64,000 nt of DNA from a candidate division WOR-3 bacterium (GTDB lineage: Bacteria > Hydrothermota > Tepidihabitantia > SM23-42): the NCBI GenBank assembly GCA_029858255.1, contig JAOUFJ010000001.1, forward strand, positions 1 through 64,000, given 5' to 3'. Below are positions 1 through 64,000 of this stretch, piece after piece. The first letter of the stretch is position 1, and the number at the start of each line of letters is the position of its first letter. The position numbers and the translations under genes were made by a program. Below the pieces are notes generated by a model. It saw nothing but the letters and a program-made list of their open reading frames with translations. It was not told the DNA's origin and ran no database searches.

Positions 1-1092
1 CGGCTCGAGTCGTGCTCTTGCGCCGTCGATCGCCCAATTGAGGGCAAACTTCTGATCAGCGTGTGGAGTTTTCCCGATGATCTTCTCTAAGGCCATCAGA
101 TACGCTTTGTCGAGGGCTTGTTTACCCGGAACCGAAATATGCGGCTCAATACCAGTGCGCTCCCAGCCCGTTCCGGTGATGGGATTTATCGGTCTGCGCA
201 CGGGCAGGTGCATTACAAAACTCTTCTGTATGACCTCGATATCGACATTATGCCCCGAACCAACTGTTGTTTCGCCGATTATCACGGCACGATCTAGTGC
301 TTTCATGTTATGTGTGAATTCCTCTGCTGCCGAGCCGGTGTATCCATCTATCAGGATATATAGATCCGTGTCGTACATACGCTTGCCCGGAACGTATGGG
401 ATAGTCCAGTATTGCTCGACTTTTCCATCGTACACCTGTTCCAGAGTATTAAGATGCGTTCTGCCCTGTTCAGTACCTCTAACAAAGTAACTGCTAAGGA
501 GTTGTACCATAGTCGGTTTGCCGCCCGGCGTATCCCTGAGATCAATTATGACGGCATCTGAATTGGCGAGAAAATTCATGGAAGCAACCGCGGTTGCTCC
601 CGCATAGTCGGGGTTTGAGAAGAAATCGAGATCCAGATACCCTACATTACCTTTCAGGATCTCCACTCTCTTGAAGCCAAAATTTGTCAGCCGGTCCTTC
701 TCGGCCATAGCCATGTTTGCTTCTTCGACCTCTTCGGCAGATTGACTTTTTTCAGCAGTGACCAATCTTGCCCGCTCTGGATTGTATTCGATGAAAAAGT
801 GATTATCGTTGCTGCTTTCGCGGAGATCAGCCCAGACTGCATTGGCAAATTCAGTGGGACTATGTAGTGTGTCATACGAACCGTTCTTGAATTTCTCATT
901 CAGATAATCTGCCAATTGTTGCGCAACATCTCGCAACACGTATTTTTCGATGATCAAGCGGTTAACACTGTCGATAACAGCCTTCCTGGCATCGGAATCC
1001 ATCTTCATTTCTTTAGTTCCGCCCATGGCTAATAGTGCGATAAAAAAAAACACAACGGCTAAGAAGCATTTGGTTTTTTTGTTGTTGTGCAT
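1..1092 (-). CDS. S41-family peptidase (C-terminal-processing-protease-like), truncated by window edge
   Basis: The reading frame is open from an ATG at 1092 down to base 1, so the C-terminus is missing (364 codons seen). The start is preceded by GAGGAG eight bases upstream. The N-terminus has a basic stretch and a hydrophobic segment (about residues 8-23), a likely signal peptide or anchor. The core resembles the S41 fold: a strand giving GNVGYLDLDFF, then AVIIDLRDTPGG, then the nucleophile region GYTGSAAEEF with Ser254 as the probable catalytic serine. It is a paralogue of the complete S41 gene at 10081-11427, with the same motif order. No PDZ domain is apparent, as in the tail-specific-protease relatives that cleave exported proteins. 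Substrate unknown. Confidence 0.85.
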   Translation of the reverse strand, partial: MHNNKKTKCFLAVVFFFIALLAMGGTKEMKMDSDARKAVIDSVNRLIIEKYVLRDVAQQLADYLNEKFKNGSYDTLHSPTEFANAVWADLRESSNDNHFFIEYNPERARLVTAEKSQSAEEVEEANMAMAEKDRLTNFGFKRVEILKGNVGYLDLDFFSNPDYAGATAVASMNFLANSDAVIIDLRDTPGGKPTMVQLLSSYFVRGTEQGRTHLNTLEQVYDGKVEQYWTIPYVPGKRMYDTDLYILIDGYTGSAAEEFTHNMKALDRAVIIGETTVGSGHNVDIEVIQKSFVMHLPVRRPINPITGTGWERTGIEPHISVPGKQALDKAYLMALEKIIGKTPHADQKFALNWAIDGARARLEP

Positions 1093-1121
1093 TGTTCAGA
1101 CTCCTCTTTAACATTTCTTTT

Positions 1122-1535
1122 TTATTTCTTGCTTATCAGTCTTTCAACGATTCCGAGAATTCTGAGTACGATGAGCACCGAGACACAGGCGATAATTGCC
1201 AGTATGTAGTAACCTGCGCCGACGGCCAGTCCGAGTCCGCTGGCGAGCCAGATCGTTGCCGCCGTTGTTAGACCGTACACCTCACCGCGCGCGCGGATGA
1301 TTGCGCCGGCACCCAGAAAACCAATTCCCGTTACTACGCCGGCGACGATCCTGCCTAATTCAAAGCTGGCCAGACCAAGTTCGAAACCGATGAGCATGAA
1401 GATCGTCGAGCCCAGGCAGACAAGGATTATCGTCCGCAGACCTGCAGGTTTGTGCTCGAGTTCACGTTCGAGGCCGACCAGGCCTCCTATCACTATTGAC
1501 GTGGCAAGCCGTAGCATGATTGTTGTCCATTCCAT
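1122..1535 (-). CDS. MgtC/SapB family membrane protein
   Basis: A 137-residue protein with the MgtC/SapB signature near the N-terminus: an RLATSIVIGGLVGLERE block followed by AGLRT and a run of about four hydrophobic segments. This is the short form, without the C-terminal ACT-like domain of Salmonella MgtC. Family members sit in the inner membrane and are linked to Mg2+ limitation and control of the F-type ATPase in pathogens; the role outside pathogens is unclear. A promoter lies immediately upstream with its -10 box only 6 bases before the ATG, so the mRNA is probably leaderless. The gene is monocistronic or ends just before the S41 gene. Confidence 0.88.
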   Translation of the reverse strand: MEWTTIMLRLATSIVIGGLVGLERELEHKPAGLRTIILVCLGSTIFMLIGFELGLASFELGRIVAGVVTGIGFLGAGAIIRARGEVYGLTTAATIWLASGLGLAVGAGYYILAIIACVSVLIVLRILGIVERLISKK

Positions 1536-1541
1536 AGGATT

Positions 1542-1569
1542 ATAATAACTGCCAAGGGGACAATGTCAA
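1542..1569 (-). promoter_or_regulatory. Sigma70-type promoter of mgtC-like gene
   Basis: Read on the minus strand: TTGACA (1569-1564), 16-base spacer, TATTAT (1547-1542). The expected start of transcription falls on or next to the ATG at 1535, and no Shine-Dalgarno is present, so translation is predicted to be leaderless. Confidence 0.7.
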
Positions 1570-1728
1570 CAACTCGACACGATCTCAATAACAAACGTTG
1601 AGTTCGTTATTCGCGCCATTTTCGTTGTTTTCGCTGAACACGATAGACAGAGATGTGAGGAGTGACTTGAAATAATAATATATGTGAATAATATAGTATG
1701 TTACCATGTACCCGGCAAGGAGGAGAGT

Positions 1729-1945
1729 TTGAGAAATATCAGATCGTTCATCAACAGGCACCAGGTCGGCTCATTTTTCATTGTATCGCTCGTCGATGAA
1801 TATGATGAACCCATTGATGGGTGTATTGCCCACTACAACTGCCGGCACGGTATTACTCGTTCTCTTTGCTATGTTCGCGGTAATACATGACCGGATGTGG
1901 AGGAGACTTCCGGTTGACGATCCTGCAGTAATTTCAACGCCATGA
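1729..1945 (+). pseudogene. Degenerate remnant, possibly of a CPBP-type membrane protease
   Basis: A strong AAGGAGGAG (1717-1725) precedes a TTG codon at 1729. The frame reads LRNIRSFINRHQVGSFFIVSL, resembling the N-terminus of a CPBP intramembrane protease, and then loses hydrophobicity. A second frame beginning around 1796 continues as a hydrophobic C-terminal-like segment (LLVLFAMFAVIHDRMW) to a TGA at 1943-1945. The two halves fit one gene with a large internal deletion and a frame change. The family assignment is by pattern only; a genuine small protein of about 53 residues from 1729 to 1890 cannot be excluded. Confidence 0.4.
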
Positions 1946-2064
1946 GGCCAGCGGGATGTAATATGTTCGGGGGTCGAGATTTAAAAAAATTCGATAATGT
2001 CAACAGGGAGATCTTTATCTTGCATAATTTCGTTACAATTTGCATAAAATTTAAAGGGGGTCTT

Positions 2065-2538
2065 ATGAGTAACATTTCCAATAGGTTTAGCATAGGGGTA
2101 GCGCTGTTGATGCTGACTGCAGTATGTGCAAGAGTGTCGTTTGCGCACTGTGAGATACCTTGCGGCATCTACGGTGACGAAATGCGTTTTGAAATGATCG
2201 AAGAGCATATCGTGACGATCGAGAAATCCATGCAAATGATCGTAGAACTATCGAAGGAAGCAGAAAAGAATTATAACCAGATTGTCCGCTGGATCAATAA
2301 TAAGGAAGAACATGCAAATCATATACAGGAAATAGTATCGCAGTACTTTCTAACACAGCGGGTAAAAGTAGCAGATGCTAAAGATAAAGATGCCTATCAG
2401 AAATACGTTAAGCAGGTCGTGCTGCTCCAGCAGATGCTTGTATTCGCAATGAAGGCAAAACAATCGCTTGACTTCACAAATATCGCGCGCTTGCGTACTC
2501 TTTTGGAGGAATTCGAGAGGATATATCTTGGTAAGTGA
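2065..2538 (+). CDS. sodN: Nickel superoxide dismutase with Sec-type signal peptide
   Basis: 157 residues. Residues 1-27 form a signal peptide ending VSFA; cleavage there would leave a mature chain beginning HCEIPCGIYGD. This is the nickel-hook motif HCxxPCxxY, in which His1, Cys2 and Cys6 of the mature enzyme bind Ni and the Tyr orders the substrate. The rest is helical with heptad-like spacing, as in the four-helix subunit of the NiSOD hexamer; the mature length of about 130 residues is slightly longer than the Streptomyces enzyme. ATG at 2065 is chosen because AAAGGGGG lies four bases upstream; an in-frame ATG at 1942 would bury the signal peptide. The enzyme dismutes superoxide, here presumably outside the cytoplasm. 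No sodX-type processing peptidase or nickel transporter is nearby. Confidence 0.9.
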   Translation: MSNISNRFSIGVALLMLTAVCARVSFAHCEIPCGIYGDEMRFEMIEEHIVTIEKSMQMIVELSKEAEKNYNQIVRWINNKEEHANHIQEIVSQYFLTQRVKVADAKDKDAYQKYVKQVVLLQQMLVFAMKAKQSLDFTNIARLRTLLEEFERIYLGK

Positions 2539-2549
2539 GGTCTTAATCT

Positions 2550-3374
2550 ATGTTTGAATTGCCCGAATATATGACTCTTTCTAAGCAGATGAACAAAATT
2601 CTAAGAGGTAAGAAGATAAAACGCGGCGTGTTGGGGAATTCACCTCACAAATTTGTGTGGTATAACCGGAAGCATGCTGAGTTTGAGAAATTGACGAGGG
2701 ACAAGACCGTCGGCGAGGCACGGTCTGAAGGTAGGTGGTTATTCATCGACCTGAAGCCCGGCTACGAGTTATTGTTCGGTGAGTGCGGTGGAAAGATGTT
2801 GTATCATCCACCCGGCATTGGTCTACCCAAGAGATACCATTTGTGGCTTGCTTTCGAAGACGGATCGTCATTCACGGCAACAACTCAGATGTGGGGGGCG
2901 TATGAACTGTACGAAATAGGCAAAGCACGCAACCGCAAATATGTTAAGGACATGAGAACAACTCCGACAGATGACAAATTCACATTTGAATACTTCTGTA
3001 GACTTATAGATACCCTTCCCGGGAAGAAAAGTGTGAAAGGTCTTCTGACCCAGGACCAATTGATCCCCGGTTTGGGCAATGCGATAGCGCAAGATATCAT
3101 GTTTACGGCGAGGTTGCACCCGCGGCATCCCGTTGAGGAGTTGACAAAAGACAATAGGCGGAAACTACATAAGGTAATAATGATTATAGTTCGAGACGTA
3201 ATCAAAAAGGGTGGCCGCTATGATGAATACGATCTTCATGGCAATTTGGGCAAGTATGTACGTGTGATGGATAAAAACGCCGTCGGACGTCCCTGCCCTG
3301 AGTGCGGCACAAAGATACAGAAGATCCAGTATCTTGGTGGTGCGTGCTATTTCTGTCCCGAGTGCCAGAAATGA
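2550..3374 (+). CDS. Fpg/Nei-family DNA glycosylase-like protein lacking canonical catalytic residues
   Basis: 274 residues, the normal length of Fpg/Nei. It opens MFELPEYM instead of MPELPEV: the Glu is kept but the N-terminal proline that attacks the damaged base is phenylalanine. The beta-turn lysine region aligns as GRWLF, with Arg where Fpg has Lys57. The helix-two-turn-helix motif is intact (QLIPGLGNAIAQDI) and the C-terminal zinc finger keeps four cysteines (CPECG and CYFCPEC), though the conserved arginine of the finger appears to be Gly. DNA binding is therefore likely but ordinary lyase chemistry is doubtful. The gene follows sodN by 11 bases and overlaps the next start as ATGA, so it is probably co-transcribed with an oxidative-stress gene. 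Confidence 0.85.
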   Translation: MFELPEYMTLSKQMNKILRGKKIKRGVLGNSPHKFVWYNRKHAEFEKLTRDKTVGEARSEGRWLFIDLKPGYELLFGECGGKMLYHPPGIGLPKRYHLWLAFEDGSSFTATTQMWGAYELYEIGKARNRKYVKDMRTTPTDDKFTFEYFCRLIDTLPGKKSVKGLLTQDQLIPGLGNAIAQDIMFTARLHPRHPVEELTKDNRRKLHKVIMIIVRDVIKKGGRYDEYDLHGNLGKYVRVMDKNAVGRPCPECGTKIQKIQYLGGACYFCPECQK

Positions 3375-3871
3375 GAGATCTGGTTGGCCCCACAGATTTG
3401 GTAAGACATGCCACGCTTGAGGATATAGCAGCGTTGATCGATCTTTACAGAGAGTTTCATGAATTCCATGTTAAAGGCGTTCCGGACCGTTTGCAGCGTC
3501 CTAACGAATATGATACTGACGATTTGCGGTCGAAGTTGGTAGATATAATAGAAGCCGAAGACTCAAACATCTTCGTTGCGGAATTGGATGGTCAGGTTAT
3601 TGGTCTTGCCGAGGTGTATATGAAAGAAGATGAGTCGAATCCCTATAGAGTTTCCTACAAATATACACATCTGCAGAGTATTATGGTGAGCGAGAAATGC
3701 AGAAGAAAGGAGATCGGTAGACGACTCCTGCGGGCAGTTGAACAGTGGTCAAAGGAGAAGGATGCTACGGAAGTAAGATTAAATATCTGGGAATTTGACA
3801 ACGGACCGCTGAGGTTCTACGAAAAAGAGGGCTACCGTACGCTTAGACGCACGATGGTACGGAAGCTTTGA
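3371..3871 (+). CDS. GNAT-family N-acetyltransferase
   Basis: 166 residues starting at the ATG that overlaps the previous stop (ATGA). The GNAT fold is clear: an N-terminal beta-alpha segment (VRHATLEDIAALIDLYREF), a central strand FVAELDGQVIGLAEVY, the acetyl-CoA loop in CRRKEIGRRLLRAVEQW (the R/Q-x-x-G-x-G/A motif in the variant form RKEIGR), and a C-terminal NGPLRFYEKEGY motif. Substrate unknown. Translational coupling places it in the same transcript as the Fpg-like gene. Confidence 0.88.
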   Translation: MRDLVGPTDLVRHATLEDIAALIDLYREFHEFHVKGVPDRLQRPNEYDTDDLRSKLVDIIEAEDSNIFVAELDGQVIGLAEVYMKEDESNPYRVSYKYTHLQSIMVSEKCRRKEIGRRLLRAVEQWSKEKDATEVRLNIWEFDNGPLRFYEKEGYRTLRRTMVRKL

Positions 3872-3904
3872 TCGGTATGGATCGCTGAAATTAAAGGAGG
3901 TCAT

Positions 3905-4504
3905 ATGGCCAAGACAAAAAACCTTAAGGAGATTCTAATTTTGCTGCGGAAATACAGCCAGTTGATCGTCGATCTCGGCTATGCAGCGGTGCTGGAGGAC
4001 AATCTTGAACTGGCCCAGGAAGCTTTCAGGGTGAAGACAGAGATTAAGGAACTGGATTATCAATTGAGGAAGGAAGCGTTGATGGTCGCGCGCTTATCAA
4101 GGTCGGCAAAGGAAGATATCCCGCAGATCGCCAACATACTGCAGATCGGGGTTGCGATAAAGGAAATATCAGATGGGATCGATGACTTGATCGAGATCGC
4201 GGTCAGAAACGTAGGTGTTCATCCGATAATCAGGATTGCATATTCGAGGAAGGATATCAGGATAACAAGACACGTTGTTGGTGAGGCATCCAAACTTGAC
4301 GGAAAGAAGCTTGATGACATCAAAATGGATCCGGATGCTGGATTCAGGGTGATCGCAGTACGGCGCGAGAACGAGTGGACGCTTGACCCTCCAGGAGGTA
4401 AGAAGCTGCTGAATGGCGATATTGTGATAGTTGAAGGAAGAGACGTTGCCGCACGAAAGATGCAGGATTATGTCAAAGGCACGAAGAAGGAAACGAATAA
4501 ATAG
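3905..4504 (+). CDS. PhoU-like/TrkA-C (RCK_C) domain regulator
   Basis: 199 residues. The first half (about 1-105) is helical with the look of a PhoU-type domain. The second half (about 110-190) is an RCK_C/TrkA-C domain, seen in DIRITRHVVGEASKLDGKKL and the closing GDIVIVEGRD strand. TrkA-C domains usually bind small ligands and gate ion transporters. The start has AAAGGAGG closely upstream. The C-terminus overlaps the start of the MgtE-like transporter by 35 bases, so the two are translated together; the likely job is ligand-dependent control of that transporter. This pairing is known in archaea and some bacteria. Confidence 0.82.
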   Translation: MAKTKNLKEILILLRKYSQLIVDLGYAAVLEDNLELAQEAFRVKTEIKELDYQLRKEALMVARLSRSAKEDIPQIANILQIGVAIKEISDGIDDLIEIAVRNVGVHPIIRIAYSRKDIRITRHVVGEASKLDGKKLDDIKMDPDAGFRVIAVRRENEWTLDPPGGKKLLNGDIVIVEGRDVAARKMQDYVKGTKKETNK

Positions 4505-5675
4505 AAGAATAGTTACCGATATCCTTCTGCAGGCGACGCCGGTAGTCATTCTGACATCGGTTGGTGAGCTCTTTGCCGGCTCGATACTGGGTAAGATGCA
4601 CGAGCGTTTGGATCTTATCCCCGGGCTGATAATTCTCGTGCCCGCAGTAATGGGACTCAGAGGTAATATCGGCACGGCCCTTGGCTCGAGAATATCAACG
4701 TCTCTACATCTGGGCCTTGTGGGCAGGAGATTTTCCTTTAGCAGATTCAACTTGAGTAACATCGGCGCCGGGTTTTCACTTTCGCTGACGGTTTCAATTA
4801 TTATCGGGCTTTTCGCCCGATTCGTCTGTCACATCTTCGGACTTCCGAGTATCCCGTTGGTGAATTTACTGCTGATCGCAATCCTCGCGTCGGCGATGGC
4901 TTCACTCGTGCTCATACCATTTACGGTAACGCTCACCTATTTTGCATTCAACAGGCGCCTGGATCCAGATAATATAGTGGCACCGATCATCGGTATGGTT
5001 GGTGATATCATAACCGTGGCCGTGGTATTCATCGCCGCCGATATAGTTTTACGACTCAAGATTGACGAAGCATGGAGCCTGTTGTTTTTGCCGGTCGTGC
5101 CAATGATCATCAGACGAATGCCCTCTCGATACAAACTCCTGAATATCCTTAAACAGAGTATCCCGATTCTGTTCGTGTGTACAATGTTGGGTGTTCTGGC
5201 CGGGATATATCTACATTGGCAATACGAGAAATTCTATCTTGTCCCCGGACTTCTCATTCTGGTGCCGCAGATCATTGCGAAAGCCGGCAGTATCGGCGGT
5301 ATCTTCGGCGCACGGTTTTCGTCCGGGTTGCATCTCGGCTACCTAAGGCCCTACCGGGTGAATGACTATGTGATAAAAAACTTCATCGGAGCGATTGCTT
5401 TAGCACTCGTGATCTCTCCCCTGGTGACAGTGATAACTAAGTTCGGGGCAGACCTTTTCAGGATACCGATTGTACCGATCATTCCACTCTTCTTCATTAA
5501 CCTTTTTGCCATTTTGACAATAACTCTGATCGTATTTCTTCTCGATTTCGTGACTGCCTCGCTGTCTTATAAGATCAGGATTGACCCGTCAAATTCGGTC
5601 ATACCATTTGTGACGAGTCTGGGTGACATCATAGGTACGGTCATTCTTGTGTTGGCGATAAGTATGTTTCTGTGA
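4470..5675 (+). CDS. MgtE/SLC41-type divalent cation transporter with two MgtE membrane domains
   Basis: 401 residues with about ten membrane segments in two homologous halves. The first half carries PGLIILVPAVMGLRGNIGTALGSRIS and the second PGLLILVPQIIAKAGSIGGIFGARFS; each also ends with the DPDN/DPSN-x-(I/V)-(A/I)-P motif of the MgtE pore. Canonical bacterial MgtE has one such domain plus cytosolic N and CBS domains, which are absent here; the tandem form is the SLC41 arrangement. Mg2+ or another divalent ion is the likely substrate. Regulation is probably through the overlapping PhoU/TrkA-C gene. ATG 4470 is preferred: it gives a short basic N-terminus and has AGGA just upstream. Confidence 0.87.
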   Translation: MSKARRRKRINRRIVTDILLQATPVVILTSVGELFAGSILGKMHERLDLIPGLIILVPAVMGLRGNIGTALGSRISTSLHLGLVGRRFSFSRFNLSNIGAGFSLSLTVSIIIGLFARFVCHIFGLPSIPLVNLLLIAILASAMASLVLIPFTVTLTYFAFNRRLDPDNIVAPIIGMVGDIITVAVVFIAADIVLRLKIDEAWSLLFLPVVPMIIRRMPSRYKLLNILKQSIPILFVCTMLGVLAGIYLHWQYEKFYLVPGLLILVPQIIAKAGSIGGIFGARFSSGLHLGYLRPYRVNDYVIKNFIGAIALALVISPLVTVITKFGADLFRIPIVPIIPLFFINLFAILTITLIVFLLDFVTASLSYKIRIDPSNSVIPFVTSLGDIIGTVILVLAISMFL

Positions 5676-5692
5676 GCAGTTTGATTTTGTCG

Positions 5693-6034
5693 TTACGACT
5701 TTATCATCACGAGTAGCATCTTGAACTTCTGGACCGCCTTGAGCGCGTGCGGTTCGTTTGCCGGCATGATTATCATTTCCCCGGCTTTCAGTGAATGTTC
5801 AGTGCCAGATATCGTTATTACTCCATGGCCGTCGATTATGTAGACAAGCGCATCAAAAGGCGCAGTGTGTTCGCTCAATCCCTGGCCGCGGTCGAAGGCG
5901 AAAACGGTTACGGTGCCGGTTTTTTTGTTGATCACCTCACTGCTCACAATGGCGTACTTCTGATAATCAATGATGCTCTGCAGATCGATTGCCTGTGACA
6001 GCAGATGTTTGGTTTTGTTAATATTATGATTCAT
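5693..6034 (-). CDS. Small cupin-domain protein
   Basis: 113 residues forming one cupin barrel. The metal motif region is partly preserved (LSEHTAPFDALVYIIDGHG) and the second motif ends IIMPANEPHALKA. Proteins of this type are often redox- or metal-linked stress proteins in anaerobes; the ligand is not known. It is expressed from its own consensus promoter at 6099-6126. Its 3' end faces the MgtE transporter with only 17 bases between the stops. Confidence 0.85.
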   Translation of the reverse strand: MNHNINKTKHLLSQAIDLQSIIDYQKYAIVSSEVINKKTGTVTVFAFDRGQGLSEHTAPFDALVYIIDGHGVITISGTEHSLKAGEMIIMPANEPHALKAVQKFKMLLVMIKS

Positions 6035-6098
6035 TTATCTCCTTCAGTACTATCTCATCGTGATGTATTATTGAAATAGATTCTTATATTACTGCTTC

Positions 6099-6126
6099 AT
6101 TATAGTTATACATGTTTGAGTGTCAA
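6099..6126 (-). promoter_or_regulatory. Consensus sigma70 promoter of the small cupin gene
   Basis: Minus strand: TTGACA (6126-6121), 16-base spacer, TATAAT (6104-6099); both boxes match consensus perfectly. The -35 box overlaps the last codons of the phosphoesterase gene. The predicted leader is about 58 bases. Confidence 0.8.
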
Positions 6127-6869
6127 TCTACGGATGCTTTGCCCGTTCTGAGCCAAGATGCCCAGTCAAGCCGTCCGTTTTCCGCGGCCATGACAGCAGC
6201 CGCTTCCCAATCGTATTCCAACATAACCTGCTGAGCACTCCACTCTCCGTTATCTTCACTGACTATAGAGTAGCGCGCATGTGGTGAACCAGCCTGCATC
6301 ACGTGGAGATATGGGTTGTCATCCCTGAAGGCAGGTAATCCAGCGCTCCCCGGGTTGACAACGAGTATGTCTTTTTGCAGGTTGACCGACTGTGGGACAT
6401 GATCGTGCCCGCATAGTATCACCGGGCACCCTATGTTCTTAGCCATCCGGCACATGTCCTCCCTGCTTCTTGATACAGCACCGTCGCTACAGACATCCCA
6501 GAAAAAATAGCATGTATCCGATTGAGGCGTGGCATGGCAGGCGAACAGATCGTCATCGACAATTCGTGTTGCCGGGATTTCACGCAGCCATTCGATATGC
6601 TTTGGTTCGAGATTTCTCCGGACATGACACAGGGTAGGCGATGGTTCAGCATCGCCGGGGGTCAATATTAGTTTATCTTCATTGCCGAAAACGGAAAGAA
6701 TGTCTCTTTGCATGAGCATTTCAGCAGTGCTTACAGGCTCGAGTGGGCCGTAAAGAGAATCCCCGAGGTTGATGATCCGCTCGATGCCGTGACTCTTGAT
6801 GTCCTTGAGAACCGAAGCGAGTGCCAAGCTGTTTCCGTGTATATCAGAAATTATGGCATATCTTCTCAT
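6123..6869 (-). CDS. Metallophosphoesterase, MJ0936/YfcE-like
   Basis: 248 residues with all signature motifs of the calcineurin-like family in order: SDIHGN at the N-terminus, GDSLYGP, GNED, then CGHDHVP, and the MJ0936/YfcE-type NPGSAGLP. These motifs bind two metal ions and hydrolyse phosphodiesters or phosphomonoesters. The roughly 80-residue C-terminal extension is somewhat longer than in YfcE. Cytoplasmic, substrate unknown. The start ATG lacks a strong Shine-Dalgarno. Confidence 0.88.
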   Translation of the reverse strand: MRRYAIISDIHGNSLALASVLKDIKSHGIERIINLGDSLYGPLEPVSTAEMLMQRDILSVFGNEDKLILTPGDAEPSPTLCHVRRNLEPKHIEWLREIPATRIVDDDLFACHATPQSDTCYFFWDVCSDGAVSRSREDMCRMAKNIGCPVILCGHDHVPQSVNLQKDILVVNPGSAGLPAFRDDNPYLHVMQAGSPHARYSIVSEDNGEWSAQQVMLEYDWEAAAVMAAENGRLDWASWLRTGKASVD

Positions 6870-6962
6870 GAATACACTCTGTCCTTGGTGTTCATGCTGG
6901 ATTGAACAGTAAGGGAACCGCCTCTTGATATATGACTCTTAGGGCAGTTTTTTACGAAACCC

Positions 6963-7976
6963 TTATCTGCCCCGTTCAGCAAGCCACTGCTTGAACTGCT
7001 CGCCGCCCGGTATTTTGTTTATCCAGTCCGTAATTTTTTGAAGCCCTTCATGGCGTACTGTTATCAATTCATCAAGGCTCGATGGCCGGTGCGCGGTGAC
7101 ATCCTCTTCGAAAAGGTGCAGCGGGTAATTGTAGCTTCGAGGCAATTCCTGGATTTCGCTCGGCGCGAAAGTCGAGAGGATGACTCCAGACAAGAGCGCC
7201 TGGTGGATGAAGATGAGATAGCGCTCGTCGCTTTCGTAAAGTTCAGTAAGTTCGGGTGCCTGGTAGATTTCAAAGAATTTGTCCTGCCATGTTTTGAACA
7301 AGCCGTCTTCCGGACGGATCACCAATATTCCGGCATTGAAGTATGGTCTCAAGATGTTTTGATCGACGTGTGTTTTCATCGGGAACACGCGTTCTTCAGG
7401 CACATTACAATAACGGTATACCAGCGACCAGAACGGATCGATCGGTTTGTCATACAATGAACCAACATTTGCATGGTGGACGGGCCGGTAACCAAGATTC
7501 TTATCAGCGGCGAGCAGAAGGTCCGCGGGCTCTTGCAGTATTATTGTATTTGAACTTACCCAGGCGAGGATATCTGTTTTACCATCGGCCAATGATTCGG
7601 CGAGTGCTGCTGCGCGAATATCGGCCGCGAAAAAGAATCGCGCAATTTCACGTTCGATCTCGAATGAAATCAACTCAGCATTCAATTCGGTAATTCTTTT
7701 TCTGAATGGTTCTGAAGGCTGTGGGCCGAAGTCTGGCACGAAACACCAGATCGGGGATTGCGAGAGATCTCCTCCGAAATTGCGTATGCTTTCGATCAGT
7801 AGCAGCGTGTTTGCTTCTGACCATTCTACCGGGTAGGCAACAGTGGTGAAGATGAGCTTAGTGTTGTCAGGCATTTCCTTACCCGCGTACAGGCAAAGAG
7901 TAGTGGCAATCAGTATGAAAGCGCAAGCCACGAGAACAGGCTGTAGGTGCTTTTTTGTTCGTGAGCGGCATTTCAT
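6963..7976 (-). CDS. Exported glycosyltransferase-like protein
   Basis: 337 residues with an N-terminal hydrophobic segment at about 10-30 after a basic start, indicating export or a membrane anchor. The body looks like a GT-A fold: an opening strand LIFTTVAYPVEW, an ILAWVSSNTIILQEP segment where a DxD would be expected, and PYFNAGILVIRPEDG, which resembles the YFNAG(V/I)L motif of GT8-like enzymes. A clear DxD is not visible, so activity is uncertain. The stop of the upstream acetate transporter gene is one base away, so the two form one operon. Extracytoplasmic location would be unusual for a nucleotide-sugar enzyme. Confidence 0.6.
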   Translation of the reverse strand: MKCRSRTKKHLQPVLVACAFILIATTLCLYAGKEMPDNTKLIFTTVAYPVEWSEANTLLLIESIRNFGGDLSQSPIWCFVPDFGPQPSEPFRKRITELNAELISFEIEREIARFFFAADIRAAALAESLADGKTDILAWVSSNTIILQEPADLLLAADKNLGYRPVHHANVGSLYDKPIDPFWSLVYRYCNVPEERVFPMKTHVDQNILRPYFNAGILVIRPEDGLFKTWQDKFFEIYQAPELTELYESDERYLIFIHQALLSGVILSTFAPSEIQELPRSYNYPLHLFEEDVTAHRPSSLDELITVRHEGLQKITDWINKIPGGEQFKQWLAERGR

Positions 7977-7977
7977 A

Positions 7978-8574
7978 CTATTTAGTAGGGCATACCGGAA
8001 GAATGACTCTGTCGTAGATCTCGTTCAGTACCTGTGCCAGAGCAGTGTACATCGCGGAAAGTCCGCAGACAATTCCTTCAAAGCCGGCAACAATCCGTAA
8101 TGCGGAGCTGTTGAATATTTCGCTTAGTGCGAGAAGGAAAAAGAGCGTTGCCAGGGAGAAAAATACGAATTGAAGGGCGCGGTTTATCTTCAATGTTCCT
8201 ATGAACATCACTGCTGTGAAAATGCCCCACATGATCAGGTATGCTGCCATCGCGGCTGGCAATGGTGCACTAATCATCCCGATTCTCGGAAACAACACGA
8301 GAGCTACGAGTGAGAGCCAGAAGAGACCATAAGAAGTGAATGCTGTGGTCCCGAAGGTGTTTCCTTTTTTCCATTCCATTACACCGGCGAATATTTGGGC
8401 AAGCCCTCCATAAAAGATACCCATTGCCAGGATCATGCTGTCAAGGCCGTATAACCCGGCATTGTGCAGGTTGAGAAGCACAGTTGTCATGCCAAAACCA
8501 AGCAGGCCCAGCGGGGCTGGATTGGCCATCGTATCCCTTATCGTTGTGACCGATTCATTTGACGGGTGAGTCAT
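7978..8574 (-). CDS. Acetate uptake transporter, GPR1/FUN34/YaaH (SatP) family
   Basis: 198 residues with six membrane segments. The family signature NPAPLGL is present (in [13 protein letters not shown]), followed by the first helix with LLNLHNAG. Family members such as E. coli SatP carry acetate and succinate in symport with protons. The start ATG has AAAGGAG seven bases upstream. It leads an operon with the GT-like gene downstream. Confidence 0.9.
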
Positions 8575-8732
8575 TTCTGCTCCTTTTCAGTTATTCCTTT
8601 ATTCAACCAGCTGATCTCAAAATAGGATAGAACGGATTTATACCACACGGAGAGTGCAGTGGCCACTTTTTGAGTATATTCATGGTGTTTTGCTTGTCAA
8701 TAATCTGTGGTGGAAAATCGATAAATTTCATA

Positions 8733-8760
8733 TTGACAAGTTTTATTATATTAGTATAAT
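8733..8760 (+). promoter_or_regulatory. Consensus promoter of cold-shock gene
   Basis: TTGACA (8733-8738), 16-base spacer, TATAAT (8755-8760): both boxes perfect. The predicted leader of about 80 bases is longer than its neighbours' leaders and may carry the post-transcriptional control usual for cspA-type genes. Confidence 0.85.
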
Positions 8761-8846
8761 TGCTTTGAGTCGCATGATTTGTTGGAGGTACCGCAGAATA
8801 CTCATATTCGCAACCCTCAATAAATGTGGACTTGAAAGGAGAAAAA

Positions 8847-9050
8847 ATGGTGTATGGAAAGGTGAAATGGTTCGATAGCAGGAAAGGGTACGGATTCATC
8901 GAGAAAGAAGACGGTACCGGTGATGTATTTGTGCACTACGCTGACATTGCGGGTGAAGGTTACCGGTCCCTTAGAGAAGGCGAGAGAGTTAAGTTTGAGA
9001 TTACCCAATCCCCCAAAGGGGACAAAGCAACAAAAGTCGAACTTGCATAA
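8847..9050 (+). CDS. csp: Cold-shock domain protein
   Basis: 67 residues, the standard length for CspA-family proteins. It has the OB-fold with RNP1 (KGYGFI) and RNP2 (VFVHY) and the opening GKVKWF. It binds single-stranded RNA and DNA and melts RNA structure in the cytoplasm. The start at 8847 has GAAAGGAGA closely upstream; the in-frame ATG 21 bases earlier would add a non-conserved MDLKGEK. A strong promoter precedes it and an intrinsic terminator follows, so it is a single-gene unit. Confidence 0.97.
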   Translation: MVYGKVKWFDSRKGYGFIEKEDGTGDVFVHYADIAGEGYRSLREGERVKFEITQSPKGDKATKVELA

Positions 9051-9067
9051 CACACAATAACCTGAAT

Positions 9068-9096
9068 AAAGCCCCCGGAAGGGGGCTTTATTTTTT
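9068..9096 (+). terminator. Intrinsic terminator of csp
   Basis: A hairpin with arms AAAGCCCCC and GGGGGCTTT around a GGAA loop, followed by a run of T. It ends the cold-shock transcript. Confidence 0.92.
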
Positions 9097-9175
9097 ACGA
9101 CAAACAAATGTGGCTGAGCATTCAACCCGTAAGAATTGGTATCTTTGTGAAGAATACTACAGGACGGCGCTTAGA

Positions 9176-9910
9176 TCAATCCTTGTGCCACGACATGTTC
9201 TCGAGATATTGGCGGAGGTGGCCGGCGGTTCGGAATTTATGGATGATCAGTGATCTCTTCAAGCCGCAGCATATTCCTTTTATCTCCTGTGGATGTTTTC
9301 GGTAGTGCTGTGCACCGCCTAGGATGTCGTAGAAGATACGTATAAGATTGCAGACGTCGTCGCGGATATTTTCCGCATCAGGTGAACCCCAATTATACAT
9401 ATCAACTAGTTTTACGATGAACGAAAGTCCCTGGCGTTTGATGATGATGTTATCATCGTGAAGGTCGCCGTGATATTCACGGGCTCTGTGTATTTGTTCG
9501 ACCCCGGCGGCGAGGGCATGCAGCAGGTGAAGTCCTTCGAATGGGGTGAGTCGCTTCCCTGGTTGGCGTGCCACGAAATCGCTCAGCAATTCGCCTTCGA
9601 CGTAGTCTGATATCATCACGGTCGTTGGTTCTCTGTAAAGATTTATTCTTTCTTGCGTGTGATATTGTATCAGGATGGAGCAGTGACGGAGCCTGTGGAG
9701 TTTTCTTGCGTAGAACTTCGTGGCCCGATCATGCCTGTTTCTCTGGGGGAAGAATACCTTTGCCGCCCTTTCGACCCCCGTATTTCTTTCCCTGACGCGG
9801 TATACTTCGCCTTCCCATCCACTACCCAGCGAAGCGAGAACCTCATACTTGCCGGCGATGATACGCCCGGGTATAAGGTTAAAACTTTCGATTTGTCTTC
9901 CCGTTTTCAT
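9176..9910 (-). CDS. Small Ser/Thr protein kinase-like protein
   Basis: 244 residues, a bare kinase domain. The glycine loop is LGSGWEGEVYR, the VAIK lysine lies in AAKVFF, and the catalytic loop is HGDLHDDN, with both Asp and Asn kept. The DFG position reads DMY, so the metal-binding Asp is kept but the motif is divergent. The shortened C-lobe resembles lipopolysaccharide-kinase/RIO-like families. No membrane segment or sensor domain is attached. ATG at 9910 is preferred; a GTG at 9931 is in frame without a Shine-Dalgarno. Substrate unknown. Confidence 0.8.
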   Translation of the reverse strand: MKTGRQIESFNLIPGRIIAGKYEVLASLGSGWEGEVYRVRERNTGVERAAKVFFPQRNRHDRATKFYARKLHRLRHCSILIQYHTQERINLYREPTTVMISDYVEGELLSDFVARQPGKRLTPFEGLHLLHALAAGVEQIHRAREYHGDLHDDNIIIKRQGLSFIVKLVDMYNWGSPDAENIRDDVCNLIRIFYDILGGAQHYRKHPQEIKGICCGLKRSLIIHKFRTAGHLRQYLENMSWHKD

Positions 9911-10003
9911 GCTATTTACTTTATCCCTCACTACTATATTGCGTGTGTCCGAAATGTCAATATTTCTTTATGAACCTAGCGGGTGCTCTTTCTGGACCCA
10001 GCG

Positions 10004-10031
10004 TTGACTTGGAGGGCGTTTTGTCTATACT
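10004..10031 (+). promoter_or_regulatory. Promoter of S41 peptidase gene
   Basis: TTGACT (10004-10009), 16-base spacer, TATACT (10026-10031). The predicted leader is about 43 bases and includes AAAGGAG at 10069-10075. Confidence 0.7.
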
Positions 10032-10080
10032 GGTAGTTAAACACGAATCAATCGTATGTTATCTCATGAAAGGAGCCGTC

Positions 10081-11427
10081 ATGGACATGTTGAGTAAAAG
10101 GAAAGGTTTATCCAATTGGAGCTTCATTGCTATGTTGGTCTTATTTTATATGGTAATGCCCACGTTGACATCCGGCAAGCAAATATCTGAAAAAGAAAAG
10201 GTCAAGATCATTGAGACTGTCTGCTCCCTTCTGGAAAGTAATTATATAGATCCTGATATGGGGAAAACAGTCAGCGCACAACTTAGTGCTAGTCACAGCC
10301 AAGGGGAATATAGGGAAGTATCGTCGGCCGAAGAATTCGCCGCCCAGTTGGACGCTGATCTCACAGAGTGGAGCAGCGATAAACATCTTGGGGTAATATA
10401 CGATCCTGAATGGGTGATGCAAATAAGAGAAGAGGGTCCTGAAGATGCATACCTCACTGAGGAAATGGTTAATGAAGAGAGAATGGGTAATTTTGGCTTC
10501 AGGCGAATGGAAATCCTGGACGGGAACGTTGGTTATCTTGATCTGAGGATCTTTTTTCACCCTAAATACGCCGGGGAAACGGCGGTGGCGGCGATGAATT
10601 ACCTGTCAAATTGCAGAGCAGTGATTATAGACCTGCGAAGCAATGGCGGTGGCTGGGGCGATATGGTTTCCTTGTTGTGCAGCTATTTCCTTGATAATGA
10701 AGAGTGTGTGCACCTTAATTCAGTGTATTCCCGTCCTGATGACCGGTATTACCAAAGCTGGACATTGCCCTACGTGCCGGGAAGGATACTGGCTGATGTT
10801 CCTTTGTATATCCTTACATCCAGGTCGACCTTCTCGGCGGCCGAAGAGTTCTGCTATAATCTCAAATACCTCAAGAGAAGTACGATCGTCGGTGAGCGGA
10901 CACGTGGTGGAGCTCATCCGATCAGCTCACAGGTTCTTGACGACGATCTCATACTGATAATACCGGAATGCGCTTCTATTCACCCGGTCACGCAGAGCAA
11001 CTGGGAAGGAGTGGGTGTCGAGCCGGATGTTGAAGTACCTGCAGATGAAGCGTTCAATGTTGCGTATTCGAATATTATTAGGCAACTTCGCGATACGGTG
11101 CTGGACAATAGAGAAAAGGCTTTCTATCAGTGGCATCTTGATGGATTCAGTGCAAGACTCAATCCAGTGGTTGTTGAGCCTTATGTGATGCAATCGTATG
11201 CGGGTAAGTATAGTTCATTGTATATCATTTATGAGAACGGGTCCTTGTTCTACCGTCGCGGTGATCGTATGAGATACAGAATGACACCGATGAGCCAGAC
11301 TCTTTTTCTAGTTGATGACCAGAGCAATATTAGGATCAGGTTCAAGAAAGAAAAAGATATCGTCAGCGGGATTGTTGCTTTGTATAGTGACGGCAATAGC
11401 AGTGAATATAAGCGGGAAGTAGAATGA
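10081..11427 (+). CDS. S41-family peptidase, exported
   Basis: 448 residues. A hydrophobic segment at about 14-32 acts as signal or anchor. The S41 core follows: GNVGYLDLRIF, AVIIDLRSNGGG, and the nucleophile region SRSTFSAAEEF with Ser252, then VGERTRGGAHP. The region from about 365 to the end is a separate small beta domain (YVMQSYAGKYSSLYIIYENG), of the kind found after S41 or beta-lactamase-like domains. It is a full-length paralogue of the truncated gene at 1-1092. ATG 10081 is taken as start because AAAGGAG lies five bases upstream. Probably a periplasmic serine protease of unknown target. Confidence 0.88.
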   Translation: MDMLSKRKGLSNWSFIAMLVLFYMVMPTLTSGKQISEKEKVKIIETVCSLLESNYIDPDMGKTVSAQLSASHSQGEYREVSSAEEFAAQLDADLTEWSSDKHLGVIYDPEWVMQIREEGPEDAYLTEEMVNEERMGNFGFRRMEILDGNVGYLDLRIFFHPKYAGETAVAAMNYLSNCRAVIIDLRSNGGGWGDMVSLLCSYFLDNEECVHLNSVYSRPDDRYYQSWTLPYVPGRILADVPLYILTSRSTFSAAEEFCYNLKYLKRSTIVGERTRGGAHPISSQVLDDDLILIIPECASIHPVTQSNWEGVGVEPDVEVPADEAFNVAYSNIIRQLRDTVLDNREKAFYQWHLDGFSARLNPVVVEPYVMQSYAGKYSSLYIIYENGSLFYRRGDRMRYRMTPMSQTLFLVDDQSNIRIRFKKEKDIVSGIVALYSDGNSSEYKREVE

Positions 11428-11461
11428 GGTGGATCTTTAATCGATAAATGGGGGTCAATCA

Positions 11462-11812
11462 ATGCATATCATACATCTGAAGGAAGCAAAAAAGTACGAA
11501 CCGGAAAAAGGTTGGCTTCGCGCAAGCGTATGCTGCCAGAATAATGTATCGATAGAATATTTCGTTAAGCCAGGCAAACACTCATCGCCGCTACACGACC
11601 ATCCTCAAGAGCAAGTATGTGTTGTCATAAAGGGCAGGATGATGGTCAGGAGCGGAGATGGCGAGGAAGCCATGCTCGAACCAGGCGATGCTGCTCATTT
11701 TGAGCCTAACGAACCGCACGCGGTCGCGAATGCTATCGATGAGGAGTCGATCGGCATAGATATCTTTGTGCCGGGCCGGTCGTTCGACTTCTGGCTTAAA
11801 AGGAAGAGCTGA
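11462..11812 (+). CDS. Cupin-domain protein
   Basis: 116 residues, one conserved barrel cupin. The metal-binding histidines are visible: SPLHDHPQEQVCVVIKG matches the G(X)5HXH(X)3-4E(X)6G motif, and the second motif ends HFEPNEPHAV. It probably binds a divalent metal. It follows the S41 gene by 34 bases on the same strand, possibly in the same transcript. Ligand or reaction unknown. Confidence 0.88.
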   Translation: MHIIHLKEAKKYEPEKGWLRASVCCQNNVSIEYFVKPGKHSSPLHDHPQEQVCVVIKGRMMVRSGDGEEAMLEPGDAAHFEPNEPHAVANAIDEESIGIDIFVPGRSFDFWLKRKS

Positions 11813-11903
11813 GTATTCTGGTTGAAACGGTGTAGACAAAGAATTATTTTCATTATACTCGTCATCCATTTGGAATGCCCCTCACCGTGAAAATTTCTGC
11901 TGT

Positions 11904-12347
11904 TCAAATATCCTTTTCATTTGCGAGAAGATTGTCAAAGATCCTTTGGAGGTCGTCCTCAAATTGCCCGATCTCTTGTTTCGAGAATCCCACGTAGAAT
12001 AGCCGAGTCATGTCTTGAGATACTTCCGTATATTTTTTTTCAAAAGTCTTATCTTTCTCTGTTCGCTCTATCAATATTATGCGGCGGTCGTCACGGCACT
12101 GGATGCGGGACACGTAGCCCGATGATTCGAGCCGGTCAAGCATGCTTGTCAGGGTCGATTTGCCGAGCGAGGTTCTTCTTGCCAGTTCGTTGATCGGGAT
12201 CCTGCTCGTGTGCCAGAGCGCGAACATGATTCTCCCCTGGGCAGGGTTTAATTCTATGCCGTTGTCTCTCAGTTTGCGACTGAATATCCGGCCTGCAAGT
12301 TGATGTATCTTGGCAATGAGAAAACCGCCATGGCGCTGTCTTTTCAT
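11904..12347 (-). CDS. MarR-family transcriptional regulator
   Basis: 147 residues with a central winged helix: recognition helix ARRTSLGKSTLTSMLDRLESSGYVSR, followed by the wing QCRDDRRIILIERTEKG-like segment, matching the MarR DxRxxxxxLT signature. Flanking helices would dimerise. It overlaps the upstream PNPOx-like gene by four bases (ATGA), so the two are one transcript. It probably represses its own operon: the only promoter ahead of the pair contains repeated half-sites over the -10 region. Confidence 0.9.
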   Translation of the reverse strand: MKRQRHGGFLIAKIHQLAGRIFSRKLRDNGIELNPAQGRIMFALWHTSRIPINELARRTSLGKSTLTSMLDRLESSGYVSRIQCRDDRRIILIERTEKDKTFEKKYTEVSQDMTRLFYVGFSKQEIGQFEDDLQRIFDNLLANEKDI

Positions 12348-12817
12348 GTTGTCTCCAATATTTTGAAGCCAAAGGCCTGGCCCTTATACCAACCCTTAGT
12401 TTTCTTTGGGTACAACCGCAGGACGGTGTGATCCGGGTCGTGCGGGCCTTCGGGATAATAGCGCTTCCATCCCTCTTGCCAAAGTGCTTCCCTGAGGTGG
12501 GGATCGTCAAGGATCTCGATGTTCCCCGCGAGCATGAGACCATGGAAGTCATTTGGCGCGCAGTAATATACACAGACCGCGGAGTTGTCCTTTATCTGTG
12601 CAATTTTCTCCGAGGAAGTGTTGGTAGAAAAAAGGATCATTAAATCGTCTCTGTGATCCTTGAACATATGGACCAGCTTCGGGAATTTCGTCTTGTTGCG
12701 TAGATTGAACATGCACCTTGTCTGCGGATATCCCTCTTTATCTATTGTCGTGACGTACGCGGCATCCGCAGATTCGAGCAGTTCGATACTCGCACGTTTT
12801 ATCTCTTTTTCATCCAT
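12344..12817 (-). CDS. Pyridoxamine 5'-phosphate oxidase-like flavin protein
   Basis: 157 residues with the split-barrel FMN-binding fold of the general-stress-protein-26 group: YVTTIDKEGYPQTRCMF in the first sheet, then a central LMILFSTNTSSEKIAQIKDN segment. Likely binds FMN, F420 or haem; true PNP oxidase activity is unlikely at this length. First gene of a two-gene operon with MarR, so its level is probably induced by the MarR ligand. Confidence 0.87.
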   Translation of the reverse strand: MDEKEIKRASIELLESADAAYVTTIDKEGYPQTRCMFNLRNKTKFPKLVHMFKDHRDDLMILFSTNTSSEKIAQIKDNSAVCVYYCAPNDFHGLMLAGNIEILDDPHLREALWQEGWKRYYPEGPHDPDHTVLRLYPKKTKGWYKGQAFGFKILETT

Positions 12818-12838
12818 GTTTTCTCCTTCTGTTTAATT

Positions 12839-12873
12839 CTATATAGTATAGTTCGATATAGTAATAATGTCAA
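12839..12873 (-). promoter_or_regulatory. Promoter and likely MarR operator of the PNPOx-marR operon
   Basis: Minus strand: TTGACA (12873-12868), 17-base spacer, TATACT (12850-12845). Overlapping it are an inverted repeat (CTATAT at 12839-12844 and ATATAG at 12856-12861) and a direct repeat of TATAGTA at 12842-12848 and 12857-12863, 15 bases apart. Such placement would let a MarR dimer block RNA polymerase. Confidence 0.6.
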
Positions 12874-12906
12874 GTACTTCTTTTGGCATATCGGAGTATC
12901 TGACAT

Positions 12907-12934
12907 TTGACAAAACTGCGAGGATATGTATCAT
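12907..12934 (+). promoter_or_regulatory. Promoter of kptA
   Basis: TTGACA (12907-12912), 16-base spacer, TATCAT (12929-12934). It is divergent from the PNPOx-marR promoter, with the two -35 boxes about 34 bases apart. Confidence 0.6.
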
Positions 12935-12963
12935 TATAAGTTAGACTAAGCAGGGCGAAGAAC

Positions 12964-13524
12964 GTGGAGAACAAACACATAAGAATCAGCAAATTCCTGA
13001 GCCTTGTGCTCAGACACAAGCCCGAGACAATTGGGCTGGAATTGGATAGTGAGGGATGGGGTGATGTGGGGGAATTGATAAGAAAATCCTTTGATGCCGG
13101 TGTTGTGCTCGACAGGCCGATCCTGCGGCAAGTTGTAGACGGCGGGGAGAAAAAGAGATTCAGCTTCAATTCTGATGGTTCAAAAATCCGCGCAAATTAC
13201 GGACACTCAATACCTGTGTTGCCGGTTCATGAACCCGTCGAGCCACCGGAATTTCTCTATCACGGCACGGCGAAGGAGTATGTCGGGTCAATTGACAGCG
13301 AAGGGATCGGTCCGGGAGCGAGGCAGTACGTTCATCTTGTTGAGGATATGAAGACGGCTATACAGGTAGGAAGCAGGCACGGAGAACCGGTAGTGATCAT
13401 TGTCAAGGCAAAATCGATGCATGAAAGTGGATATGAATTCTTCAAAACCGAAAGCGGTATCTGGTTGACAAAAGAAGTGCCGAAGGAGTATATTGAAATA
13501 GAAGGCTCAAAAAAGCTGAAATGA
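12964..13524 (+). CDS. kptA: RNA 2'-phosphotransferase (Tpt1/KptA family)
   Basis: 186 residues, the normal bacterial length. The N-terminal winged-helix lobe opens ISKFLSLVLRHKPETIGLELDSEGW, a family signature with the first catalytic Arg-His. The C-terminal ADP-ribosyltransferase-like lobe has LYHGTA and a RQYVHLVED segment. KptA transfers an internal RNA 2'-phosphate to NAD+, giving ADP-ribose 1'',2''-cyclic phosphate. In fungi this finishes tRNA splicing; in bacteria the natural substrate is unknown. The start is a GTG with AGGG eleven bases upstream. Confidence 0.93.
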   Translation: MENKHIRISKFLSLVLRHKPETIGLELDSEGWGDVGELIRKSFDAGVVLDRPILRQVVDGGEKKRFSFNSDGSKIRANYGHSIPVLPVHEPVEPPEFLYHGTAKEYVGSIDSEGIGPGARQYVHLVEDMKTAIQVGSRHGEPVVIIVKAKSMHESGYEFFKTESGIWLTKEVPKEYIEIEGSKKLK

Positions 13525-13555
13525 GGCTGAAACAAAGCTTGAGCCCTGTCCTTCA

Positions 13556-13583
13556 TTGACAACTATCCCCTTGCACCTAGAAT
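13556..13583 (+). promoter_or_regulatory. Promoter of aldo/keto reductase gene, leaderless
   Basis: TTGACA (13556-13561), 16-base spacer, TAGAAT (13578-13583). The -10 box ends seven bases before the ATG at 13591 and no Shine-Dalgarno is present, so the transcript should start at the start codon. Confidence 0.75.
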
Positions 13584-13590
13584 AGAAGAT

Positions 13591-14727
13591 ATGATATACC
13601 GCAAGTTCGGCAAGACGGGCATCGAGCTATCACAATTGGGCTTCGGTGCCATGAGATTTCCGCTGACTGATAAGTACGATCCGACGAAGATCGATGAGGT
13701 CAGAGCCGCCCGGATGATACACTATGCGATCGATAACGGTATCAATTACATAGATAACGCGTATCCTTACCACCGTCAGACGAGTGAGATTTTCTTAGGC
13801 AAAGCACTCAAGCATGGGTACCGTGAAAAAATACATTTGGGGACAAAACTGCCAGTGTGGTTGGTAAAATCGAGAACCGACTCACAGAAATATTTCAATG
13901 AACAATTGCAGCGGCTGCAGGTCGACCATATAGATATGTATTTGCTGCATTCCCTCGGTAAGAACGGCTGGAAAACAGTTAATGAATATGGTATTTTGGA
14001 GTTTCTGGATAGAATGCTTGATGCTGGCAAGATAGGGTATGCTGGTTTCTCATACCATGGTGATTTGCCGCTCTTCAAGGAGATCGTTGATGCGTATTCG
14101 TGGACGTTCTGCCTGATCCAGCTCAACTATGTCGATGACCAATATCAGGCAGGGCTTGAAGGTTTGGAGTATGCCTACGCTAAGGGCCTTGCTGTTATGA
14201 TCATGGAGCCTCTGCGTGGTGGTAAACTGGCGAACAATATTCCGCTCGAAGTCATGAGCATCATTCAAAATTCAAATAGGCCGCAGACACCTGCCGAGTT
14301 TGCCATGCGGTGGGTTTTGAACCGACCCGAAGTGAGTTGTATGTTGAGCGGTATGAGCACATTGGAGCAGGTGAAAGCGAACGTGCGTTTTGCGTCCGAG
14401 GACCATGTGAACAGTCTCAGTGCGGATGAGCTAGAACTTTATGACCGGGCGAAAAAATTCTACCATTCGAGGACGAAGGTGAGCTGCAGTCAATGTGGTT
14501 ATTGTCAGCCCTGTAAACAGAAGATTCCAATATCCTTTATTTTAGACCTGTACAATGATGCGTGCATGTACGACGCAGTAGAGGAGTCAAGCTGGGCTTA
14601 TAAGGTATTCATCAAACCAGAGAACAAGGGTGATCAGTGTAACGAGTGCGGGGAATGCGAGGAGAAATGTCCGCAGAAAATCCCGATCACTGAAATGCTC
14701 AAGGAAGCACATGAGCTGCTCAAATAG
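13591..14727 (+). CDS. Aldo/keto reductase with C-terminal 4Fe-4S ferredoxin domain
   Basis: 378 residues. Residues 1-285 form an AKR TIM barrel: IELSQLGFGAMRFP, the YIDNAYPYH segment with the catalytic Tyr, and HLGTKLP with the barrel lysine. Residues about 297-378 add cysteine clusters, CSQCGYCQPC and CNECGECEEKC, typical of 4Fe-4S centres in anaerobic AKRs. Electrons may come from ferredoxin-like partners instead of or alongside NAD(P)H. Substrate unknown. The predicted mRNA is leaderless. Confidence 0.92.
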   Translation: MIYRKFGKTGIELSQLGFGAMRFPLTDKYDPTKIDEVRAARMIHYAIDNGINYIDNAYPYHRQTSEIFLGKALKHGYREKIHLGTKLPVWLVKSRTDSQKYFNEQLQRLQVDHIDMYLLHSLGKNGWKTVNEYGILEFLDRMLDAGKIGYAGFSYHGDLPLFKEIVDAYSWTFCLIQLNYVDDQYQAGLEGLEYAYAKGLAVMIMEPLRGGKLANNIPLEVMSIIQNSNRPQTPAEFAMRWVLNRPEVSCMLSGMSTLEQVKANVRFASEDHVNSLSADELELYDRAKKFYHSRTKVSCSQCGYCQPCKQKIPISFILDLYNDACMYDAVEESSWAYKVFIKPENKGDQCNECGECEEKCPQKIPITEMLKEAHELLK

Positions 14728-14737
14728 GAGGTGATGG

Positions 14738-15238
14738 ATGAAAGAACAGAGAGGCCATGAGAACCGAGATGATCTGGCGGGTGAACATCCATTCGGAGAT
14801 ACGGGTCAACTCATTTTACTCATCGTCTTCCTGATCGTGTGGGTATTGGATTCCTTCATACTCCGTACTTCAGTATTTCCTGCGCGTTTCGTTTCGTTAT
14901 TCATTAGAATTCCGCTGGGTCTGATTTTTATTGGCGCGGCAGCTTACTTTGCCAAAGAAGGTATGCGTATCGTTTTTGGTGAGGAACGTAAAGAGCCTGC
15001 GGTCATCACTTCTGGCGTGTTCGGCCGGGTCCGGCATCCGGTATACCTAGGTTGTATTCTTTTCTACCTTGGAATGGTGGTCTTCACTCTTTCGATCTTC
15101 TCGGCGGTGGTCTGTGTGGTTATCATGATATTCTATCACTACATTTCCAAGCACGAGGAGCGATTGCTGCTCAATAAATTCGGTAAAGAATATGAGGAAT
15201 ACATGAAGTCCGTGCCCATGTGGATACCGCGGATTTGA
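14738..15238 (+). CDS. Isoprenylcysteine carboxyl methyltransferase-like membrane methyltransferase
   Basis: 166 residues with four to five membrane segments. The ICMT/phospholipid methyltransferase core is seen at GVFGRVRHPVYLGCILFYLG and in the C-terminal YISKHEERLLLNKFGKEYEEYMKSVP, which bind S-adenosylmethionine. Bacterial members act on unknown membrane-associated substrates, since prenylated proteins are absent. The ribosome binding site AGGAGGTGAT is a nearly full anti-SD match and sits 10 bases after the AKR stop, suggesting one operon. Confidence 0.86.
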   Translation: MKEQRGHENRDDLAGEHPFGDTGQLILLIVFLIVWVLDSFILRTSVFPARFVSLFIRIPLGLIFIGAAAYFAKEGMRIVFGEERKEPAVITSGVFGRVRHPVYLGCILFYLGMVVFTLSIFSAVVCVVIMIFYHYISKHEERLLLNKFGKEYEEYMKSVPMWIPRI

Positions 15239-15365
15239 GCCATTCCATGCTAATAATACCGGGGCAGTCCCGAATACCGTATTGTTTTTTGCGTCTTGAT
15301 TTTAGATATAGGCTCTTTATCTTCTCCATTGTGCGGTACCGTGTCGATCGTGTTGTGACATAGAT

Positions 15366-16211
15366 ATGATTGGTTTTGCCTTTTTGCTTGTAGTACTGTC
15401 AGCTGTGCTGCATGCCAGCTGGAATTTTCTGACCAAGAGAGTGTCAGGAAACTTGAGCGTTCTGTACATCGGCATTTCAGCAATGTGCGTCCTCTTGCTG
15501 CCGTTTGTGCTTCTCCTCTGGGAGTCAGCTCCGTTGAGCCCATCTGCATATCCTTTTGTCATTGCGACGGGCGCCATTCACGCCCTTTATTTCTTTGCGC
15601 TATCGCAGGCATACAAATACGGCAATATCTCCGTGGTGTATCCTGTGGCCCGTGGTTTTGGTGTCATTGGCACAGCGATCGTCGCAATCGCCGCGCTTAA
15701 TGAGAGCGTATCTTTCTTGGGACTCTGTGGTATCATCAGCACCGGGTTCGGGATATTTGTAATCGGAGCCAGTGTTGGAAGAGGCGTTGAGAGCAGAAAG
15801 GGTTTGTGGTTCGCTGTTCTGGTCGGATTCACAATGATCGGGTACTCGATCGTTGATAAATCAGCTATGGCTTTGGTCAGTCCGGTCATCTACATTTTTT
15901 GGCTGTTTCTACTGAGCATGATCCTGCTTACACCCTATATGCTGATTGCTAGAAGACGTGAACTTTCCGCCGCTTGGAAGGAGCACAAAAGATACGGGAT
16001 TATCATTGGGCTGGGCGCCACGGCAGGTTATCTGTTGATTCTTTCTGTCTTCCGCACGGCGCAGGTTAGTTATGTGGTTGCCGTGAGAGAACTTTCAGTA
16101 GTGCTGGGGTCACTCCTTGGCGTAGTGTACTTGCATGAATCGCTGTCGACCAGGAAATTGATCGGTATTTTAATGGTTGTCGCTGGGCTGGTATTGGTCA
16201 GGATAGCGTAG
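15366..16211 (+). CDS. EamA/DMT-family transporter
   Basis: 281 residues with about ten membrane segments in two EamA repeats. The N-terminal half has the VLSAVLHASWNFLTKR motif and the second half closes with LGSLLGVVYLHESLSTRKLIGILMVVAGLVLVRI, both usual for drug/metabolite transporters. Direction and substrate unknown. No convincing Shine-Dalgarno precedes the ATG. Confidence 0.88.
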   Translation: MIGFAFLLVVLSAVLHASWNFLTKRVSGNLSVLYIGISAMCVLLLPFVLLLWESAPLSPSAYPFVIATGAIHALYFFALSQAYKYGNISVVYPVARGFGVIGTAIVAIAALNESVSFLGLCGIISTGFGIFVIGASVGRGVESRKGLWFAVLVGFTMIGYSIVDKSAMALVSPVIYIFWLFLLSMILLTPYMLIARRRELSAAWKEHKRYGIIIGLGATAGYLLILSVFRTAQVSYVVAVRELSVVLGSLLGVVYLHESLSTRKLIGILMVVAGLVLVRIA

Positions 16212-16305
16212 TATGCGCGTGTGGCCTGGTGTCTGCACTTTGTTGATAATGGGCGAATGAGTCGTCTAATGAACAATACCTTGGAGAGTAAAGGAAGGTA
16301 GAATA

Positions 16306-16926
16306 ATGAAGAACAATAGATGGTGCAGGGCTTTTTTGCTTGTTGCCGTGGGGTTCCTGGCTTGCCAGGCCCGTATTCGGGTCAATCCGTATGTTCTGAT
16401 GCGGACCGAATTAGGGGATATCGTCGTTGAAATATATTCAGACAAAGCGCCATTGACGGCAAAGAATTTCATGCGTTATGTTGATGAAAACCGCTTTAGT
16501 GATGCTTTTTTTTACCGGGTAGTAAGGTTGGATAATCAACCCCATGATGCAGTGAAGATCGAGGTTGTGCAGGGAGGCATAGGTTTTGTCGAGAGTGATT
16601 TAAGGTTACCTACGATTGACCATGAAAGCACGAAAAAAACCGGCGTATTGCACGAGGACGGCGTTATTTCAATGGCCCGAGCATCTCCTGGTACGGCAAG
16701 TTCAGAATTCTTCATTTGCATCGGCGACCAGCCCGAATTGAATTTCAATGGCAAGCGAAATCCGGACGGAGGGGGTTTTGCGGCATTCGGCAGCGTCGTG
16801 GAAGGCATGGATGTTGTCCGCCAAATACATGTGGGAGAGGCCGATGGACAGATGCTGAAAACGCCAATAAGAATTACCGAAGTCAGGCGCGTGAAGAAGC
16901 GTGAAATGCAAGCAGACTCCTTATGA
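16306..16926 (+). CDS. Cyclophilin-type peptidyl-prolyl isomerase, probable lipoprotein
   Basis: 206 residues. The N-terminus is a lipoprotein signal ending GFLAC, so Cys20 is likely lipidated. The cyclophilin fold follows: TELGDIVVEIYSDKAPLTAKNF, then FFYRVV, GVISMARASPGTASSEFFICIG, and FAAFGSVVEGMDVV. The active-site Arg region is in the FYRVV segment. It would assist folding of exported proteins at the membrane. AAAGGAAGG lies upstream of the ATG. Its last codon overlaps the next start (ATGA). Confidence 0.93.
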   Translation: MKNNRWCRAFLLVAVGFLACQARIRVNPYVLMRTELGDIVVEIYSDKAPLTAKNFMRYVDENRFSDAFFYRVVRLDNQPHDAVKIEVVQGGIGFVESDLRLPTIDHESTKKTGVLHEDGVISMARASPGTASSEFFICIGDQPELNFNGKRNPDGGGFAAFGSVVEGMDVVRQIHVGEADGQMLKTPIRITEVRRVKKREMQADSL

Positions 16927-17600
16927 GTACTGATGAGGCGTCCTTAGTTGACCGCGATTATTTAAGGGCTAATTTGCTACCCTTCACGCGAAAGGCATTC
17001 AGAATGCTGCCAGAATTAGATGGGCCAAATATTATAGATGTTGGTTGCGGAACCGGAGTCGTGACACTCGAACTCGCACGGTTAAGCAACGGCCGGGTTG
17101 TCGGTGTCGATATTGACCAGACGGCGTTGGACCGTTTAAAGAGTAGTGTTGAGCAGGTGGATTTCGGCTATCGTGTATCGGTAGTTAAATGTTCGATGTG
17201 TGACATGAAGTTTGCGGCAAATAGTTTTGATATCATTTGGAGTGAAGGTTCGATATTCGTGATCGGTTTTGAACAGGGCTTAGCGCGGTGGCGCAATTTC
17301 ATTCGCGCGGATGGGTTTCTCGTAGTGCACGCAAGAATGATTGATATCGAAGAACGGGTCCGTATGATTCCGAAATACGGCTACTGTTTGCTGAAAAACT
17401 TTTTCGTTCCTAAAGATGCTTGGTGGAATGGATACTATGGCCCTCTGGAGCGGCATCTTGACGGACTCCTTCACGGATGCAAGAAGGACACAGACGTTCT
17501 TCCATTGCTGAAAAAGATCCAAAAGGAGATCGATGAGTTCAAGACTAATCCCGAGTATCAGGGTTCCGTGTTTTATTTGTGTCAGAAAACCGGGGAGTAG
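16923..17600 (+). CDS. Class I SAM-dependent methyltransferase
   Basis: 225 residues. SAM motif I reads [17 protein letters not shown], motif II has [14 protein letters not shown], and motif III includes [15 protein letters not shown]. This SAM-binding N-terminal half is conserved; the C-terminal half, which would hold the substrate site, has no recognisable signature. Translationally coupled to the cyclophilin gene by a four-base overlap. Confidence 0.88.
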
Positions 17601-17605
17601 TGGAT

Positions 17606-18022
17606 ATGAAGAACTACAGAAAAGAATTATGGTTCAACACAAGGAAGCGCGTGGAACTGCTCAACATTACGCCAGAGGTCGAGTTGGCCTTGCGGGAAAG
17701 TGGAATAAGCGATGGGTTTTGTCTCGTGAACGCGATGCACATAACCGCAAGCGTATTCATCAATGACGATGAAGCGGGGCTGCACGATGACTTTTTGAAA
17801 TGGTTGGAGCAAAATATCCCGCACGACCCCAAAAGATACCGTCATAACCTGACCGGCGAGTCAAACGCCGATGCTCATATCAAAAGGCAATTCATGGGTC
17901 GCGGTGTCGTTATTGCCGTAACCGACGGCAAGTTGGATTTCGGTCCGTGGGAACAGGTTTTCTACGGTGAATTTGATGGCCGTCGTAAGAAGAGAGTTCT
18001 GGTAAAGATAATCGGCGAGTAG
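17606..18022 (+). CDS. YjbQ/UPF0047 family protein (secondary thiamine-phosphate synthase family)
   Basis: 138 residues. The hallmark motifs are present: [27 protein letters not shown], then [22 protein letters not shown] and the ending [26 protein letters not shown]. Members trimerise and bind a metal at the conserved His residues. E. coli YjbQ shows weak thiamine-phosphate synthase activity; its true role is unsettled. ATG 17606 is chosen because GGGGAG sits eight bases upstream; upstream codons in frame overlap the previous gene. Confidence 0.93.
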
Positions 18023-18052
18023 TATTTCCTGTGGTTTGAAGTTCACCCGGTC

Positions 18053-18080
18053 TTGAAATCCAGCATAATCTGAATAAGAT
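18053..18080 (+). promoter_or_regulatory. Promoter of the corrinoid methyltransferase operon
   Basis: TTGAAA (18053-18058), 16-base spacer, TAAGAT (18075-18080). The -10 box ends five bases before the ATG at 18086 and there is no Shine-Dalgarno; a leaderless transcript is predicted. Confidence 0.6.
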
Positions 18081-18085
18081 TTGTC

Positions 18086-19573
18086 ATGTCAAATAATGAT
18101 GATTTGATCAATCCCAGACCGGTCCTGAGATTCCTTAGCGACGCTACGATCGAAAGGATCATCTCTGAAGCTCGTGATGTTCTATGCAAATTAGGTATCG
18201 AGATTCATAATCAGGTTATCCTTTCCATGTTGCAGGAGCACGGCGCAAAGGTCGATAAGAGCGCAAATCACGTGTTTCTTACCGACGGTGTCATCGATAC
18301 TGCGCTGAAGACGACACCCGGTTCGTTCAAACTCTATGATGTCCTGGGTAATGAGACGCATGATATGTCCGGATACAACGTGTATTTCACACCGGGTTCG
18401 GCAGCATTGAACTTGCTTGACGGGAAAACGCAGAAGATAAGGAAGCCGGTGACTGAAGACTATGTGAATTATGCCAAATTGATGAGCCTGCTGGGTAATA
18501 TTGCATCGCAATCGACCGCATTCATTCCTGCCGACGTTCATGAATTGATTTCTGATAGCTACCGTCTCTATCTCAGTCTAGTGTATTGCGAGAAGCCGGT
18601 CGTGACGGGTGCATTCACGATCGATGCGTTCAATGTGATGAGGGACCTCCAGATTACGGTACGAGGTAGCGCCGAAGAACTGGCTGCTAAACCACTCACT
18701 GTCTTTTCATGTTGTCCGACATCGCCCCTGAAATGGAGTGATGTGACATCTCAGAATGTTGTAGATTGCGCCCGGTCATCGATACCGGTGGAATTCATTT
18801 CAATGCCTTTATCCGGGTTCATGGCACCGGTGACGCTCATCGGGACGCTGGTACAGCATACCGCGGAGACGCTCAGCGGAATTGTGATCAGTCAACTCAC
18901 GAATCCTGGTGTACCAGTACTTTATGGCGGTTCGCCCGCAGTATTCGACGTCCGTTACGAGACGACACCGATGGGTGCCATCAGTACCCAGATGATCGAT
19001 TGTGCCTATAATGAGATCGGTAAGTACCTGGGGATTCCGACCCAGGCTTACATATCATTGAGCGATGCTAAGCAGCTGGATGCACAGGCCGGACTCGAAT
19101 CCTCGATGGGTGCGACACTGGCCGCGCTCGCCGGCATTAACAGCATATCGGGTCCGGGTATGCTCGATTTCGAGAGCTGCCAGAGTCTGGAGAAGCTGGT
19201 GCTCGATAATGAGATCTGTGGAATGACACTCCGTCTGATCAAAGGCATTCAACCAAAGGAGGATTTTCCTGCCCTGCCCAGGTTCGAGGAATTGCTCAGA
19301 GAAAAGCATTTGCTCATCTCGGAACATACACAGAAATATCTCAGGGAGGAGATATGCCTGCCCGGTAGAGTGATCGATCGGGCTAATCGAACGCGATGGC
19401 AGGAAGAGGGTAGTTTGACTTTACTGGAACGCGCGCGACGTGAAGTCGATGAATTGCTCAACAAATATGAACCTTCGCGTCTTCCTGAGAACGTGAAGAA
19501 AGAATTGACTGACATAATGTTAAATGAAGCACGACGCTACGGTATGGAAAACTTGCCCGAGATCATCATATGA
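18086..19573 (+). CDS. MttB-family (non-pyrrolysine) amine:corrinoid methyltransferase
   Basis: 495 residues, the usual MttB length. Family features include the opening RPVLRFLSDATIERI, the glycine-rich GSAALNLLDGK segment, and the FSCCPTSPLKWSD and SGPGMLDFESCQSLEKLVLDNEICGM blocks (split here by other residues). Archaeal MttB carries pyrrolysine at an in-frame TAG; here the frame is uninterrupted, so this belongs to the non-Pyl branch. Characterised members demethylate glycine betaine (MtgB), proline betaine (MtpB) or carnitine (MtcB) and pass the methyl to a corrinoid protein. Substrate cannot be told from sequence. First gene of a four-gene operon. Confidence 0.93.
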   Translation: MSNNDDLINPRPVLRFLSDATIERIISEARDVLCKLGIEIHNQVILSMLQEHGAKVDKSANHVFLTDGVIDTALKTTPGSFKLYDVLGNETHDMSGYNVYFTPGSAALNLLDGKTQKIRKPVTEDYVNYAKLMSLLGNIASQSTAFIPADVHELISDSYRLYLSLVYCEKPVVTGAFTIDAFNVMRDLQITVRGSAEELAAKPLTVFSCCPTSPLKWSDVTSQNVVDCARSSIPVEFISMPLSGFMAPVTLIGTLVQHTAETLSGIVISQLTNPGVPVLYGGSPAVFDVRYETTPMGAISTQMIDCAYNEIGKYLGIPTQAYISLSDAKQLDAQAGLESSMGATLAALAGINSISGPGMLDFESCQSLEKLVLDNEICGMTLRLIKGIQPKEDFPALPRFEELLREKHLLISEHTQKYLREEICLPGRVIDRANRTRWQEEGSLTLLERARREVDELLNKYEPSRLPENVKKELTDIMLNEARRYGMENLPEIII

Positions 19574-20340
19574 GGGATGTGATCGAAATCAGAAAGCAGG
19601 AAATAATCCCAAGCCAGGAAGATGCATTTGCGCTGCAGGGGATTTCCTCGGGTAGCAAAGTATCTTCTAATATCATCTTGCTCTTTGACCAGGCGGTAAA
19701 GATTTTTGCAGAGCATGCACAACCGGTTGGAATAATTGCGGAGATAAGCAAGAATGATTTTGGAATTATTTATGCAGGAGAAGGACGTAACGAGACCGAT
19801 ACGCCCGTTGCCGAAATTTTCCAGAAAGCAGATCGCCTTGCCCTATTTGCCACAACCGTGGGCCAGGGTCTGCATGATAAGATCAACGAACTTTTCGTCA
19901 ACAAGGACTTTGCACTGGGCAGCATGCTGGACTCGGTCGCATCGGCCGGTGTCGAAAAGGCGGCAGACGTGCTTGAGGCGTTTTTTGGTAGTACCGTGAC
20001 GCGTGGAATCGAAGATGACAAAAATATTGCGGTAATGCGCTACAGTCCGGGATATTGCGGCTGGCATGTCAGCGGTCAGCGGAAGTTGTTTGAATATCTG
20101 AAGCCCGAAGAAATAGGCATAACCCTGCGAGCCAGCTATCTCATGGAACCTCTTAAATCTGCTTCTGGAGTATTTATTGCCGGCGGGGTTGATATACACT
20201 TCTTTGCAGATACTTATTCCTTCTGCAGTCAATGCGAGACCCATTCGTGCCGTGAGAGGATGTACAGAATCGAACATTCAATCAATGCTTCAGAACCCGG
20301 CGAGCAACCTGCATCAATTGATAAACGTCGAAAGGAGTGA
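19570..20340 (+). CDS. Methionine synthase activation domain-like protein
   Basis: 256 residues, overlapping the MttB stop as ATGA. The central motif RYSPGYCGWHVSGQRKLF matches the AdoMet-binding RxxPGY signature of the MetH activation domain, and the C-terminus has a cysteine cluster CSQCETHSC. In MetH that domain binds SAM and flavodoxin and reductively remethylates inactive cob(II)alamin. A stand-alone version next to a corrinoid protein is likely its reactivator; the cysteine cluster could bind a metal or Fe-S centre that supplies electrons. Confidence 0.82.
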   Translation: MRDVIEIRKQEIIPSQEDAFALQGISSGSKVSSNIILLFDQAVKIFAEHAQPVGIIAEISKNDFGIIYAGEGRNETDTPVAEIFQKADRLALFATTVGQGLHDKINELFVNKDFALGSMLDSVASAGVEKAADVLEAFFGSTVTRGIEDDKNIAVMRYSPGYCGWHVSGQRKLFEYLKPEEIGITLRASYLMEPLKSASGVFIAGGVDIHFFADTYSFCSQCETHSCRERMYRIEHSINASEPGEQPASIDKRRKE

Positions 20341-20341
20341 G

Positions 20342-20980
20342 ATGGATATCTTAAGGCAAATTGCGCTGGTGCTTCAGCGTGGCGACAGCAGTGGGATCAA
20401 TGAACTCCTGCAGCAGGCTTTAGACAACAAACTTGGGCCAAGAGAGATACTGGATGATGGTTTGATTGCAGGTATGAACGTTGTCGGGGACAGATACAAA
20501 AAGCATGAGATCTTTTTGCCTGAGGTGTTGCTTGCGGCCAAGGCGATGCACGTGGGCATGGACAAATTGAAACCACTTTTTCTTAAAGATGAAGTGCCGT
20601 CTCGCGGGCGCGTGGTTATCGGTACGGTGCAGGGTGATATCCATGACATCGGGAAGAATCTTGTTGCGATAATGTTGTCCGGCGCCGGTTTTGAGGTTAT
20701 CGATCTGGGTAAGGATGTGCCACCGAAGAAGTTTATCGAGACCGCAGTTGAGCAAAATGCCAAGGTCATCGGCATGTCCGCCCTCCTTACGACAACCATG
20801 CCCGTAATGAAAAAGGTGATCGGGGAGCTAAAGGAAAAAGGGCTCAGCGGAAGGATCAAGACGGTCATCGGAGGTGCTCCGGTTTCAGAGGAATTCGCCG
20901 ACCATATCGGCGCTGATGGTTACGGGTACGACAGCGTGCAAGCGGTGGACTGCATAAAGAGACTCATTTCCGCATCCTGA
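20342..20980 (+). CDS. Corrinoid (B12-binding) protein, MtbC/MttC-like
   Basis: 212 residues. Residues 1-85 are the helical cap domain, including LDDGLIAGMNVVGDRYKKHEIFLPEVLLAA. Residues about 90-212 are the Rossmann-like B12 domain with GDIHDIGKNL, where His101 is the lower axial cobalt ligand, plus SALLTTTMP and the GGAPVS loop. It shuttles the methyl group between the MttB-like enzyme and the homocysteine methyltransferase. AAAGGAG precedes the ATG, which follows the previous stop by one base. Confidence 0.95.
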   Translation: MDILRQIALVLQRGDSSGINELLQQALDNKLGPREILDDGLIAGMNVVGDRYKKHEIFLPEVLLAAKAMHVGMDKLKPLFLKDEVPSRGRVVIGTVQGDIHDIGKNLVAIMLSGAGFEVIDLGKDVPPKKFIETAVEQNAKVIGMSALLTTTMPVMKKVIGELKEKGLSGRIKTVIGGAPVSEEFADHIGADGYGYDSVQAVDCIKRLISAS

Positions 20981-20981
20981 G

Positions 20982-21872
20982 ATGAGGCAATTTCACGATC
21001 GCCTGGCTGCCGGTGAAGTGTTGGTCGCTGACGGTGCCATGGGTACGATGCTGATGGAACGCGGGCTTAAGGCAGGAAACCCTCCCGAATCATTCAACAT
21101 GGAGCGCCCCGATGCGCTTGAGGAAGTTGCGCGAGAATATCTGGATGCTGGTGCCGACATAATACAGACAAACACCTTCGGCGCCTCGCGTCTCAAACTA
21201 GCACAGTATTCTTTGGGCGACATGGTCGATCAGATAAATAACATTGCGGTCCTAGCAGTCAGGAGAGTTGTGGAAAGACATGCTTACATCTCGGGTTCCT
21301 GCGGACCTACCGGCCAGTTTCTCAAACCGTATGGCGATGTTGAACCGGCCCAGATGCTCGATGTGTTCAGGGAACAGATAGGTGCACTTGTCAGCGCCGG
21401 TGTCGATTTGATTTGCATCGAGACCATGAGTGACCTGCGGGAGGCGACGTGTGCCGTGAAGGCGGCAAAAGAATTCAGCTCAATTCCCGTGATGGCGACG
21501 ATGACCTTCGATCATACACCCAAAGGTTTCTACACTATTATGGGCGTAACGATTGAAGAAGCAGTGAAAGGGCTCGAAGCCGCAGGTGCTGACATTGTAG
21601 GTTCGAATTGCGGCAATGGCATTGAGAACATGGTGCTGATTGCCCGGGAATTCAGAAAACTCACTGAGCTCCCGGTTCTCATCCAGTCAAACGCCGGTAT
21701 CCCTGAATTGATAGGTGACACGGCAGTCTATCCGGAGACTCCGGATTTCATGGCGGAAAAGGTGGAGGATCTATTGAGAGCCGGCGTAAATATCATTGGC
21801 GGCTGTTGTGGGACAACGCCGGAGCACATTAGGGCGATCAGAAAGGTCGTCGATGCATACAAACATTCATAG
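20982..21872 (+). CDS. Homocysteine S-methyltransferase (MetH Hcy-domain-like)
   Basis: 296 residues, a TIM barrel matching the first domain of MetH: LVADGAMGTMLMERGL at the start, ADIIQTNTFGASRLKL, and the zinc site made by the Cys in GSNCGNGIENM and the pair in GGCCGTTPEHI. The enzyme transfers a methyl group to zinc-activated homocysteine to make methionine; here the donor should be the corrinoid protein encoded one base upstream. No pterin-binding domain follows, so folate is not the obvious methyl source. Confidence 0.93.
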   Translation: MRQFHDRLAAGEVLVADGAMGTMLMERGLKAGNPPESFNMERPDALEEVAREYLDAGADIIQTNTFGASRLKLAQYSLGDMVDQINNIAVLAVRRVVERHAYISGSCGPTGQFLKPYGDVEPAQMLDVFREQIGALVSAGVDLICIETMSDLREATCAVKAAKEFSSIPVMATMTFDHTPKGFYTIMGVTIEEAVKGLEAAGADIVGSNCGNGIENMVLIAREFRKLTELPVLIQSNAGIPELIGDTAVYPETPDFMAEKVEDLLRAGVNIIGGCCGTTPEHIRAIRKVVDAYKHS

Positions 21873-22032
21873 ATTTGATGTTGTAATATCGGTACTTTTT
21901 CTGCTTCGCAGATAGATTACAATGATGAAAGAATTTGATCACAGCGATGACATATTAATGAATGTGTGAGCCTGTCCCCAAAGGGGTGTAACCAAATGGT
22001 AGTTTGTTGCGTGTAATCATAAAGGAGGCATG

Positions 22033-22413
22033 ATGAGTGCGGGCGAATCAATTGCATTAGTCTTCAATTTCTTCGTTGTCGGAGCGATTATCTTCGGGGC
22101 TATTTGGTTTCAATATATGAAGAGGAAAAAGCACTACGAGGCGGTGGTCAAGGCGCTCGAACTGGGGAAGAATCCCGATGAAGTGAAGGAACTCTTCGGG
22201 AGCGAGAAGGTCCCGCGAGTGAAGAACGGTAAAGGTCTGGTCAAGAGCGGCATCATTACCATAGGCATCGGTGTGGGCCTGGCGATGATGGGTATCTTTC
22301 TCCCCGAGGGTGCCATGGGTGGATTACTTGCGTCTGCCGTTTTCGTGGTAGTGCTTGGACTTTCTTTGGTTCTTGCGTATGTATTCACCACGAAGAAAGA
22401 CAAGAGCGAATAA
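22033..22413 (+). CDS. Small membrane protein ahead of ECF sigma gene (DUF6249-like)
   Basis: 126 residues. One N-terminal membrane helix, a basic cytoplasmic stretch (MKRKKHYEAVVKALELGKNPDEVKELF), then two more membrane helices. The pattern resembles small DUF6249-type proteins that often precede ECF sigma factors; the assignment is tentative. AAAGGAGG lies four bases before ATG 22033. The sigma gene begins only a few bases after its stop, indicating one operon and a possible sensing role. Confidence 0.7.
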   Translation: MSAGESIALVFNFFVVGAIIFGAIWFQYMKRKKHYEAVVKALELGKNPDEVKELFGSEKVPRVKNGKGLVKSGIITIGIGVGLAMMGIFLPEGAMGGLLASAVFVVVLGLSLVLAYVFTTKKDKSE

Positions 22414-22416
22414 TCT

Positions 22417-22962
22417 TTGGTGTCAAAAACAGATGATGTTGGATGTTTGATAGAAAGGTCAAGGAATGGTGATGAGCAAGCGATGACAAGGCTCATCACC
22501 ATTCACAAAGGATTGGTGTTTACGATCATTATGCGAATGACCAATGATTACCATACGAGCGAGGATCTCACGCAAGATACTTTTATCAAGGCCTTTATGA
22601 ATATCAAGAGGGTTAAGAGCGGAGAGCACTTTCGCCCGTGGATCTGTACGATTGCACGTAACGTCGCGCGTGACTACCATCGCCGGGCAAAGAATAGTGC
22701 TGCAGTATCCTTTGATCAGGTTAAGGAATTCCACGGGCACTGGGATGATTCAATAAGGAAGCGCGTGGTCATCCAGGATGCCCTGGCTAAATTGGCGGAG
22801 AGGGACCGGATGATGTTGACCCTCACGTATTACCAAGGATTGACCCTCCGTGAAGTTGCTGATGTCATGAAGATGACCGAGAGTAATGTAAAAGTATGCA
22901 TTCATAGAGCCAGGAAGAGGTTGAGAAAGCAGTTAGAGGGGTATGAAAATGAACTCGTGTGA
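22417..22962 (+). CDS. ECF-family RNA polymerase sigma factor
   Basis: 181 residues. Region 2 is in VFTIIMRMTNDYHTSEDLTQDTFIKAFMNI, with the DLTQDTF core-binding motif. Region 4 is in LTLRYYQGL-like LTLTYYQGLTLREVADVMKMTESNVKVCIHRARKRLR. The start is a TTG at 22417 or the adjacent GTG at 22420; neither has a strong Shine-Dalgarno. The anti-sigma gene overlaps its end by 20 bases. Confidence 0.92.
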   Translation: MVSKTDDVGCLIERSRNGDEQAMTRLITIHKGLVFTIIMRMTNDYHTSEDLTQDTFIKAFMNIKRVKSGEHFRPWICTIARNVARDYHRRAKNSAAVSFDQVKEFHGHWDDSIRKRVVIQDALAKLAERDRMMLTLTYYQGLTLREVADVMKMTESNVKVCIHRARKRLRKQLEGYENELV

Positions 22963-23431
22963 GCACGTGGATAAAGTAATCGATTATCGGTTACATAGGT
23001 TGACTGGTAAGCAAGAGAAAGAATTCGAGGCGCATCTGGAGTCATGCGCGGTTTGCCGGCAGGAAATGGCGATTGAACTTGCGATCGAGGGAGAACTTGC
23101 AGTTGAGTTGAAACCCGGTTTCATCGAAGACAGAGTCATGGTTCATTTGCGCTTGCGGCGTGAACAGGGATTACGATCTTTGTGGCTGTATATCTACCGG
23201 GTAATCGTGCTTGGACTAACAGCGGCCGTTGTAACTTTCGTTTTAATGCCTTTCCTGCTGAAATTTCCGCTCAAATCATTTTTTGAGATAAGTCAACTTG
23301 CCTCCGGATTGGATGGTTTGCTCGACGGCCTGCCGCAGGTCAATCCCATTTTTGTGGCAGTTGGCTTTGGTTATGTCCTGCTGATCGCCAGTTCAATATA
23401 CACATTAGCACGTACAAGACGCTGGCAATAA
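22943..23431 (+). CDS. Zinc-finger anti-sigma factor, membrane-bound
   Basis: 162 residues. The N-terminal cytoplasmic part has the ZAS motif HLESCAVC with upstream His, typical of zinc anti-sigma factors that sequester ECF sigmas. Two membrane helices follow, at about 92-112 and 135-158, with a short periplasmic loop. GAGGGG lies just upstream of the ATG inside the sigma gene. Translational overlap sets a balanced ratio of the two proteins. Confidence 0.88.
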   Translation: MKMNSCEHVDKVIDYRLHRLTGKQEKEFEAHLESCAVCRQEMAIELAIEGELAVELKPGFIEDRVMVHLRLRREQGLRSLWLYIYRVIVLGLTAAVVTFVLMPFLLKFPLKSFFEISQLASGLDGLLDGLPQVNPIFVAVGFGYVLLIASSIYTLARTRRWQ

Positions 23432-23473
23432 TTGCGCCAGAGAATCACCTTTTCGGAACATATTTCCCTTTGA

Positions 23474-23501
23474 TTGACATCTGCTTGCCGTTGTTTATAA
23501 T
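23474..23501 (+). promoter_or_regulatory. Consensus promoter of LapA-like gene
   Basis: TTGACA (23474-23479), 16-base spacer, TATAAT (23496-23501); both perfect. Predicted leader about 55 bases with AAGGAGG near its end. Confidence 0.85.
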
Positions 23502-23561
23502 ACTAAGAAAATTGTTCTTGGTCCTCGATTGTGTACTTGAAAGGTCAATAAGGAGGAAATA

Positions 23562-23777
23562 ATGAAAGTGAAGACCATAGTCATTCTCATTCTCGCAGTC
23601 CTTGCCCTGATACTCATCATACAGAACACTGAGGTGGTGCCGATACAAATTCTCTTCTGGCAATTGCTGATGTCCCGGATAATTTTGATCCTGTTATTGC
23701 TCGTCATCGGTTTCGCCATTGGTTTCATACTCGCCAAGTTTACGGGAAAGAAGGTTTCACCGCCGAAAGAAAGTTAG
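23562..23777 (+). CDS. LapA/DUF1049-family small membrane protein
   Basis: 71 residues with two hydrophobic helices separated by QNTEVVPIQILFWQ, the LapA hairpin signature. The tail is basic. E. coli LapA works with LapB in control of lipopolysaccharide synthesis; whether that holds here is unknown. Preceded by AAGGAGG and a perfect promoter. Confidence 0.88.
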   Translation: MKVKTIVILILAVLALILIIQNTEVVPIQILFWQLLMSRIILILLLLVIGFAIGFILAKFTGKKVSPPKES

Positions 23778-23849
23778 GCGGGTAGAATTCTCGCATAATG
23801 TCATGCTTTGCGTTGAATTCCGATTTCATTTTGATGGGCTGAGGCAAGG

Positions 23850-24608
23850 GTGAAAGTTGATCTGAGTGGAAAAGTGATTTTGGTGACTGGCGGTCCCGGC
23901 GGCATTGGAGATGCTGTAGTACGCCAGCTCGCCGAGTCCGGTGCAACGGTGGCAATTCACTACAACAAGAATGCAAAGAAAGCAAAGAGACTCGCTGATG
24001 AGGTCAGGAATGAAGCAACGTCTTTTTGCGCCGATTTGTCTGAGCCGGTAAATGGTGTAAAACTGTTCAACGATGTGCTCAAGGCTTACGGAAGGGTCGA
24101 TGTGCTCGTCAACAATGCCGGCGTATATCTGAAGTCACCAAATGAAGAGAATATCGACGAGTGGCTTGCAAAATGGAATACAACGATCGCCATAAACCTG
24201 ACCTCGGTGGGTGTGCTCTGCCGCGAAGCGGTGAACTATTTTAAGAAGTCCGGCGGAGGCAGGATCATACACATTGCCTCGAGGGCAGCATTCCGGGGGG
24301 ATTATGAAGACTATTTTGCTTATGCCTCATCGAAGGGCGGCATGGTTGCTCTGAGCAAGACGATTGCCCGGGCATACGGAAAGCACAATATCAAGTCATT
24401 TGTTGTTGCACCTGGTTTCGTTAGAACGCCGATAATCGATGAATACATTAAGGAACACGGAGATGACATAATAATGAAAGAATTGTCGCTGAATGAATTA
24501 ACCAGGCCGGAAGATGTTGCGCCGACCGTCGTCTTTCTCGCAAGTGGGCTGATGGACCACGCAACGGGCTGTAGCATCGACATAAATGCTGCAAGTTACG
24601 TGAGGTAG
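23850..24608 (+). CDS. SDR-family oxidoreductase
   Basis: 252 residues. The NAD(P) site is GGPGGIGDAV, then NNAGVYL, and the catalytic set Ser (IASRAA), Tyr-x-x-x-Lys (YASSKGG, a YxxSK variant) is present. The closing sequence is the usual SDR dimer tail. Probably a 3-ketoacyl reductase-like or sugar dehydrogenase; substrate not decidable. Starts at a GTG. Confidence 0.92.
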   Translation: MKVDLSGKVILVTGGPGGIGDAVVRQLAESGATVAIHYNKNAKKAKRLADEVRNEATSFCADLSEPVNGVKLFNDVLKAYGRVDVLVNNAGVYLKSPNEENIDEWLAKWNTTIAINLTSVGVLCREAVNYFKKSGGGRIIHIASRAAFRGDYEDYFAYASSKGGMVALSKTIARAYGKHNIKSFVVAPGFVRTPIIDEYIKEHGDDIIMKELSLNELTRPEDVAPTVVFLASGLMDHATGCSIDINAASYVR

Positions 24609-24615
24609 AATTGAT

Positions 24616-24999
24616 ATGGACAAACATGAAAAGGTAGTCAGGGATTTCTGGCGGATCTTTGACGAGGCCCGCTATGACGATGTGGCACCGTTGCTGCATC
24701 CTGATTGTCCTGTTTGCTGGCCCAACACGCGCGAATTGTTCAGAGGGAGTAAAAAGCTCATCGATGTGAACAAGTACTATCCAGGCAGATGGCACGTCGA
24801 GGTCATAGATGTTATTGCACAGGACGAATTGGTGATATCGGTTGTGCGCGTGTACTCAAAAGAGCAGAAGGAAAGCTTCTACGCGACTTCGTTCTTTAGA
24901 TTCAAAGAGGATTTGATAGCCGAGATCACGGAGTACTGGGGGGAGATCACTGAACCGCCGGCCTGGCGCCTGGCCCAGGGATTTTCAGAGTGGTACTAG
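24616..24999 (+). CDS. SnoaL/NTF2-like protein
   Basis: 127 residues with the cone-shaped NTF2 fold pattern: VVRDFWRIFDEARYDDVAPLLHPDC, a central ELFRGSKKLIDVNKYY, and the closing EITEYWGEITEPPAWR. Members are small hydrolases, isomerases or ligand-binding proteins. It starts eight bases after the SDR gene and is probably co-transcribed with it. Confidence 0.85.
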   Translation: MDKHEKVVRDFWRIFDEARYDDVAPLLHPDCPVCWPNTRELFRGSKKLIDVNKYYPGRWHVEVIDVIAQDELVISVVRVYSKEQKESFYATSFFRFKEDLIAEITEYWGEITEPPAWRLAQGFSEWY

Positions 25000-25039
25000 T
25001 TTCTGGATGAGATATGCAAGGGACGCTCAAGGGGTATTT

Positions 25040-26185
25040 ATGAGTGCTTTCTGTAAGATCCTTAGTTCTATGATCATCTTTGTCGTCTGCTCTGCGGGAA
25101 TTGCTTATGCTGAGCGTGATATGTCTTTGCCGGATCCCTGCTTCGAAGGAAACAAGACTTTACAGATAATCGATGTGCGTGACCAGACGCCACCGTTGAT
25201 CGGCGCATTTCCGGCACCGGACAGCGCCATGCGCGGCCTGGCATATGACGGTCAATTCCTGTGGGCGGCTAATAGCGGCGACGGCAATAGCATGTACGGT
25301 CCAAGGATCTATAAGCTTCTTCCGGACAGCGGTGTGGCGATCGACACATTCAACGCGATAAACGACTTTTCGTGCGGACTGGCATGGGATGGTGAATATC
25401 TGTGGTATTCAGAATATATTATCGGCTATATCTACCAGCTTGATACGGCCTCGTTGAGTGTAGTAAAGAGTTTTGCGGCGCCGACCACACATCCATTTGA
25501 TCTGGCGTGGGACGGCACCTATCTCTATGCGGTGAAAGGCAATCAGCCATTCATTTCCGTGATCGACACGAGCAGCGGACTGGAAATAGATTCAATTGCC
25601 GCAACCTATTCATCTGCCAATGTCCGTCCCTTTGGGCTGACTTTTTTATCCCGGAATGTACCCCAGTTATTGACCTGTGACGGTAATTACGGCTCTAATC
25701 TTGTCAATTCCTGGAATTTCTACACGAGTGCCTGGGTTGAACAGTGGGCATCAGACCCCCTGACCTATCCGTCAGGGCTAGCCTACGATTCGGTAACCGA
25801 ACGCCTATGGGTTTCCTGTTACGACCGAGACTCGATATACGTGTACGATGTTAGTCAGGTGGGGATAGTTTCTGCCGGTCAAGTGGACATCGAACCGCAC
25901 GGTATTGAAGTCTACCCTAATCCTTTCTCGAATACTACACACATACGATATACGTTGCCGGCGGGAATAGATAGCAGGCAGTACTCGGGAGTCAGTATTA
26001 AGATATACGACTCTGCAGGCCGTTTGTTAAGGGATCTATCAGATCGGATATCGATTATTGGTAATCAGTTATCTGTTAGATGGGACGGTACCGATGATAG
26101 CGGCAGCAGGCTGCCGGTGGGCGTATACTTTCTCGCCACACCGCTGACAAGCGTGGTGGTGAAATTAGTGAAGTCAGAGAAATGA
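25040..26185 (+). CDS. Secreted beta-propeller protein with T9SS-type C-terminal domain
   Basis: 381 residues. A signal peptide covers about 1-25 (ending IAYA). Residues 40-280 hold repeated blades with the LAYDGQFLWAA, LAWDGEYLWYS and LAWDGTYLYAV pattern, a WD-like propeller. Residues about 290-381 are the FlgD-like/T9SS sorting beta-sandwich: VYPNPFSNTTHIRYTLP, VSIKIYDSAGRLLRDL and PVGVYFLA. It is probably exported to the cell surface. AAGGGG precedes ATG 25040. The transposon lies directly downstream. Confidence 0.88.
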   Translation: MSAFCKILSSMIIFVVCSAGIAYAERDMSLPDPCFEGNKTLQIIDVRDQTPPLIGAFPAPDSAMRGLAYDGQFLWAANSGDGNSMYGPRIYKLLPDSGVAIDTFNAINDFSCGLAWDGEYLWYSEYIIGYIYQLDTASLSVVKSFAAPTTHPFDLAWDGTYLYAVKGNQPFISVIDTSSGLEIDSIAATYSSANVRPFGLTFLSRNVPQLLTCDGNYGSNLVNSWNFYTSAWVEQWASDPLTYPSGLAYDSVTERLWVSCYDRDSIYVYDVSQVGIVSAGQVDIEPHGIEVYPNPFSNTTHIRYTLPAGIDSRQYSGVSIKIYDSAGRLLRDLSDRISIIGNQLSVRWDGTDDSGSRLPVGVYFLATPLTSVVVKLVKSEK

Positions 26186-26202
26186 AGGAGGGGGAGAAGT
26201 GA

Positions 26203-26229
26203 ATGGGGTCAGGTCTTGACTATTGACAA
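26203..26229 (+). repeat. Left inverted terminal repeat of the transposon
   Basis: 27 bases, starts ATGGGGTCAGG and ends CTATTGACAA. It is the exact reverse complement of the right end at 27235-27261, and it includes the transposase stop codon. Confidence 0.95.
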
Positions 26230-27207
26230 TTTTTGCAGGCGTTTTTCTGCTTCGTTGTATTTCGCAAGAGTATGTTGGTTTGTCTTCAATTTATGCTGAA
26301 GTCGGTGTCTTAGCCTGCTGACACCAGAGTAACTTATTCCTCCTAGCAGTTCTCCGATTTCTGCTTGGGTCACATCGGAAAAGCGATAAAGCAATTCACT
26401 GGCAATGCCTCTAACTTCGCTATTGCCATAATAATCCAAAATCGTTTTTTTCTCTACCCTACATACTTCAGCAATGCATTCTATCACTCGTTGCGGTTCA
26501 ATTTTCTCAACAACCAGTTCGCGGTAAGATGGTTGTTCCTGTTTGGAACCTTCTTCTATACACTCTGCCCGCATTATTTTAACGAAACTTTCGTCACCTA
26601 GAAGTAAGCCGTACTTAACTTCTTTGAAAGGATTTCTGATGTCTGTTTTGATTCCGTCGGCGATAAATTGTGCATAGTACCTACGGTTTCCGATCATCGA
26701 TAGTATTTGATCATAATAAATGAATTTTTGCATTCGCGTCTTTTTTATGTACCCAGGCAAACTGCTCCATTGAAATGATGATGCATATAGCCATCTACTC
26801 TGGAAGCCTTTGCCGGAACGTGGAGAAGAGCGTATGCTATTCAAGTGTAAATATCTGGAAACTTCCAGTAGATAACTGTCTGCTTCAATAATAATCGCTT
26901 TGTATCGTCCCTGGTAGAGATGTCCGCATCTATTATGGCGATGATTGAACCACCCCGCGTAATACACGTTAAGGCGGTGCATGAACTCTGCGCAATTGGG
27001 TTTCAGTGTCTGGATCAGGACATGGTAGTGATTACTCATAAGAATATATGCGTGGAGTCTTACAGAGTACATTTCCAAGGACTCGGCAAGTAGAGAAACG
27101 AATTTCTTTCGATCGTAGTCAGAATGAAATATCTGCTGTTTGCCGTTGCCACGACACATTACGTGATAATAAGCTCCGGGGAATTGAATTCTCAGCGGTC
27201 TGGCCAT
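26209..27207 (-). CDS. REP-associated tyrosine transposase (Y1_Tnp family)
   Basis: 332 residues. The Y1 transposase core is in the first 140 residues: GAYYHVMCRGNGKQQIF, the metal-binding HUH-type motif SNHYHVLI, and the tyrosine region RLNVYYAGWFNHRHNRCGHLYQGRYKAI. The C-terminal half, with a helix-turn-helix-like block near FSDVTQAEIGELLGGISYSGVSRLRHRL, resembles a DnaA-like DNA-binding domain and probably reads the ends. Leaderless mRNA is predicted: the -10 box ends 6 bases before the ATG. The protein appears intact. Confidence 0.93.
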   Translation of the reverse strand: MARPLRIQFPGAYYHVMCRGNGKQQIFHSDYDRKKFVSLLAESLEMYSVRLHAYILMSNHYHVLIQTLKPNCAEFMHRLNVYYAGWFNHRHNRCGHLYQGRYKAIIIEADSYLLEVSRYLHLNSIRSSPRSGKGFQSRWLYASSFQWSSLPGYIKKTRMQKFIYYDQILSMIGNRRYYAQFIADGIKTDIRNPFKEVKYGLLLGDESFVKIMRAECIEEGSKQEQPSYRELVVEKIEPQRVIECIAEVCRVEKKTILDYYGNSEVRGIASELLYRFSDVTQAEIGELLGGISYSGVSRLRHRLQHKLKTNQHTLAKYNEAEKRLQKLSIVKT

Positions 27208-27213
27208 ATGAGC

Positions 27214-27241
27214 AGTCTAGTTGTTTGGTGTAATTTGTCAA
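27214..27241 (-). promoter_or_regulatory. Transposase promoter formed by the right terminal repeat
   Basis: Minus strand: TTGACA (27241-27236) lies inside the right inverted repeat, 16-base spacer, TAGACT (27219-27214). The ATG at 27207 follows without a Shine-Dalgarno. Confidence 0.65.
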
Positions 27242-27261
27242 TAGTCAAGACCTGACCCCAT
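27235..27261 (-). repeat. Right inverted terminal repeat of the transposon
   Basis: Exact 27-base reverse complement of 26203-26229; contains the -35 box of the transposase promoter. Confidence 0.95.
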
Positions 27262-27320
27262 CTGGCGGTGAACCATCTGCTGGCCAGAAGTGTCTAAATT
27301 ACGCATAGGAGGACAATAAG

Positions 27321-28421
27321 ATGAAATGGTTATCATTGGCTACGATGCTTGCGCTGTTTTTCGTAAGCGTTTGTAAGAGTGAGGGGGCGGACAAGGACAA
27401 AGGGAGTAGTGTGATGAAAAATAATGACAAATATGAAAAGGCAACATTTGCAGGCGGTTGTTTCTGGTGCATGGAACCGCCATTTGAGAATTTGGAGGGC
27501 GTGATCGATGTTGTGCCGGGATACTCTGGCGGGCAAACAGAAAACCCGACCTACGAGCAGGTTTCAAGAGGCAGTACAGATCATCTCGAAGCAGTCCAGA
27601 TAACTTATGACCCGTCGAAGATCAGCTATCAAAAATTAGTTGACGTCTTCTGGACGCAGATCGACCCCACAGACCAGGGTGGTCAGTTTGTTGACCGCGG
27701 GTCTCAGTACAAGACGGCGATCTTCTATCACGATGATGAACAGAAGAGGACAGCTGAGGAATCGAGAGCCAAGCTGGAGAAATCGGGTAGATACAGTAAA
27801 CCAATAATCACCGAGATACGAAAGTATGTAGTATTCTACGAAGCAGAGGATTATCATAAAGATTTCTACAAGAAGAGCCCTGCACGCTACAAGACTTACA
27901 AATTCGGCTCCGGCCGCGAGCAGTACCTGAAAGAGATCTGGGGTGAAGATAGGAAAGTTGAGCCGGCTGAAAAAGAAAAGACACATGAGAAACCATCCCA
28001 GGAGGAAATTCGTGAAAATTTGACTCCCATGCAGTACGAGGTGACGCAGCAATGCGGGACCGAGCCGCCATTCAAAAACGAGTATTGGAATAATAAACGC
28101 GAAGGCATCTACGTTGATGTTGTATCGGGTGAACCGCTTTTTAGTTCAAATGATAAGTACGATTCTGGTACAGGTTGGCCGAGTTTCTTCAGGCCGATCG
28201 AAAAGGACAATATTGTCGAAAAAACCGATTCCAGCCACGGCATGGTTCGCACTGAGGTACGCAGTAAGACGGGCGATTCGCACCTTGGTCACTTGTTCGA
28301 TGATGGCCCGGCACCGACCGGCCTCCGGTACTGTATTAATTCAGCTTCTCTGCGTTTCATTCCCAGAGAAGACCTCGACAAAGAAGGATACAGCGAGTAT
28401 AAGAAACTATTTGAAGACTAA
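27321..28421 (+). CDS. msrAB: Bifunctional methionine sulfoxide reductase MsrAB, exported
   Basis: 366 residues. Residues 1-22 look like an export signal. MsrA spans about 38-195, with catalytic Cys47 in GCFWCME, then VVPGYSGG and the [12 protein letters not shown] block. MsrB spans about 230-360, with GWPSFFRP, a [13 protein letters not shown] segment and catalytic Cys338 in RYCINS. MsrB zinc cysteines appear absent. The two halves reduce the S and R forms of methionine sulfoxide in exported proteins; the reductant may be a TlpA-type thioredoxin. Shine-Dalgarno AGGAGG precedes the ATG, and a hairpin terminator follows. Confidence 0.95.
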
Positions 28422-28441
28422 TTTCTGAACTGGAAGACGCA

Positions 28442-28470
28442 AAAGGGGACGGCTTTGCCGTCCCCTTTAT
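28442..28470 (+). terminator. Hairpin downstream of msrAB
   Basis: A perfect 12-bp stem, AAAGGGGACGGC (28442-28453) with GCCGTCCCCTTT (28457-28468), and a TTT loop. The following T run is short, so termination may be moderate. Confidence 0.75.
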
Positions 28471-28515
28471 CATTCATGCTGATCGCATATCAAAAGGGCT
28501 AGACACCAGCATTCG

Positions 28516-28544
28516 TTGACAAGCCGCTGATTCTTGATTATACT
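28516..28544 (+). promoter_or_regulatory. Promoter of MBL hydrolase gene
   Basis: TTGACA (28516-28521), 17-base spacer, TATACT (28539-28544). The predicted start lies about 16 bases before the ATG at 28567; no Shine-Dalgarno is visible in that short leader. Confidence 0.65.
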
Positions 28545-28566
28545 GCAAAAAGTCACGCATAAAAAT

Positions 28567-29313
28567 ATGACTGACACAATAGTGAAATGCCTGCAAGTCG
28601 GTTACTTGCCGACGAACTGCTACATCCTTGCGTGCAGCAAAACCATGGAAGGGGTAATCATTGATCCCGGAACATTGGTTGGCGAAGAGGATCGCATTAT
28701 TCACGTCATTGATGAATTGAAAGTAACCTTGAAATTCATATTGAACACGCACGGCCATCCAGACCATACATCGGGGAACCACGCAGTCAAGGAGCATACT
28801 CGCGCGCAGATACTGGTACACGAATATGATGCGCCGCTTTTGATCGAGCCGTGGCTCGGAACCAGGGAACTGCAGGCTTTGCAGAAGCCGCATCGGTGTC
28901 CGGTTTGCGGCCGTGAGGAATTGTTGCGGCTCGAGGTTAAGGGGAACAAAGCGCGGATGATAGCAGATTGTGGGGCGGTTTTGATAAATGCGGAGATATC
29001 ACCTCCAGCAGATCGCATGCTTCATGAGTCGGATCACATTGAATTCGGCGGGCTCGCGCTGGCGGTTCTACACACACCAGGCCACACCAGGGGAGGCATA
29101 TCCCTGTATTGCGAAAAGAAAGATGTGGTCTTTACCGGTGATACTCTTTTTGAAGGTTCGTGGGGGAGAACAGATTTGCCCGGATCTTCTGAAGAGGAAA
29201 TGATCGGTTCGTTAAAAAGGTTAGGCAGCCTGCCCGGGAAGACGGTCGTTTACCCTGGACACGGCAGGCATACCTCCGTTGGCAAAGAGAAGAAAACCAA
29301 TCCATACATGTAG
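28567..29313 (+). CDS. MBL-fold metallohydrolase (glyoxalase II-like) with cysteine-bearing insert
   Basis: 248 residues. The zinc motifs are THGHPDH near residue 63, a HTPGHTRGG block, FTGDTLF and a closing PGHGRHT, as in glyoxalase II-like hydrolases. Between the first and second motif an insert of about 50 residues carries HRCPVCGREE and a later Cys, like part of a zinc ribbon. ATG 28567 is the first start compatible with the promoter; an upstream in-frame TTG at 28534 would precede the predicted transcript. Substrate unknown: thioesters or persulfides are possible. Confidence 0.87.
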   Translation: MTDTIVKCLQVGYLPTNCYILACSKTMEGVIIDPGTLVGEEDRIIHVIDELKVTLKFILNTHGHPDHTSGNHAVKEHTRAQILVHEYDAPLLIEPWLGTRELQALQKPHRCPVCGREELLRLEVKGNKARMIADCGAVLINAEISPPADRMLHESDHIEFGGLALAVLHTPGHTRGGISLYCEKKDVVFTGDTLFEGSWGRTDLPGSSEEEMIGSLKRLGSLPGKTVVYPGHGRHTSVGKEKKTNPYM

Positions 29314-29342
29314 CCAATTGTCAGACGATGGGAGGACTGTTC

Positions 29343-30143
29343 ATGGAAAAGAATGCATATAAACGTGATGATATGGTCAGCGCAATGGTTGAGAAGCTCA
29401 GACAGGCTGACTTCGTGCATGCTGTCTGGGAGGCTGGGGCGGCAAGTTTTGGCCGGGTCGACGAATGGTCAGACATCGATCTGTATGTAGTTTGTGATGA
29501 AGACCGTATCGAGAATGTCATCACGCTTATCGAGCAGACGCTCCATAATATGGGACAGGTCGATCTGAAATTCCGCGTACCCGAGCCGACTTGGCACGGG
29601 AATTCGCAGGTCTTCTGGCGTCTCAAGGAATCAAGCCCGTTTCTGTTCGTTGATGCCGCCATAATGAAAGAATCGAGCAAGGAAAAGTTCTTGCAGTACA
29701 GCATACACGGCAAACCGCTTGTGCATTTTGACAAAACCGGGGTGATCAAAGACGACCCGGTGGATATCGAAAAATACTTTCAAGATATGAAGACACGCGT
29801 TGAGTCACACAAGACGACTTTTGAGATGTTCCAGGTGCTTGTGCTTAAGGAGCTAAACCGCGGTAATGCAATGGAAGCTCTGAGCTACTACTTGAGCTAT
29901 ATTCTTCGCCCTCTGGTCGAGGTCTTAAGAATGAAGCACTCGCCGTGGCACTACCGTTTTTTCACTACTTATGTCTACTATGAGATGCCTGCCGAGATCG
30001 TGGATCGGCTTCATCGACTGTATTTCGTGAATGATGAAAAGACACTGAAGAAATGCCGTGAAGAAGCGGAGACCTGGTTCTGGGATGTGGTAAAGACTAT
30101 GGACTGGGATGAGGTGAAGAAGCGGCTGGTTTCACCTGAATAG
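29343..30143 (+). CDS. Nucleotidyltransferase-domain protein
   Basis: 266 residues. The NT-fold active site reads AASFGRVDEWSDIDLYVV, a GS-like loop followed by the DxD metal pair, then a third acidic residue in VDLKFR. The C-terminal half is helical, like an aminoglycoside-nucleotidyltransferase or HEPN-type partner region. It could add a nucleotide to a small molecule or protein. Start at 29343 has GGGAGG seven bases upstream. Confidence 0.82.
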   Translation: MEKNAYKRDDMVSAMVEKLRQADFVHAVWEAGAASFGRVDEWSDIDLYVVCDEDRIENVITLIEQTLHNMGQVDLKFRVPEPTWHGNSQVFWRLKESSPFLFVDAAIMKESSKEKFLQYSIHGKPLVHFDKTGVIKDDPVDIEKYFQDMKTRVESHKTTFEMFQVLVLKELNRGNAMEALSYYLSYILRPLVEVLRMKHSPWHYRFFTTYVYYEMPAEIVDRLHRLYFVNDEKTLKKCREEAETWFWDVVKTMDWDEVKKRLVSPE

Positions 30144-30183
30144 ATACTATGCTGGTGGAATGAGCAAAGGAGGGTATCCAATC

Positions 30184-31893
30184 ATGGTTAGAAAGAGTGT
30201 TATGATTTTTCTTTGTATCGGGCTTTTGGCGTCGGCATTTGCGCAGCGATATGCGATCGTGGTGAGTGTTGCGACAAACAGCATGACCGGCTGGAGTGAA
30301 GTCGTCGATTCGCTGGCTAGCCGTCACAACGGTCAGGTGTTTGTCTGGCAGGATTCACTCCAGGAGGTGAAGGATGCATTGACGTCATATAAACCCGACT
30401 ATGTCGCTTTTGTTGGACGCAGTTGGTACGAGATCCAGACGCCTTTCGTGGAAGACATCTGGGAGATGACGCGCGAACTCGACGCCGACCCTTATGGAGA
30501 TGCGCTCTGGGGACTGGTGACCGGGAATGACTATCCAGACGCAATGAGGATCGTGCAGAATCAGACATTACAGCTGCGTACCGTGCTCGGCGGCACGAAT
30601 TGTACCTGGGACAGCTGGTTCTATCAGGGTGTTTCCACTTTCGAGGCCGAGTATAACAGGATAAGATTCAAGATGCCTGATACATCCTTGATCATTGATA
30701 CCGTATGTCCACCCCGCTGTCCGGATGACCGGTGTACACTGCTCGTCAATTATATAAATGATGGTATTAACGATACCATACTGGGGTATGATTTACAGGG
30801 TCCGGTCGATTATTTCATAACGAGCGGACACGGGAATGTGGACGTGTGGCAGCTGCACTATCCGACACCGGATCTAGAGGGATATTTCAGGTCCGAGGCA
30901 GGACAGGTATATGGAGACCCGCATGTTGGCGTGAATCGTTATATCAACTCGGTCAATCCCAAGGTCTACAATGCAATGGGCAACTGTCTCGTTGGTAATC
31001 CAAGTAATCCGAATTACATGCCCTACGGGTGGCTGGGTTCGGGCGGCGCGATAGCCATGACCGGTTACATGCCGACAACTGTGTACGGTTATATGCTCTG
31101 GGGTCTTGGCAGTCTGCTTCAGATGGCTCAGGACCGATACACGTATGCAGAAGCGTTCTATGTTAGTAATCAGGAACTCCTGTTCGATGAAATAAACAAT
31201 ACTCCGGGAACGGATCCGACCGGACTGGATTATGATCGTGACGCCTGCTGTTACTACGGCGATCCGGCTGCCGATATAAGAATGTTTGCGTGGCGCGATC
31301 CCTGGTGGGATCAGGGATTGGATGTGGCCCCGGGCGCTGGAGTAGATACGATCACTTTCTGGGTTGAGGCAAATTACGACAGTGTTGACCCCGGGTTCAG
31401 CGGAACGTCTGGACGGCGCCATCCCTTCGCTTTCTTGCCCGGTCGTTATGACAGCGCGGTCGTGATAGACAGCAGCTGTTACGGTGCGGTGATCACGGAC
31501 AACTTTGTTCTGATGTACTGCTGGAAACAGGGTGACCAGAGGCTGTCAGCCGGCGAAACGAGATATGTGACATTCATTGGCTATCCGGCGACAGGCGTTG
31601 ACGAGGGGTTTCGTTCAGAAATCCAGCACGCTCTGAATGTCCGTATCTCACCATCTGTGTCGTCTCGCAGTATATCGGTTGAGTTCGAACTCGACAACTC
31701 GGCCCCTGTTGAGGTGTCGGTGTTTGATGCCACGGGTCGGCGTGTGCGGGAATTGGTGGACGGCCATTTTGGTGCTGGTCCGCATGAGGTTATCTGGAAC
31801 CCGCGGTCTGAAGGCTTTGCTTCTGGCGTGTATTTTGTCAGATTCAGGATCGGTGAATCCGAGCATACGCTAAAGACAGTGTTAATGAGATAA
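30184..31893 (+). CDS. Secreted gingipain-like (clan CD, C25-like) cysteine peptidase with T9SS tail
   Basis: 569 residues. Signal peptide about 1-20 (ending AFAQ). The caspase-like core places a catalytic His216 in TSGHGN and Cys268 in AMGNCLVGN, followed by a segment with YGDPAADIRMF that mirrors the region after the catalytic domain in C25 peptidases. Residues about 490-569 are the T9SS-type beta-sandwich (VEVSVFDATGRRVREL, GVYFVRFRIG). Gingipain itself is much larger with a propeptide; this is a compact form with no obvious propeptide. Probably degrades or processes proteins at the cell surface. AAAGGAGGG lies upstream of ATG 30184. Confidence 0.78.
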   Translation: MVRKSVMIFLCIGLLASAFAQRYAIVVSVATNSMTGWSEVVDSLASRHNGQVFVWQDSLQEVKDALTSYKPDYVAFVGRSWYEIQTPFVEDIWEMTRELDADPYGDALWGLVTGNDYPDAMRIVQNQTLQLRTVLGGTNCTWDSWFYQGVSTFEAEYNRIRFKMPDTSLIIDTVCPPRCPDDRCTLLVNYINDGINDTILGYDLQGPVDYFITSGHGNVDVWQLHYPTPDLEGYFRSEAGQVYGDPHVGVNRYINSVNPKVYNAMGNCLVGNPSNPNYMPYGWLGSGGAIAMTGYMPTTVYGYMLWGLGSLLQMAQDRYTYAEAFYVSNQELLFDEINNTPGTDPTGLDYDRDACCYYGDPAADIRMFAWRDPWWDQGLDVAPGAGVDTITFWVEANYDSVDPGFSGTSGRRHPFAFLPGRYDSAVVIDSSCYGAVITDNFVLMYCWKQGDQRLSAGETRYVTFIGYPATGVDEGFRSEIQHALNVRISPSVSSRSISVEFELDNSAPVEVSVFDATGRRVRELVDGHFGAGPHEVIWNPRSEGFASGVYFVRFRIGESEHTLKTVLMR

Positions 31894-31900
31894 CCCGTTA

Positions 31901-31928
31901 TTGACAATCACTGAGAAGCCGCTACAAT
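31901..31928 (+). promoter_or_regulatory. Promoter of HgcC-like AbrB gene
   Basis: TTGACA (31901-31906), 16-base spacer, TACAAT (31923-31928). The leader of about 50 bases ends with TTGGAGG ahead of the ATG. Confidence 0.75.
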
Positions 31929-31984
31929 ATTCAGTATATTCTGATATTTTGGATTATTTAGCGCTACCCAATTGGAGGTGTTAG

Positions 31985-32257
31985 ATGAAAAAGAATAGCG
32001 ACAAGGCAAAGGCCGGTACAGGTGAGAAGGAATCCAGTTGTTGTGAGGTCAAGGCCATTGTCACGATCGACGAACGGGGGCAGATGGTATTGCCTAAAGA
32101 AATCAGGGATGCGGCGAAAATTAAACCCGGCGATAAGTTCGTAGTTATCAATATGTCACGCGATAAAGAATTTTGCTGCCTGTCTCTCATGAAGGTAGAA
32201 GAGCTTTCAGAGGCGGTAAAGGGTAAGCTCGGGCCGGTTCTGAAAGACATGATGTAG
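31985..32257 (+). CDS. AbrB/SpoVT-domain protein resembling HgcAB-associated protein
   Basis: 90 residues. The middle is a swapped-hairpin AbrB domain (VTIDERGQMVLPKEIRDAAKIKPGDKFVV, in parts). It is flanked by cysteine pairs, SSCCEV at the N-side and KEFCCLSL inside, and ends in a helix with KLGPVLKDMM. This cysteine-decorated AbrB form is typical of the protein often encoded beside the mercury-methylation genes hgcAB, but no hgcA or hgcB is in this window. It probably binds DNA and may sense metal or redox through the cysteines. Confidence 0.8.
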   Translation: MKKNSDKAKAGTGEKESSCCEVKAIVTIDERGQMVLPKEIRDAAKIKPGDKFVVINMSRDKEFCCLSLMKVEELSEAVKGKLGPVLKDMM

Positions 32258-32343
32258 ATCTCCAGTTGTCATCAGCCATCTTGCGGTGCAAGGTTTGATG
32301 GAGAAACGCCTTATACTTCTACTTTATCGGATAAGGAGGATGC

Positions 32344-32922
32344 ATGAAAGTGATCGTAGTTCTTTGTTTGAGCGTAGTAGTATCATTAGCTCAGAGCCCT
32401 GGGAAAGAAGCCATATCTGTCTTTGAGGAATCATTCTCACAATTCAAGGGTGACTTCTCCGAAGGTGATTATTATTCGGCTCATTCTGAACTACACCATA
32501 TGATGGAACTATTTTGGGCGAAAGTGCCCCTGCTGTTGCGTAATGTCAGATTTGTCAAGGATGATGATAATACATATGGCATTTACGAACCCAAGGAGAA
32601 CGACAGCTTTGCGCTGGGTGAGCCAATATTCCTTTACCTTGAACCTGTTGGATATACTTTCAAGAAAAATCCGAGTGGTTACTACGAATTTGGGTTCATC
32701 GCTGATTTTACGCTTGAGGATGATAAAGGTAACGTTCTTGGTGGCCAAAAAGGATTTGCCAACCTTGATTTCAGTTCTTGGAATCACAACACGGAAATAT
32801 CGTTGACCTTTACTTACACTTTTACCGGCTTCGGCGCAGGTAAGTATAAGGTTATGACACACGTAAAGGATGCATATTCGAACAAAAGCGCGACCGTCGA
32901 GAAATGGTTCCATATTCGGTAG
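32344..32922 (+). CDS. Exported protein of unknown function
   Basis: 192 residues with a signal peptide of about 17 residues (ending SLAQ). The rest is beta-rich with repeated aromatic strands (YEFGFIADFTLEDDKGNVLGG and FTYTFTGFGAGKYKVMTHV, in parts), like an immunoglobulin-like or carbohydrate-binding sandwich. I do not recognise a family. TAAGGAGG precedes the ATG. Confidence 0.7.
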   Translation: MKVIVVLCLSVVVSLAQSPGKEAISVFEESFSQFKGDFSEGDYYSAHSELHHMMELFWAKVPLLLRNVRFVKDDDNTYGIYEPKENDSFALGEPIFLYLEPVGYTFKKNPSGYYEFGFIADFTLEDDKGNVLGGQKGFANLDFSSWNHNTEISLTFTYTFTGFGAGKYKVMTHVKDAYSNKSATVEKWFHIR

Positions 32923-32955
32923 TACGTCCCGCCAGTTGGTCTACGGCACGCGTTA

Positions 32956-33321
32956 ATGAAAGAAGATAGACGCTGGTTTCTTACTCCGTGTGGTCTGGAT
33001 TGTCATGGTTGTTCGATCCGCCTGCGAACCGATGAAGAATTGGCATACTGGAAGAGTCAGAATGTTGATACTGACAAGATAAGATGTGACGGTTGCCGCT
33101 CGGACCGCACCGGGAATCACTGGGCCCCGAAATGCAAGATCCTGCAGTGTTGCGTTTACGAAAGGAACCTGGAATTCTGCGCGCAGTGCCCTGATTTTCC
33201 ATGCCGCTCCCTGGAGGACTGGGGGCGGGAATACGAGCATCATGCAAAGGCAGTGGAGACGTTACGGGAAATGAAGAAGACCGGCATTGAACAGTGGCTG
33301 GTGCGATATTTCGCGAAGTGA
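32956..33321 (+). CDS. DUF3795-type cysteine-rich protein
   Basis: 121 residues with the DUF3795 cysteine pattern: PCGLDCHGCSI near the start, CDGCRSD in the middle, CKILQCC, and CAQCPDFPC near the end. These pairs could bind zinc or an Fe-S cluster. Common in anaerobes, function unknown. Confidence 0.85.
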   Translation: MKEDRRWFLTPCGLDCHGCSIRLRTDEELAYWKSQNVDTDKIRCDGCRSDRTGNHWAPKCKILQCCVYERNLEFCAQCPDFPCRSLEDWGREYEHHAKAVETLREMKKTGIEQWLVRYFAK

Positions 33322-33368
33322 ATATGACGTTCAGGTGAATTTTTGCCCTGCAGAAAAGTGAGGTTTCA

Positions 33369-33641
33369 ATGGCATTCAAAGACTTGAAGATCACCGTTGT
33401 AAAGGCAGAAGGGCCGTGCAGCCGGATGAGAGAAGGAGTGGAATTCTATGTTCGGAATGCTAAACTCGAAATACCGGAAGGGAAGAGTGTCTGTATATTC
33501 GCCCTGGGCAGTATTCTGCCTGTTTTGTCAGGAGCCATCATAAGAAACATAAAGGATGAGGGCATGCTCGATGTGCTACAGGAATGGCAATGCCCGGACC
33601 CGTTGTCCAAGGTTATTTTCAGAATAGAAGAGTTGGGTTAG
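33369..33641 (+). CDS. TIGR04076-family small protein
   Basis: 90 residues. The pattern fits TIGR04076: ITVVKAEGPCSRMREG, GKSVCIFALGSILPVLSG and the ending EWQCPDPLSKVIFRIE. Members are widespread in anaerobes and often lie next to corrinoid or redox genes; function unknown. It follows the DUF3795 gene by 47 bases. Confidence 0.78.
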   Translation: MAFKDLKITVVKAEGPCSRMREGVEFYVRNAKLEIPEGKSVCIFALGSILPVLSGAIIRNIKDEGMLDVLQEWQCPDPLSKVIFRIEELG

Positions 33642-33732
33642 CATGCTTATTGCCGGGTTCTGTAAATAACCGGTGAATTGATGGTTTGGAATTTGATGAT
33701 GGACGGCGTTGGTCTAATGCTGGAGGTTTATG

Positions 33733-34782
33733 ATGAAAATGATTGATCTGCGGAGTGATACGGTCACGCTGCCGACAGAGGAAATGCTTGATGCGATGCG
33801 TAACGCGGAACTGGGTGATGATGTCTTTAGAGAAGACCCGACGATAAACAAACTGCAGGAAATTTCTGCAGAGTTGATGGGAAAGGAAGCCTCTCTTCTG
33901 GTGAGCAGTGGTACAATGGGCAATCTGGTTTGTGTCCTAACCCATTGCGAGCGCGGTGAAGAAGTGATAATCGGCGACAAGTCCCATATGTTTCTCAATG
34001 AGTGCGGCAGCATGTCGGCAGTAGGCGGTGTGCACCCGCACACGATTGCGAACCAGCCTGACGGTACCATGCGTCTTGAGGATATTGAGGGGGCAATAAG
34101 GGGCGATAACGATCACTGGCCGCGTACCAGGTTGATATGTCTGGAGAACACACATAACAGGTGCTACGGTGCGCCGCTTCATCCTGATTATGTGGTGTCG
34201 GTCTGTGAATTGGCGCACAACCGAGGACTTAAGGTGCATCTTGACGGCGCCCGGGTATTCAACGCGGTGGCGGCACTCAATGTTGACATCAAGGACCTGG
34301 TGCGCGATGTGGATTCGCTGTCTTTCTGCTTGTCAAAAGGGCTGTCAGCGCCGGTTGGTTCAGTGGTATGCGGCACGCGTGATTTCATTGCCGAAGCAAG
34401 GAGAAATCGCAAACTCCTGGGCGGCGGGATGCGGCAGGCAGGCATTATCGCAGCGCCCGGGATCGTTGCTTTGGACGGAATGGTCGCCCGGCTTGCCGAG
34501 GACCACAAAAATGCCCGGCGCCTGGCTGAGGGCATTGCCCGCATTCCCGGCCTATCGATAGAACCGGATAAGGTTTATACGAATATTGTGTATTTTGAAA
34601 TTGAGCAAGACAAAATGACCGCGGATGAACTGGTAGCAAAACTTTCTGAAAAAGGCATACTGACACTGTCCACGGGTCCGGGACGCTTTCGGATGGTCAC
34701 GCATTACGGTATCGAAGCCGACGACATAGAAAAAACTTTGAAAGCACTCAGTGAAATCATGAGAGTTGACCTCACGTCTTGA
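33733..34782 (+). CDS. ltaE: Low-specificity L-threonine aldolase
   Basis: 349 residues with the fold-type I PLP architecture. Recognisable blocks are IDLRSDTVTLPTEEML at the N-terminus, VSSGTMGN, LDGARVFNA and the PLP lysine in CLSKGLSAPVGS. It splits threonine or allo-threonine to glycine and acetaldehyde. GGAGG lies six bases before ATG 33733. Confidence 0.94.
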   Translation: MKMIDLRSDTVTLPTEEMLDAMRNAELGDDVFREDPTINKLQEISAELMGKEASLLVSSGTMGNLVCVLTHCERGEEVIIGDKSHMFLNECGSMSAVGGVHPHTIANQPDGTMRLEDIEGAIRGDNDHWPRTRLICLENTHNRCYGAPLHPDYVVSVCELAHNRGLKVHLDGARVFNAVAALNVDIKDLVRDVDSLSFCLSKGLSAPVGSVVCGTRDFIAEARRNRKLLGGGMRQAGIIAAPGIVALDGMVARLAEDHKNARRLAEGIARIPGLSIEPDKVYTNIVYFEIEQDKMTADELVAKLSEKGILTLSTGPGRFRMVTHYGIEADDIEKTLKALSEIMRVDLTS

Positions 34783-34799
34783 TAGAAGAGGAGGCACGT

Positions 34800-35174
34800 A
34801 TGCTTTATATCGTTTTATTGTACCTTGGTTCAGGTATAATAGCACTCTGGGGTATCGCGCATCTCATACCCACGGTGTCGATTGTGCGCGGCTTCGGAGT
34901 GATATCGCGTGACAATAGATTAGTAATAACAATGGACTGGATCGCCGAAGGGCTGACCCTGATCTTTATCGGCTTCCTCATCTTTTTCATGACCCTTATC
35001 GCCGGGCCCGGAACTGCAGGTGCCAGGGTGGTTTACAGACTCTGTTTCGGTATGCTGGTCACGCTGTCTATTCTCTCATTCTTCACTGACACGAGAACGT
35101 CGATCTTGCCGATGAAGATATGCCCTTTCGTCAAGTTGCTGGTCGCGGCATTTCTTGTACCGAACATGATATGA
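34800..35174 (+). CDS. Small integral membrane protein of unknown function
   Basis: 124 residues with four membrane helices and short loops. GAGGAGG precedes ATG 34800. The stop overlaps the next start (ATGA). Helix 1 contains GIAHLIPT and helix 3 closes with DTRTS; I do not recognise the family. Confidence 0.72.
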   Translation: MLYIVLLYLGSGIIALWGIAHLIPTVSIVRGFGVISRDNRLVITMDWIAEGLTLIFIGFLIFFMTLIAGPGTAGARVVYRLCFGMLVTLSILSFFTDTRTSILPMKICPFVKLLVAAFLVPNMI

Positions 35175-35785
35175 ATGTTTTGATCATTACGCTGTTAGTT
35201 TTCTTTTCAACAAGTGTCGAGTCGGACAATGGACTTTTCCGTGCATCGGTCCAATACGGTGGTGGCGCAGAGCTCATCACCGAATCCTTTGCACTGTATG
35301 ACCGATACGGTGATGTTATGTATACAAAAAGAGATATCCCGGTGAACACCTTCTTCATAAACAACACGGGGAGTGTTTTTGCACTGAACGAGCATTGTCT
35401 ATATTTATATCAACGTGATGGCAGCGAAATTATGCTCAGGGAACTTGTATATCCGAACGGGTTTAGTTTCTCGCCGGATAATTCTCTCTTCTTCGCGTCG
35501 GATAGAGACGGACTTTATGCTTACTCGCACGATGGTGATCTGGTGCATGTTTACCATCCGGGACGGCTTTTCGCGAGCACGGGACATGGTGATTGTGTTG
35601 CGGTCATTTCGGCCGATACTCTTTTCGTATATGAGAACGGTACCCTGAGAGATACTGAATTCCTTTCTTCTCCTTATGCACATGGCATGTTCTTTTCAGC
35701 GGATGAAAAACAGATTTGGGTTCAGTACCGGAACGGAAACGAAATATACGACACACGGACCCGGGCATGGGTGAAGCAGAAATGA
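35171..35785 (+). CDS. Exported beta-propeller-like protein
   Basis: 204 residues. A short signal peptide (about 1-18) is followed by repeats of the form LYLYQRDG, DGLYAYSHDG and LFVYENG, spaced by about 40 residues, as in half a propeller. Function unknown. It overlaps both neighbours by four bases (ATGA at 35171 and at 35782), so the three proteins are made together. Confidence 0.7.
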   Translation: MNVLIITLLVFFSTSVESDNGLFRASVQYGGGAELITESFALYDRYGDVMYTKRDIPVNTFFINNTGSVFALNEHCLYLYQRDGSEIMLRELVYPNGFSFSPDNSLFFASDRDGLYAYSHDGDLVHVYHPGRLFASTGHGDCVAVISADTLFVYENGTLRDTEFLSSPYAHGMFFSADEKQIWVQYRNGNEIYDTRTRAWVKQK

Positions 35786-36996
35786 TTCTTCTTTTCATTG
35801 TTGCTGCGGGCTGGCCGCTTGCGCCGACAGACTCGACGCATCCTTTGGGTAATAACTGGGGTGAATACCAGTATTATGGTGGGTCCCCTTACCTGCATCC
35901 TGGCATCGATGTTATGGCCGATACGATTCACCGTCCGGTATATGCTGTACAATCCGGGATTGTTAAGGGCTGGCTTACCACTTCCGGGGATTATCATTGG
36001 CGGCTGGCGATTGCCGATTACGAGACCAACGATTCGGTGGAAGCATGGCTCTACGCGCATATTGACCCTTATCAGTATCACAAGGACGTCGGTGAATACA
36101 TCGTGGAACGTGAACTCATCGGGTATCTTGTTGAGTGGCCGATCACTGGTTTTGACCATTTACATTTTGCCCGCATAAAAGATGCTGGGGCGGTCTGGCA
36201 ATACGGAGACTGGGCTTTCGTTCAGAACCCATTGCTTATCACTCAGCCGTACGACGATACGACAAAGCCAGTTTTTGAAGACGCTTATTTAGATCACAAG
36301 TTCGCATTCTGCGAGAATAACACGAGTAGTTATCTGCAGCCCGATAATCTTCACGGGGATGTAGATATAGTCGCCAAGATTTATGATGATGTGGGGCTTC
36401 CTCTGTACGATCCTGTTTGGGAACGCCTTATCCCCTATAGAATTGCCTACGAAATACGCGGTGCCGATTCTCTGCCTAACACGTTATCGTTTATCTTCTG
36501 CGGCGTTCTCGATTACACGCAAAATGTCGATGTCATCTACAAGTATGACTCTGTGTGCAATACCCAGGGGAATTACAGTTGGCGCAAATATTTTTTCATC
36601 GTCTCAAATACCGATGGCGACAGCATCATTGAAAGTACGGATGCAACTTGTGCCTGGGAAACTAATGATTTCTCGAACGGCGATTACTGGGTAATTGTGT
36701 CGGCTTGCGATGCGGCCGGGAATACTCAGCGGGACAGCATGCTCGTGACGGTGACGAATGTTGGTGTTGCAGAACACGGTGACATAGTCGCAGCATATCC
36801 GTGCAGGATATCGCCCAATCCCAGCATTGGATTGATTACAGTCGACACCGAAAGAATGCTGAAGATAGTCGACGCCAGCGGTAGAGTCGTCGCTTCTGGG
36901 TATGGCGGATCATATAGACTCACTACCGGCATTTATTTCATCGTTTTCGAAGACAATAATGAAATACATTCAGAGAAAATAGTCGTTGTGAAGTAA
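35782..36996 (+). CDS. Secreted M23 (LytM-type) metallopeptidase with T9SS-type tail
   Basis: 404 residues. The signal peptide is MILLFIVAAGWPLA. The M23 zinc ligands are HPGID near residue 38, then LYAHID and the HLHF motif. The catalytic domain is followed by Ig-like strands and, from about 325, a sorting-type sandwich (ISPNPSIGLITVD, LKIVDASGRVVASG, GIYFIVF). M23 enzymes usually cut peptidoglycan cross-bridges. The start codon overlaps the previous stop. Confidence 0.83.
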   Translation: MILLFIVAAGWPLAPTDSTHPLGNNWGEYQYYGGSPYLHPGIDVMADTIHRPVYAVQSGIVKGWLTTSGDYHWRLAIADYETNDSVEAWLYAHIDPYQYHKDVGEYIVERELIGYLVEWPITGFDHLHFARIKDAGAVWQYGDWAFVQNPLLITQPYDDTTKPVFEDAYLDHKFAFCENNTSSYLQPDNLHGDVDIVAKIYDDVGLPLYDPVWERLIPYRIAYEIRGADSLPNTLSFIFCGVLDYTQNVDVIYKYDSVCNTQGNYSWRKYFFIVSNTDGDSIIESTDATCAWETNDFSNGDYWVIVSACDAAGNTQRDSMLVTVTNVGVAEHGDIVAAYPCRISPNPSIGLITVDTERMLKIVDASGRVVASGYGGSYRLTTGIYFIVFEDNNEIHSEKIVVVK

Positions 36997-37008
36997 GGTT
37001 AGGTCAAC

Positions 37009-37035
37009 TTGACATAGGTCCTTAATAAATATAAT
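37009..37035 (+). promoter_or_regulatory. Promoter of SRAP gene
   Basis: TTGACA (37009-37014), 15-base spacer, TATAAT (37030-37035). The ATG at 37051 follows 15 bases later with AAAGGAG in between. Confidence 0.7.
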
Positions 37036-37050
37036 GATCAAAGGAGCCGT

Positions 37051-37761
37051 ATGTGCGGAAGATTTGTCAGAAAGAGTACGATCACAGTCGTTGAAGACGA
37101 GTTCGATATTTATGAAGTTCAATGGGCTTTTGAACCGAGTTATAATATCGCACCGAGCCAGGATATTGCCTGTGTGATCGGAAACGAAGGGAACCGTCTG
37201 GTCAAGTTCCGGTGGGGCTTGGTGCCGTTCTGGGCTGATGACCCGTCGATCGGATACAAGATGATCAACGCGCGTGCCGAGACGGTATCCCAGAAAAAGA
37301 GTTTCGCGCGTGCTTTTAAGAACCATCGCTGTTTGGTGGTCGCTGACGGTTTTTATGAATGGCGAAAGCTTGCCGATGGCAAGAGAAAAATACCGATGTA
37401 TGTACACTTGCGTGAGGAGCGTCCTTTCGGGTTTGCCGGCTTGTACGAAAATTGGAAATCGAAGGACGGCACAGTTCTCCAGACCTGCACCATCATCACC
37501 ACACGCGCAAATGATTTGATGGCGCCGATTCACAACCGGATGCCGGTCATCATTGCCCCGGATGAGCGTAAACTCTGGCTGGACATGAGCGTGCAGGACA
37601 CTGATGTGTTATTGCCTTTGCTCGAACCGTACAGTTCAGCAGAAATGGAGGCCCATGCGGTTTCGAAGAAAGTCAATTCGCCATCCTATAATGAGCCAGA
37701 TTGTATTGAGCCGGTTCACGACGAGCAGCAGGAAGGACAAGGGTTCAAAGCTCCGAATTGA
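37051..37761 (+). CDS. SOS response-associated peptidase/HMCES-like DNA-protein crosslinking protein
   Basis: 236 residues. The SRAP motifs are all present: MCGRFV with catalytic Cys2 after Met removal, NARAETV with the Asn/Arg/Glu set, DGFYEW with the conserved Glu, and HNRMPVI with the conserved His. Family members trap abasic sites in single-stranded DNA by forming a thiazolidine link with Cys2. AAAGGAG precedes the ATG. Confidence 0.95.
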   Translation: MCGRFVRKSTITVVEDEFDIYEVQWAFEPSYNIAPSQDIACVIGNEGNRLVKFRWGLVPFWADDPSIGYKMINARAETVSQKKSFARAFKNHRCLVVADGFYEWRKLADGKRKIPMYVHLREERPFGFAGLYENWKSKDGTVLQTCTIITTRANDLMAPIHNRMPVIIAPDERKLWLDMSVQDTDVLLPLLEPYSSAEMEAHAVSKKVNSPSYNEPDCIEPVHDEQQEGQGFKAPN

Positions 37762-37974
37762 GATTCCCCGCAAAATAAGGGAGACCTTGCTGTATTGAAA
37801 TTTATGCGCTATTAAAACTTCATTGGCTAATAATGCCATCATTCAATATTCATCAGATATTTTTTGTGTAACCAACGCCGTTATTCTGCGTATAAATATA
37901 TAGGGAAGCTTTGGTGCGGATTTTGGTCAATTTATACATTATAGGCTTATGCTGATAGCGAAGGGAGTAATAAG

Positions 37975-39849
37975 ATGAAAAGAGGGTTGTTAGTCTTAAT
38001 CCTTTGTGTATTGATGCTGGTTAAGGTTTCTGCGTCTCAGGGAACTGAACCATCCAGAAAGAAGATCACTGGCATCGATGATCTACCCCGGCGCAGTTAT
38101 GAGGTGTCTGGTGCCGTTACAGATTTGATGAGGGATGATAGTGCATTCGCGGTGTTCGCGGCAAAAGTCCGCGCCGACGTCGAGTCAGACCTTGAGACCT
38201 ACGAGATAGAAGACCGGACCACGCTGAGAAGTTTCTACGGCGTATTGTTGAACCTCGATATGCTTGAGGGCAAATATGACCATGCGCTTGAGTCCATAGA
38301 GAAAATACGAGTACTACAGGATAAGGAGGCGCAGCGATATACCACGGGCTTTTTAAAGGGAGCGATGATATCATGGTATATGCAGGTGAAGGCCTCAGAC
38401 AGACAAGGGTCAGAAGCAGTTCTTTCAAACCTTTTGACTGAGGTTCTCGAAAAATTACCCTGGGATGTCGTGCAAGAGAGTATTGAGGAAATAAAGGGTA
38501 ATACTGAGATATTGAGTGAGAATCTGATCATGAGCATTATGGAAGGACAGTTCGGGCCGGTCGTTGAACAGACCGGAAAAGTCAGTACCGAAATCGCGTA
38601 CCGGATCGTCAACCTACGTTATGCGATGGATGTGATCCTGCCCGTAAAAGAAATAATCGTGTCGACTCTTGATAGACACATCACTGCGAACCGGTTCGAA
38701 AAACCCGACATATGGCAGGAACGCAACGTGGTGCTGGATGGATCTGATGGTCTCACGCCGGTTGTTATTGGTATTTGGGACACTGGTCTGGATATTGATG
38801 TTTTCCCGGATATGTTGTTTGTGAATGAGAAGGAAATTGCCGATGGACTGGACAATGATGGTAACGGGTTTGTTGATGATATACACGGCATTGCCTATGA
38901 CATAGAGGAAGAGAGGACACCCGAGATATTGTATCCAACAGGACTCACTGAGGCGCAATTGAAGAAAAAGGTGATTTTGATCAAAGGTTTCTTTGATGTG
39001 CAGTCGTCCATTGATAGTGATGAGGCTTCGCTCTTACGACAGGAAATGAGCAAGATGCAGCCTGAGGATTTCAATGACTTCTTCGAAGAACTCATGAAGC
39101 TTGCATTGCATGCGCATGGTACGCACGTTGCGGGAATCGCCGTGGACGGCAATCCATATGCCCGGATTCTGACAGCGCGTTTCACAACGGATTACCACAC
39201 AATACCCAAGATGCCAACCATTGAACTTTCACGTAAGATGGCGCAAAATTACATCGAGACCATTGAATACATGAAATCGAATGGCGTGCGCGTCGTGAAC
39301 ATGAGCTGGGGCGGCACGGTGAGGGGTACCGAGAGTGATCTGGAAGCCAATGGAATTGGCGAGACGGCCGAAGAGCGGGCACGGCTTGCGCGGGAGATGT
39401 TCGATATAGAAAAAGAAGCCCTGTTCAATGCCATGAAAAGTGCCCCCGGCATATTGTTCGTGAACGCGGCAGGCAATGATAATGACAATGTTTCCTTCGA
39501 AGATTATTATCCCGCGTCCTTTGATCTGGCTAACCTGCTGGTTGTCGGCGCCGTGGATAAAGCCGGTGACGTTACATCTTTTACGAGCTTCGGTCCCACG
39601 GTAGATGTTTACGCAAACGGGTATGAAGTGGAAAGCTACTTGCCTGGCGGCGAGCGCCTGGCTGCATCGGGTACGTCCGCTTCATCGCCAAACGTGGCAA
39701 ATCTTGCTGCGAAACTTCTTGCTGTGGAACCTTCGTTGTCACCGCCGGATGTCATCAATTTGATAAAGAATGGCGCTGATGCGAATCCCGAAGGTTTGCT
39801 ATTGATGAATCCCAAGCGCTCGATGGAAATGCTGAAGGCGAGGAAATGA
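37975..39849 (+). CDS. Exported S8-family (subtilisin-like) serine peptidase
   Basis: 624 residues. A signal peptide of about 21 residues is followed by a helical region to about 245, probably a propeptide or adaptor. The triad is Asp269 in GIWDTGLD, His381 in HGTHVAG and Ser568 in GTSASSPN. About 70 residues rich in acid and helix separate the Asp from the His, more than usual. No sorting tail is present. GAAGGGAG lies just upstream of the ATG. Confidence 0.92.
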   Translation: MKRGLLVLILCVLMLVKVSASQGTEPSRKKITGIDDLPRRSYEVSGAVTDLMRDDSAFAVFAAKVRADVESDLETYEIEDRTTLRSFYGVLLNLDMLEGKYDHALESIEKIRVLQDKEAQRYTTGFLKGAMISWYMQVKASDRQGSEAVLSNLLTEVLEKLPWDVVQESIEEIKGNTEILSENLIMSIMEGQFGPVVEQTGKVSTEIAYRIVNLRYAMDVILPVKEIIVSTLDRHITANRFEKPDIWQERNVVLDGSDGLTPVVIGIWDTGLDIDVFPDMLFVNEKEIADGLDNDGNGFVDDIHGIAYDIEEERTPEILYPTGLTEAQLKKKVILIKGFFDVQSSIDSDEASLLRQEMSKMQPEDFNDFFEELMKLALHAHGTHVAGIAVDGNPYARILTARFTTDYHTIPKMPTIELSRKMAQNYIETIEYMKSNGVRVVNMSWGGTVRGTESDLEANGIGETAEERARLAREMFDIEKEALFNAMKSAPGILFVNAAGNDNDNVSFEDYYPASFDLANLLVVGAVDKAGDVTSFTSFGPTVDVYANGYEVESYLPGGERLAASGTSASSPNVANLAAKLLAVEPSLSPPDVINLIKNGADANPEGLLLMNPKRSMEMLKARK

Positions 39850-39916
39850 GCACTAAATCCTCAATGTCATAGTGGACCGTTTTACCTATTTGTGAAATGA
39901 TCCGCTTTGGCAGTTA

Positions 39917-41296
39917 CTACAGAAGGGGTGCGATGATTTCGATCAGCTTTTCAGTAAGGAATGGTTCGTAGCCAATGAGTATTCTCCGGACCAAGCCTTG
40001 TTTATCTATGATAATGAACGTAGGGTAACTCGTGACTTCATAATGCTTGATGAGGTCACGGCCCTCGAGGTTGATGTAGGGTAGGTTCATTTTTTCGAGC
40101 ACAAAGATAGCATCCGAGCGCTCCTTGTCGGTATTGACGCCGAGGATGCTGAAATCCTTGTTTCTGAAGTGTTCGGCCAATCTCTTGATCATGGGCATTG
40201 CCCGGATACACCACGGACAGCCGCGATACCAGAAATCGAGCAGCACTACCTTGCCACGGTAATCATCCAGAGAATGTTTCTTGCCGGAGAAATCCCTTGC
40301 TTCCCAGCGGGGCGAGGCTTTATTGACGAATTTTGCGCGCTTGCGTATTTGGCCGGTGAGGTATTCGAAATCCTCGGGAAGGTCATCAACAATCCTTGCC
40401 AAAAGTGCTTTAACCTCTGCTACGGTTATCCTGGGTTTCACCCGGTTGAGCAAATTTTCGGCTTCTTTGCGTAGCGGCAAGAGTTGTCCCGGGTTATCCT
40501 CGACCCTACTGATGATATCATTGTATTGCGAGTCTGCCGTAAAGAGAACCATGAGTTCATCCCTGTAATGCTTCGCCTGGAGGGTATCGAAGTCAACGAT
40601 CGAATCCAGTAGTACCGTATATGTTGCCCGTCCTGCATATTGTCCGTAACCCCGTGTGCTTTCGCCTTTTTTATATACAGGGATCATTTTGACAAGGTCA
40701 ATGTAGACTTCAGCTTTTTGTTCGATCAAATAGATGGCGTCGAGCGGCGTTTCATGTGTAACATGGATGATCCAGGACCGGTTTGTAGTATCGGGTTTGT
40801 CCGCTGAATATCGTCCCTGCTCGTTATATGGATGATCGCCGGATTCCCACGTTATGGTTTCCTTGGAAAAGTCATCAGGTAGCGGTATGAATATGTTGGG
40901 GAGGTAAAGGTCCAATTGTGAAATTCTATCCATCGTTCGGTTACGCTTATAGTATCCGTTCGGGAAGAAATCACAGGCCGCCCAGCTGGTGTCCTTGGTT
41001 GATTCTACACGTGTGCTGCGCTCGTCGGTTCTGGCTGTAGTTTCGGTATTGCGCAATAGTAGTTGCCAGCTTCCATCGTCCTTTTTGCTCATGACCCAGA
41101 TTTCCAGAATCGCTTTTGCTTCGAGAAGCCCCTGGGAATAAACGAATTTCGATCGCGACGTATAGAACAATTTCTTGCCCGCCATGAGCTCATAGCTGAC
41201 AGTTTGAATCGTGTCTTGTTCTGAAATTTGCGAACGACCTGACTGAACCGATAAAAGTACTATCAAAATTGATAAAAAAGAAATATTACGTATCAC
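39917..41296 (-). CDS. TlpA-like thioredoxin-domain protein, exported
   Basis: 459 residues. Signal peptide about 1-22 (ending GRSQ). Residues 25-320 form a large beta-rich N-terminal region of unknown role. Residues about 325-459 are a TlpA-type thioredoxin domain with CPWC and the cis-Pro in SYPTFIII. It likely reduces disulfides outside the cytoplasm. The start is a GTG without a Shine-Dalgarno; a TTTACT-16-TATAAT promoter with the -10 box at 41310-41315 suggests an almost leaderless mRNA. Confidence 0.88.
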   Translation of the reverse strand: MIRNISFLSILIVLLSVQSGRSQISEQDTIQTVSYELMAGKKLFYTSRSKFVYSQGLLEAKAILEIWVMSKKDDGSWQLLLRNTETTARTDERSTRVESTKDTSWAACDFFPNGYYKRNRTMDRISQLDLYLPNIFIPLPDDFSKETITWESGDHPYNEQGRYSADKPDTTNRSWIIHVTHETPLDAIYLIEQKAEVYIDLVKMIPVYKKGESTRGYGQYAGRATYTVLLDSIVDFDTLQAKHYRDELMVLFTADSQYNDIISRVEDNPGQLLPLRKEAENLLNRVKPRITVAEVKALLARIVDDLPEDFEYLTGQIRKRAKFVNKASPRWEARDFSGKKHSLDDYRGKVVLLDFWYRGCPWCIRAMPMIKRLAEHFRNKDFSILGVNTDKERSDAIFVLEKMNLPYINLEGRDLIKHYEVTSYPTFIIIDKQGLVRRILIGYEPFLTEKLIEIIAPLL

Positions 41297-41463
41297 CGGT
41301 CACCCCACTATTATAACACTTGCCCCGGAAAAGTAAAGGAATATTTTTCGGCGATATCTTGACAGCAAGGATAATCTAATTACATTTCATCATGCATGTT
41401 TGCAGGAAGAGATTCCCGGATAGTATGGCGAACGCAGTAGCGGGGGGATAAAGGATAATTGAA

Positions 41464-42759
41464 ATGAATAGCCGCTTGTTTCTTTTCGCGATGTGTTGTA
41501 CGTTGATAACGGTACTGGAGGCATACCCGACCCATGAAACATCTGAATATCACGGGCAGTATCTGGGTCAGATGTTGCCTGGTTACAAACCTGAACCTTT
41601 TGCGCCGGATCTATTCTCTGCATGGAACAACTACGGTTTTCACCTGCAGAGCAGCTTGAGTTTTTCTTCTGGCGGGGAAGATCTCTATTTTGCAGACCAG
41701 TCGTACCCTATTGTAAAGGGACGCAGCGGATCGATATGGTCCATGCTCCGAGTCGATGATGCGTGGACCGAGCCAGAGGTCACACCTTTCTCGAGCGATT
41801 ACAGTGATTGGGGAGTGTTTCTTTCGGAAGATGGTGGTGTTATCTACTTTTCCTCGACGCGGCCTCTATTGGGAAAGGGATCTCCCAAAGACGCTGATAT
41901 CTGGTACGTGAAAAAGAATGAAACTGGTCTATCTGAACCACAAAGAATTGGTCATCCGGTCAATACAGTCTTTGATGAAGTGTCCGGAGCAGTAACGGAA
42001 AATGGAGTGCTTCTCTTCAGCTCAAACCGGCCCGGTGGTGAGGGAGGCTTTGATATCTACTTGACCAGAGGTGTTAATGGTAATTATACTGAACCAGTCA
42101 ACCTTGGTGAAATTGTTAATACGGAAGCGGATGAACGTGTTCTATGCGCAGCGCCGGACCTCAATTTTCTGATACTGCACCGTTATGACGCATCCAGAGA
42201 GGCGAATGCAGGTCTTTACGTTTCCTATAAACCGAGTGATCAGTCGTGGAGTGAGCCAAAGAGCATTGGAGATCATATCAACATGCTAAATGCTTCCTGG
42301 GCAAGTTTATCAGCAGACGGAAAATATCTTTTCTTCCTTGGCAAGGGGTATGGAATCTACTGGGTGAAAACTGAACTGATCGATTATCTGAAGAAGGCCG
42401 ACCTTGATATATCGGAGGCATTGCTGCAGACGCTCTTCGCCCATGGACTCGAATCTGCATGCGCACGATATTACGTTATGAAAAACGAACTTGCGAAGTA
42501 TGTTGACCTCGATGAATTTCTGCTGAATCAGAAAGGGTATCAGTTGCTGCAGGCAGGTGATTTTGCACGATCCATTGGTATCTTCAGGATTTGCGTCGCA
42601 CTCTTCCCCGACTCTTGGAATGCACACGACAGCCTTGCAGAAGCATACCTGGCAGCAGGCGAAACCGAACAGGCAAAAACACACTATCGAAAATCCCTTG
42701 AATTGAATCCGGGAAACGGTAATGCAAGACAAAGGATCAATGAATTGGAGATGAAATGA
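41464..42759 (+). CDS. Exported PD40 (WD40-like) repeat protein with C-terminal TPR
   Basis: 431 residues. Signal peptide about 1-20. Residues 60-300 show four to five PD40-type blades (GGVIYFSSTRP, NGVLLFSSNRPGGEGGFDIYLT and similar), as in the TolB/OmpA-associated beta-propeller family. Residues about 355-431 hold TPR motifs (GYQLLQAGDFARSIGIF; AHDSLAEAYLAAGETEQAKTHYRKSLELNPGN, in parts). Possibly a scaffold or envelope-stress protein. Confidence 0.85.
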   Translation: MNSRLFLFAMCCTLITVLEAYPTHETSEYHGQYLGQMLPGYKPEPFAPDLFSAWNNYGFHLQSSLSFSSGGEDLYFADQSYPIVKGRSGSIWSMLRVDDAWTEPEVTPFSSDYSDWGVFLSEDGGVIYFSSTRPLLGKGSPKDADIWYVKKNETGLSEPQRIGHPVNTVFDEVSGAVTENGVLLFSSNRPGGEGGFDIYLTRGVNGNYTEPVNLGEIVNTEADERVLCAAPDLNFLILHRYDASREANAGLYVSYKPSDQSWSEPKSIGDHINMLNASWASLSADGKYLFFLGKGYGIYWVKTELIDYLKKADLDISEALLQTLFAHGLESACARYYVMKNELAKYVDLDEFLLNQKGYQLLQAGDFARSIGIFRICVALFPDSWNAHDSLAEAYLAAGETEQAKTHYRKSLELNPGNGNARQRINELEMK

Positions 42760-42782
42760 CCGGCCGGCGTTTTCGTAGCATA

Positions 42783-42810
42783 TTGATAACATCAGATTTA
42801 CGTGTATAAT
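42783..42810 (+). promoter_or_regulatory. Promoter of PyrD-like gene
   Basis: TTGATA (42783-42788), 16-base spacer, TATAAT (42805-42810). AAGGAGG precedes the ATG at 42850. Confidence 0.75.
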
Positions 42811-42849
42811 GTTGCGTTGTTATTTTCTATTTAGGCAAGGAGGTCCTTA

Positions 42850-43833
42850 ATGGCAGATTTGAAAACAAGTTACATGGGAATTGAATTACGAAATCCACTG
42901 ATCGTTGCGAGTTGCAGTTTGGTGAATTCCGTGGAAGGCGTTCAGCGTTGTGCTGATGCCGGGGCCGGAGCGGTGGTGCTCAAGTCACTGTTTGAAGAGC
43001 AGATCGAGGCGGACACGAAGGAGATTCAGAAACACGTGTGGCTCGCAGGACACACCGAGGCATATGATTATGTAAGACAGATAGGAATCCAAATGGGTGA
43101 ACAAGACTATCTCAATCTTGTGGAGAGGGCGAAAAAAGCCGTTTCGATCCCCGTGATCGCCAGCCTTAACTGTATTACGCCGGAATGGTGGACAGACTAT
43201 GCCAAGAGGCTTGAGACTTCGGGCGCCGATGGCATTGAGCTTAACACGGCTATCCTGCCGAGCGACCCGCAGCACAGTAGTAATGAGATCGAGAAACTAT
43301 ACTATGACATCCTGGAAGGTGTTAAGAAGAACGTGAACATACCAATCGCCGTTAAGATCGGTCCCTATTTCACCTCGCTCGCCAGTGTCGGCAGACAACT
43401 CTGCAGCAGGGGAGCTTCAGCGCTTGTGCTCTTCAACAGGTTCTATCAACTCGATATCAACGTTGACAAGCTCACGTTGGTTCCGGGATACCATTTCAGT
43501 ACACCGGAAGAAATAACCTTGTCGCTGCGCTGGATCACATTGCTTGCCGGTCGTATTGATTGCGATCTCTCCGCTACCACGGGCGTGCATGATGCTGCAG
43601 GCGTTGTCAAACAGCTGCTTGCTGGCGCAACGACCGTTCAGATTTGCTCCACCCTTTACAAACATGGGATCGGACATCTCGCAAATATCCTCAGCAACCT
43701 GGAATCCTGGATGAAGAAGCACCAGTTCGAATCCGTATCGCAGTTTCGAGGAAGGCTAAGTCAAAAAGAGAGCGAGATGCCCGAACTTTACGAGCGGCTT
43801 CAATACGTTAAATCGCTCGTCGGGATCGAGTAA
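42850..43833 (+). CDS. Dihydroorotate dehydrogenase-like flavoprotein
   Basis: 327 residues, an FMN TIM barrel. LRNPLIVASCSLVNSVEGVQRCADAGAGAVVLKSL (in parts) is the FMN loop, ELNTAI the central strand, and SATTGVHDAAGVVKQLLAGATTVQICSTLY the phosphate-binding end. This 'DHODH-like' group usually lacks the standard active-site Cys/Ser arrangement; its real substrate is not settled. AGGAGG sits just upstream of the ATG. Confidence 0.87.
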   Translation: MADLKTSYMGIELRNPLIVASCSLVNSVEGVQRCADAGAGAVVLKSLFEEQIEADTKEIQKHVWLAGHTEAYDYVRQIGIQMGEQDYLNLVERAKKAVSIPVIASLNCITPEWWTDYAKRLETSGADGIELNTAILPSDPQHSSNEIEKLYYDILEGVKKNVNIPIAVKIGPYFTSLASVGRQLCSRGASALVLFNRFYQLDINVDKLTLVPGYHFSTPEEITLSLRWITLLAGRIDCDLSATTGVHDAAGVVKQLLAGATTVQICSTLYKHGIGHLANILSNLESWMKKHQFESVSQFRGRLSQKESEMPELYERLQYVKSLVGIE

Positions 43834-43848
43834 TACCGGAGTATTTCT

Positions 43849-44364
43849 ATGCCGCTCACGCGATGCCGCGAGTGTCATAAGGAGATAAGTAGCGAGGCAA
43901 TCAATTGCCCGCACTGTGGCGCGCCGTTTCCAGCCAAAAGGAAGTGGGGTGGACGAGGTTTTGAGTGGAAATCCGAACGGACGTTTTACGGCTATCCGTT
44001 GGTGCACATTGCCTTCGGACGCGACAAGAATAACAGGATCCGTGTAGCAAAAGGCGTGATCGCGATCGGCCAGTTTGGCATTGGCCTTGTTACATTTGCC
44101 CAGTTCGGCGTTGGAGTGCTTTTCGGTTTCGGTCAGTTCATTATTGGGCTAACTGGAATTGCACAGTTCGCCATCACTGGTCTGTTCGGCGTCGGTCAGT
44201 TCGCAGCAGGATATATTGCGATCGGCCAATTTGCGCTGGGCTATTACGCCCTTGCCCAGGCCGGTTATGCGAAGTACATATGGAGTCAAGCGGTCAAAGA
44301 TCCCGAGGCGATCGAATTTTTCCGCCAGATGCTGAACAGCATCAAGGAATTTTTCCACCTCTGA
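43849..44364 (+). CDS. Zinc-ribbon protein with repetitive GQF/AxG hydrophobic repeat
   Basis: 171 residues. The N-terminal 30 residues are a zinc ribbon with CRECHKE and CPHCGAP. Residues about 52-65 read YGYPLVHIAFGRDKN. From about 70 to 143 come repeats of roughly 10-11 residues built on (I/V/F)GQFxxG and FAQFG, hydrophobic and glycine-rich. This would suit a beta-solenoid or a membrane-associated repeat; related zinc-ribbon repeat proteins occur in Bacteroidetes. Function unknown. It follows the PyrD-like gene by 15 bases. Confidence 0.75.
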   Translation: MPLTRCRECHKEISSEAINCPHCGAPFPAKRKWGGRGFEWKSERTFYGYPLVHIAFGRDKNNRIRVAKGVIAIGQFGIGLVTFAQFGVGVLFGFGQFIIGLTGIAQFAITGLFGVGQFAAGYIAIGQFALGYYALAQAGYAKYIWSQAVKDPEAIEFFRQMLNSIKEFFHL

Positions 44365-44390
44365 ACGGTATGAGATCTTCCTGATCTTCG

Positions 44391-46010
44391 CTACAACCCA
44401 AGCGCTTTGCGGATCAGGCACACCGGTATCGAGCCGAAACCGAGCAACTTATCGTGGAATTCTTTCAAGTTAAAGTCATCGCCATGTTTTTTCTGATAAT
44501 CATCCCTTAACTCAACAATCTGTTTCTTACCTATCAGGTAGCTCATGGGCTGGGTCGGAGTGTACGTGTAACGCGTTACTTCCTTTTGAGCATGCACGCG
44601 CTCCAGTTTTGCATCATTGACGAGCAGATCGACGGCCTGCTGATAGCTCATCGTCTTTGTATGCAGCCCCACGTCGATGATGACGCGACATGCGCGCCAT
44701 AATTGGTCTTTTAGCTGCAGCAGCCTCGAACGGGGGTCAGAATAGAATCCTGCTTCGTACATCATTTCTTCGCAATAGAGTGCCCATCCCTCGATGAAAA
44801 CTGTGGTTTCCAACAGACGCCTTAATCTGTTCTTGAGTTTATTGGCTATCACGAGCTGCAGGTGGTGTCCGGGATATCCTTCATGCAGGGCTATGACGGG
44901 TATCCCGAGACTCGGATGACCCCTGAGGATTTCTTCCTTTTCTTCTGGAGAAAGCTTCTCGTCGATCAGGGTAACATAGAAATGACCCGTTTGTTGTTTT
45001 TCAAATTGTGCCGGGTTCATGTATGCAGCGTACGGAATGATGGGTCGGCTGAACGAGGGCGTTGGTATGACATCGAGGCGCTCATCACCAGGTATGGTGA
45101 TCAGGTTATTATGCAGCACAAAATCCCTGGCTGATTCCATCTCTTTTTTGTAGGTTTGAAGCAGTTCCGAGGGCTGCGGGTGCATTTTTTTTATGTCGCT
45201 GACGACCTCGTGCCACTCTTTGTCAGAATCTATTCGGAGCGCCGCCTGCCTAAGGGTTTCTTCAGTTCTTGCTTTTATTTCTTGCCCTATTTCGAGAATA
45301 GCCTGCGCGTCATAAGAAAGCATGTGGTTGTTTTTCAGTTTGAAATCGAAGAGCTTGCTTCCGATGGCAAAATCTCCTTTTGATTTATTCAATAATTCCT
45401 TCTCCAAATACTGGCGGTACTGCTGCAGCGCGGATAAGGCCTTTTTTCCTGCAGCTTCGAGTTGCTGTTTTATTTTGGGAACGTTCGCGCCGAGTTTCGG
45501 CATGAGATCTTGAATGAAGGAAGTGCAGCCGTCTGTCATTTCTATGCCCAGGTTCACGAAAAGTTGCGGGCAATTCTCTAAATTTCTTGCGCCGTCCTCC
45601 AGCACCCGTGGGACCTCGCGCATCCTTGAAACAATTGCCGAGGCGCGCTCCTCGAGCGGTGCGAATTCTCTTACGAAAAGGATGAACATCGAATGCGCAC
45701 ATAGTTCCGGGTAAACTGCGGCGCGCGTTTTCCAGAATTGTATCTCTTCATAATCTTTTATTGTGGATTCGATTTCGTTTTTCAATAGTTGCCAGTCGAT
45801 TTGTTCTTCGTCGGTCAATTCCTGTTTTGGGATTTTGGATATTTCGGTGAGATACCGTTTTCTGTGTTCGTTGATATCGCGAATGAAATCATACTTAACG
45901 TTGTCGAGTTCATGGTCGTACTTGTGAATCCCGGCGTAGGTCGCGCTGAGCGGTGATGTTCTCCAGCTGAACCCCAGATACTCTTCAACGAAATCAGCAA
46001 ATCTTGACAT
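44391..46010 (-). CDS. DUF885 family protein, cytoplasmic form
   Basis: 539 residues without a signal peptide. The zinc-peptidase-like signature is ALHEGYPGHHLQLVIANKL, then FIEGWALYCEEMMYEAG and the YTYTPTQPMSYLIGKKQI block near the end. DUF885 proteins are helical metallopeptidase-like proteins; substrates are unknown. It is a paralogue of the secreted DUF885 at 53481-55157. GGAGG precedes the ATG. Confidence 0.9.
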   Translation of the reverse strand: MSRFADFVEEYLGFSWRTSPLSATYAGIHKYDHELDNVKYDFIRDINEHRKRYLTEISKIPKQELTDEEQIDWQLLKNEIESTIKDYEEIQFWKTRAAVYPELCAHSMFILFVREFAPLEERASAIVSRMREVPRVLEDGARNLENCPQLFVNLGIEMTDGCTSFIQDLMPKLGANVPKIKQQLEAAGKKALSALQQYRQYLEKELLNKSKGDFAIGSKLFDFKLKNNHMLSYDAQAILEIGQEIKARTEETLRQAALRIDSDKEWHEVVSDIKKMHPQPSELLQTYKKEMESARDFVLHNNLITIPGDERLDVIPTPSFSRPIIPYAAYMNPAQFEKQQTGHFYVTLIDEKLSPEEKEEILRGHPSLGIPVIALHEGYPGHHLQLVIANKLKNRLRRLLETTVFIEGWALYCEEMMYEAGFYSDPRSRLLQLKDQLWRACRVIIDVGLHTKTMSYQQAVDLLVNDAKLERVHAQKEVTRYTYTPTQPMSYLIGKKQIVELRDDYQKKHGDDFNLKEFHDKLLGFGSIPVCLIRKALGL

Positions 46011-46072
46011 GTTGCCTCCTGCGTTGTGCGTCGATGAACGTGCTACTCATGCGATCAAACAATGTACAAATT

Positions 46073-46100
46073 AGAATATGCACGGGCAATTATTTGTCAA
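46073..46100 (-). promoter_or_regulatory. Promoter of cytoplasmic DUF885 gene
   Basis: Minus strand: TTGACA (46100-46095), 16-base spacer, TATTCT (46078-46073). Confidence 0.7.
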
Positions 46101-46140
46101 GGTTGATTCTCGCTGAAGTGTTGCAGTTGACAACGACCTT

Positions 46141-46168
46141 CTGACATGTAGAATTTACATGGTATAAT
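46141..46168 (+). promoter_or_regulatory. Promoter of lipoprotein gene at 46187
   Basis: CTGACA (46141-46146), 16-base spacer, TATAAT (46163-46168). GGAGGGG lies just before the ATG, giving a very short leader of about 13 bases. Confidence 0.65.
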
Positions 46169-46186
46169 GATGCAGGAGGGGATGAA

Positions 46187-47116
46187 ATGATCTTAATGAG
46201 AAATGCTGCAATAACAGTAGTATTCTCATCCTTGTTGATACTGCAGTGTGGCGAGGAAACCCTCGATGTAGCTATTACGCAGCCGGTCGATGGTGCCGAG
46301 GTCAGCGGCATTGTCAGGATCGAAGCCCAGACGAGTAATAATACGGTCAGTGTTGTATTTTATGCGGATGATGTATGTATTGATACCTGCCGTGCGGCGC
46401 CTTTTGTATGTTGTTGGAACACATTCGCTCATGCCGACAGCTCATCTCACTATCTTTATGCAATTGGCCAGGACAGGAAGGGTGATGAGCTATGTTCTGA
46501 TTCTGTGCTCGTTCTCGTCTACAACGGGAACATGATTTTCGCCGATGATTTTGAAGCGTATTCTCCTAATAGCTATCCTTATGCCGGGTGGTTTGAAATA
46601 TGGGCCGGCGCCGGTAGTAATCACACTTACGTCGATGATCAGGTTTCGTACAGCGGAGTGCAGAGTTTTCGCCTGCGCGGGCTCGGTGATTGGGTGAGGA
46701 CCGACGGAGTTGAACTTGACCTCTCCGGTATCCAGCAACTCACTTATGAATTGAACGTAATGGTTCCGTCCCAGGACTCGGCTGGTGCCCTGTTTGGATT
46801 TTTCGCGCTTATCAATCCTACGTCCGGGATGATATACAACGGGGTGCTCTTCGAGCACAGTGACGGTTTGATATATGCCCACGGCGCGATCGAGGACAGC
46901 ACCGGCCATCTTTGGCTGCGTGATACTTGGTATTCGGTGAGGGTATCGCTGGATTACGTTGGACTCAGCATGAGTGTGTGGCTCGATGATGAACAGATCG
47001 TCTCTGACCTTCCGGCTGTTCCTCGTGAGTGGACGGATACGTTCGCGATCGCCACTGAATACGGGGCCCCTGGCATAGTATACTATGATGATGTGAGCGT
47101 ATTCCAGCATGAATAA
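46187..47116 (+). CDS. Lipoprotein with Ig-like and LamG-like domains
   Basis: 309 residues. The signal ends LLILQC, so Cys21 is a likely lipidation site. Residues 25-110 look like a Big/Ig-like domain (ITQPVDGAEVSGIVRIEAQ). Residues about 115-309 form a LamG/concanavalin-type sandwich (FADDFEAYSP, YSGVQSFRLRG, YSVRVSLDYVG and YYDDVSVFQ), often carbohydrate-binding. It presumably sits on the outer membrane or inner membrane surface. Confidence 0.82.
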   Translation: MILMRNAAITVVFSSLLILQCGEETLDVAITQPVDGAEVSGIVRIEAQTSNNTVSVVFYADDVCIDTCRAAPFVCCWNTFAHADSSSHYLYAIGQDRKGDELCSDSVLVLVYNGNMIFADDFEAYSPNSYPYAGWFEIWAGAGSNHTYVDDQVSYSGVQSFRLRGLGDWVRTDGVELDLSGIQQLTYELNVMVPSQDSAGALFGFFALINPTSGMIYNGVLFEHSDGLIYAHGAIEDSTGHLWLRDTWYSVRVSLDYVGLSMSVWLDDEQIVSDLPAVPREWTDTFAIATEYGAPGIVYYDDVSVFQHE

Positions 47117-47156
47117 CCGCTGCGAATTTTTTGTCTTTCTTTCACACTCTTTCCAC

Positions 47157-47184
47157 TTGACCCTTAGAATATCACAGGTATAAT
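47157..47184 (+). promoter_or_regulatory. Promoter of PurF-like gene
   Basis: TTGACC (47157-47162), 16-base spacer, TATAAT (47179-47184). The leader of about 95 bases contains a CGTACG-GTTCAG-CGTACG hairpin and ends in AAAGGGGG. Confidence 0.75.
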
Positions 47185-47287
47185 ATTGTACATTACTACG
47201 GTCGTCGTTTCAAATGAGAGGGACAGACACCGTGATATTCACGTACGGTTCAGCGTACGCAGGGAATCTTAGAAAGGGGGTATCTCA

Positions 47288-48694
47288 GTGAGTGGCATTG
47301 TCGGGATTATTTCAAATACAGATTGTCGGGATGACCTTTTTTATGCAACCGATTATCATTCACACCTAGGTACATCATTCGGCGGTATTGCTATCTCCGA
47401 CGGCGCAACACTCGTAAAAAAGATACATAGTATTGCGAGGGCTCAATTCAAGTCTCGATTCAGCGAGGATATTGATTTTATCAACATGCGAGGGAATGCA
47501 GGCGTTGGCGTGATCAGCGACCGGGATACACAGCCGCTCATTATGAGATTGAAGTTTGGAGAATATGCATTATGCGGTACCGGCTACATAAACAACCAGG
47601 ATGAGTTGGCCGCCGCGTTGATAGAAGAAGGAGTTGTCTTTTCCGAAATGCCTGGCGGTAATGTGAATCAGATAGAGCTCGCTGCAAAAATTATTAACAA
47701 AGGCAAGACTCTTGTTGAGGGGATCGAATACATGCATGAGCAGATCGACGGGTCCATGTCTTTGTTGCTGTTGGGGAGGGAAGGCATTTATGCCGCTCGC
47801 GATAAATACGGACGCACGCCCCTTGTCGTGGCAAAGAGAGACGGTGCCTGGGCTGTTGCTACCGAGACTTGTTCGTATAAGAACCTTGGTTTCATAACCG
47901 AGAGGGATCTGGGCTCCGGCGAGATTGTCCTGCTGGACACCAACGGATGTACCCGATTGAGAAAGCCGAATGAGGTCCTGCAGTTGTGCACTTTTTTGTT
48001 CGTCTACGCAGGATTCCCCGCGTCTGAATATGAAGGTAAGAATGTCGAAGATTTTAGAGAGAAATCTGGCAGGATAATCGCCAGTAACGACAGCATCGAG
48101 GTCGATTTCGTTGCCGGTATTGCTGATTCAGGAACGGCATACGCGCACGGTTATTCGCATGAGTCGGGCGTACCGGTTAAGATCCCCCTTCTTAAGTACA
48201 CTCCTGGCTGGGCGAGAAGCTATGTACCACCCGCGCAGGAAACCAGAGATCTTATTGCCCTGATGAAGCAGATCACGGCTGACGTTCTCATAAAGGGTCA
48301 GAGAATGGTGGTAACCGAAGATTCAATTGTGCGTGGTACTCAACTGAAAAATTATTTGCTTGTGAAACTTTGGAATGCCGGAGCAAAAGAGGTGCATGTT
48401 CGACCTGCTTGTCCGGCCTTGATGTTTCCCTGCAAATTTCTATATTCAACACGCCACCTCGATGAATTGTTCGCGCGCCGGGTCATAAAGCAATTCCACG
48501 GGAAACATATCGACAATGTTGAACCCTACCTCGATATTGATTCACGTGAATACAAAAAGATGATAGCTGCAATGGAAAAGGATCTGAACGTCACATCGTT
48601 GAGGTATCAGACTCTTGAAGATATGCTGACGGCGACCGGTCTGCCTGCCGAGAGCCTGTGCACATATTGCTGGACCGGCAAGACAATAAGCTGA
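47288..48694 (+). CDS. Amidophosphoribosyltransferase (PurF)-like protein without the catalytic cysteine
   Basis: 468 residues, normal PurF length. The Ntn glutaminase domain starts MSGIVGI: true PurF starts (after Met or propeptide removal) at Cys1, here Ser. The phosphoribosyltransferase domain is intact, with the PRPP loop VVTEDSIVRGTQLKN and the ADSGTAYAHGY flag segment. This second-type PurF, with Ser or Gly in place of the cysteine, is familiar from Bacteroidetes. It may use free ammonia or be regulatory. GTG start with AAAGGGGG eight bases upstream. Confidence 0.87.
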   Translation: MSGIVGIISNTDCRDDLFYATDYHSHLGTSFGGIAISDGATLVKKIHSIARAQFKSRFSEDIDFINMRGNAGVGVISDRDTQPLIMRLKFGEYALCGTGYINNQDELAAALIEEGVVFSEMPGGNVNQIELAAKIINKGKTLVEGIEYMHEQIDGSMSLLLLGREGIYAARDKYGRTPLVVAKRDGAWAVATETCSYKNLGFITERDLGSGEIVLLDTNGCTRLRKPNEVLQLCTFLFVYAGFPASEYEGKNVEDFREKSGRIIASNDSIEVDFVAGIADSGTAYAHGYSHESGVPVKIPLLKYTPGWARSYVPPAQETRDLIALMKQITADVLIKGQRMVVTEDSIVRGTQLKNYLLVKLWNAGAKEVHVRPACPALMFPCKFLYSTRHLDELFARRVIKQFHGKHIDNVEPYLDIDSREYKKMIAAMEKDLNVTSLRYQTLEDMLTATGLPAESLCTYCWTGKTIS

Positions 48695-48712
48695 ACTGAG
48701 AACTCATATAAT

Positions 48713-49249
48713 CTACAGATTGTTTCGACCGCACGGAATTCTTGAGAGGCAATACCAACCCGCCGGTCTACCACCCGTGTAATACAGACAAATTTCCCGT
48801 GCGGGGAATACGATCTTCATCTTATTCCCTGTGCTTCGGATGACTCTCTTTCTCATCTGAGAATCGAAATTTCCATATACCAGACTCAGATGGGGCATGT
48901 ATTCTTCATTCTCCTCTTGTCCAAAGACCGCACGCGCCACTGAATTGGCTCGCATTAGTTCCGGTGTCTTGTCGGCTTTGATGAAAACGCATCTGAAGTA
49001 GCGGTCATCATGTTCGACTTCATTGAGCTTGACATCGAAAGGCTCTATCTGCAAAGCTATTTCTCTTGTCATGGCTATGGCCGTGGCTTTGGGGAGGCTA
49101 AGTTCTCCAATCAATGTAATGTGTGGTTCGAATTTTTGGGTTGAGTGTTCGTGGCTTAATCTTACGATCAGGGAAAGCAGCTGATCGGCGATTTCTCCCG
49201 CTGGCATGAGCCAAAGTGAGAATACTTCTTCTGTCCTGCCTGTTTTCAC
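48713..49249 (-). CDS. 2'-5' RNA ligase/cyclic phosphodiesterase-like 2H protein
   Basis: 178 residues with the two 2H motifs: PHITLIG (about residue 43) and PHLSLVYG (about residue 119). 2H enzymes cleave or join 2',5'- and cyclic phosphodiesters in RNA or nucleotides. The second motif Thr is Ser, which is allowed. It overlaps the next upstream gene by four bases. With KptA elsewhere in this window, RNA 2'-phosphate end handling is a recurring theme. Confidence 0.83.
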   Translation of the reverse strand: MKTGRTEEVFSLWLMPAGEIADQLLSLIVRLSHEHSTQKFEPHITLIGELSLPKATAIAMTREIALQIEPFDVKLNEVEHDDRYFRCVFIKADKTPELMRANSVARAVFGQEENEEYMPHLSLVYGNFDSQMRKRVIRSTGNKMKIVFPAREICLYYTGGRPAGWYCLSRIPCGRNNL

Positions 49250-49413
49250 TCGTCCTCGACCTGCTGCTCCCGGATGAGCTCCTTGCGTTTTTCATTCGCC
49301 TTGCGTCCCTTGCGCGTGTATTTTGATTTATCTCTGTGGACCCGGGTTGGTCCATGTGGTGAGCGCTGTTTGATAGTTCTCTTTACGCGGATTTTTATCT
49401 TCTTCTCAGGCAT
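49246..49413 (-). CDS. Small basic protein of unknown function
   Basis: 55 residues from ATG 49413, rich in Lys and Arg (KIRVKRTIKQRSPHGPTRVH, RKGRKANEKRKELIREQQ). It could be a nucleic-acid-binding peptide. An upstream in-frame start at 49434 has no Shine-Dalgarno. It overlaps the 2H gene by four bases (ATGA), so coupled translation is likely. Confidence 0.6.
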   Translation of the reverse strand: MPEKKIKIRVKRTIKQRSPHGPTRVHRDKSKYTRKGRKANEKRKELIREQQVEDE

Positions 49414-49491
49414 AACGGTATGAATATAATACATGGATAGTATAGAAGCAATAGTTTATGATGGATAATGATATGAATACTTTTTAGGTTA

Positions 49492-49519
49492 TTGACAGTA
49501 TCTAAAAATCGGCTATTAT
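49492..49519 (+). promoter_or_regulatory. Promoter of rubrerythrin gene
   Basis: TTGACA (49492-49497), 16-base spacer, TATTAT (49514-49519). Predicted leader about 105 bases, ending in AAGGAGG. Confidence 0.75.
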
Positions 49520-49629
49520 TATAACACGTTGGCACTTCAGTATTTCTGAGTGAGCGTCATAGAGTTTTTTTTCTACGATTTGATTATTGATGAGACAATC
49601 CCGAGATAAAAAATCAAGGAGGTATTAAC

Positions 49630-50208
49630 ATGGGTAAATCAATAAAAGGTACAAAGACCGAGAAGAATTTGCTGGCTGCTTTTGCCGGTGAATCGCAAGC
49701 CAGGAACCGGTACACTTACTTCGCTTCAAAGGCCCGTAAAGAGGGGTTCGAGCAGATCAGCGCGATATTCCTGGAAACAGCCGAAAATGAAAAAGAGCAT
49801 GCCAAGGTTTTTTTCAAGTATCTCGAAGGTGGTGACGTTGAGATCACTGCCGGTTATCCGGCCGGTGTCATTGCTGACACCAGGACGAATCTCGAGGAAG
49901 CCGCTGCCGGTGAGAAAATGGAATGGTCGTCGATCTATGCTGATTCTGCAAAAGTCGCGAAGGAAGAAGGATTCAGTGATGTGGCAGTTTCTTTCGAACA
50001 GATCGCCAAAGTCGAAAAGTTCCATGAATCGCGTTACAGAAAACTCATCAACAACATTGCGGATAGCGAAGTGTTCAAGAAGAAAACGCCGGTAAAATGG
50101 CACTGCAGGAACTGCGGGTATATCCACGAGGGCCCTGAAGCGCCTAAGGAGTGTCCAGCCTGCAAACATCCGCAATCATACTACGAGGTACTTGCAGAAA
50201 ATTTCTAA
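49630..50208 (+). CDS. rbr: Rubrerythrin
   Basis: 192 residues. The diiron four-helix bundle occupies about 1-145, with the Glu/His pattern LLAAFAGESQARNRY, EKEHAKVFF and the KVEKFHESRYRKL helix. The C-terminal rubredoxin-like domain has CRNCGYIHEG and CPACKHP. It reduces hydrogen peroxide in anaerobes. Own promoter; AAGGAGG precedes the ATG. Confidence 0.96.
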   Translation: MGKSIKGTKTEKNLLAAFAGESQARNRYTYFASKARKEGFEQISAIFLETAENEKEHAKVFFKYLEGGDVEITAGYPAGVIADTRTNLEEAAAGEKMEWSSIYADSAKVAKEEGFSDVAVSFEQIAKVEKFHESRYRKLINNIADSEVFKKKTPVKWHCRNCGYIHEGPEAPKECPACKHPQSYYEVLAENF

Positions 50209-50261
50209 ATTAGCTCCAGGCGGTGATTTTTCCGCGCTTTTGTACAATACGGGAGGTTAAG

Positions 50262-50462
50262 ATGAAACTCAATATGGGTTCGTTAGACCGTATCATCAGG
50301 TTGCTGATCACCCTGGTAATCGTGATCCTGCTCGTTGCTGGAGCACTGAAAGGGGCTCTGGCTGTCATATTGGGTATTGTCGCGATCATCTTTTTTGTTA
50401 CCAGCATGTTTGGCTTTTGTCCCCTGTATGTGATCTTCGGTGTTTCGACCAAGAAGAAATAG
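50262..50462 (+). CDS. DUF2892 (YgaP-like) membrane protein
   Basis: 66 residues. DUF2892 signature: MKLNMGSLDRIIRLLIT followed by two helices and FGFCPLYVIFGVSTKKK, where the Cys is typical. GGGAGG lies five bases before the ATG. It lies 53 bases after rubrerythrin and may share its transcript. Confidence 0.87.
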   Translation: MKLNMGSLDRIIRLLITLVIVILLVAGALKGALAVILGIVAIIFFVTSMFGFCPLYVIFGVSTKKK

Positions 50463-50499
50463 CACCGCTCTTGCGATCCATTGAATCCGTATCTCTGCT

Positions 50500-51075
50500 A
50501 TGGATGATGCGCAGAAGCACGTACATTGCGGATTATCGAGCAAGGATTTTCTTGAGCCGGAGAAAATACTTTGTGCTGCCCAGCTCAAAAAAGGGGACAG
50601 CGTTCTTGATGTCGGATGCGGTGAGGGTCAATTTGCACTTGCCGCATCCAGAATAATCGGCGATTCCGGAACGGTTTATGCAATCGACCTCCATGAACCT
50701 TCGATCAATATCCTGAGGGGTAGAATATCATCCGAAGGAATATGCAATATTTCGGCTTTTGTGGCGGATGCAAGAAAACACATTCCGCTGGGCGATAGCG
50801 TCATTGATGTATGTCTTATGGTCAATGTCCTCCATGGTTTTGCCGCGAACGGGGAGATTCCCGGAGTGATGCACGAAATATCGCGTATCGTTAGGAAGCA
50901 CGGATGGGTCGTTGTGGTCGATTTTAAGAAAACAGCTAGCAGCGCGGGACCACCGGTGGCGATCAGACTGGCTCCGCATGAAGTAGAGGATATGTTCAAA
51001 CGATATGATTTTGTTGCGGAAAAGACGCGCGATGTTGGTCCTTACAGCTATCTCCTGATACTCGTTCATCAGTGA
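50500..51075 (+). CDS. Class I SAM-dependent methyltransferase
   Basis: 191 residues. SAM motif I is VLDVGCGEGQFALAA, motif II VYAIDLHEPSINIL, and post-motif FVADARKHIPLGDSVIDVCLMVNVLHGF. Domain closes with the usual VVVVDFKK and DVGPYSYLLIL strands. Substrate unknown. Confidence 0.9.
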   Translation: MDDAQKHVHCGLSSKDFLEPEKILCAAQLKKGDSVLDVGCGEGQFALAASRIIGDSGTVYAIDLHEPSINILRGRISSEGICNISAFVADARKHIPLGDSVIDVCLMVNVLHGFAANGEIPGVMHEISRIVRKHGWVVVVDFKKTASSAGPPVAIRLAPHEVEDMFKRYDFVAEKTRDVGPYSYLLILVHQ

Positions 51076-51227
51076 ACACTTTTTCATCAGGTTCCGGCAA
51101 TTTTGTTGAAAAATAGGGATAAATGTTGATTTATTTGCCTAGACTGAAACATTTTCCGTCCGCAGGCGTATAACAGCATATAGAATTCCAAAGGCAATCT
51201 GAGTTTGGATTTATGAAAGGAGGTCAT

Positions 51228-52061
51228 ATGATGAGCGTAATTGCCACGCTTTTGATAACGGCACAAGTTGTGAATCCATCAGTATCTATCATGGTGCCGA
51301 ATGCCTTATTCGGGTTTTTCGAGAAAACCGAAGAATTCCGCGAAACCTACGAGGTTCCCTCGGGAACGAAGTTGCAGGTTCATAATGCCAACGGAGACAT
51401 TAAGATAAGCCAGTGGGGCGAGGATTATGTTGAGGTCTACGCAAAGAAGAAGACCAGCCACGGCGAGGAAGAGCTAGCAAAGGTCGACATCGAGGTCGTT
51501 GTCGATGATATGATGAAAGTCCGCACAAAATACCTGGAGAAGGACGCCCGCGTGTCGGTGAAATATGACATCAAGGTTCCTAAAGATGTAGTTGTTCAGG
51601 AAATCAAGACCTCAAACGGCGAAATAGAAATCAAGGGCACAAACGGTGATACCAGGTTGATGACTTCCAACGGGGAAATTTACGTGACCGATGTCAATGG
51701 AACCGTAAGCGTGCAGACTTCCAACGGTGAAATAGAGATCAAGAGAACAACTGCGGTACTCGAAGCAAATACTTCAAATGGCGAGGTTAGTGTCGAGATC
51801 TACAATATGCCCGAAGACGGTACAAACATTTCCTCTAGCAATGGTTCGATTCAAGTTTATATCAGTGATGAGTTGAACGCGGGCCTGAGGGCTGCAACAT
51901 CGATAGGTAAAGTACACATAAAGGATGTTGAGTTACAATCAAGGTTCACGGCTACTTCTCAGACTTCGTCTGTCCTTGTGGGCGAGATCGGCGAGGGAGG
52001 CAGATCGATAAACGTAAGCACTTCGAATGGTGAAATAAGGTTCCACAGACTTGCCGAGTGA
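51228..52061 (+). CDS. DUF4097-type beta-strand repeat protein
   Basis: 277 residues with a short hydrophobic N-terminus that is probably a signal. Residues about 140-275 contain repeated (T)SNGEIxI units (IKTSNGEIEIKG, LMTSNGEIYVTD, VQTSNGEIEIKR, ANTSNGEVSVEI and more), the DUF4097 beta-solenoid pattern. Probably an envelope protein. AAAGGAGG lies four bases before the ATG; ATG 51231 is an equal alternative. Confidence 0.85.
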   Translation: MMSVIATLLITAQVVNPSVSIMVPNALFGFFEKTEEFRETYEVPSGTKLQVHNANGDIKISQWGEDYVEVYAKKKTSHGEEELAKVDIEVVVDDMMKVRTKYLEKDARVSVKYDIKVPKDVVVQEIKTSNGEIEIKGTNGDTRLMTSNGEIYVTDVNGTVSVQTSNGEIEIKRTTAVLEANTSNGEVSVEIYNMPEDGTNISSSNGSIQVYISDELNAGLRAATSIGKVHIKDVELQSRFTATSQTSSVLVGEIGEGGRSINVSTSNGEIRFHRLAE

Positions 52062-52095
52062 TGAGATTCTGTCTTGGTACTCGGGGCGTTAAGAA

Positions 52096-52713
52096 TCAGT
52101 GTTTTCTTAGAATAAAGCCGGTGTCGTTGATGTAAAGATAAAAGGTATCCGAACTGGGGTATTGAAACGCCGCAATACCGTAAGCGGCATCAACACCCGG
52201 AATTCTTTCGGCATTTTTGAGGAGAAATTCCCAGAGGCCCTCTTCCGGATGCATTTGATAAATTGAGATAGTCCTCGGCTCGGCATTATCCCACCGGCCG
52301 GAAAGACGCGTGATCCGATAGTAAGCGCCGGCGCCCAGCCAGCGCAAGACAGTGCCCCATCTCAAGAAATAACCTTCTACCATCCACTGCTCGCCAGCTG
52401 TCGTGAAGAAATGCATGCGGTTTTCTTTTTCATCATAAAAGGTTATCCTTGTGCTGTCGCTGATAGATTCGGTGTATACCCAGCCGATTTTTTCCTCGTG
52501 TGTGTACCGGGCAAATGTTTGCAGGAAAAGGGAGAGATATATCAGGGATGATGCAAAGGCAAATGTGATCACAAAGATCAAGATTCCGTAAATAGATCTT
52601 TTGATCTTTGCTCTGCCCTTTATTAAATTTACTAACATATATATCAACAAAACCAAAGACAAGGAGAGCAGTATCAACCCGACGATGCCGGTCACCAGCA
52701 CGAATTTATCCAT
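52096..52713 (-). CDS. Membrane protein with extracytoplasmic C-terminal domain
   Basis: 205 residues. Two N-terminal membrane helices (about 5-35 and 45-75) are followed by a soluble beta-rich domain of about 125 residues. I do not recognise a family. ATG 52713 is preferred over the in-frame ATG at 52722, which lies inside the -10 box; with a predicted leaderless transcript the start codon coincides with the RNA 5' end. Confidence 0.7.
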   Translation of the reverse strand: MDKFVLVTGIVGLILLSLSLVLLIYMLVNLIKGRAKIKRSIYGILIFVITFAFASSLIYLSLFLQTFARYTHEEKIGWVYTESISDSTRITFYDEKENRMHFFTTAGEQWMVEGYFLRWGTVLRWLGAGAYYRITRLSGRWDNAEPRTISIYQMHPEEGLWEFLLKNAERIPGVDAAYGIAAFQYPSSDTFYLYINDTGFILRKH

Positions 52714-52721
52714 ATGCAGCA

Positions 52722-52749
52722 ATTATACGATGCATATCTGTCAAGTCAA
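52722..52749 (-). promoter_or_regulatory. Promoter of the 205-residue membrane protein gene, leaderless
   Basis: Minus strand: TTGACT (52749-52744), 16-base spacer, TATAAT (52727-52722). The ATG at 52713 starts 8 bases after the -10 box; no Shine-Dalgarno. Confidence 0.7.
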
Positions 52750-52835
52750 TAGTCCGGGGTTGTGGCTGAAAATTCCGTGGATGATACGCAAATTAAAAAT
52801 TGACGATTACGAGAATTAAGCCTATATTACACACC

Positions 52836-52863
52836 TTGACGCTGACTGCCGGTTTCATATAAT
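52836..52863 (+). promoter_or_regulatory. Promoter of duplicated-domain protein at 52919
   Basis: TTGACG (52836-52841), 16-base spacer, TATAAT (52858-52863). AAAGGAGG lies before the ATG at 52919. Confidence 0.8.
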
Positions 52864-52918
52864 TACTTAATCGTGCTATCCAGGCAGCATCGGTGCACTA
52901 TTCTGTAAAGGAGGCCAG

Positions 52919-53362
52919 ATGGAAGAGATTCCTGAGTTTGTGAGGAACCGTATAGTTTTGCATTTTAAGGACAACAGGTTGCTTAGGGGCTACACGCACG
53001 ATTTTACCCCACTTAGAGAGAAGTTCCATCTGATTTCGGAGGAGGAGTCAGATAGGGGTAATGTTTACGAAGTCAATTGTTCGGAGCTCAAAGCCGTATT
53101 CTTCGTGAAATCACTCAAAGGTAATAAGGATTACATCGAGAAGAAAAGTTTCAGTGATGTTGATGCGGTCGGGCTCAGAGGGTTGAAGGTCAGGGTGGAG
53201 TTCCCTGATGGTGAAGTGATCCGTGGGACGAGCTTTGGGTACAGCAGAGCACGTAAAGGGTTTTTCGTCATACCGGTTGACCCGAGCAGTAATAACGAAC
53301 GTATCTACGTGGTTACACACAGACTTCGTGACGTGCGCGTCGGCGCCGCTGCCGAGAGCTAA
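52919..53362 (+). CDS. Small protein with duplicated DUF6982-like domain (copy 1)
   Basis: 147 residues that look like two copies of one fold. The first half has FKDNRLLRGYTHDFTP...FHLIS...YEVNCSELKAVFFV; the second has FPDGEVIRGTSFGYSRARKGFFVIPVDP...RIYVVTHRLRDVRVG. Both are short Sm/PilZ-like beta barrels by pattern. A close paralogue of equal length is at 56735-57178. These proteins occur singly in other bacteria with unknown function. Confidence 0.75.
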   Translation: MEEIPEFVRNRIVLHFKDNRLLRGYTHDFTPLREKFHLISEEESDRGNVYEVNCSELKAVFFVKSLKGNKDYIEKKSFSDVDAVGLRGLKVRVEFPDGEVIRGTSFGYSRARKGFFVIPVDPSSNNERIYVVTHRLRDVRVGAAAES

Positions 53363-53445
53363 TATAACCTGACAACAAAAATCCAAAGACCGTGTGCTTT
53401 TTAGATCTGCCCGGTCGATCTCATATAGCAATCTACTGTTTACAC

Positions 53446-53474
53446 TTGACATAGCACAGTCTCCAGCTTAATAT
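53446..53474 (+). promoter_or_regulatory. Promoter of secreted DUF885 gene, leaderless
   Basis: TTGACA (53446-53451), 17-base spacer, TAATAT (53469-53474). The ATG at 53481 begins 6 bases after the -10 box without a Shine-Dalgarno. Confidence 0.65.
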
Positions 53475-53480
53475 CAATAC

Positions 53481-55157
53481 ATGAAAATTTCTTCAATAGC
53501 TGCTATAACACTATTTCTCTGTCTTATCTCCATGAGTGTTTCCTCAGATCTTGAGCCGCTGGCAACAGAGATCATGGAAGAAATATGGAGTTTTCATCCA
53601 ATTGGCTCAACAAATTTAGGCATCCACAAATATGACAGCCGTATGCCGGATTATTCCAGAAAGGAGTTGAATTTTAGGCTGAATAGGTTCAAAACACTTC
53701 GAGAGAAACTCGATGAACTGGATACTCTGGTTCTTTCGATCGATGAACGGGTGGACTACCACCTGCTTAGAGCTTCTCTCTGCGATGAAATATTCGACCT
53801 CGAAAAAAGCAAAATCTATGACAACGACCCTCTGTTGTATTCGCAGGCATGCATTAATGGTGTTTACACGATCATGATCAGGCACGCCGAATCTGTGAGG
53901 GGCAAGATGGTTGCCGTCACTGCCCGTCTCGATCAGATACCGAAATTCCTTGAAGTCGCCAGGCAAAATCTGAAAAAACCATCTTACGTCTTGTGCGACG
54001 CGGCAATCAATCAGTTGACTGAGGGTGAGAAGTTCATTGAGGAGATATTTGAATACTACAAGGATTCACTCGTACAGGAAGAGAGACTCAAATTACAGCA
54101 GGCAAAGCTGCAGGCGGTCGCGTCGATGATGTCCTTTGCCTACTGGCTTGAGCAGAATCAAAACCCGCATGGGATGTTCATCCTTGGTGAGGACAACTAT
54201 AACTATAAATTGCGTAATGTACATCTGGTCGACATGACCGCGGACAGCATACTGAAGATCGGTGAGTACTATCTCGAATTGACCGCCTCAATGATTGACA
54301 GCCTGGATCGTATCCTCAAACCAGCACGCCAGGAGAAGGTCGTCTTGCCTTCCGATTTCGGTCCACACTCTGTTGTCGAATATCGCATAATGGAATTGAG
54401 CCGGCTGCGCGATTTCGTGACCGGGTCGGAAATGGTGACGATACCGGAATTTGTTGGTGAGATAGAGATCGTCGAGACCCCAGGTTTTCTTGCGGGGCTG
54501 GTTCCGGGCGCTGCAATGATGCCGCCCGGTCCCTTTGACAAATCCCGAAAGAGTTATTTCTACAACCCACGCCTTCCAAGAAGATTTGAACTGGCGGATG
54601 CAGAATACTTCTACAACTACATATACAATCGCTGGTTCCGCGGCGCGGCTGTTCATGAGGCATATCCGGGTCATCATCTTCAGCTGTCAATCGCGAATAA
54701 TCATCCTTCGATCGTGCGCAGGGGATTTCGTACGTATTTCTTTGTTGAAGGCTGGGCGCTTTACTGCGAAGAGATTATGGCGACAAGCGGTCTTTATGAA
54801 GATACGATCGGTGCACTCATCAACGCCCTGGAGGGAGTGAGGTACCGTGCGGCACGTATCATCGTCGATGTTAGTCTACAGACCGGTGTTTTCAGTTATG
54901 AAGATGCCTTGCGCTTCCTAGCTGAAACTTTCGGCGGCAGCGAGGCCTATTACGCCCGGGAGGTGAAGCGATATATCAGTAACCCGATACAGCCATCGAG
55001 TTATCTCGTTGGTAAATTGCTGATTATTGATCTCATCGAAGAGTGCAAGGAATTGCGGGGTGATGATTTTGACTTGAAGAACTTCCACGACGAGCTGCTG
55101 AGCCATGGATCGATCCCGCTTGAGTTGCACAGAATACTTATGCTGGGAGGCATTTAG
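53481..55157 (+). CDS. DUF885 family protein, secreted form
   Basis: 558 residues. A signal peptide of about 22 residues precedes the DUF885 domain. The signature is AVHEAYPGHHLQLSIANNH and FVEGWALYCEEIMATSGL, with SYLVGKLLIIDL near the end. It is a paralogue of the cytoplasmic form at 44391-46010, with an insert near 340-365 (GLVPGAAMMPPGPFDKS). Probably a periplasmic or surface metallopeptidase. Confidence 0.9.
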   Translation: MKISSIAAITLFLCLISMSVSSDLEPLATEIMEEIWSFHPIGSTNLGIHKYDSRMPDYSRKELNFRLNRFKTLREKLDELDTLVLSIDERVDYHLLRASLCDEIFDLEKSKIYDNDPLLYSQACINGVYTIMIRHAESVRGKMVAVTARLDQIPKFLEVARQNLKKPSYVLCDAAINQLTEGEKFIEEIFEYYKDSLVQEERLKLQQAKLQAVASMMSFAYWLEQNQNPHGMFILGEDNYNYKLRNVHLVDMTADSILKIGEYYLELTASMIDSLDRILKPARQEKVVLPSDFGPHSVVEYRIMELSRLRDFVTGSEMVTIPEFVGEIEIVETPGFLAGLVPGAAMMPPGPFDKSRKSYFYNPRLPRRFELADAEYFYNYIYNRWFRGAAVHEAYPGHHLQLSIANNHPSIVRRGFRTYFFVEGWALYCEEIMATSGLYEDTIGALINALEGVRYRAARIIVDVSLQTGVFSYEDALRFLAETFGGSEAYYAREVKRYISNPIQPSSYLVGKLLIIDLIEECKELRGDDFDLKNFHDELLSHGSIPLELHRILMLGGI

Positions 55158-55209
55158 CTTAGATCCGCGCGCCGCATTCGGTTCGCCTGCTTCTTCTCTT
55201 TCTGATTGC

Positions 55210-56595
55210 TTACTGATTGTTGTTCTCTTTAATTCTTCTTATTGTGTAACGGGCCCAGGTATAAGCAATGATGCCGCCGATCGTATTACCGGTAACGATC
55301 CCCCACCAGATGCCCGGTAGTCTAAAATTCATTTGTACCGACAGCAGGTATGCCAGCGGTGCGACCAGGATAATGGTTCGCACCATGGTGACGACAAGAG
55401 AATATAGACCCTTCCCGATCCCCTGGAAGACTGCGGAAGAAAGAATGCCCAGGGCGGTGGCCGGGTAATATATGCACATCGTTCTTAGAAAGACAATTAG
55501 ATCGTGAGATATGCGCGCCGCTTCTTCGCTCATCGTGAACAGCGAAGTAATTGGCACGGCGAAGATGAAAGTGAGCGATGCTACAAACATCTCGATGATG
55601 ATCCCGGTTTTGAGTGCGTATGTATGGACAATGTCGAGTTTACCATACTCGCGGGCGCCGAATGCCGCACCGGTTACGGATACTACGGCGGTTGCCATGC
55701 CGAGGAGCGGGAGCGAAGCGAACATTGCTACGCGCCAACCGGTCGTGAAGACCGCTACCCCGTCGGTTCCGGCGACCCTGACCGCGATCAGGTTAAGAAG
55801 TAAAACTGAGAAGGACATGGTGATCTGCATTATCGATGATGGCAATCCCACACGCAGTATATCATACAAAACATTTCTCTTGAAGCGAAACCCTTTTAAT
55901 CTGATCGCTATGTATGTATCCTGTTTGATGCATACCCAGTAGAATAGTAGCGATGAGGATATTGCCATAGAGATGATCGATGCCCAGGCTGCACCGGCCA
56001 CGCCCAGACGCAGCGTGTAGATGAATATCGGGTCGAGTATGATATTCAGACCTGCGCCGCCTATCATGGCGTACATCGCTCGTCGCACATCACCCTCGGC
56101 CCGGAGTAGAGCACTGGCAACATGGGCGAAAAAGATGATGACCGTGCCGAGGAACATCACTTGAGCGTAGGCGGTTGCCAGCGGTGCGACCCTGCCGGCG
56201 CCCATGCGTATGAAGATATCTCCAGTGAGTAAGTAGAAAGGAAGGGTAACGGATATTGAAGTGACGAGCAGTAATACCATCGAGTGCGCCGCCACACTGT
56301 CGGCGCCGGGTTTGTCCTGAGCTCCTATTCGCCGGGAAACAGCGGCAGCGCCGCCGACGCCGAGTCCGGTCGCCAATGCTATTATCATGAAGAAGAACGG
56401 GAAGAAGAATCCGACTGCTGAAAGGGCGTCCGGCCCGAGGCCAGATACCCATATAGCGTCCACGAAACTGTAGATGGTCTGCACCGACATTGCGACGATC
56501 ATCGGGATGGAGAGTTTAATAATGGCTTTCTTGGGGTTGCCGAGCAAGGTTTTCACGCCTTCGGTTTGCCGTAGCTGATTGTCTGTGTTAGTCAT
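55210..56595 (-). CDS. MATE-family efflux transporter
   Basis: 461 residues with twelve membrane segments in two six-helix halves. The first half opens AIIKLSIPMIVAMSVQTIYSFVDAIWVSGLG, a MATE signature. Exports toxic organic cations by Na+ or H+ antiport. Own perfect promoter at 56619-56646. Confidence 0.93.
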   Translation of the reverse strand: MTNTDNQLRQTEGVKTLLGNPKKAIIKLSIPMIVAMSVQTIYSFVDAIWVSGLGPDALSAVGFFFPFFFMIIALATGLGVGGAAAVSRRIGAQDKPGADSVAAHSMVLLLVTSISVTLPFYLLTGDIFIRMGAGRVAPLATAYAQVMFLGTVIIFFAHVASALLRAEGDVRRAMYAMIGGAGLNIILDPIFIYTLRLGVAGAAWASIISMAISSSLLFYWVCIKQDTYIAIRLKGFRFKRNVLYDILRVGLPSSIMQITMSFSVLLLNLIAVRVAGTDGVAVFTTGWRVAMFASLPLLGMATAVVSVTGAAFGAREYGKLDIVHTYALKTGIIIEMFVASLTFIFAVPITSLFTMSEEAARISHDLIVFLRTMCIYYPATALGILSSAVFQGIGKGLYSLVVTMVRTIILVAPLAYLLSVQMNFRLPGIWWGIVTGNTIGGIIAYTWARYTIRRIKENNNQ

Positions 56596-56618
56596 TGCTG
56601 TGATATAGTGGAAATCGT

Positions 56619-56646
56619 ATTATAGGGGAATATTCTGAAGTGTCAA
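56619..56646 (-). promoter_or_regulatory. Consensus promoter of MATE gene
   Basis: Minus strand: TTGACA (56646-56641), 16-base spacer, TATAAT (56624-56619). Both boxes are perfect. Confidence 0.88.
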
Positions 56647-56686
56647 CAAAATCGTTTGGTGAGTTAATTCGCATACGCCTGCCGTG

Positions 56687-56714
56687 TTGACATAGGCAAG
56701 AAAATGAATATTCT
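56687..56714 (+). promoter_or_regulatory. Promoter of second duplicated-domain protein
   Basis: TTGACA (56687-56692), 16-base spacer, TATTCT (56709-56714). Divergent from the MATE promoter with about 40 bases between the -35 boxes. Confidence 0.65.
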
Positions 56715-56734
56715 TTGCATTGAAGGAGGTTTGT

Positions 56735-57178
56735 ATGATGGATGGGGTGACTACCGAAAGAAATCGTATTGTTGCTCGCTTCAGGGATGGACGGTTGCTC
56801 AAAGGGTACACGCATGATTTCAACCCGGTAAAAGAGACTTTCCATATAACCTCTGAACTGGAGCATGATAAGGGGGAAATTTATGAAGTTGTCTGTCCAG
56901 ACTTGAAGGCGATATTCTTTGTGAAAACCCTGGCAGGTAATGTAAATTACAAGGAGAAGAAGCGGTTCGATGAAGTCGATACAACCAACCTCCGTGGGAT
57001 CAAGATAAAGATCGAGTTCAACGATGGCGAGGTGATGTGCGGGATCAGTCTCGGTTACAGTAAAAATCGCAAAGGGTTTTTTATTATCCCGGTCGATCCC
57101 CAGAGCAACAACGAGCGAGTCTATGTTATTGCCAGCTCGGTGCGTAGCGTTAAATTGGGGAGCGCCGCATTAGATTAG
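56735..57178 (+). CDS. Small protein with duplicated DUF6982-like domain (copy 2)
   Basis: 147 residues, same length and motif order as the protein at 52919-53362: FRDGRLLKGYTHDFNP, LKAIFFVK, FNDGEVMCGISLGYSKNRKGFFIIPVDPQSNNERVYVI (in parts). ATG 56735 has AAGGAGG five bases upstream. The two genes differ throughout, so the duplication is old. Function unknown. Confidence 0.75.
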   Translation: MMDGVTTERNRIVARFRDGRLLKGYTHDFNPVKETFHITSELEHDKGEIYEVVCPDLKAIFFVKTLAGNVNYKEKKRFDEVDTTNLRGIKIKIEFNDGEVMCGISLGYSKNRKGFFIIPVDPQSNNERVYVIASSVRSVKLGSAALD

Positions 57179-57287
57179 GCGTTTACTGACAAAACATTTC
57201 TTCATTTTTTTAGTATTCGTAGTGTTCGGCCGCTGTACGGTGAAGTATGATTACCTTCAATGATTTGATATGCAATGTGTCCCCGAT

Positions 57288-57500
57288 TATGACAGATTGA
57301 CTACTGCGCACAAAGGGGAACATGGATGCTCATGATATGATCTTGGGTATCAGGCCTTGTTGCGGTGAGCTGCGTACCGTGGCAAGGAATTCCATGCAGG
57401 GGCCGAGATATCTGCCCTGCTGGCTTGAGGGATAAGCGGGAGGCGCTGACCTGAGACGCTTTACAGTAAAGGGTTTGCGGGTATGCCCGTATTGCTTCTA
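57288..57500 (+). ncRNA. Candidate structured RNA
   Basis: No convincing gene lies in 57179-57827. On the plus strand, 57355-57366 pairs with 57376-57387 over 12 bp (three G-U), enclosed by CTTGG(57342-57346)/CCGAG(57403-57407) and GATAT(57334-57338)/ATATC(57408-57412). Further hairpins are CTTTA-CAG-TAAAG (57459-57471) and CGGG-TATG-CCCG (57478-57489). A weak promoter, TTGATA-17-TATGAC (57265-57293), would start the RNA near 57300. I could not match it to 6S RNA, tmRNA, SRP RNA or a known riboswitch. Hence a candidate only. Confidence 0.4.
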
Positions 57501-57519
57501 TCGATCGATTCATTGACTA

Positions 57520-57547
57520 TTGACAAACAGTGTCTCTATACTATAAT
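57520..57547 (+). promoter_or_regulatory. Consensus promoter of the large secreted protein gene
   Basis: TTGACA (57520-57525), 16-base spacer, TATAAT (57542-57547); both perfect. The leader is about 270 bases, unusually long for this window. Confidence 0.88.
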
Positions 57548-57761
57548 CCGTCCCCAAGTGAATTATCTGGTTATTGTTTGGGAGAAATGTCTAATGTCTG
57601 CCAAGCGTTAATGACTTCTGTGCTCTTGGTGTGACTTGTCTGTGCGGAATTACTCATCAGTCTGCAATCGTTAGATAGATGAGAAAATGATCCTTACATG
57701 GAGGTGCCATAGAACAGTAGAATTCGGCTGGGAAGAGAGTATTGGTTTTGCTTCCCGGTCT

Positions 57762-57785
57762 CTCTGATCTCGTGTGAGGTCGGAG
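57762..57785 (+). promoter_or_regulatory. Hairpin in the long leader of the large secreted protein gene
   Basis: A 10-bp stem CTCTGATCTC/GAGGTCGGAG with a GTGT loop, including G-U pairs, 42 bases before the ATG at 57828. It sits upstream of the ribosome binding site AAAGGAGG and could affect translation or mRNA stability. Confidence 0.45.
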
Positions 57786-57827
57786 ATAGAAAAAAATTTG
57801 TACTAACAACTCACAAAGGAGGATAGG

Positions 57828-60800
57828 ATGTTTAGCCAGAAAAAGGCTATTGCAGCAATAATCCTTACCGCATGCATCCTGATGGCCGGGCCGGCTGATG
57901 TAGAAGAGAATACGCAGGAATTCTTGAACACCATACCGATATACCAAGTCAAGTATCATGAAACATTCATAGAGGCGCCAAATCCGGTTTGGGATACGAA
58001 CCGTGTCTATGCCGGTTCAAGCGCCAACCTGACGAGGAAGGTTGCGATCGGCAAATACTTTAAGGGCGCAACCGATGACACGCTTCGTGTGATAACGGTG
58101 CAGTCGGGCGGCACGCGTAACCTGGTCATTGCCACGGATACTACATCGACCGGTTTCGGCAAAGAGAAGTTCCGGATTGAAGAGCCCTATCAGTTCTCTG
58201 CCGGTACGCCCCACCCGGTTACAGTCGGTGATATTGACGGCGATGCATACACTGATATTGTCGCTGCGATGGCGGCCAGTCCGTACAAAGTAATTTGGTT
58301 CGAGTGGAACGGTGCGGCATGGGCGCCTCAGGATTCTTTCGCGGTGAATGCGGCAGTTTATGGTCTTACGATCGGCGATGCGAATAACAACGGGAATGCC
58401 AATGAATTGCTGGTGCCGATATACTCTTCGACCGGAGGCTACGCGGTGATGCACGCGGTCTGGACCGGTACAGCATGGGACACTACGAGGATAATATTCA
58501 GCCAACCAACTTACCCCCGTGATGTGGTGATCGCGGACATACGTCCGGACCTGACAGGCAACGAGTTTTATGTCTCGGGTACTTCGGCGATTGGCATGGC
58601 ATACTGGAACGGCGCATCGTGGGATACGTCAACGGTCGCCACCGGTCTTGCCTCGACCGTCTATGGTATTGATGCGGGTGATGTCGACGGTAATCTTGCC
58701 GGGAGTGAAATCGTCGGGGTGCATAGTTCGAGCACGTACCAGATATCGGTGTGGAACTGGGACGGCGCTGCCTGGCAGGGAAGGGCATGGCAGTGGCAGT
58801 CGACCTCGATCGGTTCATACAATAGTATCGACATCGGGGATATTATTACGGATCACCCGGGGAATGAGGTTGTTGTTACCGGAGCAAGCACGACGCAATA
58901 CCCGGCGGCGTTCTGGATCGCGGCTGACGGTTCAGGGTGGGTGAGTACGCTGCCCAAACCGGTGGCCAGTCAGACGCAGTACGGTGTTGCGATCGGTGAC
59001 ATAAACCGGTTCCGGAGCATGAACGAGGAATTCGTCCTCACCGGGTACGGCACGATCGTGGAAGTCGAGCAGTACGACTTTGTGAATGATGTCGGTGCCT
59101 CATGGGTGGTGATGCATAATCCGACATCGATCGTCAATCTGCAGGATACGATCACGGTAGGTATCTTTAACTCAGGATCGGCGTCACAGTCGGGCTTCAG
59201 TGTAGGATACCGGTTCCAGACAAGCCCCGCGACCGGCAGCGTGACCTATACGGGGACGCTTGCTTCCGGCACGATCGATTCGGTGAAAATACCGGTAACC
59301 ATGACCTCCCTGGGCTGGGATACACTCTATGTGTTCACAAACCTGACCGGCGACGCGTATGCAGCCAACGATACAACCTTCTGCCATATCGAAGTCTACG
59401 ACGAGAGCACCAAGGTTGCCTCGGGCTTCAACGCGATCAATTTCCCGCCACAGGATTGGACTGCGACCATACTCGTTGGTACGTATAACTGGGCAAGGTA
59501 CGACAATCCCACATATCCTTCTGCTGGTGTGCTCGAGGGTTATGCGGTTGCTGGATATCGTAGTTACAGCGCGGCTGATGGTTCAATGGCACGTCTCAGG
59601 AGCCATCCGTTCAATATCGGACCGACACCGAAAAAGATAAAACTACATTTCTACATGTACGGCGATACTGGCGACGCGACTAATCATGATTCTATCTTTG
59701 TCCAGTATTCCTTTGACGATGTTACGTGGACGACGGTTGCTGGTTTTGACCGCGTGGATACGATAAACTCATGGCGCGTGTTTGATGTCGAGATCGGTGA
59801 TTTTGCCGCTAACACGGATCTCTACGTAGGCTTCCTTGCCTGGAGTGACTACGGCAATTACATGTACATAGATTCAGCAAGGTTCTATGCGACGACGGCG
59901 ACCGCGGCAATGACCGATGCGGGCGTCATGGCGATTGCGCCGATGCCTGCGCCGGTGATCGCTGGCGACAGTCTCGAGGTTGTGGCAACGATCAGAAACT
60001 ATGGTCTTAATGTCTTGACGTCGATACCGGTATTCTATACGACGGGTGGCGCGGACACGACGACTGAAACATGGACCGGGTCAATGATGATCGGCCAGAC
60101 CGAGGATTTCACCTTCTCTACGAAATTCGTGCCCTCCGGTTCGGGCGATGTCACGCTCTGGGCAGGCACAAAACTCCCGGGTGACCAGGATCCATCCAAC
60201 GATACGACGAGTATTTCCTTCACGGTTTGTCCGTTCTCTAATGTGCCGCCCTACTTCAAAGACTTTGATGAGGATTGGTCTAATTCAACGAATCCACCGT
60301 TCTGCGGCTGGCAGATCGTCGACGGCGGCTCGCAAACGCCGAATATCGTGGATAACAATGACTGGCACCGGTATTTATACTCGACGCACGGTAGTAACGT
60401 GGCGCGGATCTACTACAGCCCGATCGAAGACCAGGATGACTGGTTAATATCACCCAGATTCGACTGCAGCGCAGGGGGTAACTACTCGCTGGCCTACTGG
60501 CACTACTACAACGACTATTCAACAAGCAGTCCAGATTCGGGTCGGGTACTCTTGAGCACGGATAATGGGACAAATTGGCAATTGATAACGATGTACTCAA
60601 ATGCGGATGATTCAGGTTTCTACAACTTCGATATTACTTCTCTGGTTGCTGGTCAATCGCAAGTGAAGATCGCTTTCCATTATGGGGCATACAACGAGTA
60701 CTGGTGGTATATCGATGATTTCCGCATTGACTTTGCCGCGGATACAACGGGTCCGGATATAGCGTGGGTTACGCTGCAAGGCAATACTTATAGTCCTGGT

Positions 60801-62525
60801 CCTTATGGTGTCAGCGCAACTATCACAGATGCATCCGGTATCTCAGCCGATTCGTTATACTATGTGGTGGATGATGGGGTGACGGCGGTCGGGCACGTGA
60901 GTGTGGTAGGTGATACCTTCACGTATCAGATGCCGACGCAGGCGCCGGGTACAGTGGTTGAGTACTATGTGGGTGCAGTAGATGCGCTTATGAACAGCTC
61001 GGCCAGCACTACTGAGCGTTTCTGGGTTCTCTCACCGATGGCACCGACCGATCTTGAGGTTGAGCTCCAGGCCGATACTACGGTGCTGCTCGAATGGTTG
61101 CCGCCGGGTGAGGAGCTCTCTTATCATGGAGCAATTGCCTACTACTGGTCGTCCGATGCCGGTGATATGGTTGCGACCCAATTCACGCCGCAGCATACAC
61201 CCTGTAAATTGGAAGCGGCTTCGATCACCTTCTACCAGCAGCAGGATACCTTTGCCTTCTATGTCTGGGCAGATGATGGTTCTGGATATCCGGGTACACC
61301 GTTGTATGTGGATACCCTAATAAACACCCAGATATATCCTAATGCCGAGGTATTCGATCTTTCGGGTGAGGACATCGTTGTCGATGGTGATTTCCATATC
61401 GGGTACCAGTGGCTGGGTGACAACACGCCTTGGATACTCTGTGATGCCGAAGCGAACACGACGCGTAGCAAATATAATGAAGGTAGTGGATGGCTGCCGA
61501 GCGGATATGATTTCTTCACGACCGCGGTCGTCAGTTACATTCCGCCGACTACCGAAGGTATTGTTTCACGCCGTGTTTCGAACAGTGTAGTGCGGTCGTT
61601 CAGTGCGGGTCAGACCAAGATCGGTACCGAGCGAGCGGTGAGTGAGCGGGTGACTGAAGTGGTGCTGGAGCCGCTCGATGCTGCCGCGGTGCAGACATTG
61701 CTGGAGCGGATTCTGGGCATATCGAATTTCGAGGTCGAACGCAGTACGACACAGGGTGGACCGTACACTTCGATAGGCACCAGTACGATGAGTTCGTTTA
61801 TTGACAGCATGCTGGTGAGCGAAAACGAGTACTACTATGTGGTGAAGGCGAACTATACGGCACCCGACACCATGTCGTACTACTCCAACGAAGTTGCGGT
61901 CGAGGTTGATTTCACTGCGCCGGTCTACGCGAACACGACATTTGATACGCTGGTCGCCGGGCCGTGGGTGGTGTCGACCGATATCACTGACTGGAGCGGA
62001 CTGGATTATGATACGCTCGCCTATCGCGCCGATGGTGGTACCTTCGCTTACGTCACCAGCGACAGCATATCAGGTAATACCTACTACTATACGATACAGA
62101 GTTATCCGAGTTACACGCTGATCGAGTTCTATCTGTTCTGTCAGGATGCGTCGTGGTTCGTGAACACTGGTCAGGATCCGTTGACCGGTTACTATTCATT
62201 CACGGTTACCGGTATCAACGAGAATAACTTTGTTGGAATGATCCCCGACCACGTGTTCCTCAATCAGAATCGCCCTAATCCTTTCAGCCAGTTGACACGG
62301 GTCGAGTACGGCGTGCCGCAGAGCATGCATGTGAACATATCGGTTTACAATGCGGCCGGACAGCGGGTCAAGACACTGGTCGATGAGATCAAGGCACCGG
62401 GTTATCATGTTGTGAACTGGCAGGGTACTGATAATCTTGGCCGCCGTCTTGCCGAGGGTGTCTACTTCATGCGGATAACGACCGAAGAACTGAAGGAAAC
62501 GAAGAAGATCATCCACGTCCGGTAA
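57828..62525 (+). CDS. Large secreted multidomain protein with T9SS-type sorting tail
   Basis: 1565 residues. Signal peptide about 1-23 (ending LMAG). Residues about 100-415 hold FG-GAP/integrin-like propeller repeats, with Asp/Gly-rich turns such as VGDIDGDAYTDI, IGDANNNGNAN, AGDVDGNLAGS and IGDINRFRSMN. A CARDB-like region follows, then a first jelly-roll (about 530-690), another CARDB-like part, a second jelly-roll with the W-x-x-x-D choice-of-anchor J look (about 805-970), Ig and Fn3-like segments, and a sorting sandwich at the C-terminus (NRPNPFSQLTRVEYGVP, VNISVYNAAGQRVKTL, GVYFMRI). No catalytic domain is evident; a surface adhesin or carbohydrate-binding scaffold is likely. AAAGGAGG precedes the ATG. 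Confidence 0.88.
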   Translation: MFSQKKAIAAIILTACILMAGPADVEENTQEFLNTIPIYQVKYHETFIEAPNPVWDTNRVYAGSSANLTRKVAIGKYFKGATDDTLRVITVQSGGTRNLVIATDTTSTGFGKEKFRIEEPYQFSAGTPHPVTVGDIDGDAYTDIVAAMAASPYKVIWFEWNGAAWAPQDSFAVNAAVYGLTIGDANNNGNANELLVPIYSSTGGYAVMHAVWTGTAWDTTRIIFSQPTYPRDVVIADIRPDLTGNEFYVSGTSAIGMAYWNGASWDTSTVATGLASTVYGIDAGDVDGNLAGSEIVGVHSSSTYQISVWNWDGAAWQGRAWQWQSTSIGSYNSIDIGDIITDHPGNEVVVTGASTTQYPAAFWIAADGSGWVSTLPKPVASQTQYGVAIGDINRFRSMNEEFVLTGYGTIVEVEQYDFVNDVGASWVVMHNPTSIVNLQDTITVGIFNSGSASQSGFSVGYRFQTSPATGSVTYTGTLASGTIDSVKIPVTMTSLGWDTLYVFTNLTGDAYAANDTTFCHIEVYDESTKVASGFNAINFPPQDWTATILVGTYNWARYDNPTYPSAGVLEGYAVAGYRSYSAADGSMARLRSHPFNIGPTPKKIKLHFYMYGDTGDATNHDSIFVQYSFDDVTWTTVAGFDRVDTINSWRVFDVEIGDFAANTDLYVGFLAWSDYGNYMYIDSARFYATTATAAMTDAGVMAIAPMPAPVIAGDSLEVVATIRNYGLNVLTSIPVFYTTGGADTTTETWTGSMMIGQTEDFTFSTKFVPSGSGDVTLWAGTKLPGDQDPSNDTTSISFTVCPFSNVPPYFKDFDEDWSNSTNPPFCGWQIVDGGSQTPNIVDNNDWHRYLYSTHGSNVARIYYSPIEDQDDWLISPRFDCSAGGNYSLAYWHYYNDYSTSSPDSGRVLLSTDNGTNWQLITMYSNADDSGFYNFDITSLVAGQSQVKIAFHYGAYNEYWWYIDDFRIDFAADTTGPDIAWVTLQGNTYSPGPYGVSATITDASGISADSLYYVVDDGVTAVGHVSVVGDTFTYQMPTQAPGTVVEYYVGAVDALMNSSASTTERFWVLSPMAPTDLEVELQADTTVLLEWLPPGEELSYHGAIAYYWSSDAGDMVATQFTPQHTPCKLEAASITFYQQQDTFAFYVWADDGSGYPGTPLYVDTLINTQIYPNAEVFDLSGEDIVVDGDFHIGYQWLGDNTPWILCDAEANTTRSKYNEGSGWLPSGYDFFTTAVVSYIPPTTEGIVSRRVSNSVVRSFSAGQTKIGTERAVSERVTEVVLEPLDAAAVQTLLERILGISNFEVERSTTQGGPYTSIGTSTMSSFIDSMLVSENEYYYVVKANYTAPDTMSYYSNEVAVEVDFTAPVYANTTFDTLVAGPWVVSTDITDWSGLDYDTLAYRADGGTFAYVTSDSISGNTYYYTIQSYPSYTLIEFYLFCQDASWFVNTGQDPLTGYYSFTVTGINENNFVGMIPDHVFLNQNRPNPFSQLTRVEYGVPQSMHVNISVYNAAGQRVKTLVDEIKAPGYHVVNWQGTDNLGRRLAEGVYFMRITTEELKETKKIIHVR

Positions 62526-62543
62526 TCATTAAGATCTGCAGGC

Positions 62544-62576
62544 AAAAGGGGCGGCTGAGGCCGCCCCTTTTTTTTC
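62544..62576 (+). terminator. Intrinsic terminator after the large secreted protein gene
   Basis: Stem AAAGGGGCGGC/GCCGCCCCTTT with a TGAG-type loop, then a run of T. Strong intrinsic terminator. Confidence 0.9.
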
Positions 62577-62629
62577 GTTGTGTTCGTTAATCTCGTTACT
62601 ATCGCTATTCCCGTTATTATCGTTGAACA
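62576..62629 (-). repeat. 9-bp tandem array 1 (CGTTANNNN orientation)
   Basis: Six successive 9-base units starting at 62576: CGTTGTGTT, CGTTAATCT, CGTTACTAT, CGCTATTCC, CGTTATTAT, CGTTGAACA. The unit is the reverse complement of arrays 2 and 3. It begins inside the run of T of the terminator. Confidence 0.75.
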
Positions 62630-62747
62630 TATTCAATATCGATCTCCTTCACGAGGTCATTCAGCATCGTCGTAAGGCCTTAGCCTTTCGAATTCCTTCT
62701 CGACTCACTTCGTTCGCTCGAAGAGTAATAGTCAATTACTGTTTGAT

Positions 62748-62810
62748 CTTGTCGAGAAGTGCAGAACCGAAGTACGCGCCACGGAGCATTTAGTTTTTAA
62801 CGTAGTAACG
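62748..62810 (+). repeat. Direct repeat of about 63 bp, copy A
   Basis: Starts CTTGTCGAGAAG and ends at TAACG. It is nearly identical to copy B at 62939-63002 (one T/C change and one inserted G) and leads directly into 9-bp array 2. Confidence 0.85.
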
Positions 62811-62848
62811 ATATTAGCGAACCTAACGAGATTAACGAAATTATTGAG
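62798..62848 (+). repeat. 9-bp tandem array 2 (TAACGNNNT)
   Basis: Units from 62798: TAACGTAG (one base short), TAACGATAT, TAGCGAACC, TAACGAGAT, TAACGAAAT, then TATTGAG. A further TAACGAAAC is at 62895. Confidence 0.75.
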
Positions 62849-62938
62849 TTTGAAACCGTCGTGAGGTGAATGCTTTTTGTTCTCGATGCGTTTCTAACGA
62901 AACTTACTCGAACAGTAATGATTTCGGTATTCTTCGAG

Positions 62939-63002
62939 CTTGTCGAGAAGTGCAGAACCGAAGTACGCGCCACGGAGCACTTAGTTTTTAACGGTAGTAA
63001 CG
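62939..63002 (+). repeat. Direct repeat of about 63 bp, copy B
   Basis: Second copy of the repeat at 62748-62810, 191 bases downstream of it. It leads into 9-bp array 3. Confidence 0.85.
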
Positions 63003-63024
63003 AAATTAACGCAATTAACGGTAT
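62989..63024 (+). repeat. 9-bp tandem array 3 (TAACGNNNT)
   Basis: Four exact 9-base units: TAACGGTAG, TAACGAAAT, TAACGCAAT, TAACGGTAT. Same orientation as array 2. Confidence 0.8.
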
Positions 63025-63059
63025 TAGATTTCTTCGACCTTCATAGGCAGTCATCAATC

Positions 63060-63087
63060 TTGACATCGCTGTAAAAGTGTCTATCTT
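63060..63087 (+). promoter_or_regulatory. Promoter of MFS transporter gene, leaderless
   Basis: TTGACA (63060-63065), 16-base spacer, TATCTT (63082-63087). The ATG at 63097 lies nine bases after the -10 box, no Shine-Dalgarno. Confidence 0.7.
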
Positions 63088-63096
63088 TGATGATTC

Positions 63097-64000
63097 ATGT
63101 CTAATGCTGGTAAGTCATCCGAACTCCGCCATACAGTAAAATTCTCTGTCACCGAAGGTGTGTATACTCAGATCTATATTGCCCTGGCGAGTGCGGGTAG
63201 TGCCTTTGTTACACGATTCGCCCTCTTGCTCGGAGCCCTACCATACCATCTGGGACTGCTCGCGGCCATCGGTCAACTATCACTGGTTTTCCAACCTTTT
63301 GGCATCCTGATTACCAGAAGAGGAACATCCCGGAAGAAGATAATCGTCAAACTGGCGACCGCGGGACGGGCGCTCGCCCTGGTGTATGGGGTCCTGCCTT
63401 TCTTTTTTCCCCGCTACATTGCCATCTGGGTTTTCCTACTGCTGCTTTCACTGAGCACTTCTCTACATGCCATGGGTACGAATGCCTGGATAGCCTGGAT
63501 CTCGGATATGGTGCCGGACCGTGTAAGGGGACGTTTTTTCTCGTGGCGCTCCCGCTATTTTATGATCGGAGGTTTACTGATCGGCTACGTGCTCGGTGCT
63601 TTCGTTGACGTATTCGATCCAAAGACGGTGGGTTTGATCGAAAGGTTGTTTAGTATAACCAATGCAGGCATTTTTTCTGCCGGGCATTTCGAATATGTAT
63701 TTATTTTTGTATTTGTGATCGCTGCGATATTTGGATTCCTTGGTTTGACATTCCTGAAGCGTCAGCCAGAACGTCCAAGTAAAATAAAAAAAGAACACAT
63801 AGCCGCGATGTTAATAAAACCGATGCGTGACCGCAACTTCCGTAAATTCCTGATATACAGTTTGTGGTGGATGCTTGCACTGGGTATCGGGTCTCCGTTC
63901 TGGCAGCCTTTCATGATACAGAAATTGCACATGTCTTTGGTCAATATCCAGGTCTATGGTACGATCAGTGCGATCGCATCGATTCTCGCATTGCGGCCAT
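63097..64000 (+). CDS. MFS transporter, truncated by window edge
   Basis: At least 301 codons from ATG 63097, open at the right edge. About eight hydrophobic helices are seen. The cytoplasmic loop between helices 2 and 3 has ITRRGTSRKK, a variant of the MFS loop motif, and a second copy-like loop is DMVPDRVRGRFFSWRSR. Substrate unknown. The gene begins 9 bases after a promoter, so it is likely leaderless. Confidence 0.85.
   Translation, partial: MSNAGKSSELRHTVKFSVTEGVYTQIYIALASAGSAFVTRFALLLGALPYHLGLLAAIGQLSLVFQPFGILITRRGTSRKKIIVKLATAGRALALVYGVLPFFFPRYIAIWVFLLLLSLSTSLHAMGTNAWIAWISDMVPDRVRGRFFSWRSRYFMIGGLLIGYVLGAFVDVFDPKTVGLIERLFSITNAGIFSAGHFEYVFIFVFVIAAIFGFLGLTFLKRQPERPSKIKKEHIAAMLIKPMRDRNFRKFLIYSLWWMLALGIGSPFWQPFMIQKLHMSLVNIQVYGTISAIASILALRP

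Follow-up and report, generated by a model that had tools for sequence, protein, structure and literature searches.

The four genes listed in Table 1, found within the window (the whole 64,000-nucleotide stretch analysed here), probably encode a four-part, folate-independent and cobalamin-dependent methionine synthase that acts as a homocysteine remethylase. In the cycle we posit, the MttB homologue would demethylate a small methylated compound and load the methyl group onto the Co(I) of the corrinoid protein. The homocysteine methyltransferase would then transfer this group from methyl-Co(III) to homocysteine, which would derive in large part from S-adenosylhomocysteine. The protein resembling the MetH activation domain would return corrinoid inactivated as Co(II) to service, by AdoMet-dependent reductive methylation or by a metal or iron-sulfur route. 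We infer these reactions, their direction and the donor from the content and coupling of the genes, their conservation, the intact ligands for metal and cobalt, the assigned folds and the absence of alternative genes. If true, this would be another folate-free way to methionine, and an orphan branch of the MttB superfamily would gain a role in central metabolism rather than in methylotrophy. Many uncultured bacteria that lack both a recognisable methionine synthase and MTHFR would be scored as methionine auxotrophs, and the operon represents a specific, testable candidate replacement for methionine synthase in about a dozen phyla.

Table 1. Genes of the proposed methionine synthase operon and the basis of their assignment
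Feature	Position in window	Strand	Length and basis
MttB-superfamily corrinoid methyltransferase without pyrrolysine, proposed methyl-donor module	18086..19573	+	495 aa; PF06253, fold
Stand-alone MetH activation-domain protein, proposed corrinoid reactivase	19570..20340	+	256 aa; PF02965, fold
Corrinoid protein, helical cap and Rossmann domain, His101	20342..20980	+	212 aa; PF02607, PF02310
Homocysteine S-methyltransferase, proposed acceptor module	20982..21872	+	296 aa; PF02574

The preliminary description had identified four coupled genes of these types, all of which were found with their motifs intact. The first two ORFs overlap by 4 nt, while 1-nt gaps separate the second from the third and the third from the fourth. 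Pfam matches are MTTB (1.7e-73 across 472 residues, full-length, indicating membership of the MttB superfamily, COG5598/PF06253), Met_synt_B12 (3.4e-9, above the family cut-off), the B12-binding domain and its cap (1.4e-29/1e-21), and S-methyl_trans (2e-73, full-length). Together with NCBIfam assignments and gene content, these bear out the earlier view that the operon resembles a methionine synthase split into separate genes, in which an MttB homologue takes the place of MetH's folate module.

Scanning a single genome for each species recovered 80 loci with MttB proteins 67–89% identical, in bins deposited as WOR-3/Stahlbacteria, Zixibacteria, Aminicenantes, Fermentibacteria, Aegiribacteria, Eisenbacteria, Cloacimonadota, Phycisphaerae, Acidobacteria, Gemmatimonadota, Bacteroidetes and Myxococcota. 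All four genes occur on one strand in 41 of the 56 loci with at least 3 kb of downstream sequence; gene order is that of the window in 40, and the 41 span about a dozen phyla (WOR-3, Zixibacteria, Aminicenantes, Fermentibacteria/Aegiribacteria, Eisenbacteria, Phycisphaerales, Gemmatimonadota, Acidobacteria, Bacteroidetes and others), and three further loci lack only the activator. Among the relatives, successive genes are separated by a median of -1, 23 and 4 nt. When the distance matrices of the four proteins are compared in pairs, r is 0.62–0.81, a level reached in 0 of 999 permutations. The recurrence of gene set and order across phyla indicates that the operon did not arise by chance, and the four-gene set is a real unit. 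A divergent cousin in the same phylum (L089; identities of 51% for MttB, 43% for the homocysteine methyltransferase, 43% for the corrinoid protein and 32% for the activator) retains all four types in the order corrinoid protein, homocysteine methyltransferase, activator, MttB; content kept despite such reordering is good evidence of functional linkage. Counting against our interpretation, eight MttB relatives, mostly from Acidobacteria/Terriglobia, lack the other three genes nearby. No conserved neighbours beyond the four genes that might hint at the substrate are common past close kin.

The window belongs to a 2.72-Mb MAG that is 96.6% complete and congeneric with WOR-3 bins. Searches of this host genome for metH, metE and MtgA/MtqA, proposed earlier as a check, favoured the earlier reading: they recovered no Met_synt_B12 protein besides the operon's activator, no PF01717 protein and hence neither MetE nor core-MetE, no MTHFR (PF02219; not even a candidate on first look) and no pterin methyltransferase of the MtgA, MtqA or MtgD type. 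The absence of a pterin-binding gene near the operon, remarked on before, extends to the whole genome: the only PF00809 gene is FolP, located beside a diadenylate-cyclase-like gene, both being named from sequence and full-length domain match, and we therefore reject a folate module encoded elsewhere in the host. Closed sister chromosomes (CP070802, CP070686) agree with the host on MTHFR, PF01717 and pterin genes. A single MttB-family member is present. With no MetH, MetE or core-MetE, the only other methionine synthase candidate left in the host is a second, divergent PF02574 protein (L083 5516-6430), which counts against regarding the operon as the sole synthase; the operon is nonetheless the only recognisable complete methionine synthase in the genome. 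That second protein, gaps in MAGs, which are incomplete, and flavin-independent MTHFRs, which escape a PF02219 search (PMC7857596), could each weaken the sole-synthase statement, and methionine auxotrophy with salvage is possible. Given the missing MetH, MetE and MTHFR, FolP as sole pterin gene, the single MttB and a supply of homocysteine through SahH, the best reading is that methyl groups would flow from MttB through the corrinoid protein to homocysteine, bypassing folate.

Among the 51 genomes reached through these loci, 19 lack MTHFR, and 14 lack both MTHFR and PF01717 while their pterin domains above cut-off are only FolP-like or a short fragment. Several genomes, however, hold the operon together with a full MetH, which counts against our interpretation. 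Further genomes of the host's genus have a 778-aa MetH (homocysteine, pterin and B12 domains without the activation domain) beside a 278-aa MTHFR; there, the activator encoded in the operon might act on this MetH as well as on the operon's own corrinoid protein. Across the phylum, MTHFR occurs at least as often in genomes with the operon-type MttB (12/22) as in others (45/111). This lack of anticorrelation shows that folate loss does not go hand in hand with the operon, and we reject a general replacement of MTHFR across the phylum; the operon is not everywhere a simple substitute for the folate route.

The activator is proposed to be a corrinoid reactivase. A profile search with it returned Thermotoga TM0269 (1J6R) at 7e-10, followed by weak matches to MetH activation domains, and its predicted structure (pLDDT 92) gave the same picture, with 1J6R as the best Foldseek match (E 6e-12) followed by the E. 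coli and human MetH activation domains (4e-8 against the MetH reactivation domain). The Arg that precedes P-G-Y in the MetH activation domain and binds AdoMet (R1134 of E. coli) is present in the window protein as Arg157 and replaced in many relatives, which retain G161-Y162. The clade also conserves a GYCGW motif, the cysteine C163 and the C-terminal cysteines C219-x2-C222-x4-C227. In the corrinoid protein, the cobalt-ligand motif D99-x-H101-D102-x-G104 is invariant (at least 97% in 55 sequences), and the protein is nearer the methylamine/betaine type (TIGR02370, 209 bits) than MetH (151 bits).

The MttB homologue scores 363.6 bits against the trimethylamine methyltransferase family TIGR02369, under its cut-off of 525, no in-frame TAG was found, and the position equivalent to Pyl334 of M. 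barkeri MttB is occupied by Leu325, which together exclude a pyrrolysine-type trimethylamine MttB. The two proteins have in common a Cys-Pro-Thr-Ser-Pro-Leu stretch and Met240, shared by M. barkeri MttB and the operon clade. Docking has proposed Y94, N199, R309, H345 and F353 of MtgB as contacts for glycine betaine (PMC6855144); the operon clade has S105 (80/80), C210 (79/80), Q320 (80/80), S355 (77/80) and E363 (80/80) at these positions, which does not support placing it among MtgB-type glycine betaine methyltransferases. The distant S. meliloti homologue 4YYC retains the Y, N, R and H; the far cousins L088 and L089 have S, C and E at pocket positions, as in the operon clade. Replacement of these residues, and Leu325 at the pyrrolysine site, indicate a predicted pocket that is neither MtgB's nor, pyrrolysine being absent, MttB's. 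C228, C365 and C378 belong to the same clade-invariant set, and the conserved cysteines with E363 could suggest a metal site.

What this pocket accepts bears on several readings of the operon. As a special case of the methionine synthase we favour, an imported quaternary amine (glycine betaine, carnitine, proline betaine, choline phosphate or similar) could be converted directly to methionine, which we regard as a serious possibility somewhat short of an even chance. Among non-pyrrolysine MttB members, those whose physiological substrate is known use quaternary amines (PMC12155760), and the predicted fold of the subunit is close to both MttB (7XCL, TM 0.90) and MtgB (2QNE, TM 0.87). The betaine-type donor of the preliminary description nevertheless finds no support, given the replacement of all five proposed MtgB contacts and the absence of the betaine/choline-binding protein OpuAC from 19 of 21 carriers, in a transporter search confined to the OpuAC type. 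Among candidate donors we would therefore rank a quaternary or otherwise activated methyl compound first and an internal carrier second. Somewhat doubtful, and offered tentatively, is the broader proposal of a widespread, undescribed methionine synthase family whose MttB-type subunit has a new pocket and draws methyl groups from something other than methyl-folate or a known betaine, allowing MTHFR-independent methionine synthesis in many uncultured phyla.

We consider it rather unlikely that the MttB-fold subunit is fed by a one-carbon carrier of the cell itself (methyl-folate from a reductase that escaped recognition, or a novel carrier), which would make the operon a true MetH replacement rather than a scavenging system. 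In many genomes the operon is the sole candidate methionine synthase, with one MttB copy per genome, an unusual invariant pocket and few betaine transport proteins, and MttB is the best conserved of the four proteins (mean identity 70% versus 43–62%). However, MetH folate domains fall far behind in the fold search (TM about 0.3 versus 0.9 for MttB and MtgB), the host lacks MTHFR, and no MttB member is known to use folate. A catabolic or detoxifying demethylase, with homocysteine merely a convenient sink, would resemble most described MttB-family systems (PMC12155760), but the single MttB gene per genome, the lack of THF-linked disposal genes in the host and the lack of linked transporter or oxidation genes make it improbable.

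The proposal that homocysteine is the acceptor gains support from the homocysteine methyltransferase. Since the PF02574 family is broad and motifs alone do not give the acceptor, another thiol is conceivable; we consider this very improbable given the full-length homocysteine methyltransferase match, the complete Zn motif (C210, C275 and C276, invariant at the level of at least 97% in 46 sequences), best NCBIfam scores of 284 bits for PRK08645 and 237 bits for PRK07534, and the presence of SahH in 21 of 21 carriers tested. In the host, SahH lies directly beside metK, suggesting that homocysteine is available within the AdoMet cycle. Strong transsulfuration-family proteins are missing in some carriers (G011, G016, G040, G045), where the operon would thus remethylate homocysteine and not make methionine de novo. 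As candidates for making homocysteine de novo, the host has two strong PF01053 proteins. Their best scores are to methionine gamma-lyase and to OAH/OAS sulfhydrylase, neither of which reaches the cut-off, and their neighbourhood resembles propionyl-CoA metabolism.

MetH carries homocysteine, pterin, B12 and activation domains on one chain. The operon's homocysteine, B12 and activation modules match these one to one, but they are separate genes, no pterin domain is found in any of the four, the folate module gives way to an MttB homologue and the corrinoid protein is of the methylamine/betaine type, so that the operon is not a MetH. With the MtgB, MtcB, MtpB and MthB systems it shares an MttB-type donor enzyme and cognate corrinoid protein; these systems methylate THF through MtgA, MtqA or MthA or, in methanogens, CoM, and the acetogen systems are activated by RamQ, whereas the host genome lacks their THF-methyltransferase module. 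The activation domain is also separate in Thermotoga maritima TM0268, described as MetH (PMC7857596), and TM0269, the closest structure to the activator, although the operon differs in having an MttB homologue and no pterin domain. Core-MetE and MesA-D are likewise folate-independent (PMC7857596, PMC7005905) but are PF01717 proteins of another family.

Among described systems, Ruegeria pomeroyi MtgBCDE and the three-part methionine synthase of Phaeobacter inhibens come closest; there too, MttB-family, corrinoid and homocysteine modules are on separate proteins in the absence of MetH (PMC12478193, PMC5764234). In R. pomeroyi, work that builds on the split methionine synthase of Phaeobacter (PMC5764234) found that neither the synthesis of methionine nor the demethylation of betaine proceeds without MtgC, and that the same holds for MtgD (PMC12478193); the two processes share the corrinoid protein. 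An MttB-type enzyme that shares its corrinoid protein with a homocysteine module is hence not wholly without precedent, though MtgBCDE includes a pterin subunit. The operon matches modules B, C and E, whereas D, essential in MtgBCDE, where MetF is also present, has no counterpart in the host genome, and the operon is not an MtgBCDE dual system. Reactivation differs as well, relying in P. inhibens on RamA-like and DUF1638 proteins with no PF02965, and the scattered MtgBCDE genes contrast with the compact, single operon described here, of which our literature search found no published description. Upstream of the operon lie genes for a SAM methyltransferase and a YjbQ protein, an arrangement common to its nearest kin only.

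The genome of the sister species G004 encodes both a MetH and the operon with its stand-alone activator; this MetH comprises the Hcy, pterin and B12 domains and lacks the activation domain. The activator encoded in the window shares with its relatives the MetH-activation fold, a conserved Cys-x2-Cys-x4-Cys at the C-terminus and a conserved Cys163, which together suggest a metal or Fe-S site; in MetH activation domains no such site is expected.

Members of the same MttB clade, 69–72% identical, are encoded at L056, L063, L064, L068, L076, L078 (Acidobacteria/Terriglobia), L045 and L049, loci from our scan of one genome per species, and corrinoid, homocysteine methyltransferase and activator genes are absent near MttB at all eight. 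Several of these genomes carry a fused homocysteine methyltransferase/MTHFR of ~640 aa.

The host encodes a second, divergent PF02574 (homocysteine S-methyltransferase family) protein that could be an alternative homocysteine methyltransferase, and second, weaker matches to this family likewise occur among WOR-3 sisters. The host also encodes a pair of neighbouring PF01053 proteins. The first of them is closest to methionine gamma-lyase, and the neighbourhood appears to be concerned with propionyl-CoA metabolism; the host may therefore also degrade methionine. A further methionine-related gene, an apparent methionine sulfoxide reductase fusion, lies ~5 kb downstream of the operon. The window also encodes a protein resembling RNA 2'-phosphotransferase, named from its sequence.

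Coordinates of the features discussed
Feature	Location	Position	Remark
KptA/Tpt1-like protein	window	12964-13524	
Activator	window	19570-20340	
Putative MsrA-MsrB fusion	window	27321-28421	
MetH and MTHFR genes	L092 (G004)	3506-6659	overlapping; MetH 777 aa
PF01053 pair	L093 (host contig C8)	6943-9551	side by side
Second PF02574 protein	L083 (host contig C50)	5516-6430	best NCBIfam 68 bits
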